Below, piece by piece: positions 1 to 64,000 of a stretch of DNA of 64,000 nucleotides. The notes below the pieces were generated by a model, which saw only the letters and a program-made list of their open reading frames with translations, was not told the origin of the DNA and did no database searches. Every line of letters begins with the position of its first letter. The stretch's first letter is position 1. Location of the stretch: NCBI RefSeq assembly GCF_029439465.1, contig NZ_JAROAV010000023.1, positions 1-64,000 of the forward strand, in the 5' to 3' direction. Both the position numbers and the translations under genes were made by a program. The stretch is from Luteipulveratus flavus. Its GTDB lineage: Bacteria; Actinomycetota; Actinomycetes; Actinomycetales; Dermatophilaceae.

Positions 1-130
1 TGGTTGAGCCGGGCGAGCGCCCCAGCGCGAGCCCGAGTCGAAACCACCGCAGCCGCGCCCGCTCGAGTCTCCCTGCGTCTCACCGGGTTTCGACACGTCC
101 CTGCGCTAGCGCTCCGGGCCGGCTCAACCA
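1..130. repeat. REP-like intergenic element, two copies in inverted orientation
   Basis: Positions 1-45 begin TGGTTGAGCC and end GTCGAAACC. Positions 86-130 begin GGTTTCGAC and end GGCTCAACCA, so the two 45-bp copies face each other across a 40-bp spacer. From memory, elements with these ends recur between genes in many actinobacteria. The window edge falls at the outer end of the first copy. No gene is supported in bases 1-211; the open frame across them is an accident of high GC and the repeats. Confidence 0.7.
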
Positions 131-198
131 GCGGAAGGGCGCTCCGGGCCGGCTCAACCAGCGGGGAGGCGCTCCCGGCCGGCTCGACCAGCGGGGAG
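109..198. repeat. 30-bp tandem repeat, three units
   Basis: Three head-to-tail 30-bp units start at 109, 139 and 169. Each begins GCGCTCC(G/C)GGCCGGCTC and ends in a GCGG-purine run. A partial fourth unit begins at 199. The units include the GGCTCAACCA end of the neighbouring REP-like element, so they look like a local expansion of its 3' end. Confidence 0.8.
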
Positions 199-211
199 GC
201 GCTCCGCCGGA

Positions 212-751
212 TCAACGAGGGGTGAGGCGTTCGCGGAGGCCGGCGGCAAGTCCGAGAATCGTCAGCAGGTCGACCAGCTCCCCGAGCGTGCGGGCCAGCA
301 GCACCCGGCGGACCGGGGCCATCCGCAGGCGCAGCAGCACCCGGGTCCGCGGGTCCGGCCCGTCGACCGGGCGCAGCGTGATCGACCACGTGATCTCGGT
401 GCGGCTGCGTCGCGAGACGTACACCAGGTGTCGGGGCGTGAGCAGGTCGGCGACGGTGAACGTCTCGTCGCGTCCGCCGTAGTCGGGAATCACGTCCCCG
501 ACCTCCAGCGACTGCCACCGCGGGTCGAGCACCCGCGCCGCGCGCCGACGACGCGGGATCAGCAGCTCCACGCCCGTCGGCAGGTACCAACCGGCCCGCC
601 GCTTGCCCAGCTGCACCAGCCATGGCCAGACCGCCGTCGGCGCACCGGGCACCGTGAACGCCCGGTCCATGACGACGTCCGGCGCAGCGACGATCTCGTC
701 TCCGGCCCGCGCCTCCTCCCTCTCCTGCAGCGTCGCGCCGACCGCTTTCAC
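212..751 (-). CDS. SRPBCC family protein
   Basis: This 179-residue protein has the START/Bet v1-like SRPBCC fold pattern. Early comes 'VMDRAFTVPGAPTAVWPWLV', the usual entry into the fold (polar strand, then a Val-Trp-Pro helix). Later strands include 'FTVADLLTPRHLVYVSRR'. SRPBCC proteins bind small hydrophobic ligands in a cavity; no ligand can be named here. I chose a GTG start at 751 because it lies 16 bases after the stop of the upstream gene and keeps the complete domain. The frame stays open further upstream, but that stretch overlaps the neighbouring gene and has arginine-rich, non-coding composition. It probably shares an mRNA with the SMP-30-like gene. No strong ribosome binding site is visible. 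Confidence 0.75.
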   Translation of the reverse strand: MKAVGATLQEREEARAGDEIVAAPDVVMDRAFTVPGAPTAVWPWLVQLGKRRAGWYLPTGVELLIPRRRRAARVLDPRWQSLEVGDVIPDYGGRDETFTVADLLTPRHLVYVSRRSRTEITWSITLRPVDGPDPRTRVLLRLRMAPVRRVLLARTLGELVDLLTILGLAAGLRERLTPR

Positions 752-767
752 TGCTCGGCCGCCGAGG

Positions 768-1733
768 TCAGCGCGTGGGCAGACGACTGATCGAGTACGT
801 CGCGGTGTCCGAGCTCGGGACGCCGAACCGCGCGTTGACCGCCCAGAGCGCCCCGACGGCGTACGTCGCGGTCGAGGGGACGTCCAGCGTGGGCGCCGTG
901 ACGGCACTGACCCAGGTCGCCCGCCAGCCGTCGGCGCCGCAGGCGAGCCGCATCACGGCGACCTGGTTCGGCCCGGAGCCGCGGACGTTCCACAGCGTCG
1001 CGCCGCGTCGTTCGAGGCCGTCCCCGGAGACGATGCCGGGACCACCGGACACCGGGATCCGCCGGGCGACACCGGTCGTCGGATCGACCTCCCAGAGCCC
1101 GCCGACCCGGGAGTTGTTGAGCACGAGCGAGCCGCCCGGCAGGTCGCGAATGCCGTTGGCGTTGATGTTCACCCCGTCGCCCGCCGGCCAGACGCCGCCG
1201 AGCGGGACGAAGGCCGCTGCCGCCCCGAGCGGACGTCCTCCGCGGCCGAGCGGGACGACCGTGAGCCGGTCCACCTGCGAGTCGGTGACGTACACCGCGC
1301 GCCGCGTGACCACCAGGTCGTTGAGGAACACCGCGCCCGGGATCACCGTGTCGGACACGACGGCGCCGGTGCGGTCGTCGACCGCCCAGACGTGGCCGAC
1401 CGTCCCAACGTTGCCGACGGCCCAGACCAGACCGGTGCGCGGGTCGTGGAACAGGCCACGGATCGAGCGGCCGGTCGCGCCGGGCAGGAGCGTGCGTACG
1501 GATCCCGTGCGCAGGCTGCCGGTGACGATCCGGCCGTCGGAGAGTGAGCCGACGTAGAAGGTGGCGCCCGGACCGGAGGTGATGCCCTCGGGACGGATGC
1601 CGTTCGGCAGGGCGATGGTGGCGGGGAGGCGACTCGCCTGAGCGGTCGTCGAAGACGCACCGGCGAGGAGGGCGCCGGTCGCCGCAGAGGTCAGCAGGGT
1701 TCTTCGGGTGAGGGACGGCAGCTGGAGACTCAT
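768..1733 (-). CDS. SMP-30/gluconolactonase-like secreted beta-propeller protein
   Basis: The 321-residue product starts with an export signal: 'LTRRTLLTSAATGALLAGA' has a twin-arginine pair followed by a hydrophobic stretch and an Ala-rich cleavage region near residue 30. The rest is strand repeats typical of SMP-30/gluconolactonase beta-propellers, including 'RPEGITSGPGATFYVGSLSDG' in two parts and an Asn-Gly-Ile motif ('NANGIRDLPGGSLVLNN'). Such proteins hydrolyse lactones or act as metal-binding propellers; the substrate is unknown. ATG at 1733 is preferred over a start 42 bases upstream because the signal peptide then sits at the N terminus. It is the first gene of a likely two-gene leftward operon with the SRPBCC gene. 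Confidence 0.75.
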   Translation of the reverse strand: MSLQLPSLTRRTLLTSAATGALLAGASSTTAQASRLPATIALPNGIRPEGITSGPGATFYVGSLSDGRIVTGSLRTGSVRTLLPGATGRSIRGLFHDPRTGLVWAVGNVGTVGHVWAVDDRTGAVVSDTVIPGAVFLNDLVVTRRAVYVTDSQVDRLTVVPLGRGGRPLGAAAAFVPLGGVWPAGDGVNINANGIRDLPGGSLVLNNSRVGGLWEVDPTTGVARRIPVSGGPGIVSGDGLERRGATLWNVRGSGPNQVAVMRLACGADGWRATWVSAVTAPTLDVPSTATYAVGALWAVNARFGVPSSDTATYSISRLPTR

Positions 1734-1794
1734 GGTCCAGTCTGCGCACGCGGTCCGCCCGGTGTCGACCGTCACCGGTGGACTCGGAGCGGGC

Positions 1795-2151
1795 TCAGGT
1801 GATGCCGGCGACCCGGTCCAGCTCCTGCAGCAGGTCGTGCGCCGCGACCTCGACCTTCTTGTGCCGCCACTCGCTGGCCCGGTAGACGCAGGCGATCAGC
1901 CCGGTGCGGTGGATGCGCCGGAAGTCGCCGACGACGAACGCGTACCGCGCCTTCGTCTCGTCGCTCGCCCCCACGGTCAGGCCGAGGTGCCAGCGGGCGT
2001 ACTCGTCCCACGAGTGATTCTTCAGGTAGGTGTTCTGCGCCTCGGCGTTCGGCTGCGAGTCGCCCCAGTCGCTGTCCAGGGCGTACTGCTTCTTCCGGAT
2101 CTGCTCGCGGATCCAGGCCGCGGCGTCCTTGTTGAGCTCGTACTCAGCCAT
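1795..2151 (-). CDS. conserved actinobacterial hypothetical protein (118 residues)
   Basis: This small soluble protein starts 'MAEYELNKDAAAWIREQIRK' and contains 'HSWDEYARWHLGL' and 'FVVGDFRRIHRTGLIACVYR'. I recall near-identical small proteins of unknown function in many actinomycetes. There is no signal peptide or membrane segment, and no catalytic motif I can name. The ATG at 2151 gives the expected N terminus; a longer upstream frame looks non-coding. A small open frame ends 14 bases upstream on the same strand. Confidence 0.8.
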   Translation of the reverse strand: MAEYELNKDAAAWIREQIRKKQYALDSDWGDSQPNAEAQNTYLKNHSWDEYARWHLGLTVGASDETKARYAFVVGDFRRIHRTGLIACVYRASEWRHKKVEVAAHDLLQELDRVAGIT

Positions 2152-2165
2152 ACGCCATCTTGGCG

Positions 2166-2321
2166 CTACGGCGCGCTGGTGCGCACGGCGTCGCGGTGCA
2201 TCCACCAGAAGCCGCGCGGCACGTCCTCCCTCATCCGCGCGAAGCCGCCCACGCGGCCGCGGTCGACGAGCTCCTCCACCGCGGCGTCCCTGTCGGTGCC
2301 GGGACCTAGGTTCGCTCCCAT
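2166..2321 (-). CDS. possible small protein (51 residues)
   Basis: An ATG frame of 51 codons ends 14 bases before the start of the 118-residue conserved gene. Its C-terminal half contains 'MREDVPRGFWWMHRDAVRTS', with aromatic and charged residues unlike the Arg/Pro/Ala-rich shadows common in this genome. Its ATG overlaps the ATG of the divergent EVE gene within one CCATGG. I cannot assign a family and see no strong ribosome binding site. It could be a real small ORF or chance. Confidence 0.35.
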   Translation of the reverse strand: MGANLGPGTDRDAAVEELVDRGRVGGFARMREDVPRGFWWMHRDAVRTSAP

Positions 2322-2718
2322 GGAGACCCTGCGCTACTGGGTCGTGGTCGTCTCGCGCGAGCACGCGCTGGGTGGGGTCCGCGGCGGGTTCGTGATGGCC
2401 AACCACGGCAAGCGCGCATCCGTCGCGCGAATGTCGCCCGGCGACCGGGTGATCATCTACTCGCCGAGGATGACCTATCCGGACGGGGAGCCGTTGCGCG
2501 CCGTCACCGTGGTGGGTGAGGTGACCGGCGAGCAGCCGGAGCCCAGTGACATGGCCCCGGGCGCCTTCAAACGCGCGGCGCGGCTGCGAGAGGTGATTCC
2601 GGTGCCGCTGGCCGAGATCCGCGACCACCTGCCGCTGGGCCGACTCCGGTTCGGCTTCTTCGAGCTCGATCAGGAGGACGCCGAGGCGATCTGGTCACTT
2701 GCGTCCCCTGACGGCTGA
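2320..2718 (+). CDS. EVE domain-containing protein (UPF0310-like)
   Basis: The 132-residue protein begins 'METLRYWVVVVSREHALGGV', the typical opening of the UPF0310/EVE family, followed by 'GGFVMANHGKRASVARMSPG' and 'DRVIIYSPR'. EVE is a PUA-like fold thought to bind modified bases in DNA or RNA. The sequence ends with the expected 'LRFGFFELDQEDAEAIW' segment, so it is a single-domain version. The ATG at 2320 matches the family N terminus. It is transcribed alone, divergent from the small genes to its left. No restriction or defence genes lie next to it, so a defence role is not supported. Confidence 0.85.
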   Translation: METLRYWVVVVSREHALGGVRGGFVMANHGKRASVARMSPGDRVIIYSPRMTYPDGEPLRAVTVVGEVTGEQPEPSDMAPGAFKRAARLREVIPVPLAEIRDHLPLGRLRFGFFELDQEDAEAIWSLASPDG

Positions 2719-2821
2719 CGCACGAACGCTCGCCGTCCGTGTCGTGTCGCGTCCGTGCAAGACAGCGACATGCGCGCGGTCCTAGATTCGGGCTACACCG
2801 CAACGGCACGGAGGAGCAGTC

Positions 2822-3250
2822 ATGAAGGGTCACGTCGCCAGGAGCACCGTCCAGATCGATGCGCCGCCGGAGCGGGTCTGGCAGGCGCTGACCGACCCGG
2901 ACCTGGTGGAGACGTACATGATGGGCGCCCGGGTCGAGAGCGACTGGCAGCCGGGCAGCCCGATCACCTGGACCGGGGAGTTCCAGGGCAAGAAGTACAC
3001 CGACAAGGGCGAGATCCTCGCCGTCGAGCCGAACCGGCGGCTGGAGCTGACGCACTTCAGCCCGCTCAGCGGCCAGGAGGACGTCCCGGACAACTACCAC
3101 ACGCTCGTCTACACGCTGTCCGAGCAGGGCGGCGGCACGCAGCTGGACCTGGACCAGGACAACAACGCCAGCGCCGAGGCCGCCGCGGAGTCCCAGCAGA
3201 ACTGGGACCAGATGATGCAGGGGCTCAAGCAGGCCGCCGAGGGCAGCTGA
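2822..3250 (+). CDS. SRPBCC/AHSA1-like protein
   Basis: The 142-residue protein has the AHSA1-type SRPBCC pattern: 'STVQIDAPPERVWQALTDPD' near the start, 'YMMGARVESDWQPGSPITW' and a C-terminal helix 'NWDQMMQGLKQAAEG'. These proteins act as ligand carriers or, in the AHSA1 group, share the fold of Hsp90 activators; the ligand is unknown. A GGAGGAG ribosome binding site just upstream supports the ATG at 2822. It converges with another SRPBCC gene whose stop lies only three bases away. Confidence 0.88.
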   Translation: MKGHVARSTVQIDAPPERVWQALTDPDLVETYMMGARVESDWQPGSPITWTGEFQGKKYTDKGEILAVEPNRRLELTHFSPLSGQEDVPDNYHTLVYTLSEQGGGTQLDLDQDNNASAEAAAESQQNWDQMMQGLKQAAEGS

Positions 3251-3253
3251 CCC

Positions 3254-3700
3254 TCAGGCTCGGCCACCCTGCTGCGCGAGCACGGTCGTCATCTGCCGCA
3301 CCGTCTTCTTCGCGAGGTACTGCAGCAATAGCCGGGTCCCGAGGTCGCCGACCGCGCCGCCCTTGGTCAGGGTGATCGTCGCCCGGTAGGTGATCTCGGC
3401 GCGGTCACCGGCCGCGGGTCGCGCGGTCAGGTCGTCCTGCGTGGTCGACCCGTCGTTGCGCCCCTCGAGGACGACGCGCTCACCCTCCACCGTGGTCAGC
3501 GTGTACTCGAGCTCGGTCGTGCGCCCGAGCACCTTGCTGGTGTTGTGCCAGCGCGACCCCACCCGTACGGGCGGCTCGGTCAGCGGCTCGCACGCGACCG
3601 TGCCGGGGTCCCACTCGGTGGCGTTCGCGAAGTCGGCGAGGTACGCCAGGGCTCGCGGGGCCGGACAGTCGACCAGGAACGTGCGGCTCACCTGGGCCAT
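3254..3700 (-). CDS. SRPBCC/polyketide cyclase-like protein
   Basis: The 148-residue protein starts 'MAQVSRTFLVDCPAPRALAY', then 'LADFANATEWDPGT', the usual polyketide cyclase/dehydrase-like SRPBCC pattern. Its start overlaps the end of the DUF2330 gene by 13 bases, suggesting translational coupling. It ends with a helix 'LLLQYLAKKTVRQMTTVL'. The ligand is unknown. Confidence 0.85.
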   Translation of the reverse strand: MAQVSRTFLVDCPAPRALAYLADFANATEWDPGTVACEPLTEPPVRVGSRWHNTSKVLGRTTELEYTLTTVEGERVVLEGRNDGSTTQDDLTARPAAGDRAEITYRATITLTKGGAVGDLGTRLLLQYLAKKTVRQMTTVLAQQGGRA

Positions 3701-4740
3701 GGGCCACCCTCTCGTCGCGTACGTCGAAGCAGGAACACTAACCCGACGAGCGCGGCCCCAAACCCGGCGAGGATCACCAGCTCGCCGACCCAGGTGCGGT
3801 CGACGTCGACGTAGCGGACCTCGTGGACCTCCGCGTCGGACGGCGCCTGCCGCAGGACGTAGTCGGCGTGGATCGAGCTCGGTTCGAGGGACTGCACCAT
3901 CTTGGTGAGGTAGAGGTGCTGGCCTTCCGTCCCGCCGACGACCGACCCGTCGACCCGACCCGCGAACCGCACCCGGGTGGCGGTACCTGTCGGCGCCGTC
4001 GAGGGTTCCAGCTCCATCCGGTGCAGCGCCGCGACGTACAGCACGACGGACTGCCGGCTGCGGGCGCTGCGGGACAGCCGGATCGGGTAGACGGGCTCCT
4101 CGGTGGCGAACGTCAGCCGGAGCGGTGACAGCTCCCCGCGGAGCGCGGCGCCCCGGGGCGTGAGTCGTACGGCGTAGAGGCGCCAGCCGCGGTCGAGGTA
4201 GGACTGCATGGTCGGCGCCAGATCGGTGCGCGCCGGGTAGCCGTGGGTGGTCAGCCATCGCGTCACCGCGCCGCCGTCGGTACCGCCGATCGTCGTCACC
4301 TCGAACGGACCGACCGTCGTCCGCCCCTCGACGACCACGGCCGGCGAACCGCCCGCCGCTCCACCCGGAGCGCCCGCACCGTCGGAGCCACCCGACCAGT
4401 CAGGCCAGTAGTCGTACCGCTTCTCCACCCGAGGACGGGTCGCCTTCGCCAGGCGGTCGAACAGGCCCTCCTCGCCGAGGGTGACGCCGGCGCCGGCGGG
4501 AGCGGGCATGATCCACGCCGCCGAGCTCGTCTCGCCGCGCACCACCATGGACAGGGTGAGGGTCTCGGTGCTGCCGTACCAACGGACCAGCCCGATCTCA
4601 CCGGCGGAGCGCGCTGTCGCGTCGGACGGGATCATCGCCCCGCACGCACACGCGTACGACGCCGCCGGTCCGACCACCTGCGCCCCCAGACTCAGGGCCA
4701 GCGCCATCAGCAGGACCACGACCCGTCGCAGCGTCACCAT
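3688..4740 (-). CDS. DUF2330 family membrane-anchored protein
   Basis: The 350-residue protein has a signal peptide (residues 1-30, 'VVLLMALALSLGAQVVGPAA') followed directly by 'YACACGAMIPSD', the Cys-rich signature at the mature N terminus of DUF2330 proteins. A C-terminal transmembrane helix ('LVILAGFGAALVGLVFLL') is followed by basic residues, so most of the protein faces outside. Function is unknown. The ATG at 4740 has an AGGAGGAG ribosome binding site about ten bases upstream, so it is chosen over two in-frame ATGs further up. It overlaps the downstream SRPBCC gene. Confidence 0.8.
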   Translation of the reverse strand: MVTLRRVVVLLMALALSLGAQVVGPAASYACACGAMIPSDATARSAGEIGLVRWYGSTETLTLSMVVRGETSSAAWIMPAPAGAGVTLGEEGLFDRLAKATRPRVEKRYDYWPDWSGGSDGAGAPGGAAGGSPAVVVEGRTTVGPFEVTTIGGTDGGAVTRWLTTHGYPARTDLAPTMQSYLDRGWRLYAVRLTPRGAALRGELSPLRLTFATEEPVYPIRLSRSARSRQSVVLYVAALHRMELEPSTAPTGTATRVRFAGRVDGSVVGGTEGQHLYLTKMVQSLEPSSIHADYVLRQAPSDAEVHEVRYVDVDRTWVGELVILAGFGAALVGLVFLLRRTRREGGPWPR

Positions 4741-4865
4741 GTCCGCACTCCTCCTCGTCATGCCGACGCTCGCCGGCTCACGCCGCCTGGGACGCACCGC
4801 GCGGCCGCGGCGATCCGGTGGCGGTCCGGTGGCGGTCCGCCGGGCGCCCCCGACCCGGCAGGCGA

Positions 4866-4894
4866 CCGGCGGACCGAGGAGGGTGGTCCGCCGG
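4866..4894 (-). terminator. hairpin downstream of the M23 peptidase gene
   Basis: CCGGCGGACC (4866-4875) pairs perfectly with GGTCCGCCGG (4885-4894) around a nine-base loop. It lies 14 bases after the leftward stop at 4908. There is no clear T tract, which is normal in this GC range. Confidence 0.55.
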
Positions 4895-4907
4895 CCGTCG
4901 AGGCAGC

Positions 4908-6077
4908 TCAGCTCAGGCTGGTGACCCAGATGCCCGAAGGATAGGACGTGCCGCGTTCGTAGGTGTTCGCCGGACCGATCGCCCGCAGGCTCGAGCAGTC
5001 GACGATGTCGAAGTGCAGGTGCGGCCCGGTGGTGTCGCCGGTGTTGCCCGACCGCGCGATCACCTCACCCCGGGCGACCCGCTCGCCGTCGTACACCTCG
5101 TACGCGCTCAGGTGGGCGTACACCTGGCAGCGGCCCGAGTCGTCCCGGATCATGATCTGCTTCCCGGCGCCGTACGAGGTCCATCCGACGCGCTGGACCG
5201 TGCCGGCGCGGGCGGCGGTGACCGTCGAGCCCGAGGGCATGCCGATGTCGATCGCGGTGCGGTTGTAGACGGTGTTGTGGCTCGTCGACCCGCCCGGGCC
5301 CTGCGTGATCTGGTGCCTGACCCCGTCGGGGTACGGCATCCGGTACGGCGCGTCCGGCGATCCGATCGGTGCGTCCCCGGGCTCGCCGGAGGTGCCGCAC
5401 GGGTACCCACCGAGCGCTGCCCACGTCTGCGGCCCCACCACGCCGTCCGCGGCCAGGCCGTGGCTGCCCTGGAACACCTTGACCGCGGCCAGCGTGGCCG
5501 GACCGAACACGCCGTCGACCTTCAGCTCGAGCGAGCGCTGCAGGGCCGACACCGCGGTGCCCTCCCAGCCGTACCGCAGCACCGTCACCGGTTCGCAGCG
5601 TGGCTTCGGCGTCGGCGGTGCTGGGTCGGAGCCCGGGAAGCCGCCGAGCGCCTGCCAGGTGGCGGTGCCCACGTACCCGTCCGGGGTCAGGCCCTTGCTG
5701 CGCTGGTACGCCTTCACGCGCGCCAGCGTGAGCGGGCCGAAGCTGCCGTCCACCGACAGCCCGCCGACCCGGTTCTGCAGCACCCTGACCAGGTCGCCGC
5801 TGGAGCCGTAGCGCAGCACGACCACCGTTGGCTGGGTCGGCACCGCCGTCGGGGCCGCAGCAGGTGGACGGGCCGCGGCGATGGGCGCACCGCCGAGCTC
5901 CGGGGTGGCCGCCGCCGCGGGCGACGCGGCCGCCACCGCCCCGAGACCGGCCGGCACGGTGATCGCCGCACCGGTCGCCACGACGGCACCGCCTCTGCCG
6001 AGCACCACCGGCCTCACGTTCGCCAGCCGGGACGGCTGCGGTCGCAGGTGGCGGGGGGTCGGCTGTGCAGTCCGCAT
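4908..6077 (-). CDS. secreted M23 (LytM-like) peptidase with two peptidoglycan-binding domains
   Basis: The 389-residue protein has a long basic N terminus and a hydrophobic export segment (about residues 25-57). Two PG_binding_1 repeats follow (about 85-145 and 160-220), each with the 'VDGxFGPxT...DGxVGxxTWxALGG' pattern, then an M23 metallopeptidase domain (about 265-380). The zinc motif 'GPHLHFDI' is intact. The first zinc ligand is not in the usual HxxxD spacing: 'STSHNTVYNRTAIDI' puts the His nine residues before the Asp, a spacing I recall in an M23 subgroup. It probably cuts peptide cross-links in peptidoglycan. GAGAGGAG upstream supports ATG at 6077. It lies 55 bases after the NlpC/P60 gene, probably in one operon. 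Confidence 0.88.
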   Translation of the reverse strand: MRTAQPTPRHLRPQPSRLANVRPVVLGRGGAVVATGAAITVPAGLGAVAAASPAAAATPELGGAPIAAARPPAAAPTAVPTQPTVVVLRYGSSGDLVRVLQNRVGGLSVDGSFGPLTLARVKAYQRSKGLTPDGYVGTATWQALGGFPGSDPAPPTPKPRCEPVTVLRYGWEGTAVSALQRSLELKVDGVFGPATLAAVKVFQGSHGLAADGVVGPQTWAALGGYPCGTSGEPGDAPIGSPDAPYRMPYPDGVRHQITQGPGGSTSHNTVYNRTAIDIGMPSGSTVTAARAGTVQRVGWTSYGAGKQIMIRDDSGRCQVYAHLSAYEVYDGERVARGEVIARSGNTGDTTGPHLHFDIVDCSSLRAIGPANTYERGTSYPSGIWVTSLS

Positions 6078-6132
6078 CGTGCTCCTCTCGGGCGCGCCGT
6101 CCGGCGCACGGTGGTCGTGGCGTCGGCGGGTC

Positions 6133-7179
6133 TCAGAGCAGGCGGATCGCCTTCACCGGTTCGGTGTACATGCGGTGGATCGAGATGTTCGTCCCCGGCC
6201 TCGATGCGTCGATGATCGTGCCGTCGCCGGCGTAGATCCCGACGTGGTGGACCGGACTGTAGAAGAAGACGAGGTCGCCGATGTGCAGGTCGTCCAGGTC
6301 GACGCCGGGCCGGAACCGCGACTGCTCCAGCGACGTGCGCGGGATGTAGATGCCGACCTGCCGGTACACGTACTGGGTGAGGCCCGAGCAGTCGAAGCTG
6401 GTCTCCGGCGTCTCGCCGCCCCAGCTGTACGGGTAGCCGATGTAGCGCTTGGCGATGTCGAGGACGTCCTGGCCGGTGGCGCCGCTGGGACGGCTGGGCG
6501 GCTCCTCGCTGCACGGGTAGCCGCCGAGGGCCCGCCAGGTGTTCGGCCCGACGATGCCGTCGACCGTCAGGTCGTGGCTGCGCTGGTACGCCTTGACCGC
6601 GTCGAGCGTCCACGGCCCGAAGTCGCCGTCCACCTGGATGCCGAGCCGCCGCTGCAGCACCTCGACCACGTCGCCCTTGGCGCCGTACCGCACGACGTAG
6701 GACGTGCACGAGGGCGCCGGGTCTTCGCCGCCGCCGGAGGGAAGACCGCCGAGCGCCGCCCAGGTGTACGGGCCCACGACGCCGTCCACCTGGAGGTCCT
6801 TCGTCCGCTGGAAGGCCTTGACCGCGGTCAGCGTCTGGGGGCCGAAGCTGCCGTCGACGGAGATGCGCAGGCGCTGCTGCACGACCTCCACGAGGTCTCC
6901 GCGCGAGCCGTAGCGCAGCACCGTGACCGGCGCGGTCGGGGCCGCCGGGAGTGCCGCACGCCCGACCGACGGAGCGGCACCGGGGAGTGCGGCGGTCGGC
7001 GCAGCGGTCTGGAGGGGCGCGGCCTGGGCGGGGGCGGCGGAGAGCACGCTGCCGAGCGAGGTCGGCACCGCCAGCGCGGTGCCGGTGGCGAGCAGGGTGC
7101 CGCGGCGAACCTGCAGTGCGGGCCGGACCGCCGAACGGGGAGGACGCGGACGCAGGTGCTGCGGTTCGTGCGAGGCCAT
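6133..7179 (-). CDS. secreted NlpC/P60 peptidase with two peptidoglycan-binding domains
   Basis: The 348-residue protein has an export signal ending near 'SAAPAQAAP' (about residue 53), two PG_binding_1 domains (about 85-145 and 155-220) and a C-terminal NlpC/P60 domain (about 235-348). The catalytic Cys is in 'FDCSGLTQYVY' (near residue 260) and the His in 'VHHVGIYAGDG' (near 312), so the enzyme looks active. NlpC/P60 enzymes cut D-Glu-to-diamino acid bonds in peptidoglycan stems. Upstream lies a long leader and a sequence element shared with the next NlpC/P60 gene. The ATG at 7179 has only a moderate AAAGG-type ribosome binding site. Confidence 0.9.
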   Translation of the reverse strand: MASHEPQHLRPRPPRSAVRPALQVRRGTLLATGTALAVPTSLGSVLSAAPAQAAPLQTAAPTAALPGAAPSVGRAALPAAPTAPVTVLRYGSRGDLVEVVQQRLRISVDGSFGPQTLTAVKAFQRTKDLQVDGVVGPYTWAALGGLPSGGGEDPAPSCTSYVVRYGAKGDVVEVLQRRLGIQVDGDFGPWTLDAVKAYQRSHDLTVDGIVGPNTWRALGGYPCSEEPPSRPSGATGQDVLDIAKRYIGYPYSWGGETPETSFDCSGLTQYVYRQVGIYIPRTSLEQSRFRPGVDLDDLHIGDLVFFYSPVHHVGIYAGDGTIIDASRPGTNISIHRMYTEPVKAIRLL

Positions 7180-7499
7180 CCGGTGCCCTTTCGATCAGCG
7201 ACGACACCCCTGTGCGCTCACCGGTGGAAAGCCCGACCACCGTCGTCGAGGGCGGCAGAAAGCACTATGCCTCCCGCGGGGCCGATGTGGAAGGTGGGGG
7301 CCGTGTGACTGACGGGGCTGGAGACGCCGTCGCCGCCGCGGCTGGACGAACTACGCCGGTGTGGTTCCGAGCACCGGCGCGGGCGGAGCCATGCGTCGCG
7401 GTCGGCATCCCGTTCCGGGTGGGGAAGCGTCCCCGGACCTGCGGTTTCTCACATGATGAGACAGATGCAACCTGCGGGGCCGGGGCCGGTCTGCACGCG
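7180..7499 (-). promoter_or_regulatory. long upstream region with dyad element, NlpC/P60 gene 1
   Basis: No gene is supported between 7180 and 7499. On the minus strand, 7444-7475 reads GCAGGTTGCATCTGTCTC followed by ATCATGTGAGA. It contains the dyad TCTCA-N5-TGAGA (7447-7461) and a possible -35 box TTGCAT. The element lies about 265 bases upstream of the start codon. A closely related element lies at a similar distance upstream of the NlpC/P60 gene at 8422. A shared promoter or operator is inferred. Confidence 0.4.
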
Positions 7500-7535
7500 A
7501 CGACGCGCCCCCGGGAAAACCCGGGGGCGCGTCGT
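7500..7535 (-). terminator. strong hairpin terminator downstream of NlpC/P60 gene 2
   Basis: A perfect 16-bp stem (7500-7515 with 7520-7535), with CGCCCCCGGG in the left arm and loop AAAA, lies 17 bases beyond the leftward stop at 7553. It insulates the downstream NlpC/P60-M23 operon. Confidence 0.85.
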
Positions 7536-7552
7536 GTGATGCCAGTCGTCGC

Positions 7553-8422
7553 TCAGACGCGACCGTAGCTGGACACCTCGGGCTGGTAGACCGCGCGCTG
7601 GTTGACGCGCATGCCCGGCTTCGGGGCGTCGATCATCTGGCCGTTGCCGACGTAGATGCCGACGTGGTGCGCCGGGTAGCCGTAGAACACCAGGTCGCCG
7701 ACGCGCGGGCTGGACACCCGGGTCACCGCGGCCTGCTGGGCGCGGGCCGAGCGCGGCAGCTCCTTGCCGATCTGGCGGAACACGTAGCTGGTCAGACCGG
7801 AGCAGTCGAAGCCGCTCGGGGTCGAGCCACCGTAGACGTACGGGACGCCCAGGTAGCGCTGCGCGATGCGCACGACGCTGGAGTTGCTGCTCGTGGAGAT
7901 GGAGGCCGACCGGCTGGCGCGAGCGGTGGTGGCCGTGGCGGTGCCGCCGGGGTAGCCGCCGAGGGCGCGCCAGGTCTTCGGGCCGACGTAGCCGTCGGCC
8001 GCCAGGCCCTTGCGCGCCTGGAAGCCCTTGACCGCACGACGGGTCTGCGGGCCGAACGAGCCGTCACGGCTGATGTGCAGGCGACCCTGCACGACCTTGA
8101 CGAGCGAGCCGCGGTCGCCGTAGCTGAGGACGGTGACGCCCCCGGCCCGGTACGCGGTCGGCAGAGCGGCGGCGGCGGAGGTGGCCGACACTGCGGCGGG
8201 CGTGGACACGGCGGCAGTCGCGGCGACCTGCTGCGCGGCGGCCTGCGGGGTGCCGACGACCGGCGCGGCCTGGGCGGCGTCGGCCATGCCGATACCGCCG
8301 ATGGCGGTGGGGATGGCGAGGGCGACACCGGTGAGAGCCTTGCTGTGCCGACCGGCCATGGACGACACGACGGCGGACGCGAGCGTGGGCTCGGCCTTGC
8401 GGTGGCGAGGGGCGTAAGTCAT
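7553..8422 (-). CDS. secreted NlpC/P60 peptidase with one peptidoglycan-binding domain
   Basis: The 289-residue protein has an export signal ('ALTGVALAIPTAIGGIGMAD', cleavage near 'AAQAAP'), an Ala/Thr-rich linker, one PG_binding_1 domain (about 95-152) and an NlpC/P60 domain (about 180-289). Catalytic Cys is in 'FDCSGLTSYVF' (near 206) and His in 'AHHVGIYVGNG'. It is a paralogue of the product at 6133-7179 with one binding domain fewer. GGAAGG upstream supports the ATG at 8422; a longer upstream frame is rejected. Confidence 0.9.
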   Translation of the reverse strand: MTYAPRHRKAEPTLASAVVSSMAGRHSKALTGVALAIPTAIGGIGMADAAQAAPVVGTPQAAAQQVAATAAVSTPAAVSATSAAAALPTAYRAGGVTVLSYGDRGSLVKVVQGRLHISRDGSFGPQTRRAVKGFQARKGLAADGYVGPKTWRALGGYPGGTATATTARASRSASISTSSNSSVVRIAQRYLGVPYVYGGSTPSGFDCSGLTSYVFRQIGKELPRSARAQQAAVTRVSSPRVGDLVFYGYPAHHVGIYVGNGQMIDAPKPGMRVNQRAVYQPEVSSYGRV

Positions 8423-8762
8423 CAGGGACCTTCCAAGTGGTACTCGAACATCAGCATGCGCCCGCATTCACGAGCGCATGATGCCGCCGAGGTCCCCCGA
8501 CGAAGCGGCACGGTCAACGACTATGGCCGACGCCCAACCCATCTCCAACTCGAGTCGGAAAAGTGGTCGACCGGATTTGTCGGAGCCCCTCGGCGCGCCT
8601 GCCCTGCGGTCGGGCGTGTCACCCCGGCGATTACCCCGCCATGACGCGGAATTTACGGTTTCGTGACCTGTCGCAACACGCCGGACGGCCTCCGGTGTGA
8701 TTAAGCACCCTCATGTGTCTCGCATCGTGAGACCGATGCAACCTGTGACTACCGTGACCGTC
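8423..8762. promoter_or_regulatory. long divergent intergenic region with dyad element, NlpC/P60 gene 2 / MATE
   Basis: No gene is supported here. The minus strand across about 8714-8745 reads CAGGTTGCATCGGTCTCAC then GATGCGAGAC, with the dyad GTCTC-N7-GAGAC at 8717-8733, matching the element at 7444-7475. It lies about 290 bases before the NlpC/P60 start, implying a long leader. For the divergent MATE gene, TACCGT at 8750-8755 lies 7 bases before the ATG, as in a leaderless transcript. Confidence 0.4.
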
Positions 8763-10088
8763 ATGTATCGCACGTCGGCGCAGCGGGAGATCTTGCGACT
8801 GGCGGTTCCCGCCTTCCTCGCGCTGGTCGCCGAACCGCTCTTCCTGCTCGCCGACTCCGCCATCGTCGGCCACCTCGGCACCGCTCCCCTGGCCGGACTG
8901 GGCGTCGCCAGCGCCGCTCTGCTGACCGCCGCCAACATCTACGTCTTCCTCGCGTACGGCACGACCTCGCTGGTGGCGCGGCGGCTGGGCGCCGGCGACG
9001 AGCGCTCCGCGGTGTCCGCCGGCTTGGACGGGGTCTGGCTCTCGATCGCGCTCGGCGCCGTGACCGCGCTGGCCACGGCGATCTGGGCCGGCCCGCTGTG
9101 CGAGCTGTTCGGGGCGTCCGCGGACGCGCTGGCCCAGGCGACGACGTACCTGCGGATCAGCGCGCTCGGCGTCCCCGCGATGCTGGTCGTCCTCGCCGCC
9201 ACCGGGGTGCTGCGCGGGTTCCAGGACACCCGGACGCCGCTGGTCGCGGCCGTGACCGGGTTCGGCGCCAACATCGTGCTCAACCTGAGCCTGGTGTACG
9301 GCCTGGACCTGGGCATCGCCGGCTCCGCCTGGGGCACGGTGCTCGCCCAGACCGGCATGGCGGCGGGGCTGCTGCTGGTCGTCACCCGGCGGGCCCGGGC
9401 GCTGCACGCGCGGCTGCGACCCCACCCCACCGGCGTGCTGCGAGCGGCGCTCGGGGGCGTACCCCTCCTCATCCGTACTCTCGCGCTGCGCGGGGCCATG
9501 CTCCTGACCACCTGGGTGGCCGCGGGTCTGGGCGACGTGCCGCTGGCCGCGCACCAGGTGGCGATGACGGTCTTCGGGTTCCTCGCGTTCGCGCTGGACG
9601 CCCTCGCGATCGCGGCGCAGGCGCTGACCGGTAAGGCGCTCGGGGCCGGCGACGTCGAGGGCACGCGCGCCGCGACCCGGCTGATGCTGTGGTGGGGACT
9701 CGGCGCGGGCGTCCTGCTCGGGGCCGTCGTGCTGGCCGTGCACCAGGTGCTGCCGCTGCTGTTCACCTCCGACCAGGCCGTACGCGACGCGCTCGCCGCC
9801 GCTCTGCTGGTCGTGGCCCTGGTCCAACCGGTGTCGGGGCTGGTCTTCGTGCTGGACGGCGTCCTGATCGGAGCCGGCGACGGGGTGGCGCTGGCGGTCG
9901 TCCAGGTGGCCGTGCTGGCGGCGTACGTCCCCGTCCTGCTGCTGGTGCGGGCGCACGTGTCCGGGGCGGCCGTCCACACCCTCACCGTGCTGTGGTGGTC
10001 GTTCGCGGCGTTCATGGCGTTCCGGCTGCTGGCACTCGCCGTACGGGCGCGGTCCGACCGCTGGCTGGTGACCGGCGCCGTCCGCTGA
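8763..10088 (+). CDS. MATE family efflux transporter (DinF-like)
   Basis: The 441-residue protein has about twelve hydrophobic segments and MATE signatures: 'ILRLAVPAFLALVAEPLFLL' and 'DSAIVGHLGTAPLAGLGVA' near the N terminus, 'GVLRGFQDTRTPL' near 160, and the second half repeating the pattern. It is probably a cation-coupled exporter of drugs or metabolites in the cytoplasmic membrane. ATG at 8763 gives the usual N terminus. Starts further upstream would run through the dyad element. There is no ribosome binding site; a TANNNT box just upstream suggests leaderless translation. It converges with rplI. Confidence 0.9.
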   Translation: MYRTSAQREILRLAVPAFLALVAEPLFLLADSAIVGHLGTAPLAGLGVASAALLTAANIYVFLAYGTTSLVARRLGAGDERSAVSAGLDGVWLSIALGAVTALATAIWAGPLCELFGASADALAQATTYLRISALGVPAMLVVLAATGVLRGFQDTRTPLVAAVTGFGANIVLNLSLVYGLDLGIAGSAWGTVLAQTGMAAGLLLVVTRRARALHARLRPHPTGVLRAALGGVPLLIRTLALRGAMLLTTWVAAGLGDVPLAAHQVAMTVFGFLAFALDALAIAAQALTGKALGAGDVEGTRAATRLMLWWGLGAGVLLGAVVLAVHQVLPLLFTSDQAVRDALAAALLVVALVQPVSGLVFVLDGVLIGAGDGVALAVVQVAVLAAYVPVLLLVRAHVSGAAVHTLTVLWWSFAAFMAFRLLALAVRARSDRWLVTGAVR

Positions 10089-10115
10089 CGTCGCGGCCCC
10101 AGGGCCGACCTCGGC

Positions 10116-10185
10116 TGCTCATACTGCGTTCGGTGCTCCTGACGCGGTTCGAGCTGAGTCAGGAGCACCGAACGCAGTATGAGCA
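10116..10185. repeat. 28-bp perfect inverted repeat
   Basis: The left arm (10116-10143, starting TGCTCATACTGCGTTCGG) pairs without mismatch with the right arm (10158-10185, ending CGAACGCAGTATGAGCA) around a 14-base loop. It lies between the convergent MATE and rplI genes. It is longer and less GC-rich than the terminators around it and has no T tract, so it may be a mobile palindrome (REP or MITE remnant) or a structured RNA. Confidence 0.75.
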
Positions 10186-10215
10186 CGGGATGCCGGGCGG
10201 CGCCGGGGACGACGA

Positions 10216-10247
10216 ACGCCCGGTCCCGCGGGTGCGGGACCGGGCGT
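10216..10247 (-). terminator. hairpin terminator of the rpsF-ssb-rpsR-rplI operon
   Basis: ACGCCCGGTCCCGC (10216-10229) pairs perfectly with GCGGGACCGGGCGT (10234-10247) around GGGT. It lies 20 bases after the rplI stop on the minus strand. Confidence 0.75.
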
Positions 10248-10267
10248 CGGTGTCGTACGAGGCAGCC

Positions 10268-10717
10268 TTACTTGGCGGCGACGACGTCCAGCTTCAGCGT
10301 GGCGGCGACCTCGGGGTGCAGGCGGACCTGCACCGTGTGGGAACCGGTGCTGCGGATCGGCTGGGCGATCTCGACCTTGCGGCGGTCGATCGTGCCGACA
10401 CCGGCAGCCTTGACCGCGTCGGCGATCTCGGCGGTGGTGACGGCGCCGAACAGGCGACCGGACTGGCCGGCGCGGGCCTGCACCTTCACCGTGGTGTGCT
10501 CGAGGTTGCCCTTGATCGACTGGGCCTCCTCCAGCGACTGCACGGCGCGGATCTCGCGACCCTTGGTGATCGCGTCGACCTGCTTCTGGCCGCCCTTCGT
10601 CCACGGGGTGGCGAGGTGGCGGGGCAGCAGGTAGTTGCGGGCGTAGCCGTCCTTGACGTCGACGACGTCGCCGGCGGTGCCGAGCGTGGAGACCTCGTGG
10701 GTCAGAATCACCTTCAT
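10268..10717 (-). CDS. rplI: 50S ribosomal protein L9
   Basis: The 149-residue protein matches L9: '[20 protein letters not shown]' and '[16 protein letters not shown]' at the N-terminal domain, a long connecting helix, and a C-terminal domain ending '[18 protein letters not shown]'. L9 binds 23S rRNA near the L1 stalk. TTAGGAGCGAG upstream is a good ribosome binding site. It is the last gene of a leftward operon, 23 bases after rpsR. Confidence 0.98.
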
Positions 10718-10740
10718 GACTCGCTCCTAACGGTCAGGGC

Positions 10741-10977
10741 TCAGCGAGCCGAGCTGGAGTACGGCAGCAGCGCCATCTCGCGGGCGTTCTTGACCGCGGT
10801 GGCGATGAGCCGCTGCTCCTGGACGGACACACCGGTCACCCGACGCGCGCGGATCTTGCCGCGGTCGGAGATGAACTTGCGCAGCAGCGCGGTGTCCTTG
10901 TAATCGATGCTCTCGACCTTCGCCGCCTTCAGCGGGTTGGCCTTCTTCTTGGGCTTGCGCACAACGGGCTTGGCCAT
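10741..10977 (-). CDS. rpsR: 30S ribosomal protein S18
   Basis: This 78-residue protein has the S18 core '[19 protein letters not shown]' and '[20 protein letters not shown]', preceded by a short Lys-rich tail '[12 protein letters not shown]'. S18 forms a heterodimer with S6 on the 30S platform. GGAAGGAG upstream is a strong ribosome binding site. There is no CxxC zinc motif, so it is not the obvious zinc-binding type. A short CCCGAGC/GCTCGGG hairpin lies in the ssb-rpsR gap at 11000-11016. Confidence 0.97.
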
Positions 10978-11124
10978 CGTGGTGCTCTCCTTCCGAGAGC
11001 CCGAGCGGTGCTCGGGATGGGGTGTTTCTGGGAGTGCAGTCCTTCACGGACCTGACGCCGTTCGGCGACGATGCCGGCTGGGCGAGCCTGCGAGCTCAGC
11101 CGGCAGGAGGAGCCGAACGAAAAG

Positions 11125-11727
11125 TTAGAAGGGGGGCTCGTCGTAGGACGGGCCGGTGCTCCAGCCGCCCTGACCGCCCTGCGGGCTGCCGGACTGCTGA
11201 CCGCCGCCGGAACCACCACTGGGCTGGGTCGCCCACGGGTCGTCCTGCTGGCCGCCGGACTGGTTGCCGCCGCCCTGACCGCCACCCTGGTTGCCTCCGC
11301 CGAAGCCACCCTGGCTGCCGCCCTGGTTGCCTCCGCCGAAGCCACCCTGGCCGCCGCCCCGCTGGGTCTTGTTGACCTTGGCAGTGGCGTAGCGCAGCGA
11401 CGGGCCGACCTCGTCGACCTGCATCTCCATCACCGTGCGCTTCTCACCTTCCTTGGTCTCGAATGAGCGCGAGACCAGGCGGCCGGTGACGACGACACGC
11501 GCACCGCGACCGAGCGACTCGGCGACGTTCTCCGCCGCTTCGCGCCAGACCGAGCAGCGCATGAACAGCGTCTCGCCGTCCTTCCACTCGTTGGTCTGGC
11601 GGTCGAACTGACGCGGCGTCGACGCAACGGTGAAGTTGGCCACCGCGGCCCCGGACGGCGTGAACCGCAGCTCCGGGTCCTGGGTGAGGTTTCCGACGAG
11701 GGTGATGACGGTGTCGCCTGCAGCCAT
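11125..11727 (-). CDS. ssb: single-stranded DNA-binding protein
   Basis: The 200-residue protein has an OB-fold domain (about 1-115: '[20 protein letters not shown]', '[19 protein letters not shown]', '[20 protein letters not shown]'), a Gly/Gln/Asn/Phe-rich linker (about 120-190) and the acidic tip 'YDEPPF', the docking tail for replication and repair partners. The linker contains a duplicated 12-residue block. It coats single-stranded DNA during replication. It lies between rpsF and rpsR in the conserved operon. Confidence 0.97.
11285..11356. repeat. 36-bp direct repeat inside ssb
   Basis: Two adjacent 36-bp units (11285-11320 and 11321-11356) starting CCCTGGTTGCCTCCGCCGAA encode a repeated Gly/Gln/Phe block in the disordered SSB linker. 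This is a likely slippage site that changes linker length in frame. Confidence 0.75.
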
Positions 11728-11763
11728 GGGGCTCCCCTTCTGAGGGTCGTGGAGTTGCGAGGA

Positions 11764-12051
11764 CTACGCGTCGGCGCGCAGCAGCTTGGTCCGCAGGATG
11801 GACTCGTTGAGCCCCAGCTGACGGTCCAGCTCCTTGGCGGTGGCCGACTCGGCCGTCATGGTGACGACCGCGTAGATGCCCTCGGACTTCTTCTTGATGT
11901 CGTAGGCCAGGCGGCGACGACCCCAGATGTCGAGGTTGTCGACCGTGCCGCCGTCCTTGGTGACGACGGTGAGGAACTTGTCCAGCGACGGCTGGACAGT
12001 GCGCTCGTCGAGCTCGGGGTCGAGGATGATCATGAGTTCGTACTGACGCAT
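11764..12051 (-). CDS. rpsF: 30S ribosomal protein S6
   Basis: The 95-residue protein is S6: '[19 protein letters not shown]', '[19 protein letters not shown]', '[15 protein letters not shown]'. S6 binds S18 and 16S rRNA on the 30S platform. The ATG at 12051 is chosen over one four codons upstream because it has AAAGGAGGT eight bases away, a near-perfect match to the 16S anti-SD. It is the first gene of rpsF-ssb-rpsR-rplI. Its leader can fold so that the Shine-Dalgarno sequence is paired. Confidence 0.97.
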
Positions 12052-12061
12052 GCGTGAACCC

Positions 12062-12105
12062 ACCTCCTTTGGTCTAGGCGGTCACGGTCTCTCCGTGACA
12101 GGAGG
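12062..12105 (-). promoter_or_regulatory. rpsF leader with nested hairpins that can sequester the Shine-Dalgarno
   Basis: On the minus strand, CCTCCT (complement of 12100-12105) can pair with AGGAGG of the rpsF Shine-Dalgarno (within 12062-12070). Between them a perfect 7-bp hairpin GTCACGG/CCGTGAC (12081-12099) is followed by CGCC and an A-rich stretch. S6-S18 autoregulation through leader motifs with a CCG element is established in other bacteria; that this is such a motif is inferred. Confidence 0.5.
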
Positions 12106-12279
12106 GTTGCAGCGTGCTCCCTGGCGCACCGCCCGTCGCAGCGACGAGCAGGAGCCACCGGCGTGGACCTACGCCGCTCACGATGCCAGGCGGCACCGAC
12201 GTGCGGGCGTCATCCACAGGAAGAGGCTCCCGAGTACACCGGGAACCGCACGAGGATATCGGCGCAGCGCGGCGCGCGC

Positions 12280-13617
12280 CTAATCGGCGACGCCCGCGAA
12301 CCGCGTACGAGCAGCACCGGGCGATGCGGCCGGGCCCTCCGCTCGCGCGTCGTCGAGCTCGCGCTGCCCCGCCAGGCAGCGCCACGCCAGACCCACGTAC
12401 GCGAGCAGCCGGACCGAGGTCAGCAGCGCGTACGCCGGGGCGGGCAGCGCACGGTCGGCGTTGAAGGAGGTGCCGGCGTACATCCACACCCCGGCGAAGT
12501 AGGTGACCTCGACCGCCGCCCAGATCAGGTGGTCCCGCCAGCGCAGACCGCACAGCGCGATCAGCGGCAGCACCCACAGCGCCGCCTGGACGGGGATCGT
12601 CTTCCCGGTGACCATCACGATCACGAGCATCACCAGGGACAGCTGCGGGATGCCGAACGCCCGCTCCCGGTCGGTGGCGAGGTAGACGCCGACGACGAGA
12701 GCGAGCAGCCAGCCGATGACGGCCAGCGCGGTGAGGGCAGCGGCCGGGATGCTGACGTGGGCGATCTGCGCGACGAGCCACGGCGAGCCGTAGCCGGCGC
12801 CCTGATCGGTCCACAGCTGGTACGACGCCAGCGGGTCGCCACCCATCGACCAGGCGAGGACGAGCGAGAGCACGACGGCGAGCGCGGCACCGGCGAGCAC
12901 GTGCCGCAGCTCGCGCCGCCGGTCGTCGCGCCAGGCCACGAGCGCGACCGCGACCAGCACCACCGCAGGGAACGTGCGGGCCATCGTCGCCGCGCCCAGC
13001 AGCACCCCCGCCGAGGTCGAGTGCCGGCGGGACCACGCGAGCAGACCGAGCGCCATCAGGGCGACGCCGAACATGTCGAACGACACGAGAGCCGCGGTCA
13101 CCAGCACGGGGCTGAGAGCGACGTGCGCCGCGAGCCACGGGGTCGACCGCGCGACACCGGCCGTGGCGACGACGGTCACCGCGACCAGCAGGGCGATCAC
13201 CACGGCGCCGAGGGCGAAGTACCACCGCTGCTCGGCGAGGCCCGAGCCCGACGGCGTGAGCCAGCGCAGCACCCAGGTGAGGAACGCGGTCAGGACCGGC
13301 TGGCTGTGGCCGGGGCCACCACCCGACCACGGTGTCGCGCCGTGCTCGGGCGTCACCGCCGCGGGCAGGTCGGAGTAGCAGGCACGCCACAGCGAGCCCG
13401 GCGTGCTCCAGCCCGACCGCACGCAGTGGTTCTTCTGCAGCACACCCAGCGCGACGACCACGCTCGCGAGTGCCGACAGCAGCGCGCCGGCGTACGTCCA
13501 CGGACGGCGGCCGATCGCGGCGTACCGGCCGACGGGGCCGCCGACGACCTCACTGGCCTGGGCGACGACGTCGTCACCGCGGCTGGGCGCGGCGAGACGA
13601 GCGGGCGGACGAGGCAT
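12280..13617 (-). CDS. GT87/DUF2029-type polytopic membrane protein (Rv0051-like)
   Basis: The 445-residue protein has about ten hydrophobic segments and lies between rpsF and the class A PBP, the place of Rv0051 in Mycobacterium. Motifs such as 'VLGVLQKNHCVRSGW', 'FDMFGVALMALGLLAWSR', 'GAATMARTFPAVVL' and 'TGKTIPVQAALWVLPLIALC' fit the GT-C-like GT87/DUF2029 group, which includes polyprenyl-phosphate-dependent mannosyltransferases. Donor and acceptor are unknown. The ATG at 13617 has no ribosome binding site; TAGACT seven bases upstream could be the -10 box of a leaderless transcript starting in the 25-base gap after the PBP gene. Confidence 0.8.
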   Translation of the reverse strand: MPRPPARLAAPSRGDDVVAQASEVVGGPVGRYAAIGRRPWTYAGALLSALASVVVALGVLQKNHCVRSGWSTPGSLWRACYSDLPAAVTPEHGATPWSGGGPGHSQPVLTAFLTWVLRWLTPSGSGLAEQRWYFALGAVVIALLVAVTVVATAGVARSTPWLAAHVALSPVLVTAALVSFDMFGVALMALGLLAWSRRHSTSAGVLLGAATMARTFPAVVLVAVALVAWRDDRRRELRHVLAGAALAVVLSLVLAWSMGGDPLASYQLWTDQGAGYGSPWLVAQIAHVSIPAAALTALAVIGWLLALVVGVYLATDRERAFGIPQLSLVMLVIVMVTGKTIPVQAALWVLPLIALCGLRWRDHLIWAAVEVTYFAGVWMYAGTSFNADRALPAPAYALLTSVRLLAYVGLAWRCLAGQRELDDARAEGPAASPGAARTRFAGVAD

Positions 13618-13641
13618 GGCCGCGAGTCTAAGGACGCTCGT

Positions 13642-16008
13642 CTACGGCTGGGCGGGGAACGTGGGGATCGTCGGTCTGCCGCCGCCGGGCTTGTCCGTGG
13701 TGGTCGTCGTCGTGGGCTCGGGCGACTTCGTCCGGGTCCGGGTCGGCGACGGCTCCTTCGTCCGCGTGCGGGTCGGGCTCGGCTCCTGCGTGCGCGTCCG
13801 CGTCGGCTCGGAGGTCCGCGTCGGCTCCGGCGTGCTGGTCGGCGTCTCCGGCCCCGGCGTCGCAGTCGGCTCCTCGGTCGGAGCCGTGCTGGTGGGCTCG
13901 TCGGTCGGTGGCGCCGTCATGCCGTCCGGCAGCGGGAACGCCGTCGGCGGCTGGCCCTGCAGCGCCGCCTCCATGAACGCCCGCCAGATCGCGGTGGGGT
14001 ACTTGCCACCGGTCGCCGGGTCACCCTCCGGCCCCGTCATCTGTACGGGAGCAGACTTGCCGGGCGCTGTCTGGAACATCCCGACCGACGTCGTCAGCTG
14101 GGGGGTGAAACCGCTGAACCAGACCGACTTGTTCTCGTTGGCCGTGCCGGTCTTGCCGGCCGCAGCTCGATCGAAGCCCTTGAGCGCGTTCTTGGCGCTT
14201 CCGTTCTTGACCACGCCCTCCATCGCGTTGACAGCCGTCAGGGCCACGTTCTTGTCGAACGCTCGCGCGGTCTTCGGCTTCGCGGTGTAGGAGTATCCGC
14301 CCGTCGTGCTGCTGACGCTCTTGATGAAGTGGGCATCCGCGCGCACGCCCTGGTTGTTGATCGTGTTGTAGGCGGTCGCCATGTCGATCACGTGGACGGA
14401 GGGCGTGCCGAGGATGTTGGACAACGAGGTCTCACCGTTGTTGGCGCGTACCAGGGTGTCCGGGATTCCGGCAGCCTCCGCCACCGCAGCGGTCTTCTTC
14501 GGACCGATGTCCTGGTTGAGCTGCAGGAAGACGGTGTTGACGGAGTTCGCAGTGGCCTTGCGCAGAGTGATCTTGCCCCACGGCTTGCCGGCGAAGTTGG
14601 TCACCTCGCCCTTGGGGTTGGCCTCGGTGACGTACTGCTTGAACTTCATGGGCGAGTCGCCGTCGTAGGTCTTGTCGAGGGTCATGCCGTCCTGCAGCCC
14701 GCCGATCAGGCCGAACACCTTGAAGTTGGAGGCGCCCTGCATCACCTGGTACGTCGCGTTGTCCGCCTCGTTGAGCGGATCGCGTCCGCCGTACATGGCC
14801 ACGACCTCGCCGGTGCCGGGGCGCTGGGCGACGAGACCGACGTGCAGGCTCGTCGACTGGGAGGGCATGTGCTGCTCGACCGCCTTGACCGCGGCCTCCT
14901 GCGACGCCTTGTTGATGGTGGTCGTGATCTTCAGGCCGCCCTTGTCGACATCGACGTCGGACAGGCCGATCTTGGCGGTGAGCTCCTCGCGGACCTGGTC
15001 CCGGACGTACCCGAGCGGGCCGGGGATCGTCTGCTTCTTGCGCGGCTGGACCACCGGGAAGCGGGCCTGGGCGTACTGCTCCTGGCTCAGCCAGCCCTTG
15101 TCGACCATGCCGCCCAGCACGTAGACCATGCGGGCGTTGACCCTCGCCTCGGAGTTCTTGCCGTTGGAGGGGTCGAGGCGGTTGGGCGAGTTGACGATCG
15201 AGGCCAGGAACGCGCCCTCGCTGGGGTTCAGCTGGCTGACGTCCTTGCCGAAGTACGCCTTCGACGCGGCCTGGACCCCGTACGCGCCGCGGCCGAAGTA
15301 GATGGTGTTGAGGTAGTCGCCCAGGATCTGGTCCTTGGACATCCGCTGGTCGATCTTCAGCGAGATCATGACCTCTTTGAACTTACGGCTGACCGTGCGG
15401 TCCTGGGTCAGGAAGTAGTTCTTGACGTACTGCTGGGTGATCGTCGAGCCACCGGCCTTGGACCCGCCGCGCAGGTTGGTCCAGAACGCGCGGACGATAC
15501 CGGTCGGCGAGATGCCGCGGTTGCTGTAGAAGTCCCGGTCCTCGGCGGACAGGAACGCGTTGCGCACGTGCGCGGGGACCTGCTCGATCGGCACGCTCTC
15601 GCGGTTGGTGCTGTTGAAGCGCGCGAGCTCGGTCTTGCCGTCGTCGTAGTAGAGGATCGACTGCTGCTTGGTCGCGTCGGCGTTCGGCTTCGGGATGTCG
15701 GTGCGCTGGTAGATCACGAAGAGCGCGATCACGCCCAGGACGAGCAGACCGAACAGGGCCAGCAGCGTGCGGGTGACGATCTTGTACGCGAGCCCGCGGC
15801 TGCGACGACCGCCGCCGGCGCCACCGGGGCGCCCGGCCGGCCGAGAGCCGCCCGAACCGTTGCCGCCGGAGCCGCTCCCGCGGCCAGGTCCACTGCCGCT
15901 GCCACGGCCGTTGCCGTTGCCGTTGCCGGCGAAGCCGTCCGGGCGAGGGCGGTCGTCGTCCATCCGCTCGACGCGCCGACGCGCGCGCGGACCGGGGGTG
16001 TCCGTCAC
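13642..16008 (-). CDS. class A penicillin-binding protein (bifunctional transglycosylase/transpeptidase)
   Basis: The 788-residue protein has a Gly/Asn/Arg-rich cytoplasmic tail (1-72), one transmembrane helix (about 78-100), a GT51 domain (about 120-300) with 'FLSAEDRDFYSNRGI' and 'GGSTITQQYVKNYFL', and a transpeptidase domain (about 370-680). The transpeptidase motifs are SNFK (SxxK), SVN (SxN) and 'AGKTGTA' (KTG). The tail from about 690 is Pro/Thr/Glu- and Thr/Arg-rich with short repeats. It polymerises and cross-links peptidoglycan; position matches ponA1 of mycobacteria. The start is GTG with AGAGGAA upstream. Confidence 0.95.
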   Translation of the reverse strand: MTDTPGPRARRRVERMDDDRPRPDGFAGNGNGNGRGSGSGPGRGSGSGGNGSGGSRPAGRPGGAGGGRRSRGLAYKIVTRTLLALFGLLVLGVIALFVIYQRTDIPKPNADATKQQSILYYDDGKTELARFNSTNRESVPIEQVPAHVRNAFLSAEDRDFYSNRGISPTGIVRAFWTNLRGGSKAGGSTITQQYVKNYFLTQDRTVSRKFKEVMISLKIDQRMSKDQILGDYLNTIYFGRGAYGVQAASKAYFGKDVSQLNPSEGAFLASIVNSPNRLDPSNGKNSEARVNARMVYVLGGMVDKGWLSQEQYAQARFPVVQPRKKQTIPGPLGYVRDQVREELTAKIGLSDVDVDKGGLKITTTINKASQEAAVKAVEQHMPSQSTSLHVGLVAQRPGTGEVVAMYGGRDPLNEADNATYQVMQGASNFKVFGLIGGLQDGMTLDKTYDGDSPMKFKQYVTEANPKGEVTNFAGKPWGKITLRKATANSVNTVFLQLNQDIGPKKTAAVAEAAGIPDTLVRANNGETSLSNILGTPSVHVIDMATAYNTINNQGVRADAHFIKSVSSTTGGYSYTAKPKTARAFDKNVALTAVNAMEGVVKNGSAKNALKGFDRAAAGKTGTANENKSVWFSGFTPQLTTSVGMFQTAPGKSAPVQMTGPEGDPATGGKYPTAIWRAFMEAALQGQPPTAFPLPDGMTAPPTDEPTSTAPTEEPTATPGPETPTSTPEPTRTSEPTRTRTQEPSPTRTRTKEPSPTRTRTKSPEPTTTTTTDKPGGGRPTIPTFPAQP

Positions 16009-16267
16009 TGAGATTCCTCTTCGTACGTCATGGTCAACGAATGGCCCGTCAGGGCAGGGCTCGTGGTGCCCTCGAAGGGGCGACCCTGGGCCAGTGGAAC
16101 AACGGCGTACGACGGCCCGACCGCACAGGGTAACCCCGACTACTGGACGCCTGTCTCAGATTCGGCGTTGTCACACCCGCCCGACGATCGTTCCGCCGTC
16201 TCGCGGACGAGCACGCCCGTGACGACAGGTCGATCGACCTGGAGCGATCGAAGCGAGATGTCGCAAA

Positions 16268-16288
16268 GATGTATCGCGCCGATATATC
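16268..16288. promoter_or_regulatory. operator-like dyad 1 upstream of padR-ino1
   Basis: GATGTATCG (16268-16276) and CGATATATC (16280-16288) form a 9-3-9 dyad with one mismatch, in an AT-rich patch that stands out from its surroundings. AT-rich dyads of this kind are typical PadR operators, so self-regulation by the adjacent padR is likely but not shown. Confidence 0.55.
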
Positions 16289-16304
16289 CATGCTACGGTT
16301 CGAC

Positions 16305-16325
16305 TGACAAACGCGAAGTTTGTCA
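16305..16325. promoter_or_regulatory. operator-like dyad 2 upstream of padR-ino1
   Basis: TGACAAAC (16305-16312) and GTTTGTCA (16318-16325) form a perfect 8-5-8 dyad 17 bases after dyad 1. Its sequence is unrelated to dyad 1, suggesting a second regulator or an mRNA hairpin in the padR leader. Confidence 0.5.
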
Positions 16326-16391
16326 TCCCGTACGGCCGTCCGCCCGCTGTGGCGCGAATCACCCGGCCGGCCCGCCGCGAGAGGAGCCGTC

Positions 16392-17039
16392 ATGGCAGGG
16401 ACGTCCCGCCGCGCCGCCGTGCTCGAGCTCGCCGTGCTGGGCCTGCTGCACGAGTCGCCGCTGCACGGGTACGAGCTGCGCAAGCAGCTGTCCGGGGTCC
16501 TGGGTGCGTTCCGTGCGGTGTCGTACGGCTCGCTCTACCCCTGCCTGCGCTCGCTGGTGGAGCGGGGCTGGATCACCGAGGTCCACTCCGCCGGCACCGG
16601 CTCGCTGAGCAGTCGCCGCGCGCGGATCACCTACGAGCTGACCGCCGAGGGCAAGGAGCAGTTCCAGACCCTCCTCGGTCACGCCGGTCCGGCCGCGTGG
16701 GAGGACGACACCTTCGACGTCCACTTCGCCTTCTTCGGCCGCGCGTCCTCCGACGTACGGCTGCGCATCCTCGAGGGCCGGCGGTCCCGCCTCGAGGAGC
16801 GCCTGGACGCCGCCCGTGAGGCCAGCCGCGAGCGCCGCGAGCGTCTGGACGCCTACACCGCCGAGCTGCACCGCCACGGCCTGGAGTCGACCGAGCGGGA
16901 GGTGCGCTGGCTCAACGAGCTGATCGAGACCGAGCGCACCGCGTACGGATCGCCCCGGACGTCACCCGCACCCGACGCGGGATCGGCCGGCAGCGCCACT
17001 GACATCTCTACGAGAACCACTGACCAGCAAGGAAACTGA
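16392..17039 (+). CDS. PadR family transcriptional regulator
   Basis: The 215-residue protein has an N-terminal winged helix (about 8-90) with PadR hallmarks: '[20 protein letters not shown]', '[20 protein letters not shown]', '[13 protein letters not shown]', '[16 protein letters not shown]'. A coiled-coil-rich C-terminal half follows ('[20 protein letters not shown]'). PadR proteins are usually repressors released by small ligands. GAGAGGAG upstream fixes the ATG at 16392. It ends ten bases before ino1, and the pair is conserved in actinomycetes (Rv0047c-Rv0046c), so it probably controls inositol synthesis. Confidence 0.92.
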
Positions 17040-17049
17040 GGAGAAACCC

Positions 17050-18144
17050 ATGGGAAACGTGCGCGTCGCCATCGTCGGCGTCGGCAACTGCGCGAGCTCG
17101 CTCGTTCAGGGTGTTGAGTACTACAAGGACGCCGACGCGTCCGGCACCGTGCCGGGCCTGATGCACGTCCAGTTCGGTGACTACCACGTCAACGACGTGG
17201 AGTTCGTCGCGGCGTTCGACGTCGACGACAAGAAGGTCGGCAAGGACCTCGCCGAGGCGATCAACTCCTCGGAGAACAACACCATCAAGATCTGCGACGT
17301 CCCCACCACGGGCGTCGAGGTGCAGCGCGGCCACACCCTGGACGGCCTCGGCAAGTACTACCGCCTCACCATCGAGGAGTCGGGCGCCGCGCCGGTCGAC
17401 GTCGTGCAGGCGCTGAAGGACGCGAAGGTCGACGTCCTCGTCTCCTACCTGCCCGTGGGCTCGGAGGAGGCCGACAAGTTCTACGCGCAGTGCGCGATCG
17501 ACGCGGGTGTCGCCTTCGTCAACGCGCTGCCCGTCTTCATCGCCTCCGACCCGGAGTGGGCCAAGAAGTTCGAGGACGCCGGCGTCCCGATCATCGGTGA
17601 CGACATCAAGTCCCAGGTCGGCGCGACCATCACCCACCGCGTGATGGCCAAGCTGTTCGAGGACCGCGGCGTCGTGCTCGACCGCACATACCAGCTGAAC
17701 GTCGGCGGCAACATGGACTTCAAGAACATGCTCGAGCGCGAGCGCCTGGAGTCCAAGAAGGTCTCCAAGACCCAGGCCGTCACGTCCAACCTGACCGGCC
17801 CGCTGGCCGGCGTCGGCGCCGACGACCGCAACGTCCACATCGGCCCGTCGGACTACGTCGCGTGGCTGGACGACCGCAAGTGGGCGTACGTCCGCCTCGA
17901 GGGTCGCGCGTTCGGTGACGTGCCGCTGAACCTGGAGTACAAGCTCGAGGTCTGGGACTCCCCCAACTCGGCCGGCATCATCATCGACGCGATCCGTGCG
18001 GCGAAGATCGCCAAGGACCGCGGCATCGGCGGCGCGCTGCTGTCCGCGTCCTCGTACCTGATGAAGTCCCCGCCGGAGCAGCGCGAGGACACCCTCGGCC
18101 GCGCCAAGCTCGAGGCGTTCATCAAGGGCGACGAGCCCCGCTGA
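17050..18144 (+). CDS. ino1: myo-inositol-1-phosphate synthase
   Basis: The 364-residue enzyme converts glucose-6-phosphate to inositol-1-phosphate with NAD, the first step to phosphatidylinositol and mycothiol. The Rossmann motif '[20 protein letters not shown]' is at the N terminus. Other family blocks include '[20 protein letters not shown]', '[10 protein letters not shown]'-like '[18 protein letters not shown]', '[19 protein letters not shown]', '[13 protein letters not shown]' and '[13 protein letters not shown]'. GAGGAG upstream supports the ATG. It follows padR in one operon and ends at a strong hairpin. Confidence 0.97.
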
Positions 18145-18171
18145 TCGAGCTCGGCTGACGTCGAGTCGTAC

Positions 18172-18213
18172 GACGAGGCCCGGCTCTCCCTTCGTGGGAG
18201 GCCGGGCCTCGTC
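18172..18213 (+). terminator. hairpin terminator of padR-ino1
   Basis: GACGAGGCCCGGC (18172-18184) pairs perfectly with GCCGGGCCTCGTC (18201-18213), enclosing a second short stem CTCCC/GGGAG. It starts 28 bases after the ino1 stop. A near copy of the whole hairpin lies at 21157-21215. Confidence 0.85.
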
Positions 18214-18218
18214 ATGCC

Positions 18219-18307
18219 GAGTGCGCGTGTCCTGCGCCGATCCGCCGGGTCGAGTGCGCGTGTCCTGCGCCGTTCACGGCGGAACACTCGCAGGACTCGC
18301 GCACTCG
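18219..18307. repeat. REP-like element, copy A
   Basis: CGAGTGCGCGTGTCCTGC occurs as two direct copies (from 18219 and from 18251), followed by an inverted copy ending GACTCGCGCACTCG (18289-18307). The second and third form 19-bp arms with one mismatch. A related palindrome lies at 19395-19453, on the other side of the GH16 gene. Confidence 0.75.
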
Positions 18308-18350
18308 GCCCGGCGGCGGGCGGGGCCGTACGCGTAGGGGCGGGCGGGGG

Positions 18351-19204
18351 TCAGCTGCCACCGGTCACGTGCACGTAGTCGACGACCAGCTGCTGCGGGA
18401 GCTGGGTGCTGCCGTCGGGGTCGCCGGGCCAGTAGCCGCCCACCGCGAGGTTGAGGATCAGGTAGAAGGGGTGCTCGAACACCCACGGGTTGCCGCCGGG
18501 GTCCGCGTCTCGTAGACGTTGCCGTCGACCGACCAGGTGATCTGGTTCGGCGACCAGTCGACCGCGAAGGTGTGGAAGTCGTCGGAGAACGTGCCGCCGG
18601 CCAGGGTGTACGCCGCGCCGAGGCCGCCCGAGCCGGAGTAGCCCGGGCCGTGGATGGTGCCGTGCACGGCGCTGGGCTCGAAGCCGACGTTCTCCATGAC
18701 GTCGATCTCGCCGGACTGTGGCCAGCCGACACTGCCGATGTCCTCCCCCAGCATCCAGAACGCGGGCCACATGCCCTGCCCGCGCGGCAGCTTCATCCGG
18801 GCTTCCACGTGGCCGTGCGTCGTCGTGAACTTCTGCGCGGTGTTCAGCCGGGCCGACGTGTACTCGCAGGAGCCGTACCAGCAGGAGTAGCCGGCGGGGT
18901 TCTCCTTCTTTGCGGTGATGACCAGGTTGCCGTTGCCGTCGAGCGCGGCGTTGTCCGTGCCGCCCGTGTAGTACTGCCGCTCGTGGTTGTCGACGTTGTC
19001 GCCGGTCTGGGACGTCCACCGGGAGCCGTCGACGCCGCTGCCGGCCGGGCCGTCGAAGTCCTCGGTGAAGGTCTGCGCCAACGCAGCGGAGCGCGCGGTG
19101 GTGCTGTCGCGCATGGTCGTTGCGGATGCCGGGAGCCAGGTCGCGCCGGCCAGCAGAGCAGCCGCCGTACCGCCAACGAGGGTGGTGCGTGTGGTCTTTC
19201 GCAT
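18351..19204 (-). pseudogene. GH16 family beta-glucanase, frameshifted
   Basis: The first frame gives a signal peptide ('LVGGTAAALLAGATWLPASA') and a GH16 domain with the catalytic motif 'GEIDVMENVG' (E-x-D-x-x-E) and 'MWPAFWMLGEDIG'. Near 18505, at 'DGNVYETRTP', reading breaks off; the family sequence continues in another frame as 'GGNPWVFEHPFYLILNLAVG' to the normal C-terminal strand 'LPQQLVVDYVHV' at 18351. A short deletion in a GC-rich repeated tract (GCGGACCCCGGCGG) explains the shift. Both halves are otherwise intact, so this is a recent mutation or a sequencing error. An intact enzyme would cut beta-1,3 or mixed-linkage glucans outside the cell. The ATG at 19204 has AGGA upstream. Confidence 0.8.
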
Positions 19205-19587
19205 CGGATCGCCGTCCTGGTAGGTGTTCGGTCGGATATCTCTCCACCGTGGCCACCCGGGCGGCGCATCGGGCTCCCGACGTCCGGCGAGCGAGGCCAA
19301 TTTGTGTCGAGGGCGTACGAACGGTCCGGCGACTCGCGGGCGCCGGCGTGCCCGCGGTGGGCCCCGCGGCGGCCTCGAGGTGCGTTCACTCCGGCCGAGT
19401 GCGCGCGTCCTGCCACTTTCGGACGCCGGAACCCGCACGACGCGCGCGCTCGGCGGCCTGGACGGGGCAGAACGTGGGGCGTCGGTCAGAAATGCGTCAA
19501 GAAGGGCCCGAGATGCGTTGCGGCCTGCCAGTATTCGCGCGGAAGGCGAGTCGGGGTCCGGCAGCCCGGGCGATGTACAGGAGACAG
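19205..19587. other. intergenic region without a gene
   Basis: This 383-base gap lies between the GH16 start and a small rightward gene. It holds REP-like copy B and presumably both promoters. I see no supported gene; open frames here are Arg/Ala/Pro-rich shadows. Confidence 0.6.
19395..19453. repeat. REP-like element, copy B
   Basis: CCGAGTGCGCGCGTCCTGC (19395-19413) and GCACGACGCGCGCGCTCGG (19435-19453) form 19-bp arms with two mismatches around a 21-base loop. The arm sequence matches copy A at 18219-18307. Confidence 0.75.
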
Positions 19588-19917
19588 ATGAAGACCGTTC
19601 GTACGGTGGGCGCAGCGCTGGCGCTCACTGCTCCGTTGGCCGTGCTGGGGATGTCCACGGCGAGCGCCCAGGCGCCGGCGTCCGGGTCGAGCACGGCCTC
19701 GCAGACCGCCACGACGGCGGTCACGGTCCCGATGTCCACCGCCGGCCGGGCGACCGGCGGTGGCACTCGGCCGGTCGAGGCGGCGTCGGGTCCGCCCGTG
19801 CAGACCGACCGGCTCGGCACGGCCCCGTCGACCACCGTGCCCCTGACCGCGGCCGGGACGCTCACCGTCATCGGCGTGGCCGGCATCGTGATCGCCCGTC
19901 GCCGCGCGGACCTCTGA
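19588..19917 (+). CDS. small secreted, C-terminally anchored protein of unknown function
   Basis: The 109-residue protein has a clear signal peptide ('VGAALALTAPLAVLGMSTAS', cleavage near 'ASAQA'), a low-complexity Ser/Thr/Ala/Gly body and a C-terminal hydrophobic segment ('LTVIGVAGIVIA') followed by 'RRRADL'. That end looks like a cell-surface anchor tail without a recognisable LPxTG motif. AGGAGACAG just upstream supports the ATG at 19588. I do not recognise a family. Confidence 0.65.
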   Translation: MKTVRTVGAALALTAPLAVLGMSTASAQAPASGSSTASQTATTAVTVPMSTAGRATGGGTRPVEAASGPPVQTDRLGTAPSTTVPLTAAGTLTVIGVAGIVIARRRADL

Positions 19918-19969
19918 GCCCGACCGCGGTCGGGATGACGGTCGCGTACGCGGCCTCCGGGCCGTTGCG

Positions 19970-20443
19970 TCAGGCGAAGACGCACTCCATCTCGACCTCG
20001 GCCCGCCCGTCGGGCAAGGTGTCTCGAGTGCCGTTCAGCACGAATCCGACTCGCTCGTACAGCGCCCGCGCTCGGTGGTTGTCGTCGATGACGCGCAGCC
20101 GTACGCCGCGCTCACCCTCCGCCCGGGCCCAGCTCAGGACGCGGCCGACGAGGTCGGCGGCCGTCGAGGTGCCGCGCGCCTGTGGTGCCACCCACATCGA
20201 GATGAGCTCGGGAAGGTCGTGCGCGTCCTGGGAGCCGACGCGAACCATCCCGACCGGCTCCTCGCCCTCGAAGGCGAACCACGACGGCTGGGCGCACCAG
20301 TCGCGCCAGGTCTGTTCGGGGTAGGCGGCGGCGTTGGCGTACGTCCCCCCGAACGCGGCGGGCGCGTCCGCCAGCGCGGCCAGCCGTATCGCCCGGTAGG
20401 TCTGCCACTCCCGCCGCTCCAACCGACGGATCCGCGGGCTCAT
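19970..20443 (-). CDS. GNAT family N-acetyltransferase
   Basis: The 157-residue protein has GNAT motif A with the acetyl-CoA loop ('ISMWVAPQARGTSTAADLVG') and motif B ('VRLRVIDDNHRARALYERVG'), then 'FVLNGTRDTLPDGRAEVEME'. The substrate is unknown. Its ATG overlaps the stop of the upstream membrane-protein gene as ATGA, implying translational coupling. Confidence 0.88.
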   Translation of the reverse strand: MSPRIRRLERREWQTYRAIRLAALADAPAAFGGTYANAAAYPEQTWRDWCAQPSWFAFEGEEPVGMVRVGSQDAHDLPELISMWVAPQARGTSTAADLVGRVLSWARAEGERGVRLRVIDDNHRARALYERVGFVLNGTRDTLPDGRAEVEMECVFA

Positions 20444-21114
20444 CGGCCGTCGGCCCAGGCCGCGTGCGTGATGACTGCGAGCATCAGCAGCCCCGCGGCG
20501 ACGGCCACCGCTGCCGCCGCGACCGCTCCGCCGGCCCATCCCCACAGCAGACCGACCACGCCCAGCGTGGCGACGCCACAGCCCAGCCACCTGAACACCG
20601 GGGCGTGGAACGCGGCCGCGAACGGCAGGAAGTGGAGTCCGACGGCCAGGACCACGACAGCCGGCATGAGCTCGGTGCGGTCGAGGGCTGCGAGCAGCGC
20701 GTGGCCCACGACGGTGCCGACCAGCATGCCGGCCACGCAGGCGAGATAGACCAGTCCCGCGAACCGGCTCGGCGGCTCGGGATCGGCGAGCACGCGCGGC
20801 CGGAGCAGGACCGTCCACACCGCGGCCGCGACCAGCACGATCCAGAGCAGGAGGGCGACCGCCGGCCACGCCCCCGGCAGCGAAGAGCGGTTGACGAGGA
20901 CGAACACCGTCGCGCCGGCGCCGCCGATGATGCTGCCCAGAACGCTGGGGTGCATCGGGTCGGCCAGTCCTGCGCGACGCCGGGTCGTCGTCGGTGGGGC
21001 GGTGGTGTCCAACTCCGCTACCTCCTCGTGGCGGGCCGGTCCTGCCACGCCTGCTGTGATGACGTCCAGCGGTCGGTGCCGAGGGGCGCCCGGCGGGATG
21101 GTCGAGGTCATCAT
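20440..21114 (-). CDS. polytopic membrane protein of unknown function
   Basis: The 224-residue protein has a hydrophilic N terminus (about 1-55) and five or six hydrophobic helices, including 'VALLLWIVLVAAAVWTVLL' and 'LVYLACVAGMLVGTVVGHAL'. I do not recognise the family. The start is uncertain between adjacent ATGs at 21114 and 21111; a downstream ATG before the first helix is also possible. It is coupled to the GNAT gene by an ATGA overlap. Confidence 0.65.
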   Translation of the reverse strand: MMTSTIPPGAPRHRPLDVITAGVAGPARHEEVAELDTTAPPTTTRRRAGLADPMHPSVLGSIIGGAGATVFVLVNRSSLPGAWPAVALLLWIVLVAAAVWTVLLRPRVLADPEPPSRFAGLVYLACVAGMLVGTVVGHALLAALDRTELMPAVVVLAVGLHFLPFAAAFHAPVFRWLGCGVATLGVVGLLWGWAGGAVAAAAVAVAAGLLMLAVITHAAWADGR

Positions 21115-21156
21115 GCCCCAGGCCAGGGTCACCACAGCCCGCTGACGACTCTGCAC

Positions 21157-21215
21157 TGACGTCGACTCGTACGAGGCCCGGTTCTCCCGTCATGGGAGTG
21201 CCGGGCCTCGTCGCG
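21157..21215. repeat. terminator-like hairpin, near copy of the ino1 terminator
   Basis: TGACGTCGACTCGTACGAG leads into CGAGGCCCGG, CTCCC, GGGAG and CCGGGCCTCG, matching the ino1 terminator region (about 18157-18213) including about 15 bases upstream of the stem. Here it lies between the starts of two divergent genes, where no transcript is expected to end, so it appears to be a copied element. Confidence 0.65.
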
Positions 21216-21341
21216 TTCTCGGACTGGACGTCGTGCCAGGAGTGAGAGCGTGATGAGGCCGGAGTTAGACCCGCCCGGCACCGTTCCCTCTGCGACGTCC
21301 GGGACCGCCTGGTCCCGCGCACATGTTGGAGGTATCACCAG

Positions 21342-21710
21342 ATGAACGTTGTCCAGCGCTTTGCGGGGGTCGGCGCGGCCGCTCTCATGCTCACCGGTGT
21401 CGGCGCCGTGGCGGCGCCCGGCGCGCACGCGTCGACGGCACCGTCGGCGGTCGTGGCGGGGCCGTGGAACGACGACAACTGCCGGTTCGACTACTCGAAC
21501 CCGACGATCTGGATCAACCACGGCTACCCGGCGAGTGCCGTCAAGCAGGCGCAGTGCCTGCTCAACTACGCCGGCTACAACCTCGCCATCGACGGATCGT
21601 TCGGCACGCGCACCCGGGATGCAGTCATCTCATTCCAGGGTCGACAGCGCATCGACAACAACGGTGTCGTTGGCCCGATCACGTGGGGTCGCCTCTACAG
21701 CTACCAGTGA
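21342..21710 (+). CDS. secreted peptidoglycan-binding domain protein
   Basis: The 122-residue protein has a signal peptide ('FAGVGAAALMLTGVGAVAAP') and one PG_binding_1 domain (about 58-120: 'VKQAQCLLNYAGYNLAIDGS', 'FGTRTRDAVISFQGRQRID', 'NNGVVGPITWGRL'). No catalytic domain is present; two Cys in the mature part may form a disulfide. TTGGAGG lies slightly far upstream. It may be a cell-wall anchor or inhibitor. Confidence 0.85.
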   Translation: MNVVQRFAGVGAAALMLTGVGAVAAPGAHASTAPSAVVAGPWNDDNCRFDYSNPTIWINHGYPASAVKQAQCLLNYAGYNLAIDGSFGTRTRDAVISFQGRQRIDNNGVVGPITWGRLYSYQ

Positions 21711-21724
21711 CCTGGTCCGATCGT

Positions 21725-21758
21725 GCCGGGGTGGTGCTGCAGGGGGCACCATCCCGGC
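21725..21758 (+). terminator. hairpin after the peptidoglycan-binding protein gene
   Basis: GCCGGGGTGGTGC (21725-21737) pairs with GCACCATCCCGGC (21746-21758), with one G-U pair and an eight-base loop, 14 bases after the stop. Confidence 0.7.
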
Positions 21759-21868
21759 GCGGCTGTTGAAGTGACCTGAGTCACGCCGACAACGAGCGCG
21801 CATCGAATCGGCAAAGAGATCGTCTGCGGGGCTGACTCGGTCGGCCGACCCTCGGTACACAGGCAGAC

Positions 21869-24808
21869 GTGCACCTGCAGATCTTGGGGGAAGTCTCAGT
21901 CGTCACCGGCGCTGGCACGACGCGTGTCACCAGCGCACGCCATCAGCTCGTGCTGGCCCGGCTCGTGCTGGCGGACGGTCGGGTCGTGCCAGCCGACGCG
22001 TTGGTCGACGCGCTGTGGGACGACCCGCCGCCCACCGCTCGCCAGCAGCTCTACAACGCGGTGGCACAGCTGCGCCGGGCGCTCGCCGACGCGTCCGACG
22101 CGCTGGTCCGGCGCGGTCCGGGCTACGCACTGTCGCTCCACGGCCACCGCGTCGACCTGCACGACTTCCGCTCGGCCGTCGCGACAGCGCGCGCGGGTGG
22201 CCGCGGCGCCGAGCGGCACCTGCGCGACGGTCTGGCGCTCTGGCGGGGCCGCCCACTCGAGGGCGTGCCCGACCACCTCGCGGAACCGATCCGTCGCCCT
22301 TTGGAGCAGGAGCAGACCGACGCGCGCGAGCTCCTGTGCCGGCTGACGCTGGAGTCGGGCAACCCCGAGGACGCCCTCGCCCAGGCGGGCGAGCTGGTGG
22401 GGGCGTGCCCGTTCCAGGAGTCTGCGCACGAGCTGCGGCTGCGGGCGCTCGCCGCGACCGGGCGGCGTACCCAGGCCCTCCAGGAGTACCTCGCATTCCG
22501 CAACCGGCTGGTCGACGAGCTCGGCGTCGACCCGGGAGCGGCGCTCCAGGCGTTGCACGCCGACCTGCTCGACGGGACGACCGGCGACGTCGGACGGAGC
22601 ACCAGCCTGGTGCCCGTCCCGCAGCAGCTACCGCCGGCCACGGCCGCACTCGTGGGTCGAGACAAGCTGATCGCGGGCATCGCGGACCGCATCGACGAGG
22701 CGGCGGGGTCGCCCGCAGCGGCGACACCGCTCGTGCTGTTCACCGGTCCGGGCGGAGTCGGGAAGACCTCGGTGGCGATCGCTGCGGCGCGTCGCGTCGG
22801 TAGCGGCTTCGCCGACGGCGTGCTCTTCGCCGAGCTGCGAGCCGGCTCCGGACGCCCGACCGACCCGTACGACGTGCACGGGCGGTTCCTGCGCGCGCTC
22901 GGCCACGCCGTCGAGGACGTCCCGGACGACCGCGACGAACGACTCGCGTCGTACCGGTCGGCGCTGGCCGACCGGTCGGTGCTCGTGGTGCTCGACGACG
23001 CAGGAACCGAGGCCCAGGTCCGCGCCCTGCTCCCACCGTCGCCCGCCAGCGCGGTCATCGTCACCTCCAGGGCAAGGCTCGCCGGGCTGGAGGTCACGGC
23101 ACGCGTCCGCGTCCCCACGCTCGAGCCGGACGCGTCCGAGGAGCTGCTCGGACTTCTCAGCCCGCACCGCAGCCCAGCCCTCGTCCGGCTGGCCGAGCTG
23201 TGCGGACACCTCCCGCTCGCGCTCCGGGTGGCCGGCTCGCGGTTGGCGGTCGACGAGCACCTCAGCGTCGACGACCTGATCTCACGGTTGACCCGCGAAC
23301 GAGCGCGGCTGGAGGAGCTCACGGCCGGCGACCTCGACGTCCGCGCGACCATCGCCATCAGCCACGAGGCCGTGCGCCCGCAGGTGCAGCATCTGTTCCG
23401 CTGCCTGGGCGCCGTCGACTACGAGAGCTGGCCCGACTGGGTCGCCGACCTCGTCGTCACGAACGGTGCGTCGCTCGGTGAGCTCGTCGACGTCCATCTC
23501 GTGGAGGATCTCGGCCTGGACGCCGCGGGCCAGCGGCGCTTCCGGATGCACGACCTGGTGCGAGACTTCGCGCGCTCACTGGCATCCGAGGCGCCGGCGC
23601 CCGTCGCGCAAGCGCAGTGGTGCGTGCTCCTCGACACCTGGCACGACCGCGCCGAGGCGGCCGTCGGCGACCTCACCGGCTCAGCCGGCCCCACCTCCTC
23701 CGACGGGCTGGAAGCATCGGACTGGCTCGAGACCGAGCGCGCGAACCTGTGCGCCGCCGTCGACCAGGCGGCCGCTGCGGGTCTACCCGACCTGTGCGGT
23801 CGCCTCGCCCTGACGATCTGCGAGTTCTTCATGACGCGGGGGTACGACGACGACCGCGAACGAGCGCTGCGGGCCGCGCTGGGGTCGGTGGGGACCGGGA
23901 GCCACCCCGAGCTGCGGTCCGATCTCCTGCGCGCGCTGTTCGCCACACTCGCCCAGCAGGGGCGCCTGGATGAGCTCGACGAGGTGGCGGAGGCGAACCT
24001 GGCGACCACGAGTGACCTCCCTGCGTCCGACCGTGCGGTCCGGGCCATCTTCCAGAGCGCCTGGCTTGCCGAGACGACGTACGCGCTCCCGCGGGCCGCG
24101 CGGCTGTACGAACGTGCGGCCGACCTGGCTCGCTCCATCGGTAGTGCCGAGGGGGTGGCCTCGGCGCAGGGCAATCTCGGGAGCGTCCATCTGCGTGCGG
24201 GCGACTGGGACGTCGCCCTGCCCCTGCTCGTCGAAGGTGTGCAGCACGAACGAGCCGGCGACCGGCCACGCCATCTCGCCATCCGCCTCGCGCTGCTCGG
24301 CGAGTGCCGCCTCTGGCTCGGGGACGCGCACGCCGCACGCGCCCACTTCGACGAGGCGCGCGACATCACCTGGACGATCTCGGACCAGGTCGGTGAGGCG
24401 TTGTGCCAGATCCATCTCGCCACTGTGCACCTGCACCTCGGCGAGCTGGCCGATGCGATCCGCCTGCTGCAGCCGGCCAGGGCCGCGGCGATGGAGCACA
24501 CCGGGTTCCAGGGAGACCTGCTGGCCTGGGAGACCAGCGTCGACCTGTCGATCATCCAGCGGCGTTGGGATCACGCCGAGCGGGAGATCGCCCAGGTACT
24601 CGACGGGATGCAGGGCGATCCTCACCGGGGTATCGAGCTCGCCCGGTTCGCAGCGCGGTCCGCCGTCGTGCAGGACGCGCTGAACCGTCCCCGGGAGGCA
24701 GCGACTCAGCGCGAGTGCTGTGTGAGGCACCTACGCGCGCTCGACCTCCCCGCTCGTTGCCTCCGGCTTCCCCCGCAGATGGCCGGCGTCGCAGCGAGCC
24801 TCGACTGA
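21869..24808 (+). CDS. AfsR/SARP family regulator (BTAD, NB-ARC, TPR)
   Basis: The 979-residue protein has a SARP winged helix (about 1-90: 'MHLQILGEVSVVTGAGTTRV', 'ALVDALWDDPPPTARQQLYN'), a bacterial transcriptional activator domain (about 95-240: 'HELRLRALAATGRRTQALQE'), an NB-ARC ATPase (about 265-550, Walker A 'GPGGVGKTS' near 291) and TPR-like repeats (about 650-970). This is the AfsR layout: an ATP-dependent activator sensing through its TPR end. No antibiotic cluster is nearby, so the target is unknown. The start is GTG with a weak ribosome binding site. Confidence 0.9.
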   Translation: MHLQILGEVSVVTGAGTTRVTSARHQLVLARLVLADGRVVPADALVDALWDDPPPTARQQLYNAVAQLRRALADASDALVRRGPGYALSLHGHRVDLHDFRSAVATARAGGRGAERHLRDGLALWRGRPLEGVPDHLAEPIRRPLEQEQTDARELLCRLTLESGNPEDALAQAGELVGACPFQESAHELRLRALAATGRRTQALQEYLAFRNRLVDELGVDPGAALQALHADLLDGTTGDVGRSTSLVPVPQQLPPATAALVGRDKLIAGIADRIDEAAGSPAAATPLVLFTGPGGVGKTSVAIAAARRVGSGFADGVLFAELRAGSGRPTDPYDVHGRFLRALGHAVEDVPDDRDERLASYRSALADRSVLVVLDDAGTEAQVRALLPPSPASAVIVTSRARLAGLEVTARVRVPTLEPDASEELLGLLSPHRSPALVRLAELCGHLPLALRVAGSRLAVDEHLSVDDLISRLTRERARLEELTAGDLDVRATIAISHEAVRPQVQHLFRCLGAVDYESWPDWVADLVVTNGASLGELVDVHLVEDLGLDAAGQRRFRMHDLVRDFARSLASEAPAPVAQAQWCVLLDTWHDRAEAAVGDLTGSAGPTSSDGLEASDWLETERANLCAAVDQAAAAGLPDLCGRLALTICEFFMTRGYDDDRERALRAALGSVGTGSHPELRSDLLRALFATLAQQGRLDELDEVAEANLATTSDLPASDRAVRAIFQSAWLAETTYALPRAARLYERAADLARSIGSAEGVASAQGNLGSVHLRAGDWDVALPLLVEGVQHERAGDRPRHLAIRLALLGECRLWLGDAHAARAHFDEARDITWTISDQVGEALCQIHLATVHLHLGELADAIRLLQPARAAAMEHTGFQGDLLAWETSVDLSIIQRRWDHAEREIAQVLDGMQGDPHRGIELARFAARSAVVQDALNRPREAATQRECCVRHLRALDLPARCLRLPPQMAGVAASLD

Positions 24809-24938
24809 TCCGCGGGTCCAGGCCATCGGACGGGACGGGTGAGCCGGCCTGGCGACACCGATCCGGGATGACACGGATCTTGTCCCGTGCCCGCTGTACT
24901 ACGCGCGCGTAACCGGGTGCGGAAGGCAGGATGAGCTC

Positions 24939-25166
24939 ATGCCCGTCACGCAGCCCCAGGAGATCGCCTCCGACCTGGTCGCCAACGTCGCCCAGATCCA
25001 CGTCACCGTCGGTCAGCAGGTCGAGGCCGGCGAGGAGGTCGCTCTGCTGGAGTCGATGAAGATGGAGATCCCCGTCGTCGCCGAGCTGCCCGGGACGGTC
25101 ACGGACGTACGGGTGCACCCGGGCGACGTCGTCCAGGAGGGCGACGTCCTCGTCGTCCTCGCCTAG
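24939..25166 (+). CDS. stand-alone biotin/lipoyl-attachment domain protein
   Basis: The 75-residue protein is a single biotinyl domain with 'LLESMKMEIPVVAE': the Lys in the ESMKME motif is the expected biotinylation site. The hydrophobic turns 'GTVTDVRVHPGDVVQEGDVL' complete the hammerhead fold. It resembles the small biotinylated protein TB7.3 (Rv3221c) of M. tuberculosis. No carboxylase subunit lies nearby, so any partner is elsewhere. AGGATGAG upstream supports the ATG. Confidence 0.88.
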   Translation: MPVTQPQEIASDLVANVAQIHVTVGQQVEAGEEVALLESMKMEIPVVAELPGTVTDVRVHPGDVVQEGDVLVVLA

Positions 25167-25196
25167 GCCGAGGCCCGCGCGGACCGACCCCCGCCC

Positions 25197-25225
25197 GTGC
25201 GCCGACCACTCCACGCCGGCGCACG
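25197..25225. terminator. possible bidirectional terminator
   Basis: CGTGCGCCG (25197-25205) and CGGCGCACG (25217-25225) form a 9-bp stem between the convergent biotinyl-protein and choice-of-anchor genes. Confidence 0.5.
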
Positions 25226-25235
25226 AGCAGGGAGA

Positions 25236-26921
25236 TCAGGAGACGGTCACCTCGAAGGTGGTCGTCGAGCCGGACACCTCGTTGGCGACGATCACCATCG
25301 GCCGACCGGTCGGTGACTGCGCCGCCGGCACGAACTCCACGCCCTCCGCTCCGAGGTCGCCCATGCCGGGTACGGGCTCACCGTCGAACACCGCGTCCCA
25401 GCTCCGCGCGTTGGCGTACGTCACGTACGTGGGCGCGGTCGGGTCGGTGATGTCGTACACCATGACGCCGCCCACCCGCTCGAGGCCGATGAACGCGTAC
25501 GTCCGCGCCCCGACCCGACCGACGGTGACGCCCTCCGGCTCCGGGCCCTTGTCGTCGCTGCGGGTGTCGAACGAGGGGTTGGCGGTGTGGTTGGCGTTGA
25601 ACGCCTGCCGCGGGAGGACGCCCTCGGCGACGAGGCGTGCGATCTGCTGCTCGATCTGCCCACCGGACTCGAAGACCTGGGTGCCGTCCGGCGTGAGGAT
25701 CGAGAACGACCGGCCGCCGAACGCCTCGATCCGCTCGTAGCAGCCCGCACCGGCGCGCAGCCCGGTCGCCCGGCTGACGTTGAGCCGGCCCAGCGCGGCG
25801 TCCTTCTTCAGGTCCGCGGCGTTCGGGAAGACGTCCGGGCACAGCTGGTACGCCTTGTCCTTCACCCGGATCGGCTCGGCGTAGCTGCCCCACTCGCGGG
25901 CGTCCCCCTCGTTGGCCGTCACGAGGTACGTCTTCCCCTTGGTCTCGTACGACGCGATGGTGTCGGGCATCGCGAGACCGTGGACCGGCCAGTGCTGCAG
26001 CGCGATCGCGTCGTCCTTGTCGGAGGCGTCCAGCACGTTGTCGCCGGCCGACCAGTCCTTGTCCGGCATCGGCCAGACGTCGGTGATCGTCGCGGTCCGC
26101 AGATCGAGGACACCGACGGCGTTCGCCTCCTGCAGCGTCACGTACGCACGGTCACCGGAGACGGCGAGGTACTCCGGCTCCAGGTTGCGTGCGACCCGCC
26201 CTGCTGCCGGCTGCCCCGCGGGGACGGGCACGTCCGGACCGAAGACGCGCACGCCGGCGGGGAGAGAACGTCCGTTGTCCCAGGCGCCGAATCCCGCTGT
26301 GCGGACGTCGGACTGGGCCAGCCGGCCGCTCTCGCCGCGCAGTCGGACGACGCTGATGGACCCCTCGGGGTCGGCACTGAAGTCGTCGGCGGGCTCGGCC
26401 TCGTTGGCCGTCAACAGGTTCCGGCCGTCGTCGGTGATCGTGATCATGTCCGGCTGCGCACCGACCCGGACACCCGCGACGTACGCGGGATGCCGGCCGG
26501 TGGCGTACAGCAGCGCCCAGCCCCGGTCGGTCTTCGTCGCGGACTCGACCGCGACCGCCAGCGAACCACCGTGCAGGTGAACGGAGTTCACCTGCGAGCC
26601 GTCCGGAACAGTGCTGCCGTCGGCGGCGCGTACGCCGGCCACGTCGATCTCGCCCACCTTGCGCGGCGCTCTGGGGTCTGCGGCGTCGAGCACGTCGACC
26701 GCGCCCGACTCGGCGTTGACGGCATAGATCAGCCGGTGACGGGCGTCGTACGCGGTGATCTCGGCGGCCGACCTGTCGAACACGCCCGTCTCGTGCGACC
26801 CGAGGCGCTGCAGCATGAGCGCGGGAGCCTGCTGGTCCGCGAGGGCCGACGGTGCGCACAGACCGGCGGCCAGGGCGAGGGACAGGGCGACGGAGCTGGG
26901 GGCGACGGTGCGCAGACGCAC
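25236..26921 (-). CDS. secreted choice-of-anchor I family beta-propeller protein
   Basis: The 561-residue protein has a signal peptide ('SVALSLALAAGLCAPSALA') and propeller-like repeats ('LIYAVNAESGAVDVLDAADP', 'LEPEYLAVSGDRAYVTLQEA', 'KTYLVTANEGDAREWGSYAE', 'EPEGVTVGRVGARTYAFIGL'). The 'LEPEYxAV...TLQEANAV' and 'TANEGDAREW' blocks are typical of choice-of-anchor I proteins, found with alkaline phosphatases and surface nucleases. It has no visible C-terminal anchor, so it is probably released. The GTG at 26921 is preferred because GGAGG lies ten bases upstream. Confidence 0.85.
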   Translation of the reverse strand: MRLRTVAPSSVALSLALAAGLCAPSALADQQAPALMLQRLGSHETGVFDRSAAEITAYDARHRLIYAVNAESGAVDVLDAADPRAPRKVGEIDVAGVRAADGSTVPDGSQVNSVHLHGGSLAVAVESATKTDRGWALLYATGRHPAYVAGVRVGAQPDMITITDDGRNLLTANEAEPADDFSADPEGSISVVRLRGESGRLAQSDVRTAGFGAWDNGRSLPAGVRVFGPDVPVPAGQPAAGRVARNLEPEYLAVSGDRAYVTLQEANAVGVLDLRTATITDVWPMPDKDWSAGDNVLDASDKDDAIALQHWPVHGLAMPDTIASYETKGKTYLVTANEGDAREWGSYAEPIRVKDKAYQLCPDVFPNAADLKKDAALGRLNVSRATGLRAGAGCYERIEAFGGRSFSILTPDGTQVFESGGQIEQQIARLVAEGVLPRQAFNANHTANPSFDTRSDDKGPEPEGVTVGRVGARTYAFIGLERVGGVMVYDITDPTAPTYVTYANARSWDAVFDGEPVPGMGDLGAEGVEFVPAAQSPTGRPMVIVANEVSGSTTTFEVTVS

Positions 26922-27025
26922 GGGGTACCTCCGGGGTGCGGGGGGGATGAACCCCCGCACCTCACCAGCCGTGAGTGACGACCGCGTGTCGGTCCGGCGA
27001 ACGGTCCGCGGCGGGCGGACGACCC

Positions 27026-27622
27026 TCAGGCGCGGGACGGCGCGCCATAGCGCAGGCCGTCGAACACCAGGTCGACGAGGGTGCGCGTGGCGTCGGACGA
27101 GGAGGGGTTGGGACCCGCCAGGCAGATGCCGCCGAGCGCGCGCAGGACCTCCTCGGCACCGACGTCACTGCGGATGGCACCCGCCTCCGCCGCCGGACGC
27201 AGCACCCGCTCGGCCGACTCGCGCATGCTCGCGCGGGCCTCGGCGAACGCGTCCGGGCTGGCCTGCATCATCGAGCGCAGCAGGGTCACCATGCCGTTCT
27301 TGACGGCGTAGAAGTCGACGAACCCGAGCATCCATTGGTGCAGCGCCTCGGCCGGCTCGTACTCGGCGAGCAGCTGCTGGGAGCGCTCGCGCAACGAGTC
27401 GATCTGGCGGGCGTAGACCGCCATCACCAGGTCCTCGCGGGTCGGGAAGTGGCGGTACAGGGTCCCGATCCCGACACCGGCGTCGCGGGCGATCTGGTCC
27501 AGGGACGCCTCGGCGCCCCGGTCGATGAAGGCCTGCGTCGCGACGCGCAACAGCTTGTCGCGATTGCGTGCGGCGTCGGCGCGCATCGGCTTGATGTCGG
27601 TAGTGCTGCCGACAGAGACCAC
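27026..27622 (-). CDS. TetR family repressor
   Basis: The 198-residue protein has an N-terminal HTH (about 13-60: 'ADAARNRDKLLRVATQAFID', 'SLDQIARDAGVGIGTLYRHF', 'PTREDLVMAVYARQ') and a variable ligand-binding C-terminal domain. It is divergent from an MFS exporter; three GGAG-N5-CTCC dyads lie between them, so it very likely represses itself and the exporter until a ligand binds. I used the GTG at 27622 (AAGGTGG upstream); an ATG at 27586 is an alternative. Confidence 0.92.
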   Translation of the reverse strand: MVSVGSTTDIKPMRADAARNRDKLLRVATQAFIDRGAEASLDQIARDAGVGIGTLYRHFPTREDLVMAVYARQIDSLRERSQQLLAEYEPAEALHQWMLGFVDFYAVKNGMVTLLRSMMQASPDAFAEARASMRESAERVLRPAAEAGAIRSDVGAEEVLRALGGICLAGPNPSSSDATRTLVDLVFDGLRYGAPSRA

Positions 27623-27634
27623 GAGGTCACCACC

Positions 27635-27663
27635 TTGCGAAACGGAGGAACTCTCCGTACCGT
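27635..27663 (+). promoter_or_regulatory. predicted promoter of the MFS exporter gene
   Basis: TTGCGA (-35, 27635-27640) and TACCGT (-10, 27658-27663) are 17 bases apart. The first operator-like dyad (27642-27658) fills the spacer, so bound repressor would block polymerase. Confidence 0.5.
27642..27658. promoter_or_regulatory. TetR operator-like dyad 1
   Basis: ACGGAG-GAACT-CTCCGT is a perfect 6-5-6 dyad lying between the predicted -35 and -10 boxes. Confidence 0.65.
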
Positions 27664-27668
27664 TCTAT

Positions 27669-27685
27669 CCGGAGCCGCCCTCCGG
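27669..27685. promoter_or_regulatory. TetR operator-like dyad 2 (variant)
   Basis: CCGGAG-CCGCC-CTCCGG is a perfect dyad with the same GGAG-N5-CTCC core and spacing as dyads 1 and 3, differing at the outermost base of each half. Confidence 0.5.
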
Positions 27686-27713
27686 TTCATTGCCGACCGG
27701 ACCGCGACGCCAG

Positions 27714-27730
27714 ACGGAGACCATCTCCGT
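27714..27730. promoter_or_regulatory. TetR operator-like dyad 3
   Basis: ACGGAG-ACCAT-CTCCGT has exactly the same half-sites and spacing as dyad 1. It lies 41 bases before the MFS start codon. Confidence 0.65.
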
Positions 27731-27771
27731 TTCACTCCATGGTACATCCCGGACCGGGAAGGACTCCATCC

Positions 27772-29244
27772 ATGAATGTCGCCACTTCAGCGCAGAAGCG
27801 CACGTGGCTCCCCCTGGCCGTCGTGCTCGTCACCCAGATGATGATCGTGCTCGACGCGGCCATCGTGAACATCGCCCTGCCCGACATGCAGCGGGCCCTG
27901 CACATCGCCCCGCCTGACCTGTCCTGGGTCGTCAACGCCTACACGCTGGCGTTCGGCGGACTGCTCCTGCTCGGCGCCCGCGCCGGTGACCTGTTCGGAC
28001 GTCGTGCGACGTTCGCCAGCGGCATGGTCCTGTTCACCCTCGCCTCGCTGGCCGGCGGTTTCGCCACCGCACCGGGTCAGCTGTTCGCCGCGCGCGCCGC
28101 TCAGGGCGTGGGCGCGGCTCTGGTCGCGCCGTCCGCGCTGGCCATCCTCATGTCCCTCTACTCCGACGCCCGGGCCCGCACCCGCGCGATCGGCTACTAC
28201 ACCGTGGTGTCCGCCAGCGGCGCCGCCATCGGCCTGATCGCCGGCGGTGTCCTCACCTCGTACGTCTCGTGGCGCTGGGTGATGTTCGTGAACGTGCCGA
28301 TCGGTGCGGTCGTGCTCCTCGCGGCCCGTACCGCACTGCCCCGCGGCCGCTTCACCCGCGGCCGGGTCGACGTCGTCGGCGCGCTGCTGTCGACGGTCGG
28401 CATGACCACGCTCGTGTACGGGTTCATCCGGGCCGCTGCCGACGGCTGGTCGGACGCCGGTGCCCGCGCCTCGTTCGCGGTCGCGGTCGTGCTGCTCGCG
28501 ACGTTCGTCGCGGTCGAGCGGCGGGTTCGCGAGCCGGTGACCCCGCTGCACCTGTTCGCCGACCGTGAGCGGTCCACGGCGTACGTCGCCCGGCTGCTGC
28601 TCGTCGCCGGCAGCATGGGGTCGTTCTTCTTCCTCAGCCAGTACTTCCAGATCGTGCTCGGCTGGTCGGCGATGAAGACCGGCATGGCGTTCATCCCCTT
28701 CCCGGTGACGATCTTCATCTCGTCCCAGCTCGCGACCCGCGTCCTGGTCGAGCGGTTCTCCCCGAAGCTGGTCATGTCCGTCGGCATGGCGCTGTCGGCC
28801 ATCGGCCTGCTGATGCTGTCCCGGATGGACGCGGCGAGCACCTACCCGCAGCTGGTCGTCGGGATGGTCGTGTTCGCGCTGGGCAACGGCACCGCGTTCG
28901 TGCCGCTGACCGCGGCGGGCATCGCGGGCGTCGACCCCAAGGACGCCGGCATCGCGTCCGGCCTGGTCAACGTCACCCAGCAGCTCGGGGGAGCTGTCGG
29001 CCTGGCCGTGCTGGTCACCGTCTTCTCGACCGCCGGTCACGGCGCGGCCACCACGGCCGCCGCGACCTCGGAGGCGAAGGACGTGTTCGTGACGGGCGCG
29101 GACCGCGGGCTGGGCGTCGCAGCCGGCCTGCTCGCCGCCGCCCTGGTGCTGGTCCTCGTCGCCATGCGGCCGCGGCGCCCGCGTCCGCAGGAGGTCGTCG
29201 AGGACCCGGCCGAGCAGATGGTGCTCGAGCCCGAGCCGGCCTGA
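27772..29244 (+). CDS. MFS drug exporter, DHA2 (EmrB/QacA) family
   Basis: The 490-residue protein has about 14 hydrophobic segments and DHA2 hallmarks: 'MMIVLDAAIVNIALPDMQRA' in helix 1, motif A 'GARAGDLFGRR', and motif C-like 'SGAAIGLIAGGVLTSYVSWR'. It is probably a proton-coupled drug exporter. GGAAGGA upstream supports the ATG at 27772; an upstream in-frame start would run through an operator region. Expression is probably controlled by the divergent TetR gene. It ends at a strong hairpin. Confidence 0.92.
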   Translation: MNVATSAQKRTWLPLAVVLVTQMMIVLDAAIVNIALPDMQRALHIAPPDLSWVVNAYTLAFGGLLLLGARAGDLFGRRATFASGMVLFTLASLAGGFATAPGQLFAARAAQGVGAALVAPSALAILMSLYSDARARTRAIGYYTVVSASGAAIGLIAGGVLTSYVSWRWVMFVNVPIGAVVLLAARTALPRGRFTRGRVDVVGALLSTVGMTTLVYGFIRAAADGWSDAGARASFAVAVVLLATFVAVERRVREPVTPLHLFADRERSTAYVARLLLVAGSMGSFFFLSQYFQIVLGWSAMKTGMAFIPFPVTIFISSQLATRVLVERFSPKLVMSVGMALSAIGLLMLSRMDAASTYPQLVVGMVVFALGNGTAFVPLTAAGIAGVDPKDAGIASGLVNVTQQLGGAVGLAVLVTVFSTAGHGAATTAAATSEAKDVFVTGADRGLGVAAGLLAAALVLVLVAMRPRRPRPQEVVEDPAEQMVLEPEPA

Positions 29245-29270
29245 GCGGCAACGGGACTCGTACGAAAGCG

Positions 29271-29305
29271 GTGACGGGTGAGCCTCGACGAGGCTCACCC
29301 GTCAC
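29271..29305. terminator. bidirectional terminator between MFS and AraC genes
   Basis: GTGACGGGTGAGCCT (29271-29285) pairs perfectly with AGGCTCACCCGTCAC (29291-29305). It lies between the convergent stops at 29244 and 29314. Confidence 0.85.
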
Positions 29306-29313
29306 TCGCTCGC

Positions 29314-30396
29314 TCACTCGTCGGCGACGAACAGATGCATCTCCCGGCCGTGGGCGAACCCGTCGGCCGGGGCGGTGGTCTCCTCGGAGGCCGCCTTCAC
29401 GCGCAGGTCACGCGGACTCGCTCCGTGCCACCGGCGCACCGCCCGGGACAGCGCCGACTGCTCGGTGAAACCGACCATCGAGGCGACCTGGCCGAACGGC
29501 AGACCGGTCGTCGTGATGAGCCGGTACGCCGCGTCGCGGCGCACCTCGTCCAGGACCTGCCCGTACGACGTCCCCTCTTCGGCGAGCCGCCGCTGCAGCG
29601 TGCGCGGGTTCAGCCCGAGGAGGCGGGCGGTGCTGGTGATGGCGACCGAGCTCGCGCCGAGGACCTCCCCGAGCGCCAGCCGCACCTGGTCGGCGGCGCC
29701 CGGCGCCGGCTCCGGGTGCAGGCTCTCCAGGTAGCCCATCGCGACGGAGCGGATCGCCGGACCGGCGCTGTGGAACTGCGCGGCCAGCGTCCACCGCTCG
29801 ACCCGCAGGCAGGCGGTCGGTCCGCCGAAGTGCACGGGCACGCCGAAGAAGGCGTTGTACCGCTCCGGGTCGGAGATCGGGTCGTGCGGGATCTCGACGG
29901 AGTCCAGGCCGAGGTCGTCGCGCAGGAGCGAACGAGCGACCCGGTCGAAGATGCCGAGTCCGAGCTCCGTCGCCTGCGGCGAGTACGGCACCCCGGGGAT
30001 GTCCTTGTGGTACGCGAGCGCTGCGACGTCGGGGTGCCCACGCGGATCGACCTCCGCCGCCACGCTCAGCGCCGGGCTGTGGACGAACATGAACTCCGAG
30101 GCCCGGGCGACCGCGTCCGCCACGGACGCCGCCGACTCGATCGCGAGGGCGAGCGGTCCGATGACGCACAGGTCCTGGGCGTCGGCGAGCTGCAGGCCCA
30201 GATCCGGGCAACCCAGCTCGCAGGCGGTCGCGTCGAGCAGGCGGTCGTGGGCCGCGACCGAGATCAACCCGTCGTCAGCGGCGAGTGCGCTGGTGGGGAT
30301 CGCGAACCGCTCCAGCAGCTGTTCCGGGTGTCCCCCCAGCCGTTCCACGAGCGGAACGAACCCTCTGAGGCTCGCCGCCCGGACCATCGGCGCCAC
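29314..30396 (-). CDS. AraC family regulator with arabinose-binding-like N-terminal domain
   Basis: The 360-residue protein has an N-terminal ligand domain of the Arabinose_bd type (about 10-220; 'FVPLVERLGGHPEQLLERF', 'GHPDVAALAYHKDIPGVPYS') and a C-terminal double HTH (about 240-335: 'ASSVAITSTARLLGLNPRTL', 'QRRLAEEGTSYGQVLDEVRR', 'FGQVASMVGFTEQSALSRAV'). Ligand and targets are unknown. I used GTG at 30396; an ATG three codons downstream is equally possible, and neither has a good ribosome binding site. Confidence 0.85.
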   Translation of the reverse strand: MAPMVRAASLRGFVPLVERLGGHPEQLLERFAIPTSALAADDGLISVAAHDRLLDATACELGCPDLGLQLADAQDLCVIGPLALAIESAASVADAVARASEFMFVHSPALSVAAEVDPRGHPDVAALAYHKDIPGVPYSPQATELGLGIFDRVARSLLRDDLGLDSVEIPHDPISDPERYNAFFGVPVHFGGPTACLRVERWTLAAQFHSAGPAIRSVAMGYLESLHPEPAPGAADQVRLALGEVLGASSVAITSTARLLGLNPRTLQRRLAEEGTSYGQVLDEVRRDAAYRLITTTGLPFGQVASMVGFTEQSALSRAVRRWHGASPRDLRVKAASEETTAPADGFAHGREMHLFVADE

Positions 30397-30505
30397 AGTT
30401 CAAACGTACGCCGCGTTCCGCCGTGAACGAACCCCTGTGCCCTGGAATTTCTGCTCCTCGCCCGGCTCCGCGACGGCGCCGATCGGAGGAAGTGTCGGTC
30501 GCCGG

Positions 30506-30530
30506 CGTCCGTCCGGATGCCGGGCGGACG
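30506..30530 (-). terminator. hairpin after the HTH-domain protein gene
   Basis: An 11-bp stem of CGTCCG-T-CCGG (30506-30516) with CCGG-G-CGGACG (30520-30530), with one T-G wobble, lies four bases beyond the leftward stop at 30534. Confidence 0.55.
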
Positions 30531-30533
30531 GAC

Positions 30534-32057
30534 TCAGGCAGGGAGTCGCGAGGGCTCCCGGATCCCGGGGCCGCGACGTACCCACCAGTCGACCGAGGCC
30601 CGGACGGTGGCGGGGCCGTGCGTGCGGACGTCCATGAGGTCCGGATGACCTGAGATGCCGGCGGCGTACAGCGCCGTCGGGGCGAGACCGGGAGTGCGCA
30701 TCAGCTCGCGCAGGTCTACCTCCGGCGGCAGTCCCGGCCCGTGCGCCAGCCCGAGGAGGGCGACCGACCTCAGCTGCTGCTCAGGTCGCGCGAGCAGCGC
30801 CAGTAGACCGGACCGCTGCTCCTCGCCGGCGAGGTAGCTGAGCATGTGGCCCGCCGCGTCCCGAGCCGTGGCCGACGACGTCGTCGCGGCGATCCGCAGG
30901 GCGGTGGCGGCGAGCACGCGCCGGTACGGGCTCACCATCAGCACGAGGTGCGCGTGGTGCCGGCGCTCCTCGAAGTCCTCGGACAACGCCTCGCGCAGCA
31001 GGCGTTCGAGCATCTGGTCGCCGTCCAGGTCCGACTCCTCTGTCGCCGCGGCGAGGTAGGTCCGCAGCTCGGCAGGCTCCTCGATGTGCGACCCGGGTCG
31101 GGGCCCGAGCGGATCCTTCCCGACGATCTGGGCGATCTCGCGAGCCAGCAGCGGCGACGCGCGGCGCGCGACCCGGAACGCCACCTCGCCGCCGTACTCG
31201 GGGTCCTGGTGGGCGAGCGTGCGGAGCGCGGCGAAGACCGTCTCTACGCCGTGGCGGTCCATCGTCGCGTTGATGACCCGCTGCAGCAGGGCGTGACCCG
31301 CGCCGATGCGCGGCCCGTCCTCGGTGGTGAGCAGGACCCGGACGGCAGCCTCGAGCGAGGCAGGGTCGATGCCGTCGCCCCAGACCGACACCGCGTCCGC
31401 GGTCGCCTGGGCACCGGGCTCGGCGATCTGCTCGGTCACGACCCGGACGATGGAGGCCATCGTGTGCTGCTCGCGCATCAGCCTCGACAGCGCCTCGACC
31501 CGGGCGACGTACGCTCCACCGACCGAACGGGACATCTGGTCGACCAGCTCGTAGGTCCACTCGTCCTGCAGGTACGTCGGGAGGACCACACCGCCGGGCT
31601 GGGTGATCAGCTGCGCCATCCGCAGCCAGTCCGCACCTCGAGCGGAACCGTCGCGCACGCGGGTGCTCACGTCGTCCAGCTCGGCGCGCAGATTCTCGCG
31701 GGCCACGATCCGGGTGGGCCGGATCCGCCGGCTGTCGAGCGTCCGGCTCAACGCGTCGCACACCCCGAGCAGGTGCCCGTCGGGCAGGAACAAGAGGGTC
31801 TCGTACCCGGAGATCAGCTCGGCGGTGACCTCGGCGTCCCCGACCTCACGCCGCGTCAGCCCGGCCTGGTCCATCTTGATGCCGATCACGCCGAGCCTGC
31901 GGCAGAAGTCGGCACCCGTGCCCCCGACCGGCGAGGCCATCCGGCTGATCCGCAGCAGCCAGGCGATGCGGGCGCGGACGTCCACGCGGGCGCTGCGCAG
32001 CGCGTTGTGGTCGTACGGCAGCTGTTTCGGCGCACCACGGCTGTTCGCCCAGGACAT
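30534..32057 (-). CDS. large protein with degenerate HTH and helical-repeat body
   Basis: The 507-residue protein starts 'MSWANSRGAPKQLPYDHNAL', then a region like the XRE-type HTH of a family of large actinobacterial regulators ('VDVRARIAWLLRISRM', 'GLTRREVGDAEVTAELISGY', 'ETLLFLPDGHLLGVCDALSR'). The rest is helical with HEAT-like character ('RHHAHLVLMVSPYRRVLAAT', 'QLRSVALLGLAHGPGLPPEV'). The HTH core is divergent, so DNA binding is uncertain. The ATG at 32057 has AAGGGG upstream; a 200-codon upstream extension overlaps pcnA and looks non-coding. Confidence 0.65.
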   Translation of the reverse strand: MSWANSRGAPKQLPYDHNALRSARVDVRARIAWLLRISRMASPVGGTGADFCRRLGVIGIKMDQAGLTRREVGDAEVTAELISGYETLLFLPDGHLLGVCDALSRTLDSRRIRPTRIVARENLRAELDDVSTRVRDGSARGADWLRMAQLITQPGGVVLPTYLQDEWTYELVDQMSRSVGGAYVARVEALSRLMREQHTMASIVRVVTEQIAEPGAQATADAVSVWGDGIDPASLEAAVRVLLTTEDGPRIGAGHALLQRVINATMDRHGVETVFAALRTLAHQDPEYGGEVAFRVARRASPLLAREIAQIVGKDPLGPRPGSHIEEPAELRTYLAAATEESDLDGDQMLERLLREALSEDFEERRHHAHLVLMVSPYRRVLAATALRIAATTSSATARDAAGHMLSYLAGEEQRSGLLALLARPEQQLRSVALLGLAHGPGLPPEVDLRELMRTPGLAPTALYAAGISGHPDLMDVRTHGPATVRASVDWWVRRGPGIREPSRLPA

Positions 32058-32290
32058 GGCCCCCACCCCTTGCTCGACCGCGTCAGTGCACAGAATTGCG
32101 TATGGAATGGCGAGCGCGCCAGACCTCCGCCCGAACTCCGAACGCGGGCCGCGGCGGTGCGCCGTCGCCATCGTGAGCGACTTCGCAGCGGCATCACCAT
32201 CACCCCGGACGGCGGCTGCTGGCCCGGTTGGCGGGCCGTGCAGCGCGATCAGGCCGGCGACGGTCTCCCCCACAGCGCCGGCACGTCCCG

Positions 32291-33793
32291 TCAGGCCTCG
32301 GCCGACTCCGGCTGGTCGGCCCACCAGCGCAGCAGCTCCGCCCGGGCGGCGTCCTCGCCGATCGGCCCCTGGTCGAGCCGAACCCCGAGCAGGTGCTTGT
32401 ACGCCCGCCCGAGCACCGGACCCGGCTCGATGCCGAGGGTCTGCGCGATCTGGTTGCCGTCCAGCTCCGGGCGTACGGCGGCGAGCTCCTCGGCGTCCTG
32501 CAGCTTCACGATGCGGGCCTCGAGGTCGTCGTACGTCCGCGACAGGCGTTCGGCCTTGCGGCGGTTGCGCGTGGTCGTGTCCGAACGGGTGAGCAGGTGG
32601 AGCCGCGACAGCAGCGGCCCGGCGTCGGTGACGTACCGGCGGACGGCGGAGTCGGTCCACTCGCCCCCGCCGTAGCCGTGGAACCTCAGGTGCAGCTCGA
32701 CCAGCCGGGACACCTGCTTGACCGTGTCCTTGTCGAAGCGCAGCGCCCGCAGCCGGTGGCGCGTCATCTTGGCGCCGACCATCTCGTGGTGATGGAACGA
32801 GACACCGCCGCCCGGCTCGAACCTGCGGGTCGCGGGCTTGCCGATGTCGTGCAGCAGCGCCGCGAGGCGCAGGACGAGGTCAGGACCCTGGACCGGGTCG
32901 ACCGGCCCGAGACCGGCCACGCTGCGCGGTCCCTCCAGCGCGATCGCCTGCTCCAGCACCGTCAGCGAGTGCTCGTACACGTCCTTGTGCCGGTGGTGCT
33001 CGTCGACCTCGAGCCGCAGGGCGGGCAGCTCCGGAAGGATGTGGTCGGCCAGGCCGGTGTCGACCAGCAGCGCGAGCCCTTCTCGGGGGTTGGGCGCGAG
33101 CAGCAGCTTGACCAGCTCGTCGCGGACCCGCTCGGCGGAGACGATCGAGATGCGGTCGGCCATGTCCGTCATCGCCGCCTCGGCCGACGGTTCCACGTGG
33201 AACCCCAGCTGGGCCGCGAACCGCGCCGCTCGCATCATCCGCAGCGGGTCGTCGGAGAAGGAGATCTCGGGAGCTGAGGGGGTCCGCAGCCGGCGCCCGG
33301 CGAGGTCGTCCAGACCGTCGTACGGATCGACGAACTCCAGCGACGGCAGCCGCAGCGCCATCGCGTTGACCGCGAAGTCGCGCCGTACGAGGTCCTCGTC
33401 CAGCGAGTCGCCGAACGCGACGACCGGCTTGCGCGACCCCGGCTCGTACGCGTCCGCCCGGTAGGTGGTGATCTCGACGACCGTGGCGCCGCGGCGGGTG
33501 CCGATGGTGCCGAACGCGCGGCCCATGTCCCAGGTCGGCCCGCCCCACTTCTTGAGCAGCGCCTCGGTCTGGTCCGGGGACGCCGATGTGGTCAGGTCGA
33601 TGTCGGGCGAGGTGCGGCCGAGGAAGGCGTCCCGGACCGGCCCGCCGACGAGCGCGATCTCGTGGCCGGCGGCGGTGAACATCTCGCCGATCTCGGTGAG
33701 CAGCGGCAGGTCCGGGGCCAGGTGCGCCAGCGCGCGTTCCAGCAGGGGGGTGATGGACCCTTCGACGAGCTCGGGACGGTACGGCGTGGACAC
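32291..33793 (-). CDS. pcnA: CCA tRNA nucleotidyltransferase
   Basis: The 500-residue enzyme adds or repairs the 3' CCA of tRNA. The nucleotidyltransferase motif 'IALVGGPVRDAFLGRTSPDI' with 'DLTT' is near residue 50, 'RRDFAVNAMAL' near 140, and an HD phosphohydrolase domain ('LLHDIGKP', near 300) follows. The synteny matches Rv3907c next to a NUDIX gene. The first residues 'STPYRPELVEGS' are encoded by a REP-like sequence. GTG at 33793 appears to be the only usable start; there is no Shine-Dalgarno, but TACCCT six bases upstream suggests a leaderless mRNA. Confidence 0.95.
   Translation of the reverse strand: MSTPYRPELVEGSITPLLERALAHLAPDLPLLTEIGEMFTAAGHEIALVGGPVRDAFLGRTSPDIDLTTSASPDQTEALLKKWGGPTWDMGRAFGTIGTRRGATVVEITTYRADAYEPGSRKPVVAFGDSLDEDLVRRDFAVNAMALRLPSLEFVDPYDGLDDLAGRRLRTPSAPEISFSDDPLRMMRAARFAAQLGFHVEPSAEAAMTDMADRISIVSAERVRDELVKLLLAPNPREGLALLVDTGLADHILPELPALRLEVDEHHRHKDVYEHSLTVLEQAIALEGPRSVAGLGPVDPVQGPDLVLRLAALLHDIGKPATRRFEPGGGVSFHHHEMVGAKMTRHRLRALRFDKDTVKQVSRLVELHLRFHGYGGGEWTDSAVRRYVTDAGPLLSRLHLLTRSDTTTRNRRKAERLSRTYDDLEARIVKLQDAEELAAVRPELDGNQIAQTLGIEPGPVLGRAYKHLLGVRLDQGPIGEDAARAELLRWWADQPESAEA
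33190..33203. promoter_or_regulatory. parS-like palindrome inside pcnA
   Basis: GTTCCACGTGGAAC is a perfect palindrome differing by one base per half from the canonical parS GTTTCACGTGAAAC. It is about 11 kb from parB and in the origin-proximal zone where ParB sites are expected. Confidence 0.5.
33758..33786. repeat. REP-like element at the 5' end of pcnA
   Basis: CCCTTCGACGAGCTCGGGAC followed by GGTACGGCG resembles the widespread CCTTCGAC-N-GGCTC-type intergenic element, whose translation gives the tell-tale RPELVEG peptide. Here that peptide forms the N terminus of the nucleotidyltransferase. Confidence 0.5.
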
Positions 33794-33902
33794 CGGTCAA
33801 GGGTAGGGGACGTGCGGCGGACGCCCGCGCCGCTCACGAGGTGCCCGCCACCGGGCGAGCGACGGGCGCGCACACCGCAGCCCGGATGGTTACAGTGACG
33901 CA
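33794..33902. promoter_or_regulatory. divergent leaderless promoters of pcnA and the NUDIX gene
   Basis: Towards pcnA the minus strand reads TACCCT-TGACCG-GTG; towards the NUDIX gene the plus strand reads TACAGT-GACGCA-ATG. In both, a TANNNT -10 box ends six bases before the start codon and no Shine-Dalgarno is present, the pattern expected for leaderless transcripts in actinomycetes. Confidence 0.55.
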
Positions 33903-34385
33903 ATGAGCCTCTACCCGCCCCGGCGCCGCAGCCAGCGGCGGCTGACGGCGGTGGAGGAGACCTCGGCAGGGGGCGTGGTGATCGACGTGCGCGACGGCGC
34001 GGCGTACATCGCACTCATCGCCCGGTTCAACCGCGCCGGCCGGCTCGAGTGGTGCCTGCCGAAGGGCCACGTGGAGCCCGGCGAGACCTTGGTCGAGACG
34101 GCCGTCCGCGAGGTCGCGGAGGAGACCGGCATCCTCGGGCGCGCCCTGATCACCCTCGGCACCATCGACTACTGGTTCAGCACCCCCAACCACCGCATCC
34201 ACAAGATGGTGCACCACTACCTGCTGGAGGCGCTCGGCGGCGAGATCACCGTGGAGGGCGACCCCGACCACGAGGCGGTCGAGGCCCGGTGGTTCCGGCT
34301 GGAGCGGGTGCACGAGCAGCTGACCTTCCCGAACGAGCGACGCATCGCCCAGATGGCCTGGCTGCGTCTCGCCGGCACCGCCTGA
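33903..34385 (+). CDS. NUDIX hydrolase (MutT4-like)
   Basis: The 160-residue protein has a complete NUDIX box, 'GHVEPGETLVETAVREVAEE' followed by TGI. NUDIX enzymes cleave nucleoside diphosphates linked to another group. Its position between pcnA and the DUF6049-murJ genes corresponds to Rv3908 (mutT4). An Arg-rich N terminus precedes the domain. It probably heads a rightward operon into DUF6049, which begins three bases after its stop. Confidence 0.93.
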   Translation: MSLYPPRRRSQRRLTAVEETSAGGVVIDVRDGAAYIALIARFNRAGRLEWCLPKGHVEPGETLVETAVREVAEETGILGRALITLGTIDYWFSTPNHRIHKMVHHYLLEALGGEITVEGDPDHEAVEARWFRLERVHEQLTFPNERRIAQMAWLRLAGTA

Positions 34386-34388
34386 GTC

Positions 34389-36815
34389 GTGCGAGCGCAG
34401 CCGAGCGCGGCGCGGTCCAGCCACCGCACGCCGAGCAGCATCCTGGGTGCCCGCGGACCGGTCGTCGCCCTGCTCGCCGTCCTACTGGCGGTCCTTCCCG
34501 TGCTGGCCGTCGGTCCGCGACCGGCAGGCGCCCTCGCGCAGACCGCCACGGCAGCACCGGCCCAGAATCGCTCCGCGACGATCGCCCTCGCGGACCCGAC
34601 CCCCCGCGTCCTGCGCCAGGGCAGCTCCCTGGTGCTGCGCGGCACCGTCCGCAACACCGGGACCACCACCATCGCCAGGCCGGTGGTCCATCTCGGCATC
34701 GTCGACGGCCCGCTGGACACCCGCGACCAGGTCGACCGCTGGGCCCGCTCGAGCGAGGGTTTCGACGAACCCACGCGGGTCGGTACGGGCACGGTGACCG
34801 AGCTCGCCCCGGGAGCGCAGGCTCCGTTCACCATCACCGTGCCTGCCGACCGGCTGCGGTACCGCTACTACATCGCGTCACTGCCGGCGACGCTGACCGT
34901 GACCGAGGGCACGACCCTCACCGCGGCCGCCACCCGCGGCGTCGCCCGGACGTACCTGGAGTGGACGGCGGCCACCATCCCCCAGCCCGTCCGGACCGGC
35001 TGGATCGTGCCGCTCACGCTGCCGGCGGACCCGGACCTGTTCGGGCCCACCGGCGACACGCGGACCGCCGCCTGGAACCGCGCGATCGGCCCCGGCTCCG
35101 CGGTCGCGCGCACGCTCGACGCACTCCAGGGCCAGCCGGTCACCTGGCTGGTCGACCCGACGATGCTGGAGCCGCCGGGCGCCGTCGACCCGGCCGTCCC
35201 CGCGCCGGAGTCCACACCGTCGACCACGACCACGACGACGCCGTCGAGTACGAGCACGACGTCCTCGCCGACCCCCACCCCCACGCCGAGCGCCACGGCT
35301 TCGAGCAGCACCGGTTCGTCGTCGCGTCCGGCCAGCACGCCGTCGGCCACGCCGGGTGCCGGCACGCCGACCGGGACCGCGCCCTCCGAGTCGGCCCCGA
35401 CGAGCAGCTCCACCACCTCGAGCTCCTCGAGCCAGAGCCCGCAGCCCTCGACGCCCGCCACCGTGGAGAGCCTCGCCGCCGACCTGCGGACCCGGCTGCA
35501 GCAGGTCCGCGCCGGCCAGCCCGTCTGGTTCCTGCCGTACGGCGACCCCGACCTGACCGCCCTGGCGTCGGCGGGCGGGGCCGAGGCGGTCCGCGAGCAC
35601 CTGGACCGTCCGCTGTCCGCGGACCTGCGCCAGATCGGGACCACCATGCCGATGTGGGCGGCCTCGGAGGTCACGCCCAGCAGCCTCGCCGGGCTGTCCC
35701 GTACCTGGCGGCAGACGACCGGTTCGCTGCCCGTCACCTTCCTGAGCACCCGCGAGCTGACCGGCGACCAGCACCGCCCGACCACGTCGGCCGGCCGTCG
35801 GCTCGTCAACGGCGCGCCGGTCCTCGTCTACGACGAACCGCTGTCGTTCTTCGCCGGCGCCGGTGGAGGTGACCCGGGGCTGCGGACCCAGCGTTTCCTC
35901 GCGGAGACGCTCGCCATCTACCAGCAGCAGCCACAGGCCCAGCGCTCGCTCCTGATGCTGGCGCCGCGAACCGGTCAGGCGAGTCCCGCCCAGCTCGCGC
36001 GGGTGATCACCGCCGCCCGGTCGGTGCCGTGGCTCCGCCCGATCACCTCGACCGCGCTGGTCCAGCAGGCGCGGACGGCCCAGCCGTCGGCCCGGCTGGC
36101 CCGCCGTACGACGCCGTTCCCCGCCACGCCGCCGGCATCACCGGTCGATCCGGCCGCCCTCACCCTCGTGGGCCGCAACCGGGAGATCGCGGGAGCGCTC
36201 GACACGATCCTGGTGGACTCCGCCGACGTCATCGCCGGCTGGGACAGGTCCCTCAGCGAGATGGGCTCGACCCGCTGGCGCGGTCGGGGCGCGGCGTACG
36301 GCACCACCCTGCGGACCACCAGCGATGCGCTCGACTCGCTGACGACCCAGGTCGCGGTACGGCCCTCCACCGTCAACTTCTTCGCCAACTCCGGGATGCT
36401 CAGCATCACCGTGGTCAACAACCTCGCCCGCCCGGTCCGTGACGTCCAGCTCGTGGTCACGCCGCGCAAGGGTCTGCTCTGGGTCAAGCGCCAGCCGGCT
36501 CCGCTGTCCCTGCCGGCGGGCGGCCGGACGACGGTCCGCGTCCCCGTACAGGCCGTCGCCGCGGGGACGGCCCCGGTCGACGTCGCCCTCAGCACACCGG
36601 GTGGCGAGCCGCTCGGGCTGGTGCGGGGCGAGCCGGTCAAGCTCAAGGTCAACGTGCGCCCCACCGCGACGTGGATCTACTGGGTGCTGGGTATCGTTGC
36701 GGGACTGATCTTCGTCGTCGGCCTCTTCCGCAGCGTGCGGAAGGGGCCGCGCGCCGAGACCGCCATGCCACTGCCGGACGACGTTCCGGAGCCGATCGAG
36801 GGGGACGATGACTGA
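34389..36815 (+). CDS. DUF6049 family membrane protein
   Basis: The 808-residue protein has an N-terminal export signal ('VVALLAVLLAVLPVLAVGP'), an extracellular beta-rich region, a long Ser/Thr/Pro-rich linker (about 274-357), a further extracellular part and one C-terminal helix ('WIYWVLGIVAGLIFVVGLF') with a short acidic tail. It corresponds by position to Rv3909. Function is unknown; co-location with murJ implies a role in envelope growth. The start is GTG, and the gene overlaps murJ by 8 bases. Confidence 0.85.
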   Translation: MRAQPSAARSSHRTPSSILGARGPVVALLAVLLAVLPVLAVGPRPAGALAQTATAAPAQNRSATIALADPTPRVLRQGSSLVLRGTVRNTGTTTIARPVVHLGIVDGPLDTRDQVDRWARSSEGFDEPTRVGTGTVTELAPGAQAPFTITVPADRLRYRYYIASLPATLTVTEGTTLTAAATRGVARTYLEWTAATIPQPVRTGWIVPLTLPADPDLFGPTGDTRTAAWNRAIGPGSAVARTLDALQGQPVTWLVDPTMLEPPGAVDPAVPAPESTPSTTTTTTPSSTSTTSSPTPTPTPSATASSSTGSSSRPASTPSATPGAGTPTGTAPSESAPTSSSTTSSSSSQSPQPSTPATVESLAADLRTRLQQVRAGQPVWFLPYGDPDLTALASAGGAEAVREHLDRPLSADLRQIGTTMPMWAASEVTPSSLAGLSRTWRQTTGSLPVTFLSTRELTGDQHRPTTSAGRRLVNGAPVLVYDEPLSFFAGAGGGDPGLRTQRFLAETLAIYQQQPQAQRSLLMLAPRTGQASPAQLARVITAARSVPWLRPITSTALVQQARTAQPSARLARRTTPFPATPPASPVDPAALTLVGRNREIAGALDTILVDSADVIAGWDRSLSEMGSTRWRGRGAAYGTTLRTTSDALDSLTTQVAVRPSTVNFFANSGMLSITVVNNLARPVRDVQLVVTPRKGLLWVKRQPAPLSLPAGGRTTVRVPVQAVAAGTAPVDVALSTPGGEPLGLVRGEPVKLKVNVRPTATWIYWVLGIVAGLIFVVGLFRSVRKGPRAETAMPLPDDVPEPIEGDDD

Positions 36816-38922
36816 CGGGACGCCCGTGCCGGACCGAGGGGGCAAGCGACCTCGGCCGGAGGAGGAGTCTCGTCGCCGGCGTGCGGGTGACCGCCCCAGC
36901 CTGGGCGAGATGTACGCCCGTGAGGTCAACCGGCCCGCGGTGCTGCCCGACATGCTCGGCAGCATCGGCGACCAGTACACCTCGTGGATCGCCGAGGACG
37001 CCGCCGAGCGCGAGCGCAACCCGTGGGACGGCAACGTCGCGTACGACGACGGTCACCCCGGAGGCGCCGGCTTCGATGAGCTGCGCGACGACCCGACGAC
37101 CTTCATGCCGTCGCGCAAGGCGCTGCGTGAGGTCAAGGAGGGCTACACCCGGCCCGACTCGCTCAGTCCGGCCGACGCCGAGATCAGCGTCCCCATCCCG
37201 GTCCCGCGGCCCGCCGAGCGGCCGGCGCTGGAGGACCTCCCGCCCGAGGACGTCACCCGCGCCGACCTCCGCCGCGCCCAGGACCCGGAGCCGGAGGCCC
37301 CGGCAGCCCCGCGCCCGTCCACCTCGACGGCGACCCTGGGTCGAGCCAGTGCGCTGATGGCCGCCGGCACGCTGGTCTCCCGCGTGCTCGGCATGCTGCG
37401 CGCCTCCTTGCAGGTCGCCGCCATCGGCACGGGCCTTTCGGCCAACGTCTGGAGCACCGCGAACACGCTGCCGAACATCATCTACCTGCTGCTGGCCGGC
37501 GGCGTCATCAACGCGGTGCTCGTCCCGCAGATCACCAAGTCGCTACGGCACGCGGACGGCGGAAAGGCATACACCGACCGGTTGCTGACCCTGGCCATGA
37601 CGCTGCTGGTCGGCGTGACGGTGGTCTTCGTCGCCGCTGCGCCGATCGTCTACCGCCTGTACGACTCCAGTGCCTCCGGCGCGCGGCTCGAGCTCGGTAC
37701 GACGTTCGCGCTCATCTGCCTGCCGCAGATCCTGTTCTACGGCCTGTACGCGCTCTTCGGCCAGGTGCTGAACGCTCGCGGTCGGTTCGGCTGGTTCATG
37801 TGGTCCCCCGCCCTGGCGAACGTCATCGCCATCGCCGGTCTGGTCGCCTTCCTCGCCTCCACGGACGGCTTCGGTCGCGACGGGCCGACCCCGGAGGTCT
37901 GGGACAGCAGCATGGTGTGGATGTTGGCCGGCTCGGCGACCCTCGGCATCGTCGTCCAGGCGGTGTGCCTGATCATCCCGCTGTGGCGGGACGGCTATCG
38001 CTACAGCCCGAGCTTCCAGTGGCGCGGCGTCGGCCTGGGGTCGGCGTCCAAGGTCGCGATGTGGGCGTTCGCCGCGGTGATCCTGCAGCAGATCGGCCTG
38101 CTCATCACGACGAACGTTCTGAACACCCAGGGCAACAACGACCCGGGTAAGAACGCGCAGGAGCAAGGGTTCCTGCTGTTCATGCTGCCGCACTCCCTGG
38201 TCACGGTGAGCCTGGTGACCGCACTCTTCACGGCCATGGCGCGAGCGGCGAACGTCCGCAACCACGCGCTGGTGCGGCGCGACCTGCGACAGGGTCTGCG
38301 TCTCACCGCGGTAGCGACCGTGCCGTGCACGGTCGGTGCCTTCGTCCTCGGCTACCCGCTCGTCGGCACGCTGTTCGGCCAGGAGCAGCAGTGGAAGATC
38401 GGGTCGTTCATGATTCCGATGATGCTGGGCCTGTCGGCGTTCGGCCTGTGCGTGCTCGTCCAGCGGGTGTTCTACGCGTACGAGGACGCGCGCACGCCGT
38501 TCCGGATGCAGGTCTGGTGCACCGCGGTCGCCGCCGTCATCACGCTCGGCTGCCTGTTCATCCCGGACCACTACGTCGGCATCGGCATCGGCCTCTCCCT
38601 CACCATCAGCAACCTGGTCCAGGGCCTGCTCGGCTTCCGGTGGTTGCAGAAGACCGTCGGCCGGGTCATGATCCACGACGTCGTCCGGACGTACGTCCGC
38701 CTGCTGGTGGCCTCGCTGTTCGCCGCGGCCGTGACGCTGCCGCTGGTCATCGGCGTCGACGTGGTCCTGGACGGCAGGCTGGAGTCGATGGTGGCGCTCG
38801 TCCTGGGCTCCCCGCTCTTCCTGCTCGTGTACGTCTACCTCTCCCGCCGGCTGCACGTGCGCGAGATCGACGACCTGGTCAACCCGATCACCCGACGCCT
38901 GGGCAGGTTGGCACGCCGCTGA
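36808..38922 (+). CDS. murJ: lipid II flippase MurJ with long cytoplasmic N terminus
   Basis: The 704-residue protein has a charged N-terminal region (about 1-170) and then the MurJ/MviN core: 'LVSRVLGMLRASLQVAAIGT', 'LPNIIYLLLAGGVINAVLVP', 'FYGLYALFGQVLNARGRFGW', 'GLCVLVQRVFYAYEDARTPF', with about 14 helices. MurJ moves lipid II to the outer face of the membrane. In mycobacteria a pseudokinase is fused to the C terminus; here it is a separate downstream gene. It overlaps the DUF6049 gene. Confidence 0.95.
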   Translation: MTDGTPVPDRGGKRPRPEEESRRRRAGDRPSLGEMYAREVNRPAVLPDMLGSIGDQYTSWIAEDAAERERNPWDGNVAYDDGHPGGAGFDELRDDPTTFMPSRKALREVKEGYTRPDSLSPADAEISVPIPVPRPAERPALEDLPPEDVTRADLRRAQDPEPEAPAAPRPSTSTATLGRASALMAAGTLVSRVLGMLRASLQVAAIGTGLSANVWSTANTLPNIIYLLLAGGVINAVLVPQITKSLRHADGGKAYTDRLLTLAMTLLVGVTVVFVAAAPIVYRLYDSSASGARLELGTTFALICLPQILFYGLYALFGQVLNARGRFGWFMWSPALANVIAIAGLVAFLASTDGFGRDGPTPEVWDSSMVWMLAGSATLGIVVQAVCLIIPLWRDGYRYSPSFQWRGVGLGSASKVAMWAFAAVILQQIGLLITTNVLNTQGNNDPGKNAQEQGFLLFMLPHSLVTVSLVTALFTAMARAANVRNHALVRRDLRQGLRLTAVATVPCTVGAFVLGYPLVGTLFGQEQQWKIGSFMIPMMLGLSAFGLCVLVQRVFYAYEDARTPFRMQVWCTAVAAVITLGCLFIPDHYVGIGIGLSLTISNLVQGLLGFRWLQKTVGRVMIHDVVRTYVRLLVASLFAAAVTLPLVIGVDVVLDGRLESMVALVLGSPLFLLVYVYLSRRLHVREIDDLVNPITRRLGRLARR

Positions 38923-39048
38923 CGCGCCATCCGCTGATGCGGGTTCGGCTCACCTAAGATGGCGCGGACAGAACTGTGCGAGCGACGACCGGCGTCGCCG
39001 ACACGACGCCGGCACCGCCCCGTCCGGGGCTGACGACGAGGAGCATGT

Positions 39049-40827
39049 GTGGAGGGGATCAGCCGCGGCGTGACCCTGGGTGGCCGGTACGAGCTGGGTC
39101 GCGCGCTCTCCAGCCGGGACGACGTCGAGCAGTGGATCGCCACCGACTCCACCCTCGGCCGTGAGGTCACGGTCACCTGCTTCGCGGCCGACCATCCGCA
39201 CGGTGCTGGCGCCCTGGACTCCGCCCGCCGGGTGGCGGGCGTCGAGGACCACCGCCTGGTACGCGTCCTGGACGTCGGTTCCGACGAGGACGTCTCGTAC
39301 GTCGTCGAGGAGGCCGTGCACCACGCCTCCTCGGTGGCCGCGCTGCTGCGCGAGGACAACCTCCCCTCCGAGGAGGTACGCCGGGTCATCGGCGAGGCCG
39401 CCTCCGGGTTGGAAGCGGCCCGGGCGCGCGGTCTGCACCACCTGATCCTCAGCCCCCACCACGTGCTGCGCGCGCGGGACGGCTCCATCCAGGTGTCCGG
39501 TGTCGCCATCGGCGCCGCGCTGGAGGGCCGCGACGACGAGCAGGCCTCCAACGCCTCGCGCGACGACGTGGTGGCGCTGGTCAAGGTCGCGTACGCCGGT
39601 CTCACCGGTCAGTGGCCCGGGCCCGACGAGGCACCGGGCGTCCCGACCGCGGAGCGGCGCGCCGACGGCCTGCTGCCCGGGCCGGCGGAGCTGGTGACCG
39701 GCGTCCCCGGCGACCTGGACACCCTGTGCCGGACCACGCTGAACGACGACGAAGGTCCTCTCACCCCGGGTGAGCTCGCCCGCCAGCTGTCGCCATGGTC
39801 GTCCGAACAGGTGTTCGGTGCAGGCGGCCGCGACCAGGTGGAGCAGAGGTCGGCCTCGGCCGCCCAGCAGAGCCGCCCGGCGGCGAAGGTCGCGGTCGGC
39901 AGTGCCGCCGCCACGGCCACCGCGACGGGTGCCGCGAGCCGGGCTGCGTCGTACGGCGAGGAGCAGGCGTCGCGCGCCCCGGCCCGCGAGGACGAGCCCA
40001 CCATGGTGCGGGCGTTCGCCGGCGCCGACCCGGACGCCACGGCGGTCGGCCGTCCGCCCGCTCTCGACCACGACTTGACGACCACCTACCGGCCGATGTC
40101 GGTGCCGGCGCGGATCGACGAGGACGACGACTACGACGACGAGCTCGAGCCGCCGCTGCCGATGCTCAGCTACGGCCGCGAGGAGCCCGACCGCGACAGC
40201 AGCCGGCTGGCGCTCGGCATCGTCGCCGGCGTCGTGGTGCTGGCGCTCGTGCTCGGCTTCCTCGGCCTGCGCAGTCTGTTCAGCTCCGACTCGAACGAGG
40301 ACACCACCGCCCAGCCCGGACCGTCCGTCTCGGCCAGCGCGTCCGCGACCGGTCCGACCGCGCGGCCGTCCACCCCGGCACCCGCACCGGCCGCCGGCCC
40401 GATCGCCGTCCAGTCGGTGAGCAGCTTCGACCCTGAGGGCGGCGGCAACGAGAAGGACGAGCTCGCCCGCTTCGCGATCGACGGCAAGCCGGACACCAAG
40501 TGGCGCACGTACATCTACACCAGCGACACCTTCGGGCGGATGAAGTCGGGCGTGGGGCTGATGCTCGACCTCGGCAGCGCCAAGGACGTCCGCAGCGTCG
40601 CGGTGTCGATCGACGGCGCACCGTCCAACCTGACCGTGTACGTCACCGACGTGAAGCGCCTCCGTGGGGCGAAGACCCTCGGCACCATCAGCGGCTCCGG
40701 GGAGCAGACAGCGGCTGCTTCCCAGCCGATCAAGGGCCGCTACGTGATCGTGTGGATCACCAAGCTCTCCCAGGAGCAGCGCTCCGCCTTCCGTGACCAG
40801 ATCGCCGAGATCAAGGTGTCTTCATGA
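39049..40827 (+). CDS. membrane pseudokinase with extracellular discoidin-like domain
   Basis: The 592-residue protein has a kinase-like domain (about 10-245) without catalytic residues: the HRD position reads 'LHHLILSPHHVLRARDGS' and the DFG position 'VSGV'. A Ser/Ala/Asp-rich linker, one transmembrane helix (about 385-408) and a C-terminal discoidin-like sheet domain (about 440-592, 'FAIDGKPDTKWRTYIYTSD') follow. In M. tuberculosis the equivalent pseudokinase is part of MurJ (MviN) and recruits FhaA; a similar scaffold role is inferred. The start is GTG with GAGGAG upstream. It overlaps sigM by ATGA. Confidence 0.88.
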   Translation: MEGISRGVTLGGRYELGRALSSRDDVEQWIATDSTLGREVTVTCFAADHPHGAGALDSARRVAGVEDHRLVRVLDVGSDEDVSYVVEEAVHHASSVAALLREDNLPSEEVRRVIGEAASGLEAARARGLHHLILSPHHVLRARDGSIQVSGVAIGAALEGRDDEQASNASRDDVVALVKVAYAGLTGQWPGPDEAPGVPTAERRADGLLPGPAELVTGVPGDLDTLCRTTLNDDEGPLTPGELARQLSPWSSEQVFGAGGRDQVEQRSASAAQQSRPAAKVAVGSAAATATATGAASRAASYGEEQASRAPAREDEPTMVRAFAGADPDATAVGRPPALDHDLTTTYRPMSVPARIDEDDDYDDELEPPLPMLSYGREEPDRDSSRLALGIVAGVVVLALVLGFLGLRSLFSSDSNEDTTAQPGPSVSASASATGPTARPSTPAPAPAAGPIAVQSVSSFDPEGGGNEKDELARFAIDGKPDTKWRTYIYTSDTFGRMKSGVGLMLDLGSAKDVRSVAVSIDGAPSNLTVYVTDVKRLRGAKTLGTISGSGEQTAAASQPIKGRYVIVWITKLSQEQRSAFRDQIAEIKVSS

Positions 40828-41390
40828 CGCACCCGGACGCGCTCGCCGAGCGCTCTGACCGCGACTTGCTCGCTCAGCACTGCGCAGGGGACCCGAACGC
40901 GTTCGGTGAGCTCTTCCGCCGCCACAAGGACCGGATGTGGGCGGTGGCGCTGCGGACCTGCCGTGACCCCGAGCTCGCGGCCGACGCCGTGCAGGACGGC
41001 TTCATCTCCGCCTTCCGCCGGGCCGACTCCTTCCGTGGCGACGCCCAGGTGACCACCTGGCTGCACCGGATCGTCGTCAACGCCTGCCTGGACCGGCTGC
41101 GGCGCATCAAGCCGACCAGCGAGCTGCCCGAGTACGAGATGGCCGACCGGCACGATCATCACGGCTCGGTGGACGTCCGGCTGGACGTGCAGGAGGCGCT
41201 GGCCAAGATCCCGGAGGGTCAGCGCATGGCGCTCACCCTGGTGGACATGCACGGGCTGAGCGTGGCGGAGGCGGCACAGGTGCTGGACGTCGCCGAGGGC
41301 ACCATCAAGTCGCGCTGTGCTCGTGGGCGGTCCGCGCTGGCCGTCCTCCTGCAGGACCGACGTGGTGACGGCTATCCGCTGCCGCGCTGA
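40824..41390 (+). CDS. sigM: ECF sigma factor SigM
   Basis: The 188-residue protein has sigma region 2 (about 20-90: 'FGELFRRHKDRMWAVALRTC', 'DPELAADAVQDGFISAFRRA') and region 4 (about 125-175: 'LAKIPEGQRMALTLVDMHGL', 'SVAEAAQVLDVAEGTIKSRC'). It directs RNA polymerase to ECF promoters, in related species under envelope or late-growth stress. Position between the murJ-pseudokinase genes and trxB matches Rv3911. The stop-start overlap with the pseudokinase implies coupled translation. Confidence 0.95.
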   Translation: MTHPDALAERSDRDLLAQHCAGDPNAFGELFRRHKDRMWAVALRTCRDPELAADAVQDGFISAFRRADSFRGDAQVTTWLHRIVVNACLDRLRRIKPTSELPEYEMADRHDHHGSVDVRLDVQEALAKIPEGQRMALTLVDMHGLSVAEAAQVLDVAEGTIKSRCARGRSALAVLLQDRRGDGYPLPR

Positions 41391-41723
41391 CCGCCCGGCG
41401 ATCGGCGCCCGTACGACGGACCACGCGCGCGTCCTCCTCGCGGGAACCCGATCCCGGGGCTCCTCGTCACAGGCGCGATTGATGTTGGCCCACCTCCGAG
41501 CACCGACCCCTCCGGTCACGGTCACCTGCAGCGCCTCCGGGTGCGTGCGGGTGGTCCGCGTCCGGTCCTTCGAAGTTTTTGGGATCGGGACGGAACCCCC
41601 ACTCGACATCCGTCGTCCTAACCATGTCCTGGCTCGACTGTGCCCAGCGCGCTGCGCTGTGCGACGGCCGTGTCAGACGTCGAGAGCCACCGCTCTCGTC
41701 GACGGAGATTTCGGAGGTTGCCA
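41391..41723 (+). promoter_or_regulatory. gap after sigM with two SigM-type promoters
   Basis: No gene is supported here. GGGAAC (41442-41447) and CGTC (41465-41468, followed by A) are 17 bases apart. GGAAC (41592-41596) and CGTC (41614-41617) are also 17 bases apart. The SigM consensus reported for M. tuberculosis is GGAAC with a 16-18-base spacer and CGTC. Both face the anti-sigma-like gene, suggesting feedback. Confidence 0.55.
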
Positions 41724-42488
41724 GTGAATGCACCCCAGTCCACTGGGGGGCCGACGTCGCACGACGACGACCAGGACCCCACCGGTGTGCGTGCTCTGCT
41801 GTCCTCGTTGCCGGACCCGGGACCGATGCCTGACGACGTCATGGCTCGTATCCAGTCCGCGCTGCAGCGGGAGCAGGACGACAGAGCCGGCTCGTCCGAG
41901 AACGTCACCCCCCTGGTCGGCCGCCCCACCGCGCCCTCGGCGGACGGTGCCAGCGCGGTGCCCGGCGGTCGTCGCCATGGTCGTGCCCGCTGGCTCGCCC
42001 CCGTGGCAGGACTGGGCGCCGCGGCCGCGATCGCGGTCGGCGCGCTCGGAGTCACGAAGGCGATGAACAACGACGAGGCCCCGCCCGCAGCCGCGCCGAC
42101 GGCGTCGGCGACGGCTCCGGACGGCTCCGGCAGCGTCAACCCGATGGACAAGGTCAGCATCCAGAACTCCGGCCGCGACTACACGGCGGCGGGGCTCACC
42201 ACGGAGGCTGCCGCCCTCAAGACGCAGTCGGGCAGCATCGACCCGATTCGCGCCGAGGCGATCGGCCTCGGCCCGGCGGCGACGGCCCGCGGCCTGCTGG
42301 ACTGCCTCAAGGGTCTCGGCCCCCAGCTCGTCACCGCCGACCGCATCGCTGCGGACTTCGGGATGTACGAGGGCAAGCCGGCGATCGTCGTCGTCATCAC
42401 CGACAACGGCAAGAGCAACGTGTGGGTCTTCTCCCGGCAGTGCTCGCAGGGCAGCGGCAAGATCGCCGGTCCCACCCAGCTGACCTAG
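41724..42488 (+). CDS. membrane-anchored anti-sigma-like protein (partner of SigM)
   Basis: The 254-residue protein has an N-terminal cytoplasmic segment with 'ALLSSLPDPGPMPDDVMARI' (near 20-40), typical of actinobacterial anti-sigma relatives, one transmembrane helix (about 95-117) and an extracellular domain with paired Cys ('LLDCLKGLG' and 'FSRQCSQGSG'). There is no HxxxCxxC zinc motif. Location after sigM makes it the likely SigM regulator. GTG at 41724 has GGAGG six bases upstream; longer frames are rejected. Confidence 0.82.
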   Translation: MNAPQSTGGPTSHDDDQDPTGVRALLSSLPDPGPMPDDVMARIQSALQREQDDRAGSSENVTPLVGRPTAPSADGASAVPGGRRHGRARWLAPVAGLGAAAAIAVGALGVTKAMNNDEAPPAAAPTASATAPDGSGSVNPMDKVSIQNSGRDYTAAGLTTEAAALKTQSGSIDPIRAEAIGLGPAATARGLLDCLKGLGPQLVTADRIAADFGMYEGKPAIVVVITDNGKSNVWVFSRQCSQGSGKIAGPTQLT

Positions 42489-42511
42489 CCGCCTCCGGCT
42501 GAGCCGGATCG

Positions 42512-42542
42512 GGCGCCGGCCGCGTGACGCGCGGCCGGCGCC
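42512..42542 (+). terminator. hairpin terminator of the sigM-anti-sigma unit
   Basis: GGCGCCGGCCGC (42512-42523) pairs perfectly with GCGGCCGGCGCC (42531-42542); one further G-C pair closes a short loop. It separates this unit from the trxB promoter. Confidence 0.75.
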
Positions 42543-42576
42543 TCCCGTTGGCCGGCGTCGCGTGCCCGTGGGGTCC

Positions 42577-42603
42577 GGGAATGGCCACCGCCTACGATTC
42601 GTT
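42577..42603 (+). promoter_or_regulatory. SigR/SigH-type promoter of trxB-trxA
   Basis: GGGAAT (42577-42582), an 18-base spacer and GTT (42601-42603) exactly match the SigR (Streptomyces) / SigH (Mycobacterium) consensus GGGAAT-N18/19-GTT. trxBA is a classical member of that thiol-stress regulon. The trxB start follows 59 bases downstream. Confidence 0.8.
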
Positions 42604-42661
42604 GAGGCCAGTACGCATCCCGCGTCCTTCCGCCATGACCCGAGATAACCGGAGGCTCCCT

Positions 42662-43675
42662 GTGACCACAGACCGTGTCGACGATGCCGGCCAGGTGCGC
42701 AACCTGATCATCATCGGCTCAGGCCCGGCCGGGTACACCGCGGCGGTCTATGCGGCCCGCGCGAACCTCGAGCCCCTGGTCTTCGAGGGTTCCGTGACCG
42801 CCGGTGGTGCGCTGATGAACACCACGGAGGTCGAGAACTTTCCCGGTTTCTCCGACGGCATCATGGGCCCGGACCTGATGGAGCAGATGCGTGCCCAGGC
42901 CGAGCGGTTCGGCGCCGACCTGGTCCGCGACGACGTCGAGTCGGTCGACCTGACCGGGCCGGTCAAGGTCGTCACCGACGGTTCCGGCACCACCCACCGG
43001 GCGCGCGCCGTCATCCTGGCGATGGGCTCGGCGTACCGGGAGCTCGGCCTGCCGGACGAGCAGCGGCTCTCGGGCCACGGCGTCTCGTGGTGCGCGACCT
43101 GTGACGGGGCGTTCTTCCGCAACCAGGACATCGCGGTCGTCGGCGGCGGTGACTCGGCGGTCGAGGAGGCCACGTTCCTCTCGCGCTTCGCCAGCTCGGT
43201 GACCATGGTGCACCGCCGCGACGAGCTGCGCGCGTCCAAGATCATGGCCGAGCGCGCGGAGAAGGACGACAAGATCTCCTTCGCCTGGAACAGCGAGGTG
43301 TCCGCCATTCACGGCGATGCCAAGGTGTCGGGCTTGACCCTGCGCGACACGGTGACCGGCGACGAGCGTGACCTCGCGGCGACCGGTCTGTTCGTCGCCA
43401 TCGGTCACCTGCCCCGCAACGAGCTGGTCCGCGGCCAGATCGACCTGGACGACGAGGGCTACGTCCTGGTCGACGGCCGCTCCACGCGGACGAACCTGCC
43501 CGGCGTCTTCGCCTGTGGTGACCTGGTCGACCACACCTACCGCCAGGCCATCACGGCCGCCGGCTCCGGTTGTGCGGCCAGCCTGGACGCCGAGCGGTAC
43601 CTTGCCGCGCTCGACCCCGAGGCCGAGCGCGAGCGTGGCGGCGCGGCCGAGGAAGCCGTACCCGCGACCCTCTGA
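42662..43675 (+). CDS. trxB: thioredoxin reductase
   Basis: The 337-residue flavoenzyme transfers electrons from NADPH to thioredoxin. The FAD motif '[20 protein letters not shown]' is at the N terminus, the redox site CATC is in '[14 protein letters not shown]', the NADPH motif is '[14 protein letters not shown]', and the C-terminal FAD motif is '[20 protein letters not shown]'. GTG at 42662 has GGAGG six bases upstream and is preferred over an ATG 27 bases earlier. It is followed by trxA 48 bases later. Confidence 0.97.
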
Positions 43676-43723
43676 GACCTGAAGACCTTCCAGACCCCAG
43701 CCCAACCCGGAGAGAGGACACCC

Positions 43724-44050
43724 ATGGGTGCTACCAAGTCCACGACCGACGCAACGTTCGAGGCCGACGTCCTGCAGAACCCCAAGCCCGTGCTGGTCGA
43801 CTTCTGGGCGGAGTGGTGCGGGCCGTGCCGCGCGGTCGCGCCCATCCTGGAGGAGATCGCCGCTGAGCACGCCGACAAGATCGAGGTCGTCAAGCTCAAC
43901 ACCGACGAGAACCCCGCCACCTCCGCGAAGTACGGCATCACGGGCATCCCGACGATGAACGTCTACGTCAACGGCGAGGTCGTCAAGACCCTGGTCGGCG
44001 CTCTCCCGAAGCCGAAGCTGGTGCGCGAGCTGGACCAGTTCATCGGCTGA
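43724..44050 (+). CDS. trxA: thioredoxin
   Basis: The 108-residue protein has the thioredoxin active site WCGPC in 'VLVDFWAEWCGPCRAVAP' and the cis-Pro region 'YGITGIPTMNVYVNGE'. It reduces protein disulfides and is recycled by TrxB encoded just upstream. GAGAGGA upstream is a good ribosome binding site. It ends the trxBA operon at a strong bidirectional hairpin facing parB. Confidence 0.97.
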   Translation: MGATKSTTDATFEADVLQNPKPVLVDFWAEWCGPCRAVAPILEEIAAEHADKIEVVKLNTDENPATSAKYGITGIPTMNVYVNGEVVKTLVGALPKPKLVRELDQFIG

Positions 44051-44064
44051 TCCATCGCTTGCAC

Positions 44065-44101
44065 GACGAAGGGCCTCACCGCGGCGGTGAGGCCCTTCGT
44101 C
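44065..44101. terminator. bidirectional terminator between trxA and parB
   Basis: GACGAAGGGCCTCACC (44065-44080) pairs perfectly with GGTGAGGCCCTTCGTC (44086-44101) around GCGGC. It serves the convergent trxA and parB. Confidence 0.88.
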
Positions 44102-44170
44102 ATGATCGGTGCAGCCGAGATCTGTTGTGCCCCAGCCAGATCCAGGAGCCGTCGTCCGATCTCTTGTCGG

Positions 44171-45301
44171 TCAGGAGCGCTCGAGGCCGAGCTGCTGGAC
44201 GATGCGGTCGAGGTCGTCCACCGAGGCGAACTCGACAGTCAGCTTGCCCTTGCGCTTACCGAGCGCGATGGCGACGCGGGTGTCGAGCCGGTCCGACAGC
44301 TTCGCAGCGATGTCCTCCAGGTGCGGGTGCCGGCCACCCATCCGCGGCGAGCTGCGACGAGCCTTCGACTGGTCGCCGCCGAGCGCCACAATCTCCTCGA
44401 CGGTGCGCACCGAGAGTCCCTCGGCCACGATCCGCTGCGCGAGGCGCTCCATCGCCGCACCGTCGCCGAGACCCAGCAGGGCCCGCGCATGCCCGGCGGA
44501 CAGGACACCGGCGGCCACGCGACGCTGGACCAGCGGCGGCAGCTTCAGGAGCCGGAGCGTGTTGGAGATCTGCGGACGCGACCGGCCGATGCGACCAGCC
44601 AGCACGTCGTGCGTGCAGCCGAAGTCGTCGAGCAGCTGCTGATAGGCGGCGGCCTCTTCCAGCGGGTTCAGCTGGGCGCGGTGCAGATTCTCCAGCAGCG
44701 CGTCGCGCAGCAGATCGTCATCGGTCGTGCTCCGGATGATGGCCGGAACCGTCGTCTTGTCCGCCTCCTTGCTCGCTCGCCAGCGACGCTCCCCCATGAT
44801 GAGCTCGTACGCCGGGCCCGAGCCGTCCTCGCCGCGCTCGGCCGCCGGGATGGGCCGGACCACGATCGGCTGCAGGACGCCGATCTCCCGGATGCTGTGC
44901 ACGAGCTCGGCCATGTCGTCCTCGTCGAAGACCTGGCGCGGCTGCTTCGGGTTGGGTCGGATGGCACCGATCTCGATCTCGGCGAACTCCGCACCCGGCA
45001 CCGGCGCGAGCGACTCCCCCGTAGGCACGACCGGCGCGGTGGAAGCCGCCGGAGAGGCGGTCGCCACACTGTCGCCGCTTGCGCTCGACTCGGACGGAGA
45101 GCGCTCAGCGGCGTCGTCCGGACGAGGGCTCTCGATCACGGCGGTGGTGGTGCCGCCCGCTGCGTTCGTCGAGCTGTTTCCCGTGGAACCTTGGCCGCTG
45201 CGGTCATTGAAGAACACATCGCTCGGGCGGGTGGTCCCTGCAGGTGCACTCGGTATGAGCGCGCCCAGCCCTCGCCCCAGCCCTCGCCGCTTGTCGCTCA
45301 C
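44171..45301 (-). CDS. parB: chromosome partitioning protein ParB
   Basis: The 376-residue protein starts '[20 protein letters not shown]', the ParA-contacting motif, followed by a Ser/Thr/Ala-rich linker (about 15-100). The ParB/Srx domain (about 105-190: '[20 protein letters not shown]', CTP motif 'GERRWRAS') comes next, then the HTH that reads parS (about 205-270: '[20 protein letters not shown]') and a C-terminal dimer domain. ParB loads at parS, slides as a CTP clamp and organises the origin. GTG at 45301 with GGAGG upstream is chosen; the frame continues upstream without stops but is non-coding and full of parS. Confidence 0.95.
45176..45189. promoter_or_regulatory. parS-like site inside parB
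   Basis: GTTTCCCGTGGAAC differs by one base from the variant GTTTCCCGTGAAAC found four times in the adjacent gap and twice in parA (counting both orientations). Confidence 0.5.
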
Positions 45302-45597
45302 TCTGCCTCCAGTTCGGTCCGGGGCACCGGACTCCCGATGCCGGTCGACGTACGCCGTCCGGCGACAGCCAAGACTACTGGCCGACCATCGCTGAACCGG
45401 ACAGACTCGCGGTTCTCGCCCGGCGCGCATCGCGCGGCAGGTCACGTCGTGTGGCCGGTCGAGCACCGGGATCCGAGGATGACGTCGCCCGCAGGCACCG
45501 TCTGCTGCCGACATCCCGCGATCCGGGGTCGTGGGCCGTGCGCAGCGCCACTCGGTCCAGCGAATGGCGTGCCCGACGCGACGTTCGCAGTTTCGTC

Positions 45598-45611
45598 GTT
45601 TCACGGGAAAC
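45598..45611. promoter_or_regulatory. parS site 1
   Basis: GTTTCACGGGAAAC matches the canonical palindrome GTTTCACGTGAAAC except T to G at position 9. Confidence 0.88.
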
Positions 45612-45710
45612 GGGACGCCCGCGACGGTGAGGTCGCGATCGATGTGCACGACTGACGTCGTCCACCCCTTCGGTTGGCCGAGTCTCGCATCGAGGTGGTG
45701 GCAGAGCGTC

Positions 45711-45724
45711 GTTTCACGGGAAAC
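45711..45724. promoter_or_regulatory. parS site 2
   Basis: GTTTCACGGGAAAC, identical to site 1 and in the same orientation, 113 bases away. Confidence 0.88.
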
Positions 45725-45913
45725 GACGCCGGGTCCAGCATCAGAGCTGTTCCCCGTCGGATCCGCCAATTCACCATGAGTGCACCCCCGTCGACTGCCT
45801 CGGTCGTCGGACAGCTCTGAGCACAACTCGTCATCAGAGCCGAGGTCGACACGCGCTCGGTCAGCTGACCCAGAAACCCCCTCCCAGTGCACGAGGAGAA
45901 GCTGCATCGTGTG

Positions 45914-45927
45914 GTTTCCCGTGAAAC
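45914..45927. promoter_or_regulatory. parS site 3
   Basis: GTTTCCCGTGAAAC, the same asymmetric variant in the opposite orientation to sites 1 and 2. Confidence 0.88.
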
Positions 45928-45989
45928 ACACACCAGCAGCAGGCGAGACAGGCGTCGCAGGGGTAGCGACGCCCACCCGACCACCACAT

Positions 45990-46003
45990 GTTTCCCGTGA
46001 AAC
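45990..46003. promoter_or_regulatory. parS site 4
   Basis: GTTTCCCGTGAAAC, identical to site 3, 76 bases further on and 40 bases from the parA stop. Confidence 0.88.
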
Positions 46004-46042
46004 GTCGTTCAGCGTGCTGACGAGGAGACCGGCCGGGTCGAG

Positions 46043-47203
46043 CTACTGGCCGGAGGGCTCTCCGCGCAGCGCGAGCTCGGTCGCGGCCTCGGCGTAGGAC
46101 AACGCACCGCTGCTGGCGGGGTCGTAGGTCATCACCGTGAGGCCGTGGCTCGGAGCCTCGGAGATTCGTACCGATCGCGGCACGCTGCTGCGCAGCACCG
46201 TGTCCGGGAAGTGGGTGCGAACCTCCTCCGCGACCTGGGCGGACAGCCGCGTCCGAGCGTCGTACATCGTCAACAGGATGGTCGAGATGGCGAGAGCCGG
46301 ATTGAGGTGCTTGCGGATCAGCTCGATGTTGTTGAGGAGCTGACTCAGGCCCTCGAGCGCGTAGTACTCGCACTGGATCGGGATGAACACCTCGCGCGCC
46401 GCCACGAACGCGTTGACGGTCAGCAGGCCGAGGCTCGGCGGGCAGTCGATCAGGACGTAGTCGTACGCCTCCTCGCCGAGCTCGTCCACGTGAGCGGTCA
46501 ACGCACGGTTCAGCCGCTGCTCCCGAGCGACCAGCGAGACCAGCTCGATCTCGGCGCCGGCCAGGTCGATCGTCGCGGGCGCGCACCACAGTCCCTTGAT
46601 GTCGGGGCACTCCTGGACGATGTCGCGCATGGGCTTGCCCTCGACGACCACGTCGTAGACGGACGGCACCTCGGCGTGATGCTCGATGCCGAGCGCCGTG
46701 CTCGCATTGCCCTGCGGGTCGATGTCGATCACCAGGACTCGCAGGCCGGCCTGAGCGAGGGCAGCAGCGACGTTGACCGTCGTCGTCGTCTTGCCCACGC
46801 CCCCCTTCTGGTTCGCAACCGTCATGACGCGCGTGCGTTCCGGCTTCGGGACCTTCGTCTGGGCGATCCTGGTCCGCCGCCGAACCTGATCCTCGAGCTC
46901 GCGGGCGATGGGGGTGTCTGCGTCCTGCATCGTCTCCACAGCGGCCGTTGAGAACTCCGAGCCCAGCGTCGCCGCCCGGGGCGCATCCGAGGTAGTGGTT
47001 TCACGGGAAACCGGCGCAACCGACTGAGCGGCATGCGGGGTCACGCCCGCGGACGCGGGGGTCTCACTCCGAGAGCGGTCCGTCGACAGATCGGACGAAC
47101 TCCTCCCGCCTCTCGACCACTGCGGGTCGGACGGTCCGGTTTCACGGGAAACATCGACAATGGCGTCGACGTCAGGCGGCTCGGTGCGGTCGCCCACGGG
47201 CAT
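46043..47203 (-). CDS. parA: chromosome partitioning ATPase ParA
   Basis: The 386-residue protein has a variable N-terminal extension (about 1-120) and the ParA ATPase with the deviant Walker A 'VANQKGGVGKTTTTVN' (near 130), 'VLVIDIDPQGNASTALGIEH', and 'YDYVLIDCPPSLGLLTVNAF'. ParA binds nucleoid DNA and ParB to pull origins apart. Two parS sites lie inside the N-terminal part, where each is translated as VSRET; the same peptide occurs in the Streptomyces ParA N terminus as I recall it. The start is uncertain: ATG at 47203 is used, but an in-frame GTG at 47473 has a better GGAG ribosome binding site. Confidence 0.93.
   Translation of the reverse strand: MPVGDRTEPPDVDAIVDVSRETGPSDPQWSRGGRSSSDLSTDRSRSETPASAGVTPHAAQSVAPVSRETTTSDAPRAATLGSEFSTAAVETMQDADTPIARELEDQVRRRTRIAQTKVPKPERTRVMTVANQKGGVGKTTTTVNVAAALAQAGLRVLVIDIDPQGNASTALGIEHHAEVPSVYDVVVEGKPMRDIVQECPDIKGLWCAPATIDLAGAEIELVSLVAREQRLNRALTAHVDELGEEAYDYVLIDCPPSLGLLTVNAFVAAREVFIPIQCEYYALEGLSQLLNNIELIRKHLNPALAISTILLTMYDARTRLSAQVAEEVRTHFPDTVLRSSVPRSVRISEAPSHGLTVMTYDPASSGALSYAEAATELALRGEPSGQ
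46998..47011. promoter_or_regulatory. parS site 5, inside parA
   Basis: GTTTCACGGGAAAC, identical to site 1; on the coding strand it encodes part of a VSRET peptide. Confidence 0.88.
47139..47152. promoter_or_regulatory. parS site 6, inside parA
   Basis: GTTTCACGGGAAAC, identical to site 1, also translated as VSRET, 141 bases from site 5. Confidence 0.88.
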
Positions 47204-47509
47204 CTTCGGGTTCCGTTCGTGAGGTCCTCCCGCCGGCGCGGGACGAAGGTCGTCATCAGCTCGCTGCACCGCAGCGAGCTCTTCCAGTGCGTTCGAGGCC
47301 TGCTGACCGGCACGCCGTGCCTGGTCCACGCCGCTGACCCGGATCGTCGGCTCGGCACGCCGATCGATGTCCTGAGTCACGAGGACGAGATCGGGTGGCC
47401 ATCCGACCGGTGTCGGCGAAGGTTGCGGTGCTGCGCCTGCCCATCCCACGGGCGTCGTCGTCCCTACGTGCACCTCGCCGCTCCGTTCTGCTCGAGTCAG
47501 TAACCTGCC
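47204..47509 (-). other. region upstream of parA, possible N-terminal extension
   Basis: The parA frame is open back to a GTG at 47473 with ACGGAG and seven bases of spacing. Translation gives a Pro/Gly-rich start and a segment 'QQASNALEELAAVQRADDD' of plausible composition. If used, ParA would be 476 residues. Otherwise this is the intergenic leader between rsmG and parA. Confidence 0.4.
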
Positions 47510-48247
47510 TCACTGGCGGCGTTGCCGACGCTTGGCCCGCTTCTTCTCCGCGCTCTGGGCCGGTCCTGCGCCCACGGGCGTCCGCAGCCGAGGAGCAGTC
47601 CCATCGACATGCAGGACCACAACTCGGCTCGGCGGATCCACCAGGCCTTCACCGTAGGTGGCAACCGACGAGTCCGCGACCCGGAGACGCTCGAGAACGG
47701 ACGCGTCCTCGGTGAGCTCGATCGACGCCCGCTCGCCCTTGAGGGCCACCATCATTCCACCCGGACGGAGCAGAGGCAGGGACAGACGCGCCAGCTCGCC
47801 CAGACGAGCCACCGCACGCGACGTGGTCGCGTCGGCGTCGAGGCTCCCCCACAGCTGCTCGGCCTTCGCTCGCCTGACCTCGACGTTCGTCAGGCCCAGG
47901 TCGTCCGCGACCTGCTCGAGCCACCGGGTGCGCCGCTCGAGGGGCTCGACGAGGACGAGGCGCAGATCCGGCCTCGCGATGGCCAGCACCATCCCGGGGA
48001 GGCCGGCCCCCGCCCCGACGTCCGCCACCCGGATCGATTCAGGGAACGCCGGATGAATCGCGGCGCAGTTGAGGACGTGGCGGTCCCAGAGCCGGGGCAC
48101 CTCGCGCGGCCCGATCAGACCGTGCGAGACACCGGTGTCAGCGAGATGGGCGACGTACGCCTCCGCCACAGCCAGCCGGTCGCCGAACAACGGCTCCGCA
48201 GCGGGCGGAGCGGGTGGCGCCGGCGACGCGGCACCCTCAGGTTCCAC
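47510..48247 (-). CDS. rsmG: 16S rRNA 7-methylguanosine methyltransferase RsmG (GidB)
   Basis: The 245-residue enzyme methylates the N7 of a guanine in the 530 loop of 16S rRNA using SAM. Family motifs are 'LWDRHVLNCAAIHPAFPESI', 'VADVGAGAGLPGMVLAIARP' (SAM site), 'LVLVEPLERRTRWLEQV' and 'TSRAVARLGELARL'. An Ala/Pro-rich N terminus and a Lys/Arg-rich C terminus are added. The GTG start lies inside a parS-like sequence. It follows jag by 13 bases in the leftward operon. Confidence 0.95.
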   Translation of the reverse strand: MEPEGAASPAPPAPPAAEPLFGDRLAVAEAYVAHLADTGVSHGLIGPREVPRLWDRHVLNCAAIHPAFPESIRVADVGAGAGLPGMVLAIARPDLRLVLVEPLERRTRWLEQVADDLGLTNVEVRRAKAEQLWGSLDADATTSRAVARLGELARLSLPLLRPGGMMVALKGERASIELTEDASVLERLRVADSSVATYGEGLVDPPSRVVVLHVDGTAPRLRTPVGAGPAQSAEKKRAKRRQRRQ

Positions 48248-48254
48248 GTGAAAC
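48241..48254. promoter_or_regulatory. parS-like site over the rsmG start codon
   Basis: GTTCCACGTGAAAC differs by one base from canonical GTTTCACGTGAAAC. The rsmG GTG start is the complement of CAC at 48245-48247 within it. Confidence 0.65.
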
Positions 48255-48260
48255 GCGACC

Positions 48261-48890
48261 TCAGTCGGCGGGCAGGACCACGACGTAACGCCGCGGCTCG
48301 GACCCCTCGGACTCCGAGGACAGGCCAGCGGCGAGGACGGCGTCGTGCACGACCTTGCGCTCGAACGCCGACATCGGCGTCAGCGCCGCACGCTCGCCCG
48401 TGGAGCGGACCTGCTCGACGACCGACTCCGCCTCCTTCACCAGCGCGGCGCGGCGGTCGGCGCGGTAGCCCGCGACGTCCAGCATGAGGCGGCTGCGATC
48501 GCCGGTCTCCGCCTGAACGGCCAGCCGCGTCAGCTCCTGGAGTGCCTCGAGAACCTTGCCGTCGGTACCCACCAGGCGGCGCGGGACCCGGCCGTCCTCG
48601 CTGTCCACGATAGAGATGGCGGCGCGGTCACCCTCGATGTCGACGTCGATGTCGCCGTCAAGGTCTGCGATGTCCAGCAACGTCTCCAGGAAGTCCGCCG
48701 CGATCTCGCCCTCGTGCTCCAGGTCGGACGCCGAGCGCTCCCGGGATCGCGTGCGTCCGGTGTCGCCGTCCTGGGTAGCGTCGTCGACCGTCTCGACCGT
48801 GGTCGCGGTCTGCGCGGCGTGGTCCTCCGTCTGCGTCTCGAGGTCCGCCTCGTCGAGGCCGGAGGTCTGCGAGATGTTCTGATCCGTCAT
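48261..48890 (-). CDS. jag: Jag/KhpB-like R3H-KH RNA-binding protein
   Basis: The 209-residue protein has an acidic Thr/Asp-rich N terminus (about 1-65), a KH domain (about 70-145: 'VDSEDGRVPRRLVGTDGKVL', 'EALQELTRLAVQAETGDRSR') and an R3H domain (about 150-209: 'AALTPMSAFERKVVHDAVLA', 'SEGSEPRRYVVVLPAD'). The N-terminal Jag_N domain of firmicutes is absent, usual for actinobacteria. It binds RNA and is linked to cell-wall control in other bacteria. It lies between yidC and rsmG. Confidence 0.93.
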   Translation of the reverse strand: MTDQNISQTSGLDEADLETQTEDHAAQTATTVETVDDATQDGDTGRTRSRERSASDLEHEGEIAADFLETLLDIADLDGDIDVDIEGDRAAISIVDSEDGRVPRRLVGTDGKVLEALQELTRLAVQAETGDRSRLMLDVAGYRADRRAALVKEAESVVEQVRSTGERAALTPMSAFERKVVHDAVLAAGLSSESEGSEPRRYVVVLPAD

Positions 48891-48941
48891 AGGGGTCGCT
48901 CCAGGTGAGAGGTACGGGGAAGAGTCGGGTGGGCGAGCGCG

Positions 48942-49952
48942 TCAGCGCTTGCGGCGTTGGCTGTTGCGCTTGGGCTGGACGCGCTGGCCGCCGCCCTTAC
49001 CTGCCTGCTGACCGCCGGAGTTGCTCCGGCCGGGCGTACCGGAGGGCTTCGCCTCCGCGGTCGGCTCATCCTCGTCGCGCGCGCCCAGTCCGGGGACCGT
49101 GAGCTTCTTGGTGATTTTGCCCTTGGCGCGGTTCCGCTCCTCGAGAGCCTTCTCCGCCGCCGAACCCGGTGCCGGCATGCGGCGGATGACGTAGAACTGC
49201 TGGCCCATCGACCACAGGTTCGTCACCAGCCAGTAGATGAGGACGCCGATCGGGAAGTTCGGGCCGGTGATGAAGAAGATCAGCGGCATCAGGTACATGA
49301 TGTACTTCTGCTGCTTGGCCATCGGGTTGTCCAGGGCCGACGCCGGCATGTTCTTGGTCATCAGCTGACGCTGCGTCGTGAACGTGGTCAGCGACATCAG
49401 CACGATGAGGACCATCGTCACGATCTTGGCCGCGGCACCGTGGGAGTTCAGGAACGTCGAGGACAGCTGCGCACCGAACAGCGTGGAGTTCTCGGCCTGC
49501 CCCGCCAGCTGCTTGGTCAGCGGGCCGATCGGGTCCTTGCGGCCGTCCGCCATCTGCGGGAGGCCGTGCAGCACCCGGAACAGCGCGAAGAAGAACGGGC
49601 TCTGCAGCAGGATCGGAAGGCAGGAGCCGAACGGGTTGGTGCCCGTCCGCTTGTACAGCTCCATCGTCTCCTCGGTCATCTTCTGCCGAGACTCTTGATC
49701 CTTCTTGCCCTTGTACTTGGCCTGGATCTTCTGCATCTCCGGCTGGATCAGCTGGAGGCGGCGCGAGGACTTGATCTGCTTGACGAACAGCGGGATCAGC
49801 AGGATCCGCAGCACGATCACGAGACCGACGATGGACAGCGCCCACGTCCAGCCGTTGTCCTCGGGAAGCCCGAGGAAGGTGAACGCCTTGTGGAAGCCGA
49901 CCATGATGGTCGCGACGAACCACTCGAGGGGGAACAGGATGGTGTCGAGCAT
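48942..49952 (-). CDS. yidC: membrane protein insertase YidC
   Basis: The 336-residue insertase has five hydrophobic segments and family blocks 'WTWALSIVGLVIVLRILLIP', 'LFVKQIKSSRRLQLIQPEMQ', 'KIQAKYKGKKDQESRQKMTE', 'NPFGSCLPILLQSPFFFALF' and 'FPIGVLIYWLVTNLWSMGQQ'. The Arg in 'VLRILLIPLFVKQI' marks the hydrophilic groove. The C-terminal tail is Lys/Arg/Gly/Gln-rich, fitting ribosome contact. It sits eight bases after yidD. Confidence 0.96.
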   Translation of the reverse strand: MLDTILFPLEWFVATIMVGFHKAFTFLGLPEDNGWTWALSIVGLVIVLRILLIPLFVKQIKSSRRLQLIQPEMQKIQAKYKGKKDQESRQKMTEETMELYKRTGTNPFGSCLPILLQSPFFFALFRVLHGLPQMADGRKDPIGPLTKQLAGQAENSTLFGAQLSSTFLNSHGAAAKIVTMVLIVLMSLTTFTTQRQLMTKNMPASALDNPMAKQQKYIMYLMPLIFFITGPNFPIGVLIYWLVTNLWSMGQQFYVIRRMPAPGSAAEKALEERNRAKGKITKKLTVPGLGARDEDEPTAEAKPSGTPGRSNSGGQQAGKGGGQRVQPKRNSQRRKR

Positions 49953-49960
49953 GAAGATCC

Positions 49961-50266
49961 TCAGTGCGGGTGGTGCAAGGGCGAGGGACGGGTGGTGCCG
50001 GACGCCGGACGGTCACCACGCTGCGGAACGTGGTCGACACCTCCCGGGTTCCACGGGTTGCACCGCAGCAGGCGACGAACCGCGAGCCAGGTGCCCTTGA
50101 TCGGACCGAAGCGACGGAGCGCGGTGACGGCGTACGCCGAGCAGCTCGGCGTGAACCGGCAGCTCGGCGGGGTCAGCGGGGAGATCAGTCGCTGGTAGAT
50201 CTGGACCAGCCAGATCAAGGGCAGTGCGGCGATGCCGGCCGCACGAGATCCGCGCGGCTCACTCAT
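49961..50266 (-). CDS. yidD: membrane protein insertion efficiency factor YidD
   Basis: The 101-residue protein has the YidD core '[20 protein letters not shown]' followed by '[20 protein letters not shown]' and '[18 protein letters not shown]'. It aids YidC-dependent insertion. Its ATG overlaps the rnpA stop as ATGA. Confidence 0.96.
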
Positions 50267-50658
50267 CGCAACCGCCCCAGCGTCTGGTCGAGCAGCCGGT
50301 CGTACTCCGCGGCGAGCTCGCCGGTCGACGCACCGGCCGCGGCCGGCTGCGCGCGGACGACGACGCCGACGCCTCCTGGTACGCGGTCCAGCCGGGCCCG
50401 CGCGATGTGTCGCAGGACACGCTTCGTGCGGTTGCGGACCACGCTGCCACCGACGGCCTTGGAGACGACGAAGCCGACGCGCGGGAGGGAACCCTCACCG
50501 GCGTCGGCGTGGTCGTGCCCGGCACCGAGCCGGGCCACGTGCAGGACGAGGAGCCGGCCACCGCTGCGCGCGGACGGCAGACGGACGTCGTCACGACGGC
50601 CACGCAGCACCGACCGGTAGTCGGCGGCGACCCGGAGTCGGTGACTCGCCGGCAGCAC
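50263..50658 (-). CDS. rnpA: ribonuclease P protein component
   Basis: The 131-residue protein starts '[20 protein letters not shown]' and carries the RNR motif in '[20 protein letters not shown]' with VLRHIAR. It helps RNase P RNA trim tRNA 5' ends. The start is GTG. It lies 43 bases after rpmH. Confidence 0.96.
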
Positions 50659-50701
50659 AGCCAGTCCCGACCTGGTCAGCCATGACCGCGCGAGGTCGCG
50701 A

Positions 50702-50839
50702 TCAGGCCGACAGGCGAGCGCGGCCCTTGGAACGGCGCGACGCCAGGACGGCGCGGCCGGCGCGGGTCCGCATGCGCAGGCGGAAGCCGTGCTTCTTGGC
50801 GCGGCGGCGGTTGTTGGGCTGGAAGGTGCGCTTGCTCAC
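50702..50839 (-). CDS. rpmH: 50S ribosomal protein L34
   Basis: The 45-residue, very basic protein reads from GTG at 50839: '[20 protein letters not shown]' then '[20 protein letters not shown]' and 'ARLSA', an unmistakable L34. It is the first gene of the leftward operon to rsmG and possibly parA. GGAGACCGCC precedes the start. Confidence 0.98.
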
Positions 50840-51044
50840 GGCGGTCTCCGTCGGTCCATTTCGGGCGGGCGGGCGAAGCCCACCAGCATCTGTGGTCGTG
50901 GTGACGCCCTCAGGGCGTCGGCGTGCCAGGTCACGGCCGCTGTCGGAAGCTCAAGGTGTGGACCCGGGGCCGCTCACCGGAGAGCGATACGGGACGATCA
51001 CCATGAGCATGCGAAAACGGCCATGGCAAGGCACGGTCTCGACA

Positions 51045-51074
51045 ACGATACGGGTCGCGGAGAACGCCGGTCAA
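51045..51074 (-). promoter_or_regulatory. predicted promoter of the rpmH-rnpA-yidD-yidC-jag-rsmG operon
   Basis: On the minus strand TTGACC (51069-51074), an 18-base spacer and TATCGT (51045-51050) form a good housekeeping promoter about 200 bases upstream of rpmH. Confidence 0.6.
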
Positions 51075-51180
51075 ACCGGCGCGAACCCACAAACACTCCA
51101 TCCAACCGCCGCCCGACCCCGGGATCGAGACGACACGCCGGACGGATGGCCATGGCACGCCGTCCGGCACCGATCCGGTG

Positions 51181-51210
51181 TTGCTCTGCGCTTCGGAGTC
51201 TTGTTAGCGT
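51181..51210 (+). promoter_or_regulatory. candidate dnaA promoter
   Basis: TTGCTC (51181-51186), an 18-base spacer and TAGCGT (51205-51210) lie about 125 bases before the dnaA start and upstream of the DnaA box at 51249, which would then lie in the early transcribed region. Confidence 0.35.
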
Positions 51211-51334
51211 CAGGCCTTCCGAATCGCTCCACCTCTTCATGCACAGCCTGTGGATAAGCCTGTGGATCGCGCTGCCTAGTCTCTAGGTTCGCTGGAGCAG
51301 CAGTCCCTGACACAGCGGAGAGGAGCGGCACCCG

Positions 51335-52777
<1,443 letters not shown>

Positions 52778-52828
52778 CCCCGTTCTCCGCAGGTCGGACA
52801 CCGTCCGGCCGGCCGACACCGCACCTTC

Positions 52829-52856
52829 ATGCGGACGCCCGTCAGGGCGTCCGCAT
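52829..52856 (+). terminator. dnaA terminator
   Basis: ATGCGGACGCCC (52829-52840) pairs perfectly with GGGCGTCCGCAT (52845-52856) around GTCA, 51 bases after the dnaA stop. Confidence 0.8.
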
Positions 52857-53612
52857 CGACGTCTCCCCCGCCCGCGCCCGCGAGCCCGTGACGTCGCACG
52901 CCGGCCGGACGTGCGGCCCTGTCCCGTCCTGACCGTCCGGTATGGCTCGCGGACGTCCCACCTCCACCGCAGCCTGCGACCTCCTCGCCGCCGACCGGCC
53001 GACGCCGACCTCGACCTCGCCTTGACCCTCAGACGACGAAAGTTGTCCACAGGCTGGGGACAAGCATGGGGATAAGCCTGGGGACCTTGATGTGGACACC
53101 GTTGTGGAGAACGCCGCGGGCCGTTCTGGGGCGCGTCTGGACGCCACACGGCTCAAGACCGGAATTCCGCGGGATCACAGGGAGATCGCCGGTGAACGAG
53201 CATGCTGCACCCGGTGTGCACGCTCGTTGTCCACAGGCTGGGGACAAGGCTGTGGGAAAGAGCACAGGAGTGGTCGACCGTCTCGTTCATCACACCTGCA
53301 CCGCTCGTCACAGCGCTGCCGCCTCCCCAGACATGCGCACAACCTGTGGATGACCGGTCGACAATGTGGGGACGACGCCGGCGTACGCCCGGTTATCCCC
53401 AACCGCAGTGAGATATCCACAGGGTGGATCAACCGCCTGTGCACAACCCGGTCGCTCGGAATGACAGGTTCTGAGCCGCTTCTCCACAGAATCCACAACC
53501 GCTACGACGACGATCACCCTTCTCGACCTGCTCCGCTCCGCCCCGCGTACCTGGGGATGGACGGTCAGCACGCCGCCCCACCACCCGCACGATGTCTCCG
53601 GTCCCGTGAATG

Positions 53613-53641
53613 TTGGAAAGCACCCCGGACCCGACTAGGGT
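53613..53641 (+). promoter_or_regulatory. candidate dnaN promoter
   Basis: TTGGAA (53613-53618), a 17-base spacer and TAGGGT (53636-53641) lie about 135 bases before the dnaN start, after the last DnaA box. Confidence 0.5.
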
Positions 53642-53775
53642 CGGCTCGCACCCGCTCATCGACGCGGGTGCTCTTCGTCCGGGGCGCTCGTGTGCCGTGC
53701 ACCCCGGCACCACAGATGACGAACGTCGGCGCGGCCGGGCGACTCCGGCTCACCCGCAGGGCAAGGACGGTGGAC

Positions 53776-54906
53776 GTGAAGTTCCGGGTCGATCGCGATG
53801 TACTGGCCGAAGCCGTCACCTGGGTCGTGCGCGGGCTGTCCCCGCGGCCGCCGGTCCCCGTCCTCGCGGGTGTGCTGCTGCAGGCCACGCCGGAGGGCCT
53901 CACCCTGAGTGCGTTCGACTACGAGGTGTCGGCCAAGGTCACCGTGGCCGCCGAGGTCGACGAGCCCGGCACCGTCCTGGTCCTCGGGCGCCTGCTCGCG
54001 GAGATCTCCCGGAGCCTGCCCAGCAAGCCGGTCGAGATCTCCACCGATGGCGCGAAGGTCCAGGTCACCTGCGGGTCGAGCCGCTTCAGCCTCCAGCAGA
54101 TGCCGACCGACGACTACCCGACGCTGCCGGCGTCCCCCGACGCCAGCGGCAGCATCGCCGGCGACGTCTTCACCCAGGCCGTCGGCCAGGTGTCCATCGC
54201 GGCCGACCGCGGCGACACCCTGCCGATCCTCACCGGCGTCCGGGTCGAGATCGAGGGCGAGAAGCTCACCCTCCTGGCGACTGACCGGTACCGGCTGGCC
54301 ATGCGGGAGCTCTCCTGGAACCCCGGCGCACCCGACGCCAGCCACGTCGCCCTGATCCCGGCGCGCACCCTCTCCGACACCGCCAAGGCCCTCGGGGCCT
54401 CCGGCTCGGTCGAGATCGCCCTCGGCACCGCGGCCGGGGGCGACGGACTGGTCGGGTTCGAGGCCGGCCAGCGCCGCGCGACCACCCGCCTGCTCGACGG
54501 CGAGTACCCCAAGGTGACCTCGATCTTCCCGACGAGCGTCGACACGACGGCGGTCATCGGCACCGCCTCGCTCACCGAGGCCGTCAAGCGCGTCTCCCTC
54601 GTGGCCGAGCGCAACACCCCGGTCCGGCTCCGCTTCAGCGAGGGCCAGGTCGCGATCGAGGCCGGTACGGGCGATGACGCACAGGCCAGCGAGGCGGTCG
54701 AGGCCACGCTGACCGGTCCCGAGCTGGAGATCGCGTTCAACCCCCAGTTCCTGCTCGACGGCCTGAACGCTCTCGGTACGGCGTACGCGCGGCTGTCGTT
54801 CACCCAGCCCAGCCGTCCGGCCGTCCTGTCCGGCCAGAGCGAGGCGGACGGCGACGCGGACGAGAGCTACCGCTACGTCCTCATGCCGGTTCGCTTCGCC
54901 AGCTGA
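53776..54906 (+). CDS. dnaN: DNA polymerase III beta sliding clamp
   Basis: The 376-residue clamp starts 'KFRVDRDVLAEAVTWVVRGL' and continues through three clamp domains ('PVPVLAGVLLQATPEGLTLS', 'LPILTGVRVEIEGEKLTLLA', 'TDRYRLAMRELSW') to the typical end 'YRYVLMPVRF'. It tethers polymerase III to DNA. GTG at 53776 gives the conserved MKFRV start and has AAGGA eight bases upstream; an upstream GTG two codons earlier is too close to that site. Confidence 0.97.
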   Translation: MKFRVDRDVLAEAVTWVVRGLSPRPPVPVLAGVLLQATPEGLTLSAFDYEVSAKVTVAAEVDEPGTVLVLGRLLAEISRSLPSKPVEISTDGAKVQVTCGSSRFSLQQMPTDDYPTLPASPDASGSIAGDVFTQAVGQVSIAADRGDTLPILTGVRVEIEGEKLTLLATDRYRLAMRELSWNPGAPDASHVALIPARTLSDTAKALGASGSVEIALGTAAGGDGLVGFEAGQRRATTRLLDGEYPKVTSIFPTSVDTTAVIGTASLTEAVKRVSLVAERNTPVRLRFSEGQVAIEAGTGDDAQASEAVEATLTGPELEIAFNPQFLLDGLNALGTAYARLSFTQPSRPAVLSGQSEADGDADESYRYVLMPVRFAS

Positions 54907-55026
54907 GCAGCCTCACCGCGGGCAGGCGCGGCCCGACCTGCAACCCTCCGGTCGGGAAGACCCGGGCGTAGCGTCAGCGGTAACCATGACGGCACTCTTG
55001 ACCGCGAGCACGAAGGAGCACGAGCG

Positions 55027-56019
55027 ATGCAGCTGGGACTGATCGGCCTGGGCAAGATGGGCGGCAACATGCGCGAGCGGATCCGCCGCGCCGGCCACGA
55101 GGTCGTCGGGTACGACCGCAACCCCGACGTCAGTGACGTCGCCTCCGTCGAGGAGCTCGTCAGCACGCTCGCCGCGCCGCGCGTCGTCTGGGTGATGGTC
55201 CCGGCCGGCGGTCCCACCCGCGACACGGTCAAGCAGCTCGGCGACCTGCTGTCCGAGGGCGACATGGTCATCGACGGTGGCAACAGCAAGTTCACCGACG
55301 ACCAGGTCAACGCCGACCTGCTGGCGCCGAAGGGCATCGGGTACGTCGACTGCGGCGTCTCCGGCGGCGTCTGGGGCCTGGACAACGGCTACGGCCTGAT
55401 GTGCGGTGGCGACACCGCCCACGTCGAGCGCGCCATGCCGATCTTCGACGCGCTCCGGCCTGAGGGCCCCCGCGAGGAGGGCTTCGTCCACGCCGGCAAG
55501 GTCGGCGCCGGCCACTACGCCAAGATGGTCCACAACGGCATCGAGTACGGGCTGATGCACGCCTACGCCGAGGGCTTCGAGCTCCTGGAGGCCAAGGACA
55601 TCGTCGAGGACGTCCACGGCTGCTTCAAGGCGTGGACCCGCGGCACCGTCGTCCGCTCCTGGCTGCTCGACCTGCTGGTCAAGGCCCTCGAGGAGACGCC
55701 CGAGCTGAAGGGCGTGAGCGAGTACTCCACCGACTCCGGCGAGGGCCGCTGGACCCTCGAGGAGGGCATCAACCTCGCGGTGCCGATGCCCGTCCTCGCC
55801 GCCGCGCTGTTCGCCCGCTTCACCTCCCGCCAGGAGAACTCCCCGCAGATGCAGGCCGTCGCCGCGCTGCGCGGTGAGTTCGGCGGCCACGAGGTGATGA
55901 AGTTCGGCGAGGAGCCCTGGCGCCAGGGTGGCAAGGAAGGGCAGGCGGAGGTCAGCCCGGCCGCCGAGGCCAAGAAGGACGACCGTCCCCGACCCGGCGC
56001 CAAGACCAGCGAGCACTGA
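55027..56019 (+). CDS. gnd: 6-phosphogluconate dehydrogenase (decarboxylating)
   Basis: The 330-residue enzyme is the shorter GndA-like type: 'MQLGLIGLGKMGGNMRERIR' (NAD(P) site), 'GDMVIDGGNSKFTDDQVNAD', 'GYVDCGVSGGVWGLDNGYGL', 'AGHYAKMVHNGIEYGLMHAY' (catalytic Lys and Asn). It makes ribulose-5-phosphate in the pentose phosphate pathway. The dnaN-gnd-recF order is common in actinomycetes. AAGGAG upstream supports the ATG. The C-terminal 20 residues are charged and extend past the domain. Confidence 0.96.
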   Translation: MQLGLIGLGKMGGNMRERIRRAGHEVVGYDRNPDVSDVASVEELVSTLAAPRVVWVMVPAGGPTRDTVKQLGDLLSEGDMVIDGGNSKFTDDQVNADLLAPKGIGYVDCGVSGGVWGLDNGYGLMCGGDTAHVERAMPIFDALRPEGPREEGFVHAGKVGAGHYAKMVHNGIEYGLMHAYAEGFELLEAKDIVEDVHGCFKAWTRGTVVRSWLLDLLVKALEETPELKGVSEYSTDSGEGRWTLEEGINLAVPMPVLAAALFARFTSRQENSPQMQAVAALRGEFGGHEVMKFGEEPWRQGGKEGQAEVSPAAEAKKDDRPRPGAKTSEH

Positions 56020-56471
56020 CCCGCGACCGGCGGGGCCGACAGCAGCACCCATAAGCCGAGCGCTGTACGCCGTCGCCTCCGGCTCCGGCGGGAGGGGCCT
56101 TGCGTCGCATCCATCCGCGCTCGCAAGCTCGCGCTCCCGCCAGACCCGACCACGCTCCTCCGGGCCCCTCCCGACTCCGCCTCCGCGGAAATGTCACCGG
56201 CGTAGTCGGCGGTGAGGTTCGTACCCAGGGTGCGGAGCGGAATGCCCTCGGTAGGCGGGTGGGTGGGGCTGGCGGGAGGCCGAGCGACCGGCGTACGGGT
56301 GCGATGTGTGCGCGTACCGGGTCGCTCGGCCGGATGGTTGCCCGCCGAAGAGGGCATCCCGCGCAGCACTCGACCTGGCGCTCAGCGCGCGAGGCCTGCG
56401 CTGCGCCGGTCGGAAGCGCGGCAGACTGTGCGCGATAGTCGGGCGGTACGGCGCCTGAGGAAGGGAGCGAG
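56020..56471. repeat. gnd-recF gap with nested inverted repeats
   Basis: No gene is supported in these 452 bases. CGGGAGGGGCC (56089-56099) pairs with GGCCCCTCCCG (56162-56172). A larger structure follows: GCGGAATGCCCT (56237-56248) with AGGGCATCCCGC (56351-56362), one mismatch; GGCGGG (56254-56259) with CCCGCC (56341-56346); and a perfect inner stem GGCCGAGCGACC (56278-56289) with GGTCGCTCGGCC (56320-56331). It could be a structured RNA or a mobile palindrome. Confidence 0.7.
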
Positions 56472-57659
56472 ATGTTTCTGCGGCACCTGTCGCTGGTCGA
56501 CTTCCGCTCCTACCCGAGTGCCGAGGTCGAGCTCGAGCCGGGCATCACGACGTTCGTCGGACTGAACGGGCAGGGCAAGACCAACCTGGTGGAGGCGGTG
56601 GGCTACGTCGCCGGGCTGTCCTCCCACCGGGTCTCGCAGGACGCGCCACTGGTCCGCGCGGGGGCGCAGCAGGCGATCATCCGGGCGGCGGTCGTGCGCG
56701 ACGGGCGCGAGCAGCTGGTCGAGCTGGAGATCAACCCCGGGCGCGCGAACCGGGCGCGGCTCGGACGCTCGCCGCTCACCCGGCCGCGAGACGTGCTCGG
56801 CACGGTGCGCACGGTCCTGTTCGCGCCGGAGGACCTGGCGCTGGTGAAGGGAGACCCGTCCGAGCGGCGGCGGTTCCTGGACGAGCTGCTGATCGCCCGG
56901 CAGCCGCGGTGGGCGGCCGCGCGGTCGGACTACGACAAGATCCTCAAGCAGCGCAACGCTCTGCTGAAGTCGGCGATGCCGGTGCTGCGCAAGGGATCTC
57001 GGCGGCGTACCGACCGGGACCCGGAGGAGCTCGAGCGAGCCCTGCACACGCTCGACGTGTGGAACGGGCACCTCGCCGAGGTCGGGTCGTCCCTGCTGTA
57101 CGCGCGGCTGCGGCTGCTGCGGGACCTGCTGCCCTACCTGGCCAAGGCGTACGACGAGGTGAGCGCGGGCCGCGGGGCGGCGCAGGCGACGTACCGGTCC
57201 TCCCTGCACGAGGAGGTGGCGACGCAGATCGCGGGCGGTGACGTCCCGGAGCAGGACGCGTTGCGGCAGGCGATGCACGCGTCGTTCGAGCAGGTCCGCG
57301 AGCAGGAGGTCGAGCGGGGCGTGACGCTGGTCGGCCCGCACCGGGACGACCTGGTGCTGCAGCTCGGGGACCTGCCGGCGAAGGGGTACGCCAGCCACGG
57401 GGAGTCGTGGTCGTTCGCGCTCGGGCTGCGGCTGGCGGCGTTCCAGCTGCTGCGGTCCGATCTCGGGACGGATCCGGTGCTGGTGCTGGACGACGTGTTC
57501 GCCGAGCTGGACGCCGGTCGTCGGGAGCGGCTGGCGGCGATGGTCGGCGACGCCGAGCAGGTGCTGGTGACCGCGGCGGTGGCCGACGACGTACCCGCCA
57601 CGCTCACCGGCCGAACCTTCCACGTCACGCTCGGCGAGGTTTCACGTGAACCCGACTGA
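56472..57659 (+). CDS. recF: DNA replication and repair protein RecF
   Basis: The 395-residue ATPase starts '[20 protein letters not shown]' with Walker A '[16 protein letters not shown]', '[20 protein letters not shown]' and 'FLDELL', a central coiled region, and the signature/Walker B '[20 protein letters not shown]', '[20 protein letters not shown]'. It helps load RecA at gaps. GGAAGGGAG upstream supports the ATG. It overlaps the DUF721 gene by 14 bases, and its 3' end contains a parS-like site. Confidence 0.96.
57639..57652. promoter_or_regulatory. parS-like site at the recF-DUF721 junction
   Basis: GTTTCACGTGAACC differs by one base from GTTTCACGTGAAAC. The DUF721 GTG start (57646-57648) lies inside it. 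Confidence 0.6.
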
Positions 57660-58275
57660 CAGCACACGGGACTCGGCTGGAGATGACCCGACGGTCGAGG
57701 CCGCCGGCGGCGAGGAGCCGGCGGGCACACCCGCCGCGCCGGGGCGTGACGGGTCGCCGAACGAGACCGACGAGCAGCGGGTCGAGGCGGCGACCGCGGC
57801 GCTCGCCCGGGTCCGGCGGGCCGCTCGGGACAAGGGGCTGCGACCGGGCAGCCCCGCGATCCGACGCCGCAAGGCCGGGGACCTCGGCCGGTACGAGCGC
57901 GGCTCGAGTCCCGGCGGCCGCGACCCGCTGGCTCTGGGCGACCAGGTCGACCGGCTGCTGCGCGACCGGGACTGGCGGGTGGACGTGGCCGCCGGCGCGG
58001 TGATGGGCCGGTGGGTCGACATCGTGGGTCCGGACGTCGCACAGCACACGACGCCGGTCAGCTTCCAGGACGGGATCCTCACGGTGCGCGCCGAGTCGAC
58101 CGCCTGGGCGACCCAGCTGCGCCTGCTGGGCTCGACCATCCTCGGACGGATGGAGGCGGCCGTGGGGTCGGGCGTGGTCGAGGAGCTCAAGGTGGTCGGC
58201 CCGTCGGCGCCCTCGTGGTCGCGCGGACTGCGGCGCGCGTCCGGTGGACGCGGGCCGCGGGACACCTACGGATGA
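57646..58275 (+). CDS. DUF721 (DciA-like) protein, Rv0004-type
   Basis: The 209-residue protein has a charged N terminus (about 1-90) and a DUF721 domain (about 95-190: '[20 protein letters not shown]', '[20 protein letters not shown]', '[20 protein letters not shown]'). The Trp in 'MGRWVDIVG' and 'STAWATQL' are family marks. DUF721 proteins of the DciA group load or regulate the DnaB helicase in bacteria lacking DnaC, so a role in replication is likely. The start is GTG, overlapping recF. Confidence 0.92.
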
Positions 58276-58393
58276 GGCGGGGTTCTGGCCGCCGGATTGT
58301 CGCCACCGATGTGCCTGACAGGCCGGATGCACGTACGGTGGCACGTTGGGGAGAGGACCGACCGACCATCAGCTCAGGAAAAGAGACAGCCAC

Positions 58394-59335
58394 GTGAGCC
58401 GACCCGAGGGCCCGGGCTCCGACGACGCCCGGGGCATCGACAAGCTGTTCCCGACCGACGATCCGGACGCGACGCACACCGACCTGCCGCGCGTGGCGAA
58501 GATGCCCGCGGCACCCAGCCAGCCCACCGAGCCCGGCGGATACGCCCGCGGCGCTGGCGGCCAGTGGCCGGAGCCGCCGGCGGACTCCACGGAGCCGTTC
58601 CGGCCGGTGCGCCAGCACGAGCCGGCCGCGCACGCCGCGCGGACCCAGACGGCTCCGCACGCCTACGACGTGAGCGGCGCTCCGACGTACGACGGCCACG
58701 TCGAGCAGCCGGGGTACGCCGACGAGCGCCCCGCGCAGCAGACCCGACCGGCGTACGTCGGCGGCGGGTACGACGGGCGGCAGTACGACGGCCCTGAGTA
58801 CGTCGAGGACGAGACACCGCGCGGTCGTGGTGGTCTGCTCGGACCCATCGCCGTGATCGCGCTGTCGGTGATCGCGCTCGGCGCCGCGTTCCTGTTCACC
58901 CGCGGCGGTGGCGACGAGAACGCCCAGACCCCTCCGCCGCTGCCGAGTGCCACCGCGCCCGCGAACCAGCAGTCGCCGACCACCGACAGCGGACAGGCTG
59001 GACCCGTACCGACCTCGCCGTCGCCGACGCCGTGGACGCAGTCGAGCACCCCGCCGCCCGCGACGTCGAGCACGGCGCCGTCGCCGTCCAGCACCGCCGC
59101 CGGCCAGCTGCCGCGCGGGGTCAAGGTGTGCGGCCCGAACGTCGGTGCCTCGCGCTCGACGACCTGCCCGTTCGCCCAGAACGTCGCGGCTGCCGTCGCC
59201 GGCCACCCCAGGACCGGGTCGTTCACCGTCAACGCGCACAGCGAGGCGACGAAGAAGGACTACGTCATGCACTGCAACGGTGGCCAGGTCACGGTCTGCC
59301 GCGGCGGGAAGCGTGCCGTCGTCTACATCGTCTGA
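58394..59335 (+). CDS. single-pass membrane protein of unknown function
   Basis: The 313-residue protein has a long hydrophilic, Tyr/Gly/Pro-rich N terminus (about 1-150), one transmembrane helix (about 155-175, 'LLGPIAVIALSVIALGAAFL'), a Ser/Thr/Pro linker and a small C-terminal domain with four Cys ('VKVCGPNVG', 'TTCPFAQNVAAAV', 'VMHCNGGQVTVCRGG'), probably two disulfides outside the cell. I do not recognise a named family. GTG at 58394 follows AGGAAAAGAG. It ends at a strong hairpin before gyrB. Confidence 0.75.
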   Translation: MSRPEGPGSDDARGIDKLFPTDDPDATHTDLPRVAKMPAAPSQPTEPGGYARGAGGQWPEPPADSTEPFRPVRQHEPAAHAARTQTAPHAYDVSGAPTYDGHVEQPGYADERPAQQTRPAYVGGGYDGRQYDGPEYVEDETPRGRGGLLGPIAVIALSVIALGAAFLFTRGGGDENAQTPPPLPSATAPANQQSPTTDSGQAGPVPTSPSPTPWTQSSTPPPATSSTAPSPSSTAAGQLPRGVKVCGPNVGASRSTTCPFAQNVAAAVAGHPRTGSFTVNAHSEATKKDYVMHCNGGQVTVCRGGKRAVVYIV

Positions 59336-59338
59336 CGG

Positions 59339-59364
59339 GTCGGCCGCCCGGTCGGGCGGCCGAC
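59339..59364 (+). terminator. hairpin terminator after the membrane protein gene
   Basis: GTCGGCCGCCCG (59339-59350) and CGGGCGGCCGAC (59353-59364) form a near-continuous palindrome with a tiny loop, four bases after the stop. Confidence 0.75.
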
Positions 59365-59504
59365 AAGAGCCCCGCGCGCGCAGACGGCGCGCAGGCTCGC
59401 TGAGGCCCCCGGGCGCGATTCCCCCATCGCGTGCGGGTGCGTTCGGCGGCGACACGCGTCCCCAGAGGCCTCCAGGCACCGTTCTTCCATAAGTGGACAG
59501 GTAG

Positions 59505-61715
<2,211 letters not shown>

Positions 61716-61760
61716 CAGCCGCTGCTGTGTACGAATCTGTTTGAACGAGAAGGACTTTCG

Positions 61761-64000
61761 ATGACTGACGACATGCCACCCACTGAGGACGAGGGCCCCG
61801 TCGTCGACGAGAACGGCGTCGTCGTCGGCAACCGGGTCGACCCGATCGACCTGAACACCGAGATGCAGCGCAGCTACATCGACTACGCGATGGCCGTCAT
61901 CGTGAGCCGGGCGCTGCCCGACGTGCGCGACGGCCTCAAGCCCGTGCACCGCCGCATCGTGTACGCGATGTACGACGGCGGCTACCGGCCCGACCGCGGC
62001 TACAACAAGTGCAGCCGGGTCGTCGGCGACGTGATGGGTCAGTACCACCCGCACGGCGACACCGCGATCTACGACGCGATGGTGCGGCTGGTGCAGCCGT
62101 GGTCGATGCGCTACCCGCTCATCGACGGGCAGGGCAACTTCGGCAGCCCGGGCAACGACGGTGCGGCCGCGCCGCGGTACACCGAGTGCCGGATGGCGCC
62201 GCTGGCCCTGGAGCTGGTGCGCGACATCGAGAAGGACACCGTCGACTTCGAGCCGAACTACGACGGCAAGACGATGCAGCCGTCGGTCCTGCCGGCCCGC
62301 TTCCCGAACCTGCTGGTGAACGGCTCGGCCGGTATCGCGGTCGGCATGGCGACGCAGATCCCGCCGCACAACCTGCGCGAGGTGGCGGCGACGGCGCAGT
62401 GGTTCCTGGACCACCCGGACGTCACTCGGGAGGAGCTGCTGGAGAAGGCGATCGAGATGATTCCCGGCCCGGACTTCCCGACCGGGGCGCTGATCATGGG
62501 CCACAAGGGCATCGAGCAGGCGTACCGCACCGGTCGCGGCTCGATCACCATGCGGGCGGTCGTCGAGGTCGAGGAGATCCAGGGTCGTACCTGCCTGGTC
62601 GTCTCCGAGCTGCCGTACCAGGTCAACCCGGACACCCTCGCGGAGAAGATCGCCCTGCTGGTCAAGGAGGGCCGGGTCGCCGGCATCGCCGACCTGCGCG
62701 ACGAGACCTCCGGGCGTACGGGTCAGCGGCTCGTCGTCGTCCTCAAGCGGGACGCGGTTGCCAAGGTCGTCCTGAACAACCTCTACAAGCACACCCAGCT
62801 GCAGCAGACCTTCGGCGCGAACATGCTGGCGCTGGTCGACGGCGTCCCGCGCACCCTGCCGATCTCGGCGTTCATCCGCTACTGGGTGGAGCACCAGATC
62901 GACGTCATCGTGCGGCGGACGACGTACCTGCTGAACAAGTACGAGTCCGAGATCCACATCCTGCGCGGGTACCTCAAGGCGCTGGACATGCTGGACGAGG
63001 TCATCGCCCTGATCCGCCGCTCCCCCAGCGCCGAGGAGGCGCGCGGCGGGCTGATGGAGCTGCTCGGCGTCGACGAGATCCAGGCGCGCGCGATCCTGGA
63101 CCTGCAGCTGCGCCGCCTCGCGGCCCTGGAGCGGCAGAAGATCATCGACGACCACGACGAGTACGAGCGCCTGATCGAGGACTGCAAGGACATCCTCGCC
63201 AAGCCCGAGCGGCAGCGGCAGATCGTCAAGGACGAGCTGGCCGCGATCACGGACAAGTACGGCGACGCCCGGCGGACCCGGATCGTCCCGTTCGACGGCG
63301 ACATGAACATGGAGGACCTGATCCCGCAGGAGCAGGTCGTCGTCACGATCACCCGGGGCGGGTACGCCAAGCGCGTCAAGACCTCGGAGTACCGCTCGCA
63401 GCGGCGCGGCGGCAAGGGCGTGCGCGGTGCCCAGCTGCGCGGCGACGACGTGGTCGAGCACTTCTTCACCAGCTCCACCCACAACTGGCTGCTCTTCTTC
63501 ACCAACCTCGGCCGGGTCTACCGGATCAAGGCGTACGAGCTGCCGGAGAGCTCGCGCGACGCCAAGGGCCAGCACGTCGCGAACATGCTGGCGTTCCAGC
63601 CGGGTGAACGCATCGCCCAGGTGCGGTCGCTGAACAGCTACGACCAGGCGCCGTACCTCCTGCTCGCGACCCGCAGGGGTCTGGTCAAGAAGAGCCGACT
63701 GGTCGAGTACGACTCGACCCGCTCGGGCGGTCTGATCGCGGTCAACCTGCGCGACGGCGACGAGCTGGTCGGCGCTTCCCTGGCGAGCTCGTCCGATGAC
63801 GTGCTGCTGGTGTCGCGCAAGGGCCAGTCGGTGCGCTTCCACGCCTCGGACGAGACGCTGCGGCCGATGGGCCGGGCGACCTCCGGTGTGACCGGGATGA
63901 AGTTCCGGGCCGGGGACGAGCTGCTGTCGATGAACGTGGTCCATGAGGACGAGGACCCCGACGTCTTCGTGGTGTTCGAGAACGGCCTGGCGAAGCGGAC
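61761..64000 (+). CDS. gyrA: DNA gyrase subunit A, cut by the window end
   Basis: The frame from ATG at 61761 (GAGAAGGA upstream) runs to the window end, about 746 codons, without a stop. The breakage-reunion domain contains '[20 protein letters not shown]', the quinolone-determining region '[20 protein letters not shown]' and the catalytic Tyr in '[14 protein letters not shown]'. The position equivalent to E. coli Ser83 is Thr and that of Asp87 is Asp. The C-terminal beta-pinwheel includes the GyrA box '[17 protein letters not shown]'. The gyrB-gyrA gap is 45 bases. Confidence 0.98.

Follow-up and report, generated by a model that had tools for sequence, protein, structure and literature searches.

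A predicted nuclease gene of the DUF559 family is flanked by genome-specific, dispersed palindromes in Luteipulveratus flavus and its relatives

Genes for DUF559-domain proteins are strongly associated with short palindromes that lie on both sides of the gene and are dispersed through the same genome. Two of these palindromes, copies A and B, flank a GH16 glucanase gene in the 64,000-nucleotide stretch of the Luteipulveratus flavus genome (G000) analysed here, hereafter the window. The palindromes are lineage-specific, persist at matching positions in related genomes, change in concert, and are nearly identical within a genome where they flank the DUF559 gene. REP-like repeats are widespread, and the arrangement resembles known selfish DNA but is built around a different enzyme. 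We think it probable that the system is RAYT/REP-like but driven by an unrelated nuclease, which would spread and homogenize its palindromes by cutting and copying.

The partner gene in G000 encodes a 294-aa protein with a DUF559 domain (G000:C56:174847-175728; L067:7848-8732), is the only DUF559 homologue of the genome at E<=1e-15, and has the palindrome on both sides. Its orthologue in the genus-mate G001 is bracketed in the same way, and in G021, which belongs to another genus and has other arms, an element lies 53 bp upstream of a DUF559 homologue with 40% identity. A palindrome about 50-90 bp upstream is a feature of many DUF559 genes. Loops of a gene-flanking pair are near-identical within a genome (20/21 in G000 and 21/22 in G001, with a 70-nt identical run in G002), and they differ between genomes.

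We scored hairpins with a 16-bp stem, at most 2 mismatches, and a loop of up to 30, and called palindromes matching when the two sides had 10 or more consecutive nt in common. Matching palindromes were present on both sides of 29/69 DUF559 loci, leaving 40/69 without them at this criterion, versus 0/66 control loci. Among 49 DUF559 loci (L229, near a contig end, was excluded), a hairpin was found upstream in 31, downstream in 35, and on both sides in 26, with the two sides matching in 23; among 20 lower-scoring loci, the corresponding counts were 10, 7, 6, and 6. The downstream window began at the stop codon for these 20 loci and at the aligned end for the 49 loci and the controls. Loci that were fetched once the pattern had been noticed passed the matching criterion in 14/40 cases. 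The GAF-gene control had a hairpin upstream in 2/24 loci and downstream in 1/24, the IspD control in 7/20 and 3/20, and the INO1 control in 1/22 and 15/22, with matching pairs in 0/24, 0/20, and 0/22, respectively. Single hairpins are not specific, given the upstream count for IspD and the downstream count for INO1. The background away from genes was 17 hairpins in 131.5 kb. At the same criterion, the second DUF559 locus of G001 had no hairpin, and that of G002 had one. The second DUF559 gene of G021 (L258) is flanked by a different arm type, so the genes of one genome can differ in their palindrome.

DUF559 homologues at E<=1e-15 are encoded by 151/186 family genomes, and the system may therefore be common in the family. 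A contig scan of named genomes with the DUF559 protein returned one locus, in Janibacter terrae. Viral contigs yielded no relatives, and relatives were found in four plasmid records and one phage record; because phages and plasmids hold almost none, the gene appears to be chromosomal. The four loci from the plasmid collection include an Arthrobacter locus with matching palindromes on both sides (L290), one with related palindromes (L289), and two that are not convincing (L288, L291). The Arthrobacter replicon belongs to another family, where the two-sided arrangement is repeated.

The G000 protein matches PF04480 with 36.5 bits (cut-off 20.6), and C-terminal matches at E<=0.01 were obtained to PF04480 for 36 and to PF18741 for 20 of the 51 homologues aligned. 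E196 and E240 are invariant, and D229 and H246 are conserved in at least 90% of sequences. A PDB profile search recovered the endonuclease-like 3hrl at E 1e-4 and the mobile-intron protein 3r3p at E 1.5, which is below significance. With its conserved acidic residues, the C-terminus is predicted to be a PD-(D/E)XK-like nuclease domain. PADLOC models for AbiEi match 33/51 homologues at E<=0.01, and the G000 protein itself is not among them. A structure model of the Janibacter homologue, built from one sequence, had a mean pLDDT of 38 and was not used.

The G000 family comprises 32 palindromes, of which 31 places on both strands are found with a covariance model (R1, built from 30 elements) and one element is split by an insertion sequence (IS). 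The arm is 17 nt long (GAGTGCGCG-N-GTCCTGC), the loop is 20-22 nt, and the core is 54-56 bp; the stem usually continues into GGCC/GGTC, with pyrimidine-rich left flanks and purine-rich right flanks. A search of the 4.15-Mb genome with the 17-nt arm at up to 2 mismatches gave 41 forward and 42 reverse matches, versus 10 and 7 for the backwards control, a difference that is not due to chance. The exact two-arm pattern occurs at 8 places (control, 0) and in 1/186 family genomes, and a relaxed form gave no match in a scan of named genomes from which near records were perhaps left out. Extra half-arms accompany 12 of the 31 elements read with a full palindrome.

By the calls of a simple, crude gene caller (one that missed the G021 DUF559 gene, which was recovered by tblastn), 28/32 G000 elements lie outside genes in fetched DNA that is 87% coding. 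The 32 contexts are 8 convergent, 8 divergent, 12 tandem, and 4 inside reading frames. Across three genomes, 13/56 elements lie between divergent genes, and between tandem genes the element is closer to the stop of the upstream gene in 18/21 cases, with 1 tie. Elements also cluster: the two members lie within 2.1 kb of each other in 4 pairs, where 0.52 would be expected (P 0.003), and given this excess of close pairs, the palindromes may be linked to small gene cassettes. Pfam scans of 40 genes that flank or enclose G000 elements revealed no common functional theme, which speaks against a regulon.

Copies A and B (Table 1) make up one of these four close pairs. A sequence-only reading of the window had described REP-like palindromes on both sides of a broken GH16 gene, and the palindromes are real: the arms are confirmed at both copies, and they recur genome-wide in a dispersed, mostly intergenic family that can broadly be called REP-like. 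The arms had been given as 19 bases, and the common arm (CGAGTGCGCG-N-GTCCTGC) has 18 letters. Copy A is indeed compound, as had been proposed, with a full palindrome at 18252-18306 and one direct half-arm that starts 33 bp to its left. It scores 76.0 bits with model R1 and has a 93% inverted repeat; copy B scores 65.9 bits with a 79% inverted repeat, both elements being in the training set. The arms of copy B are imperfect, with 2 mismatches in the minus-strand arm, and the loops of the two copies differ. The GH16 reading frame shifts near 18.5 kb; the break is either a real pseudogene or a draft sequencing error, the latter being possible because the genome is a 57-contig draft. Rfam gave no match at the gathering score in the window.

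Table 1. Palindrome copies A and B and neighbouring features in the window.
Feature	Positions	Strand	Details
myo-Inositol-1-phosphate synthase gene (ino1), convergent neighbour and synteny anchor	17050..18144	+	PF01658, E 3.5e-34
Terminator-like hairpin 3' of ino1, outside the palindrome family	18172..18213	+	13-nt perfect arms; different sequence
Extra direct half-arm of copy A	18219..18235	+	exact family-arm match; next arm 33 bp away
Copy A, full palindrome	18246..18312		arms 18252-18268 (+) and 18290-18306 (-); 21-nt loop
GH16 glucanase gene lying between copies A and B, divided into two reading frames	18351..19213	-	PF00722, E 2e-27 on 18458-19213
Copy B, single full palindrome	19391..19457		arms 19397-19413 (+) and 19435-19451 (-); 21-nt loop

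The dispersed palindromes are specific to their lineage. We joined seven DUF559-flanking palindromes and two reversed controls and searched with them in the seven genomes of origin. Every match listed falls in the genome's own palindrome, and none falls in those of other lineages or in the reversed controls, aside from few-base overlaps at the ends. Because matches are listed down to about E 2e-5, the counts of places are lower bounds: at least 22 in G002 (some of them halves of IS-split copies), at least 17 in G182, at least 13 in G176, at least 11 in G050, at least 8 in G063, at least 7 in G064, and at least 5 in G156. The identity of DUF559 proteins and the similarity of arms are correlated weakly but more than under permutation (Mantel test, r 0.165, 7/2000 permutations), in a set to which some probable terminator hairpins contribute.

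Under strict filters, the covariance model found matches in 3 of 58 relatives, namely G000 (31), G001 (15), and G021 (9). The arm types are GAGTGCGCG(T)GTCCTGC in G000, GAGTGCGCATGTCG(C/T)GC in G001, and GAGTCGGCGTGTCGTGC in G021, and both arms of a palindrome vary together. Alignment of 41 elements of the three genomes (A2, which includes 18 of the 31 G000 elements; the weakest of the 15 G001 matches, L131, was excluded both here and from the arm table) has 93.5% of cells paired, with 15/23 pairs changed on both sides, a level reached in none of the 500 shuffles. G000 and G001 have eight elements at matching positions; the pair L065/L123 has one adjacent flank gene in common, and the others have both flanks or the same gene. 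Arm position 9 is G in 59/60 G000 arms and A in 28/28 G001 arms, and at the eight matching sites it is G in 16/16 G000 arms and A in 16/16 G001 arms. Common positions between G000 and G002, whose arm is quite different, were found for 2/18 G002 loci examined (L278 with L058, and L283 with L051 and L130). Some of the persistent sites are in frame within coding sequence, in the linker between two enzymes of a CydDC-like fusion in two species (L050, L121) and in the linker of a CobB/CobC-like fusion in three (L051, L130, L283). The palindrome sites are old, and the sequences at these sites have been replaced or converted.

Among 13 aligned loci of the ispD gene, G000 (L059) carries an in-frame palindrome within the IspD domain, G001 (L166) carries a decayed one, and 11 carry none. 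The decayed G001 palindrome includes a 20-nt stretch identical to the palindromes of G002, and among all fetched loci this stretch is otherwise present only in G002 loci. The alignment reads as an in-frame insertion with no readable target duplication. Empty sites in intergenic DNA of G001 and G002 were too diverged to read, and none of the sites gave a clean empty state together with a target duplication.

If the palindromes are propagated by a RAYT/REP-like system with a nuclease at its center, copies A and B would be non-autonomous members of the family, and their partner would be the DUF559 protein encoded elsewhere in G000. The N-terminal part of that protein may recognize the arms, the nuclease-like C-terminal domain may cut or nick at the palindrome, and repair from another copy would then plant or overwrite palindromes. 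Homing-like gene conversion of this kind would spread the family, keep the gene-flanking copies identical, and cause the copies of one genome to drift together; it is the concerted arms and the identical flanking pairs that point, indirectly, to homing. Counting against this reading are the 40/69 DUF559 loci that have no matching palindromes on both sides, the second DUF559 loci of G001 and G002, and the weakness of the correlation between proteins and arms. More tentatively, and as something we regard as possible rather than probable, a nuclease in place of a transposase would propagate the palindromes by cutting them or their precursor sites, with repair planting and continually overwriting them, so that each genome has one private arm and, at existing sites, older families give way to that of whichever DUF559 gene currently dominates. 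ispD may be an example of such replacement, with the palindrome of the genome itself in G000 and a decayed G002-type palindrome in G001.

The best rival to nuclease-driven spread is an operator role, and the two could coexist. The DUF559/AbiEi-like protein would be a transcription factor that autoregulates through the flanking pair and controls the genes at the scattered copies as a regulon. AbiEi binds inverted repeats in its own promoter, and both the matches of AbiEi models to many of the homologues and the palindrome upstream of many DUF559 genes are consistent with such a role. We nevertheless consider it unlikely, because the gene has a matching copy on its downstream side as well, the scattered copies occur between convergent genes (8/32), inside genes (4/32), and near 3' ends, the flanking genes are functionally unrelated, and the protein retains its nuclease-like domain. 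The palindromes might instead be bidirectional terminators or other RNA hairpins under selection on transcript ends, with DUF559 merely tending to lie between them. A strong hairpin with covariation and the position near the upstream stop in tandem pairs would suit terminators, but the elements have no T-run, 13/56 lie between divergent genes and others inside coding frames, and terminators are not expected to be sequence-identical genome-wide, lineage-specific, or concentrated on DUF559; we find this explanation improbable.

A further alternative, raised by the sequence-only reading, is that the A/B pair forms a cassette boundary through which GH16 was acquired or will be lost. GH16 is not syntenic in relatives, for it was not found near ino1 in 12/12 of them (fetched stretches around ino1, an anchor matched in 21/22 genomes; one stretch is cut short by the end of its contig), and the existence of four close pairs and of an AadA-like gene next to the L060 element, without counterpart in the aligned G001 stretch, could also be read as signs of cassettes. 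However, the loops of A and B differ, both copies belong to the genome-wide set, and a hairpin scan of 5 of the 12 stretches found no family member that could be the single recombined palindrome predicted for GH16-free relatives. The palindromes are explicable without GH16, and we consider a cassette boundary very unlikely. Ordinary REP/RAYT elements whose tyrosine transposase was lost or missed would share the architecture and dispersal of REPINs, and loss of the transposase is known (in the cited part of PMC3733652). Here, the RAYT transposase (IS200/IS605 type, Y1_Tnp; PF01797), a check suggested by the earlier reading, was matched in 0/38 genomes including G000, with the control matched in 5/14; no GTAG tetranucleotide was seen at the palindrome end in the aligned elements of three genomes, whose stem base is GGCC/GGTC, and the gene flanked by the palindromes belongs to another family, so that we give this account hardly any credence.

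Equally hard to credit is the idea that the copies are MITEs mobilized by an IS30-family element (NF033563, E 6e-71), which interrupts the loop of one of the G000 palindromes (L044:5272-6441, C24). The same element is found in the loops of three G002 palindromes (L285, L286, L287) whose arms are unrelated to those of G000, and the ends of the element are unlike the palindrome arms. On these grounds, we regard it as an invader of the loop that uses palindromes as its target, and as a very unlikely mobilizer; judging by the copies inside palindromes, its target seems to be the hairpin and not the sequence. IS insertion into the palindrome is also known from REP elements, as the behavior of IS1397-type elements.

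These palindromes have several features in common with REP/RAYT systems (REPtrons and REPINs), as the cited parts of the literature describe them (RAYT features, PMC2817692, PMC3733652; REPINs, PMC3116915). In both, family-specific palindromes are dispersed in one genome, a single gene is flanked by the same palindrome (the DUF559 gene in G000, G001, G002, and others, which is not a RAYT), and copies are mostly extragenic, near 3' ends, and sometimes inside genes. They differ in the partner, which is a PD-(D/E)XK-like DUF559 protein here and a Y1 HUH transposase there, in the GTAG tag, and in copy number, with tens of copies here rather than over 100; actinobacteria are also not listed among GTAG hosts in the cited part of PMC3733652. 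The proposed system would work like a REPtron, but its enzyme and the tag place it outside REPtron membership. The same part of that paper states that CGTC-tagged REPs lack a dedicated transposase, and these are likewise REP-like palindromes without a RAYT. Vsr-like/EDxHD homing endonucleases (I-Bth0305I, PDB 3r3p) offer a weak profile match to the nuclease core and a cutting-and-copying logic that would explain spread and homogenization if homing occurs here; unlike them, the present system involves no intron or intein, and the copied unit would be a palindrome of 60-70 bp. AbiEi proteins resemble many of the homologues through the model matches, but the C-terminal half here is a nuclease-like domain.

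RAYT is the only dedicated REP partner described in the REP literature as cited (PMC3733652, in part), and a link between DUF559 and dispersed palindromes was not found in the open-licence PMC literature, which mostly leaves out subscription papers and bioRxiv. If the proposal is right, a second, unrelated partner would explain RAYT-free palindromes and give a function to a domain of unknown function, and dozens of short sequences that change together at fixed places would provide a bacterial model of concerted evolution. Because each DUF559 gene comes with a predicted site, binding and cutting are directly testable.

Other repeats were seen near some of these loci. In G021, a 185-bp direct repeat (96%) flanks a 2-kb island (L132, about 3950-6340), and the repeat contains the palindrome and a T-rich terminator-like hairpin. 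In G000, L060:2014-2120 is matched in part many times in both G001 and G002 and is apparently another dispersed repeat. Where G000 and G001 have the DUF559 unit, G002 has GGGTCTCGATACG-type palindromes (L260:6500-6900), which may be another dispersed family.
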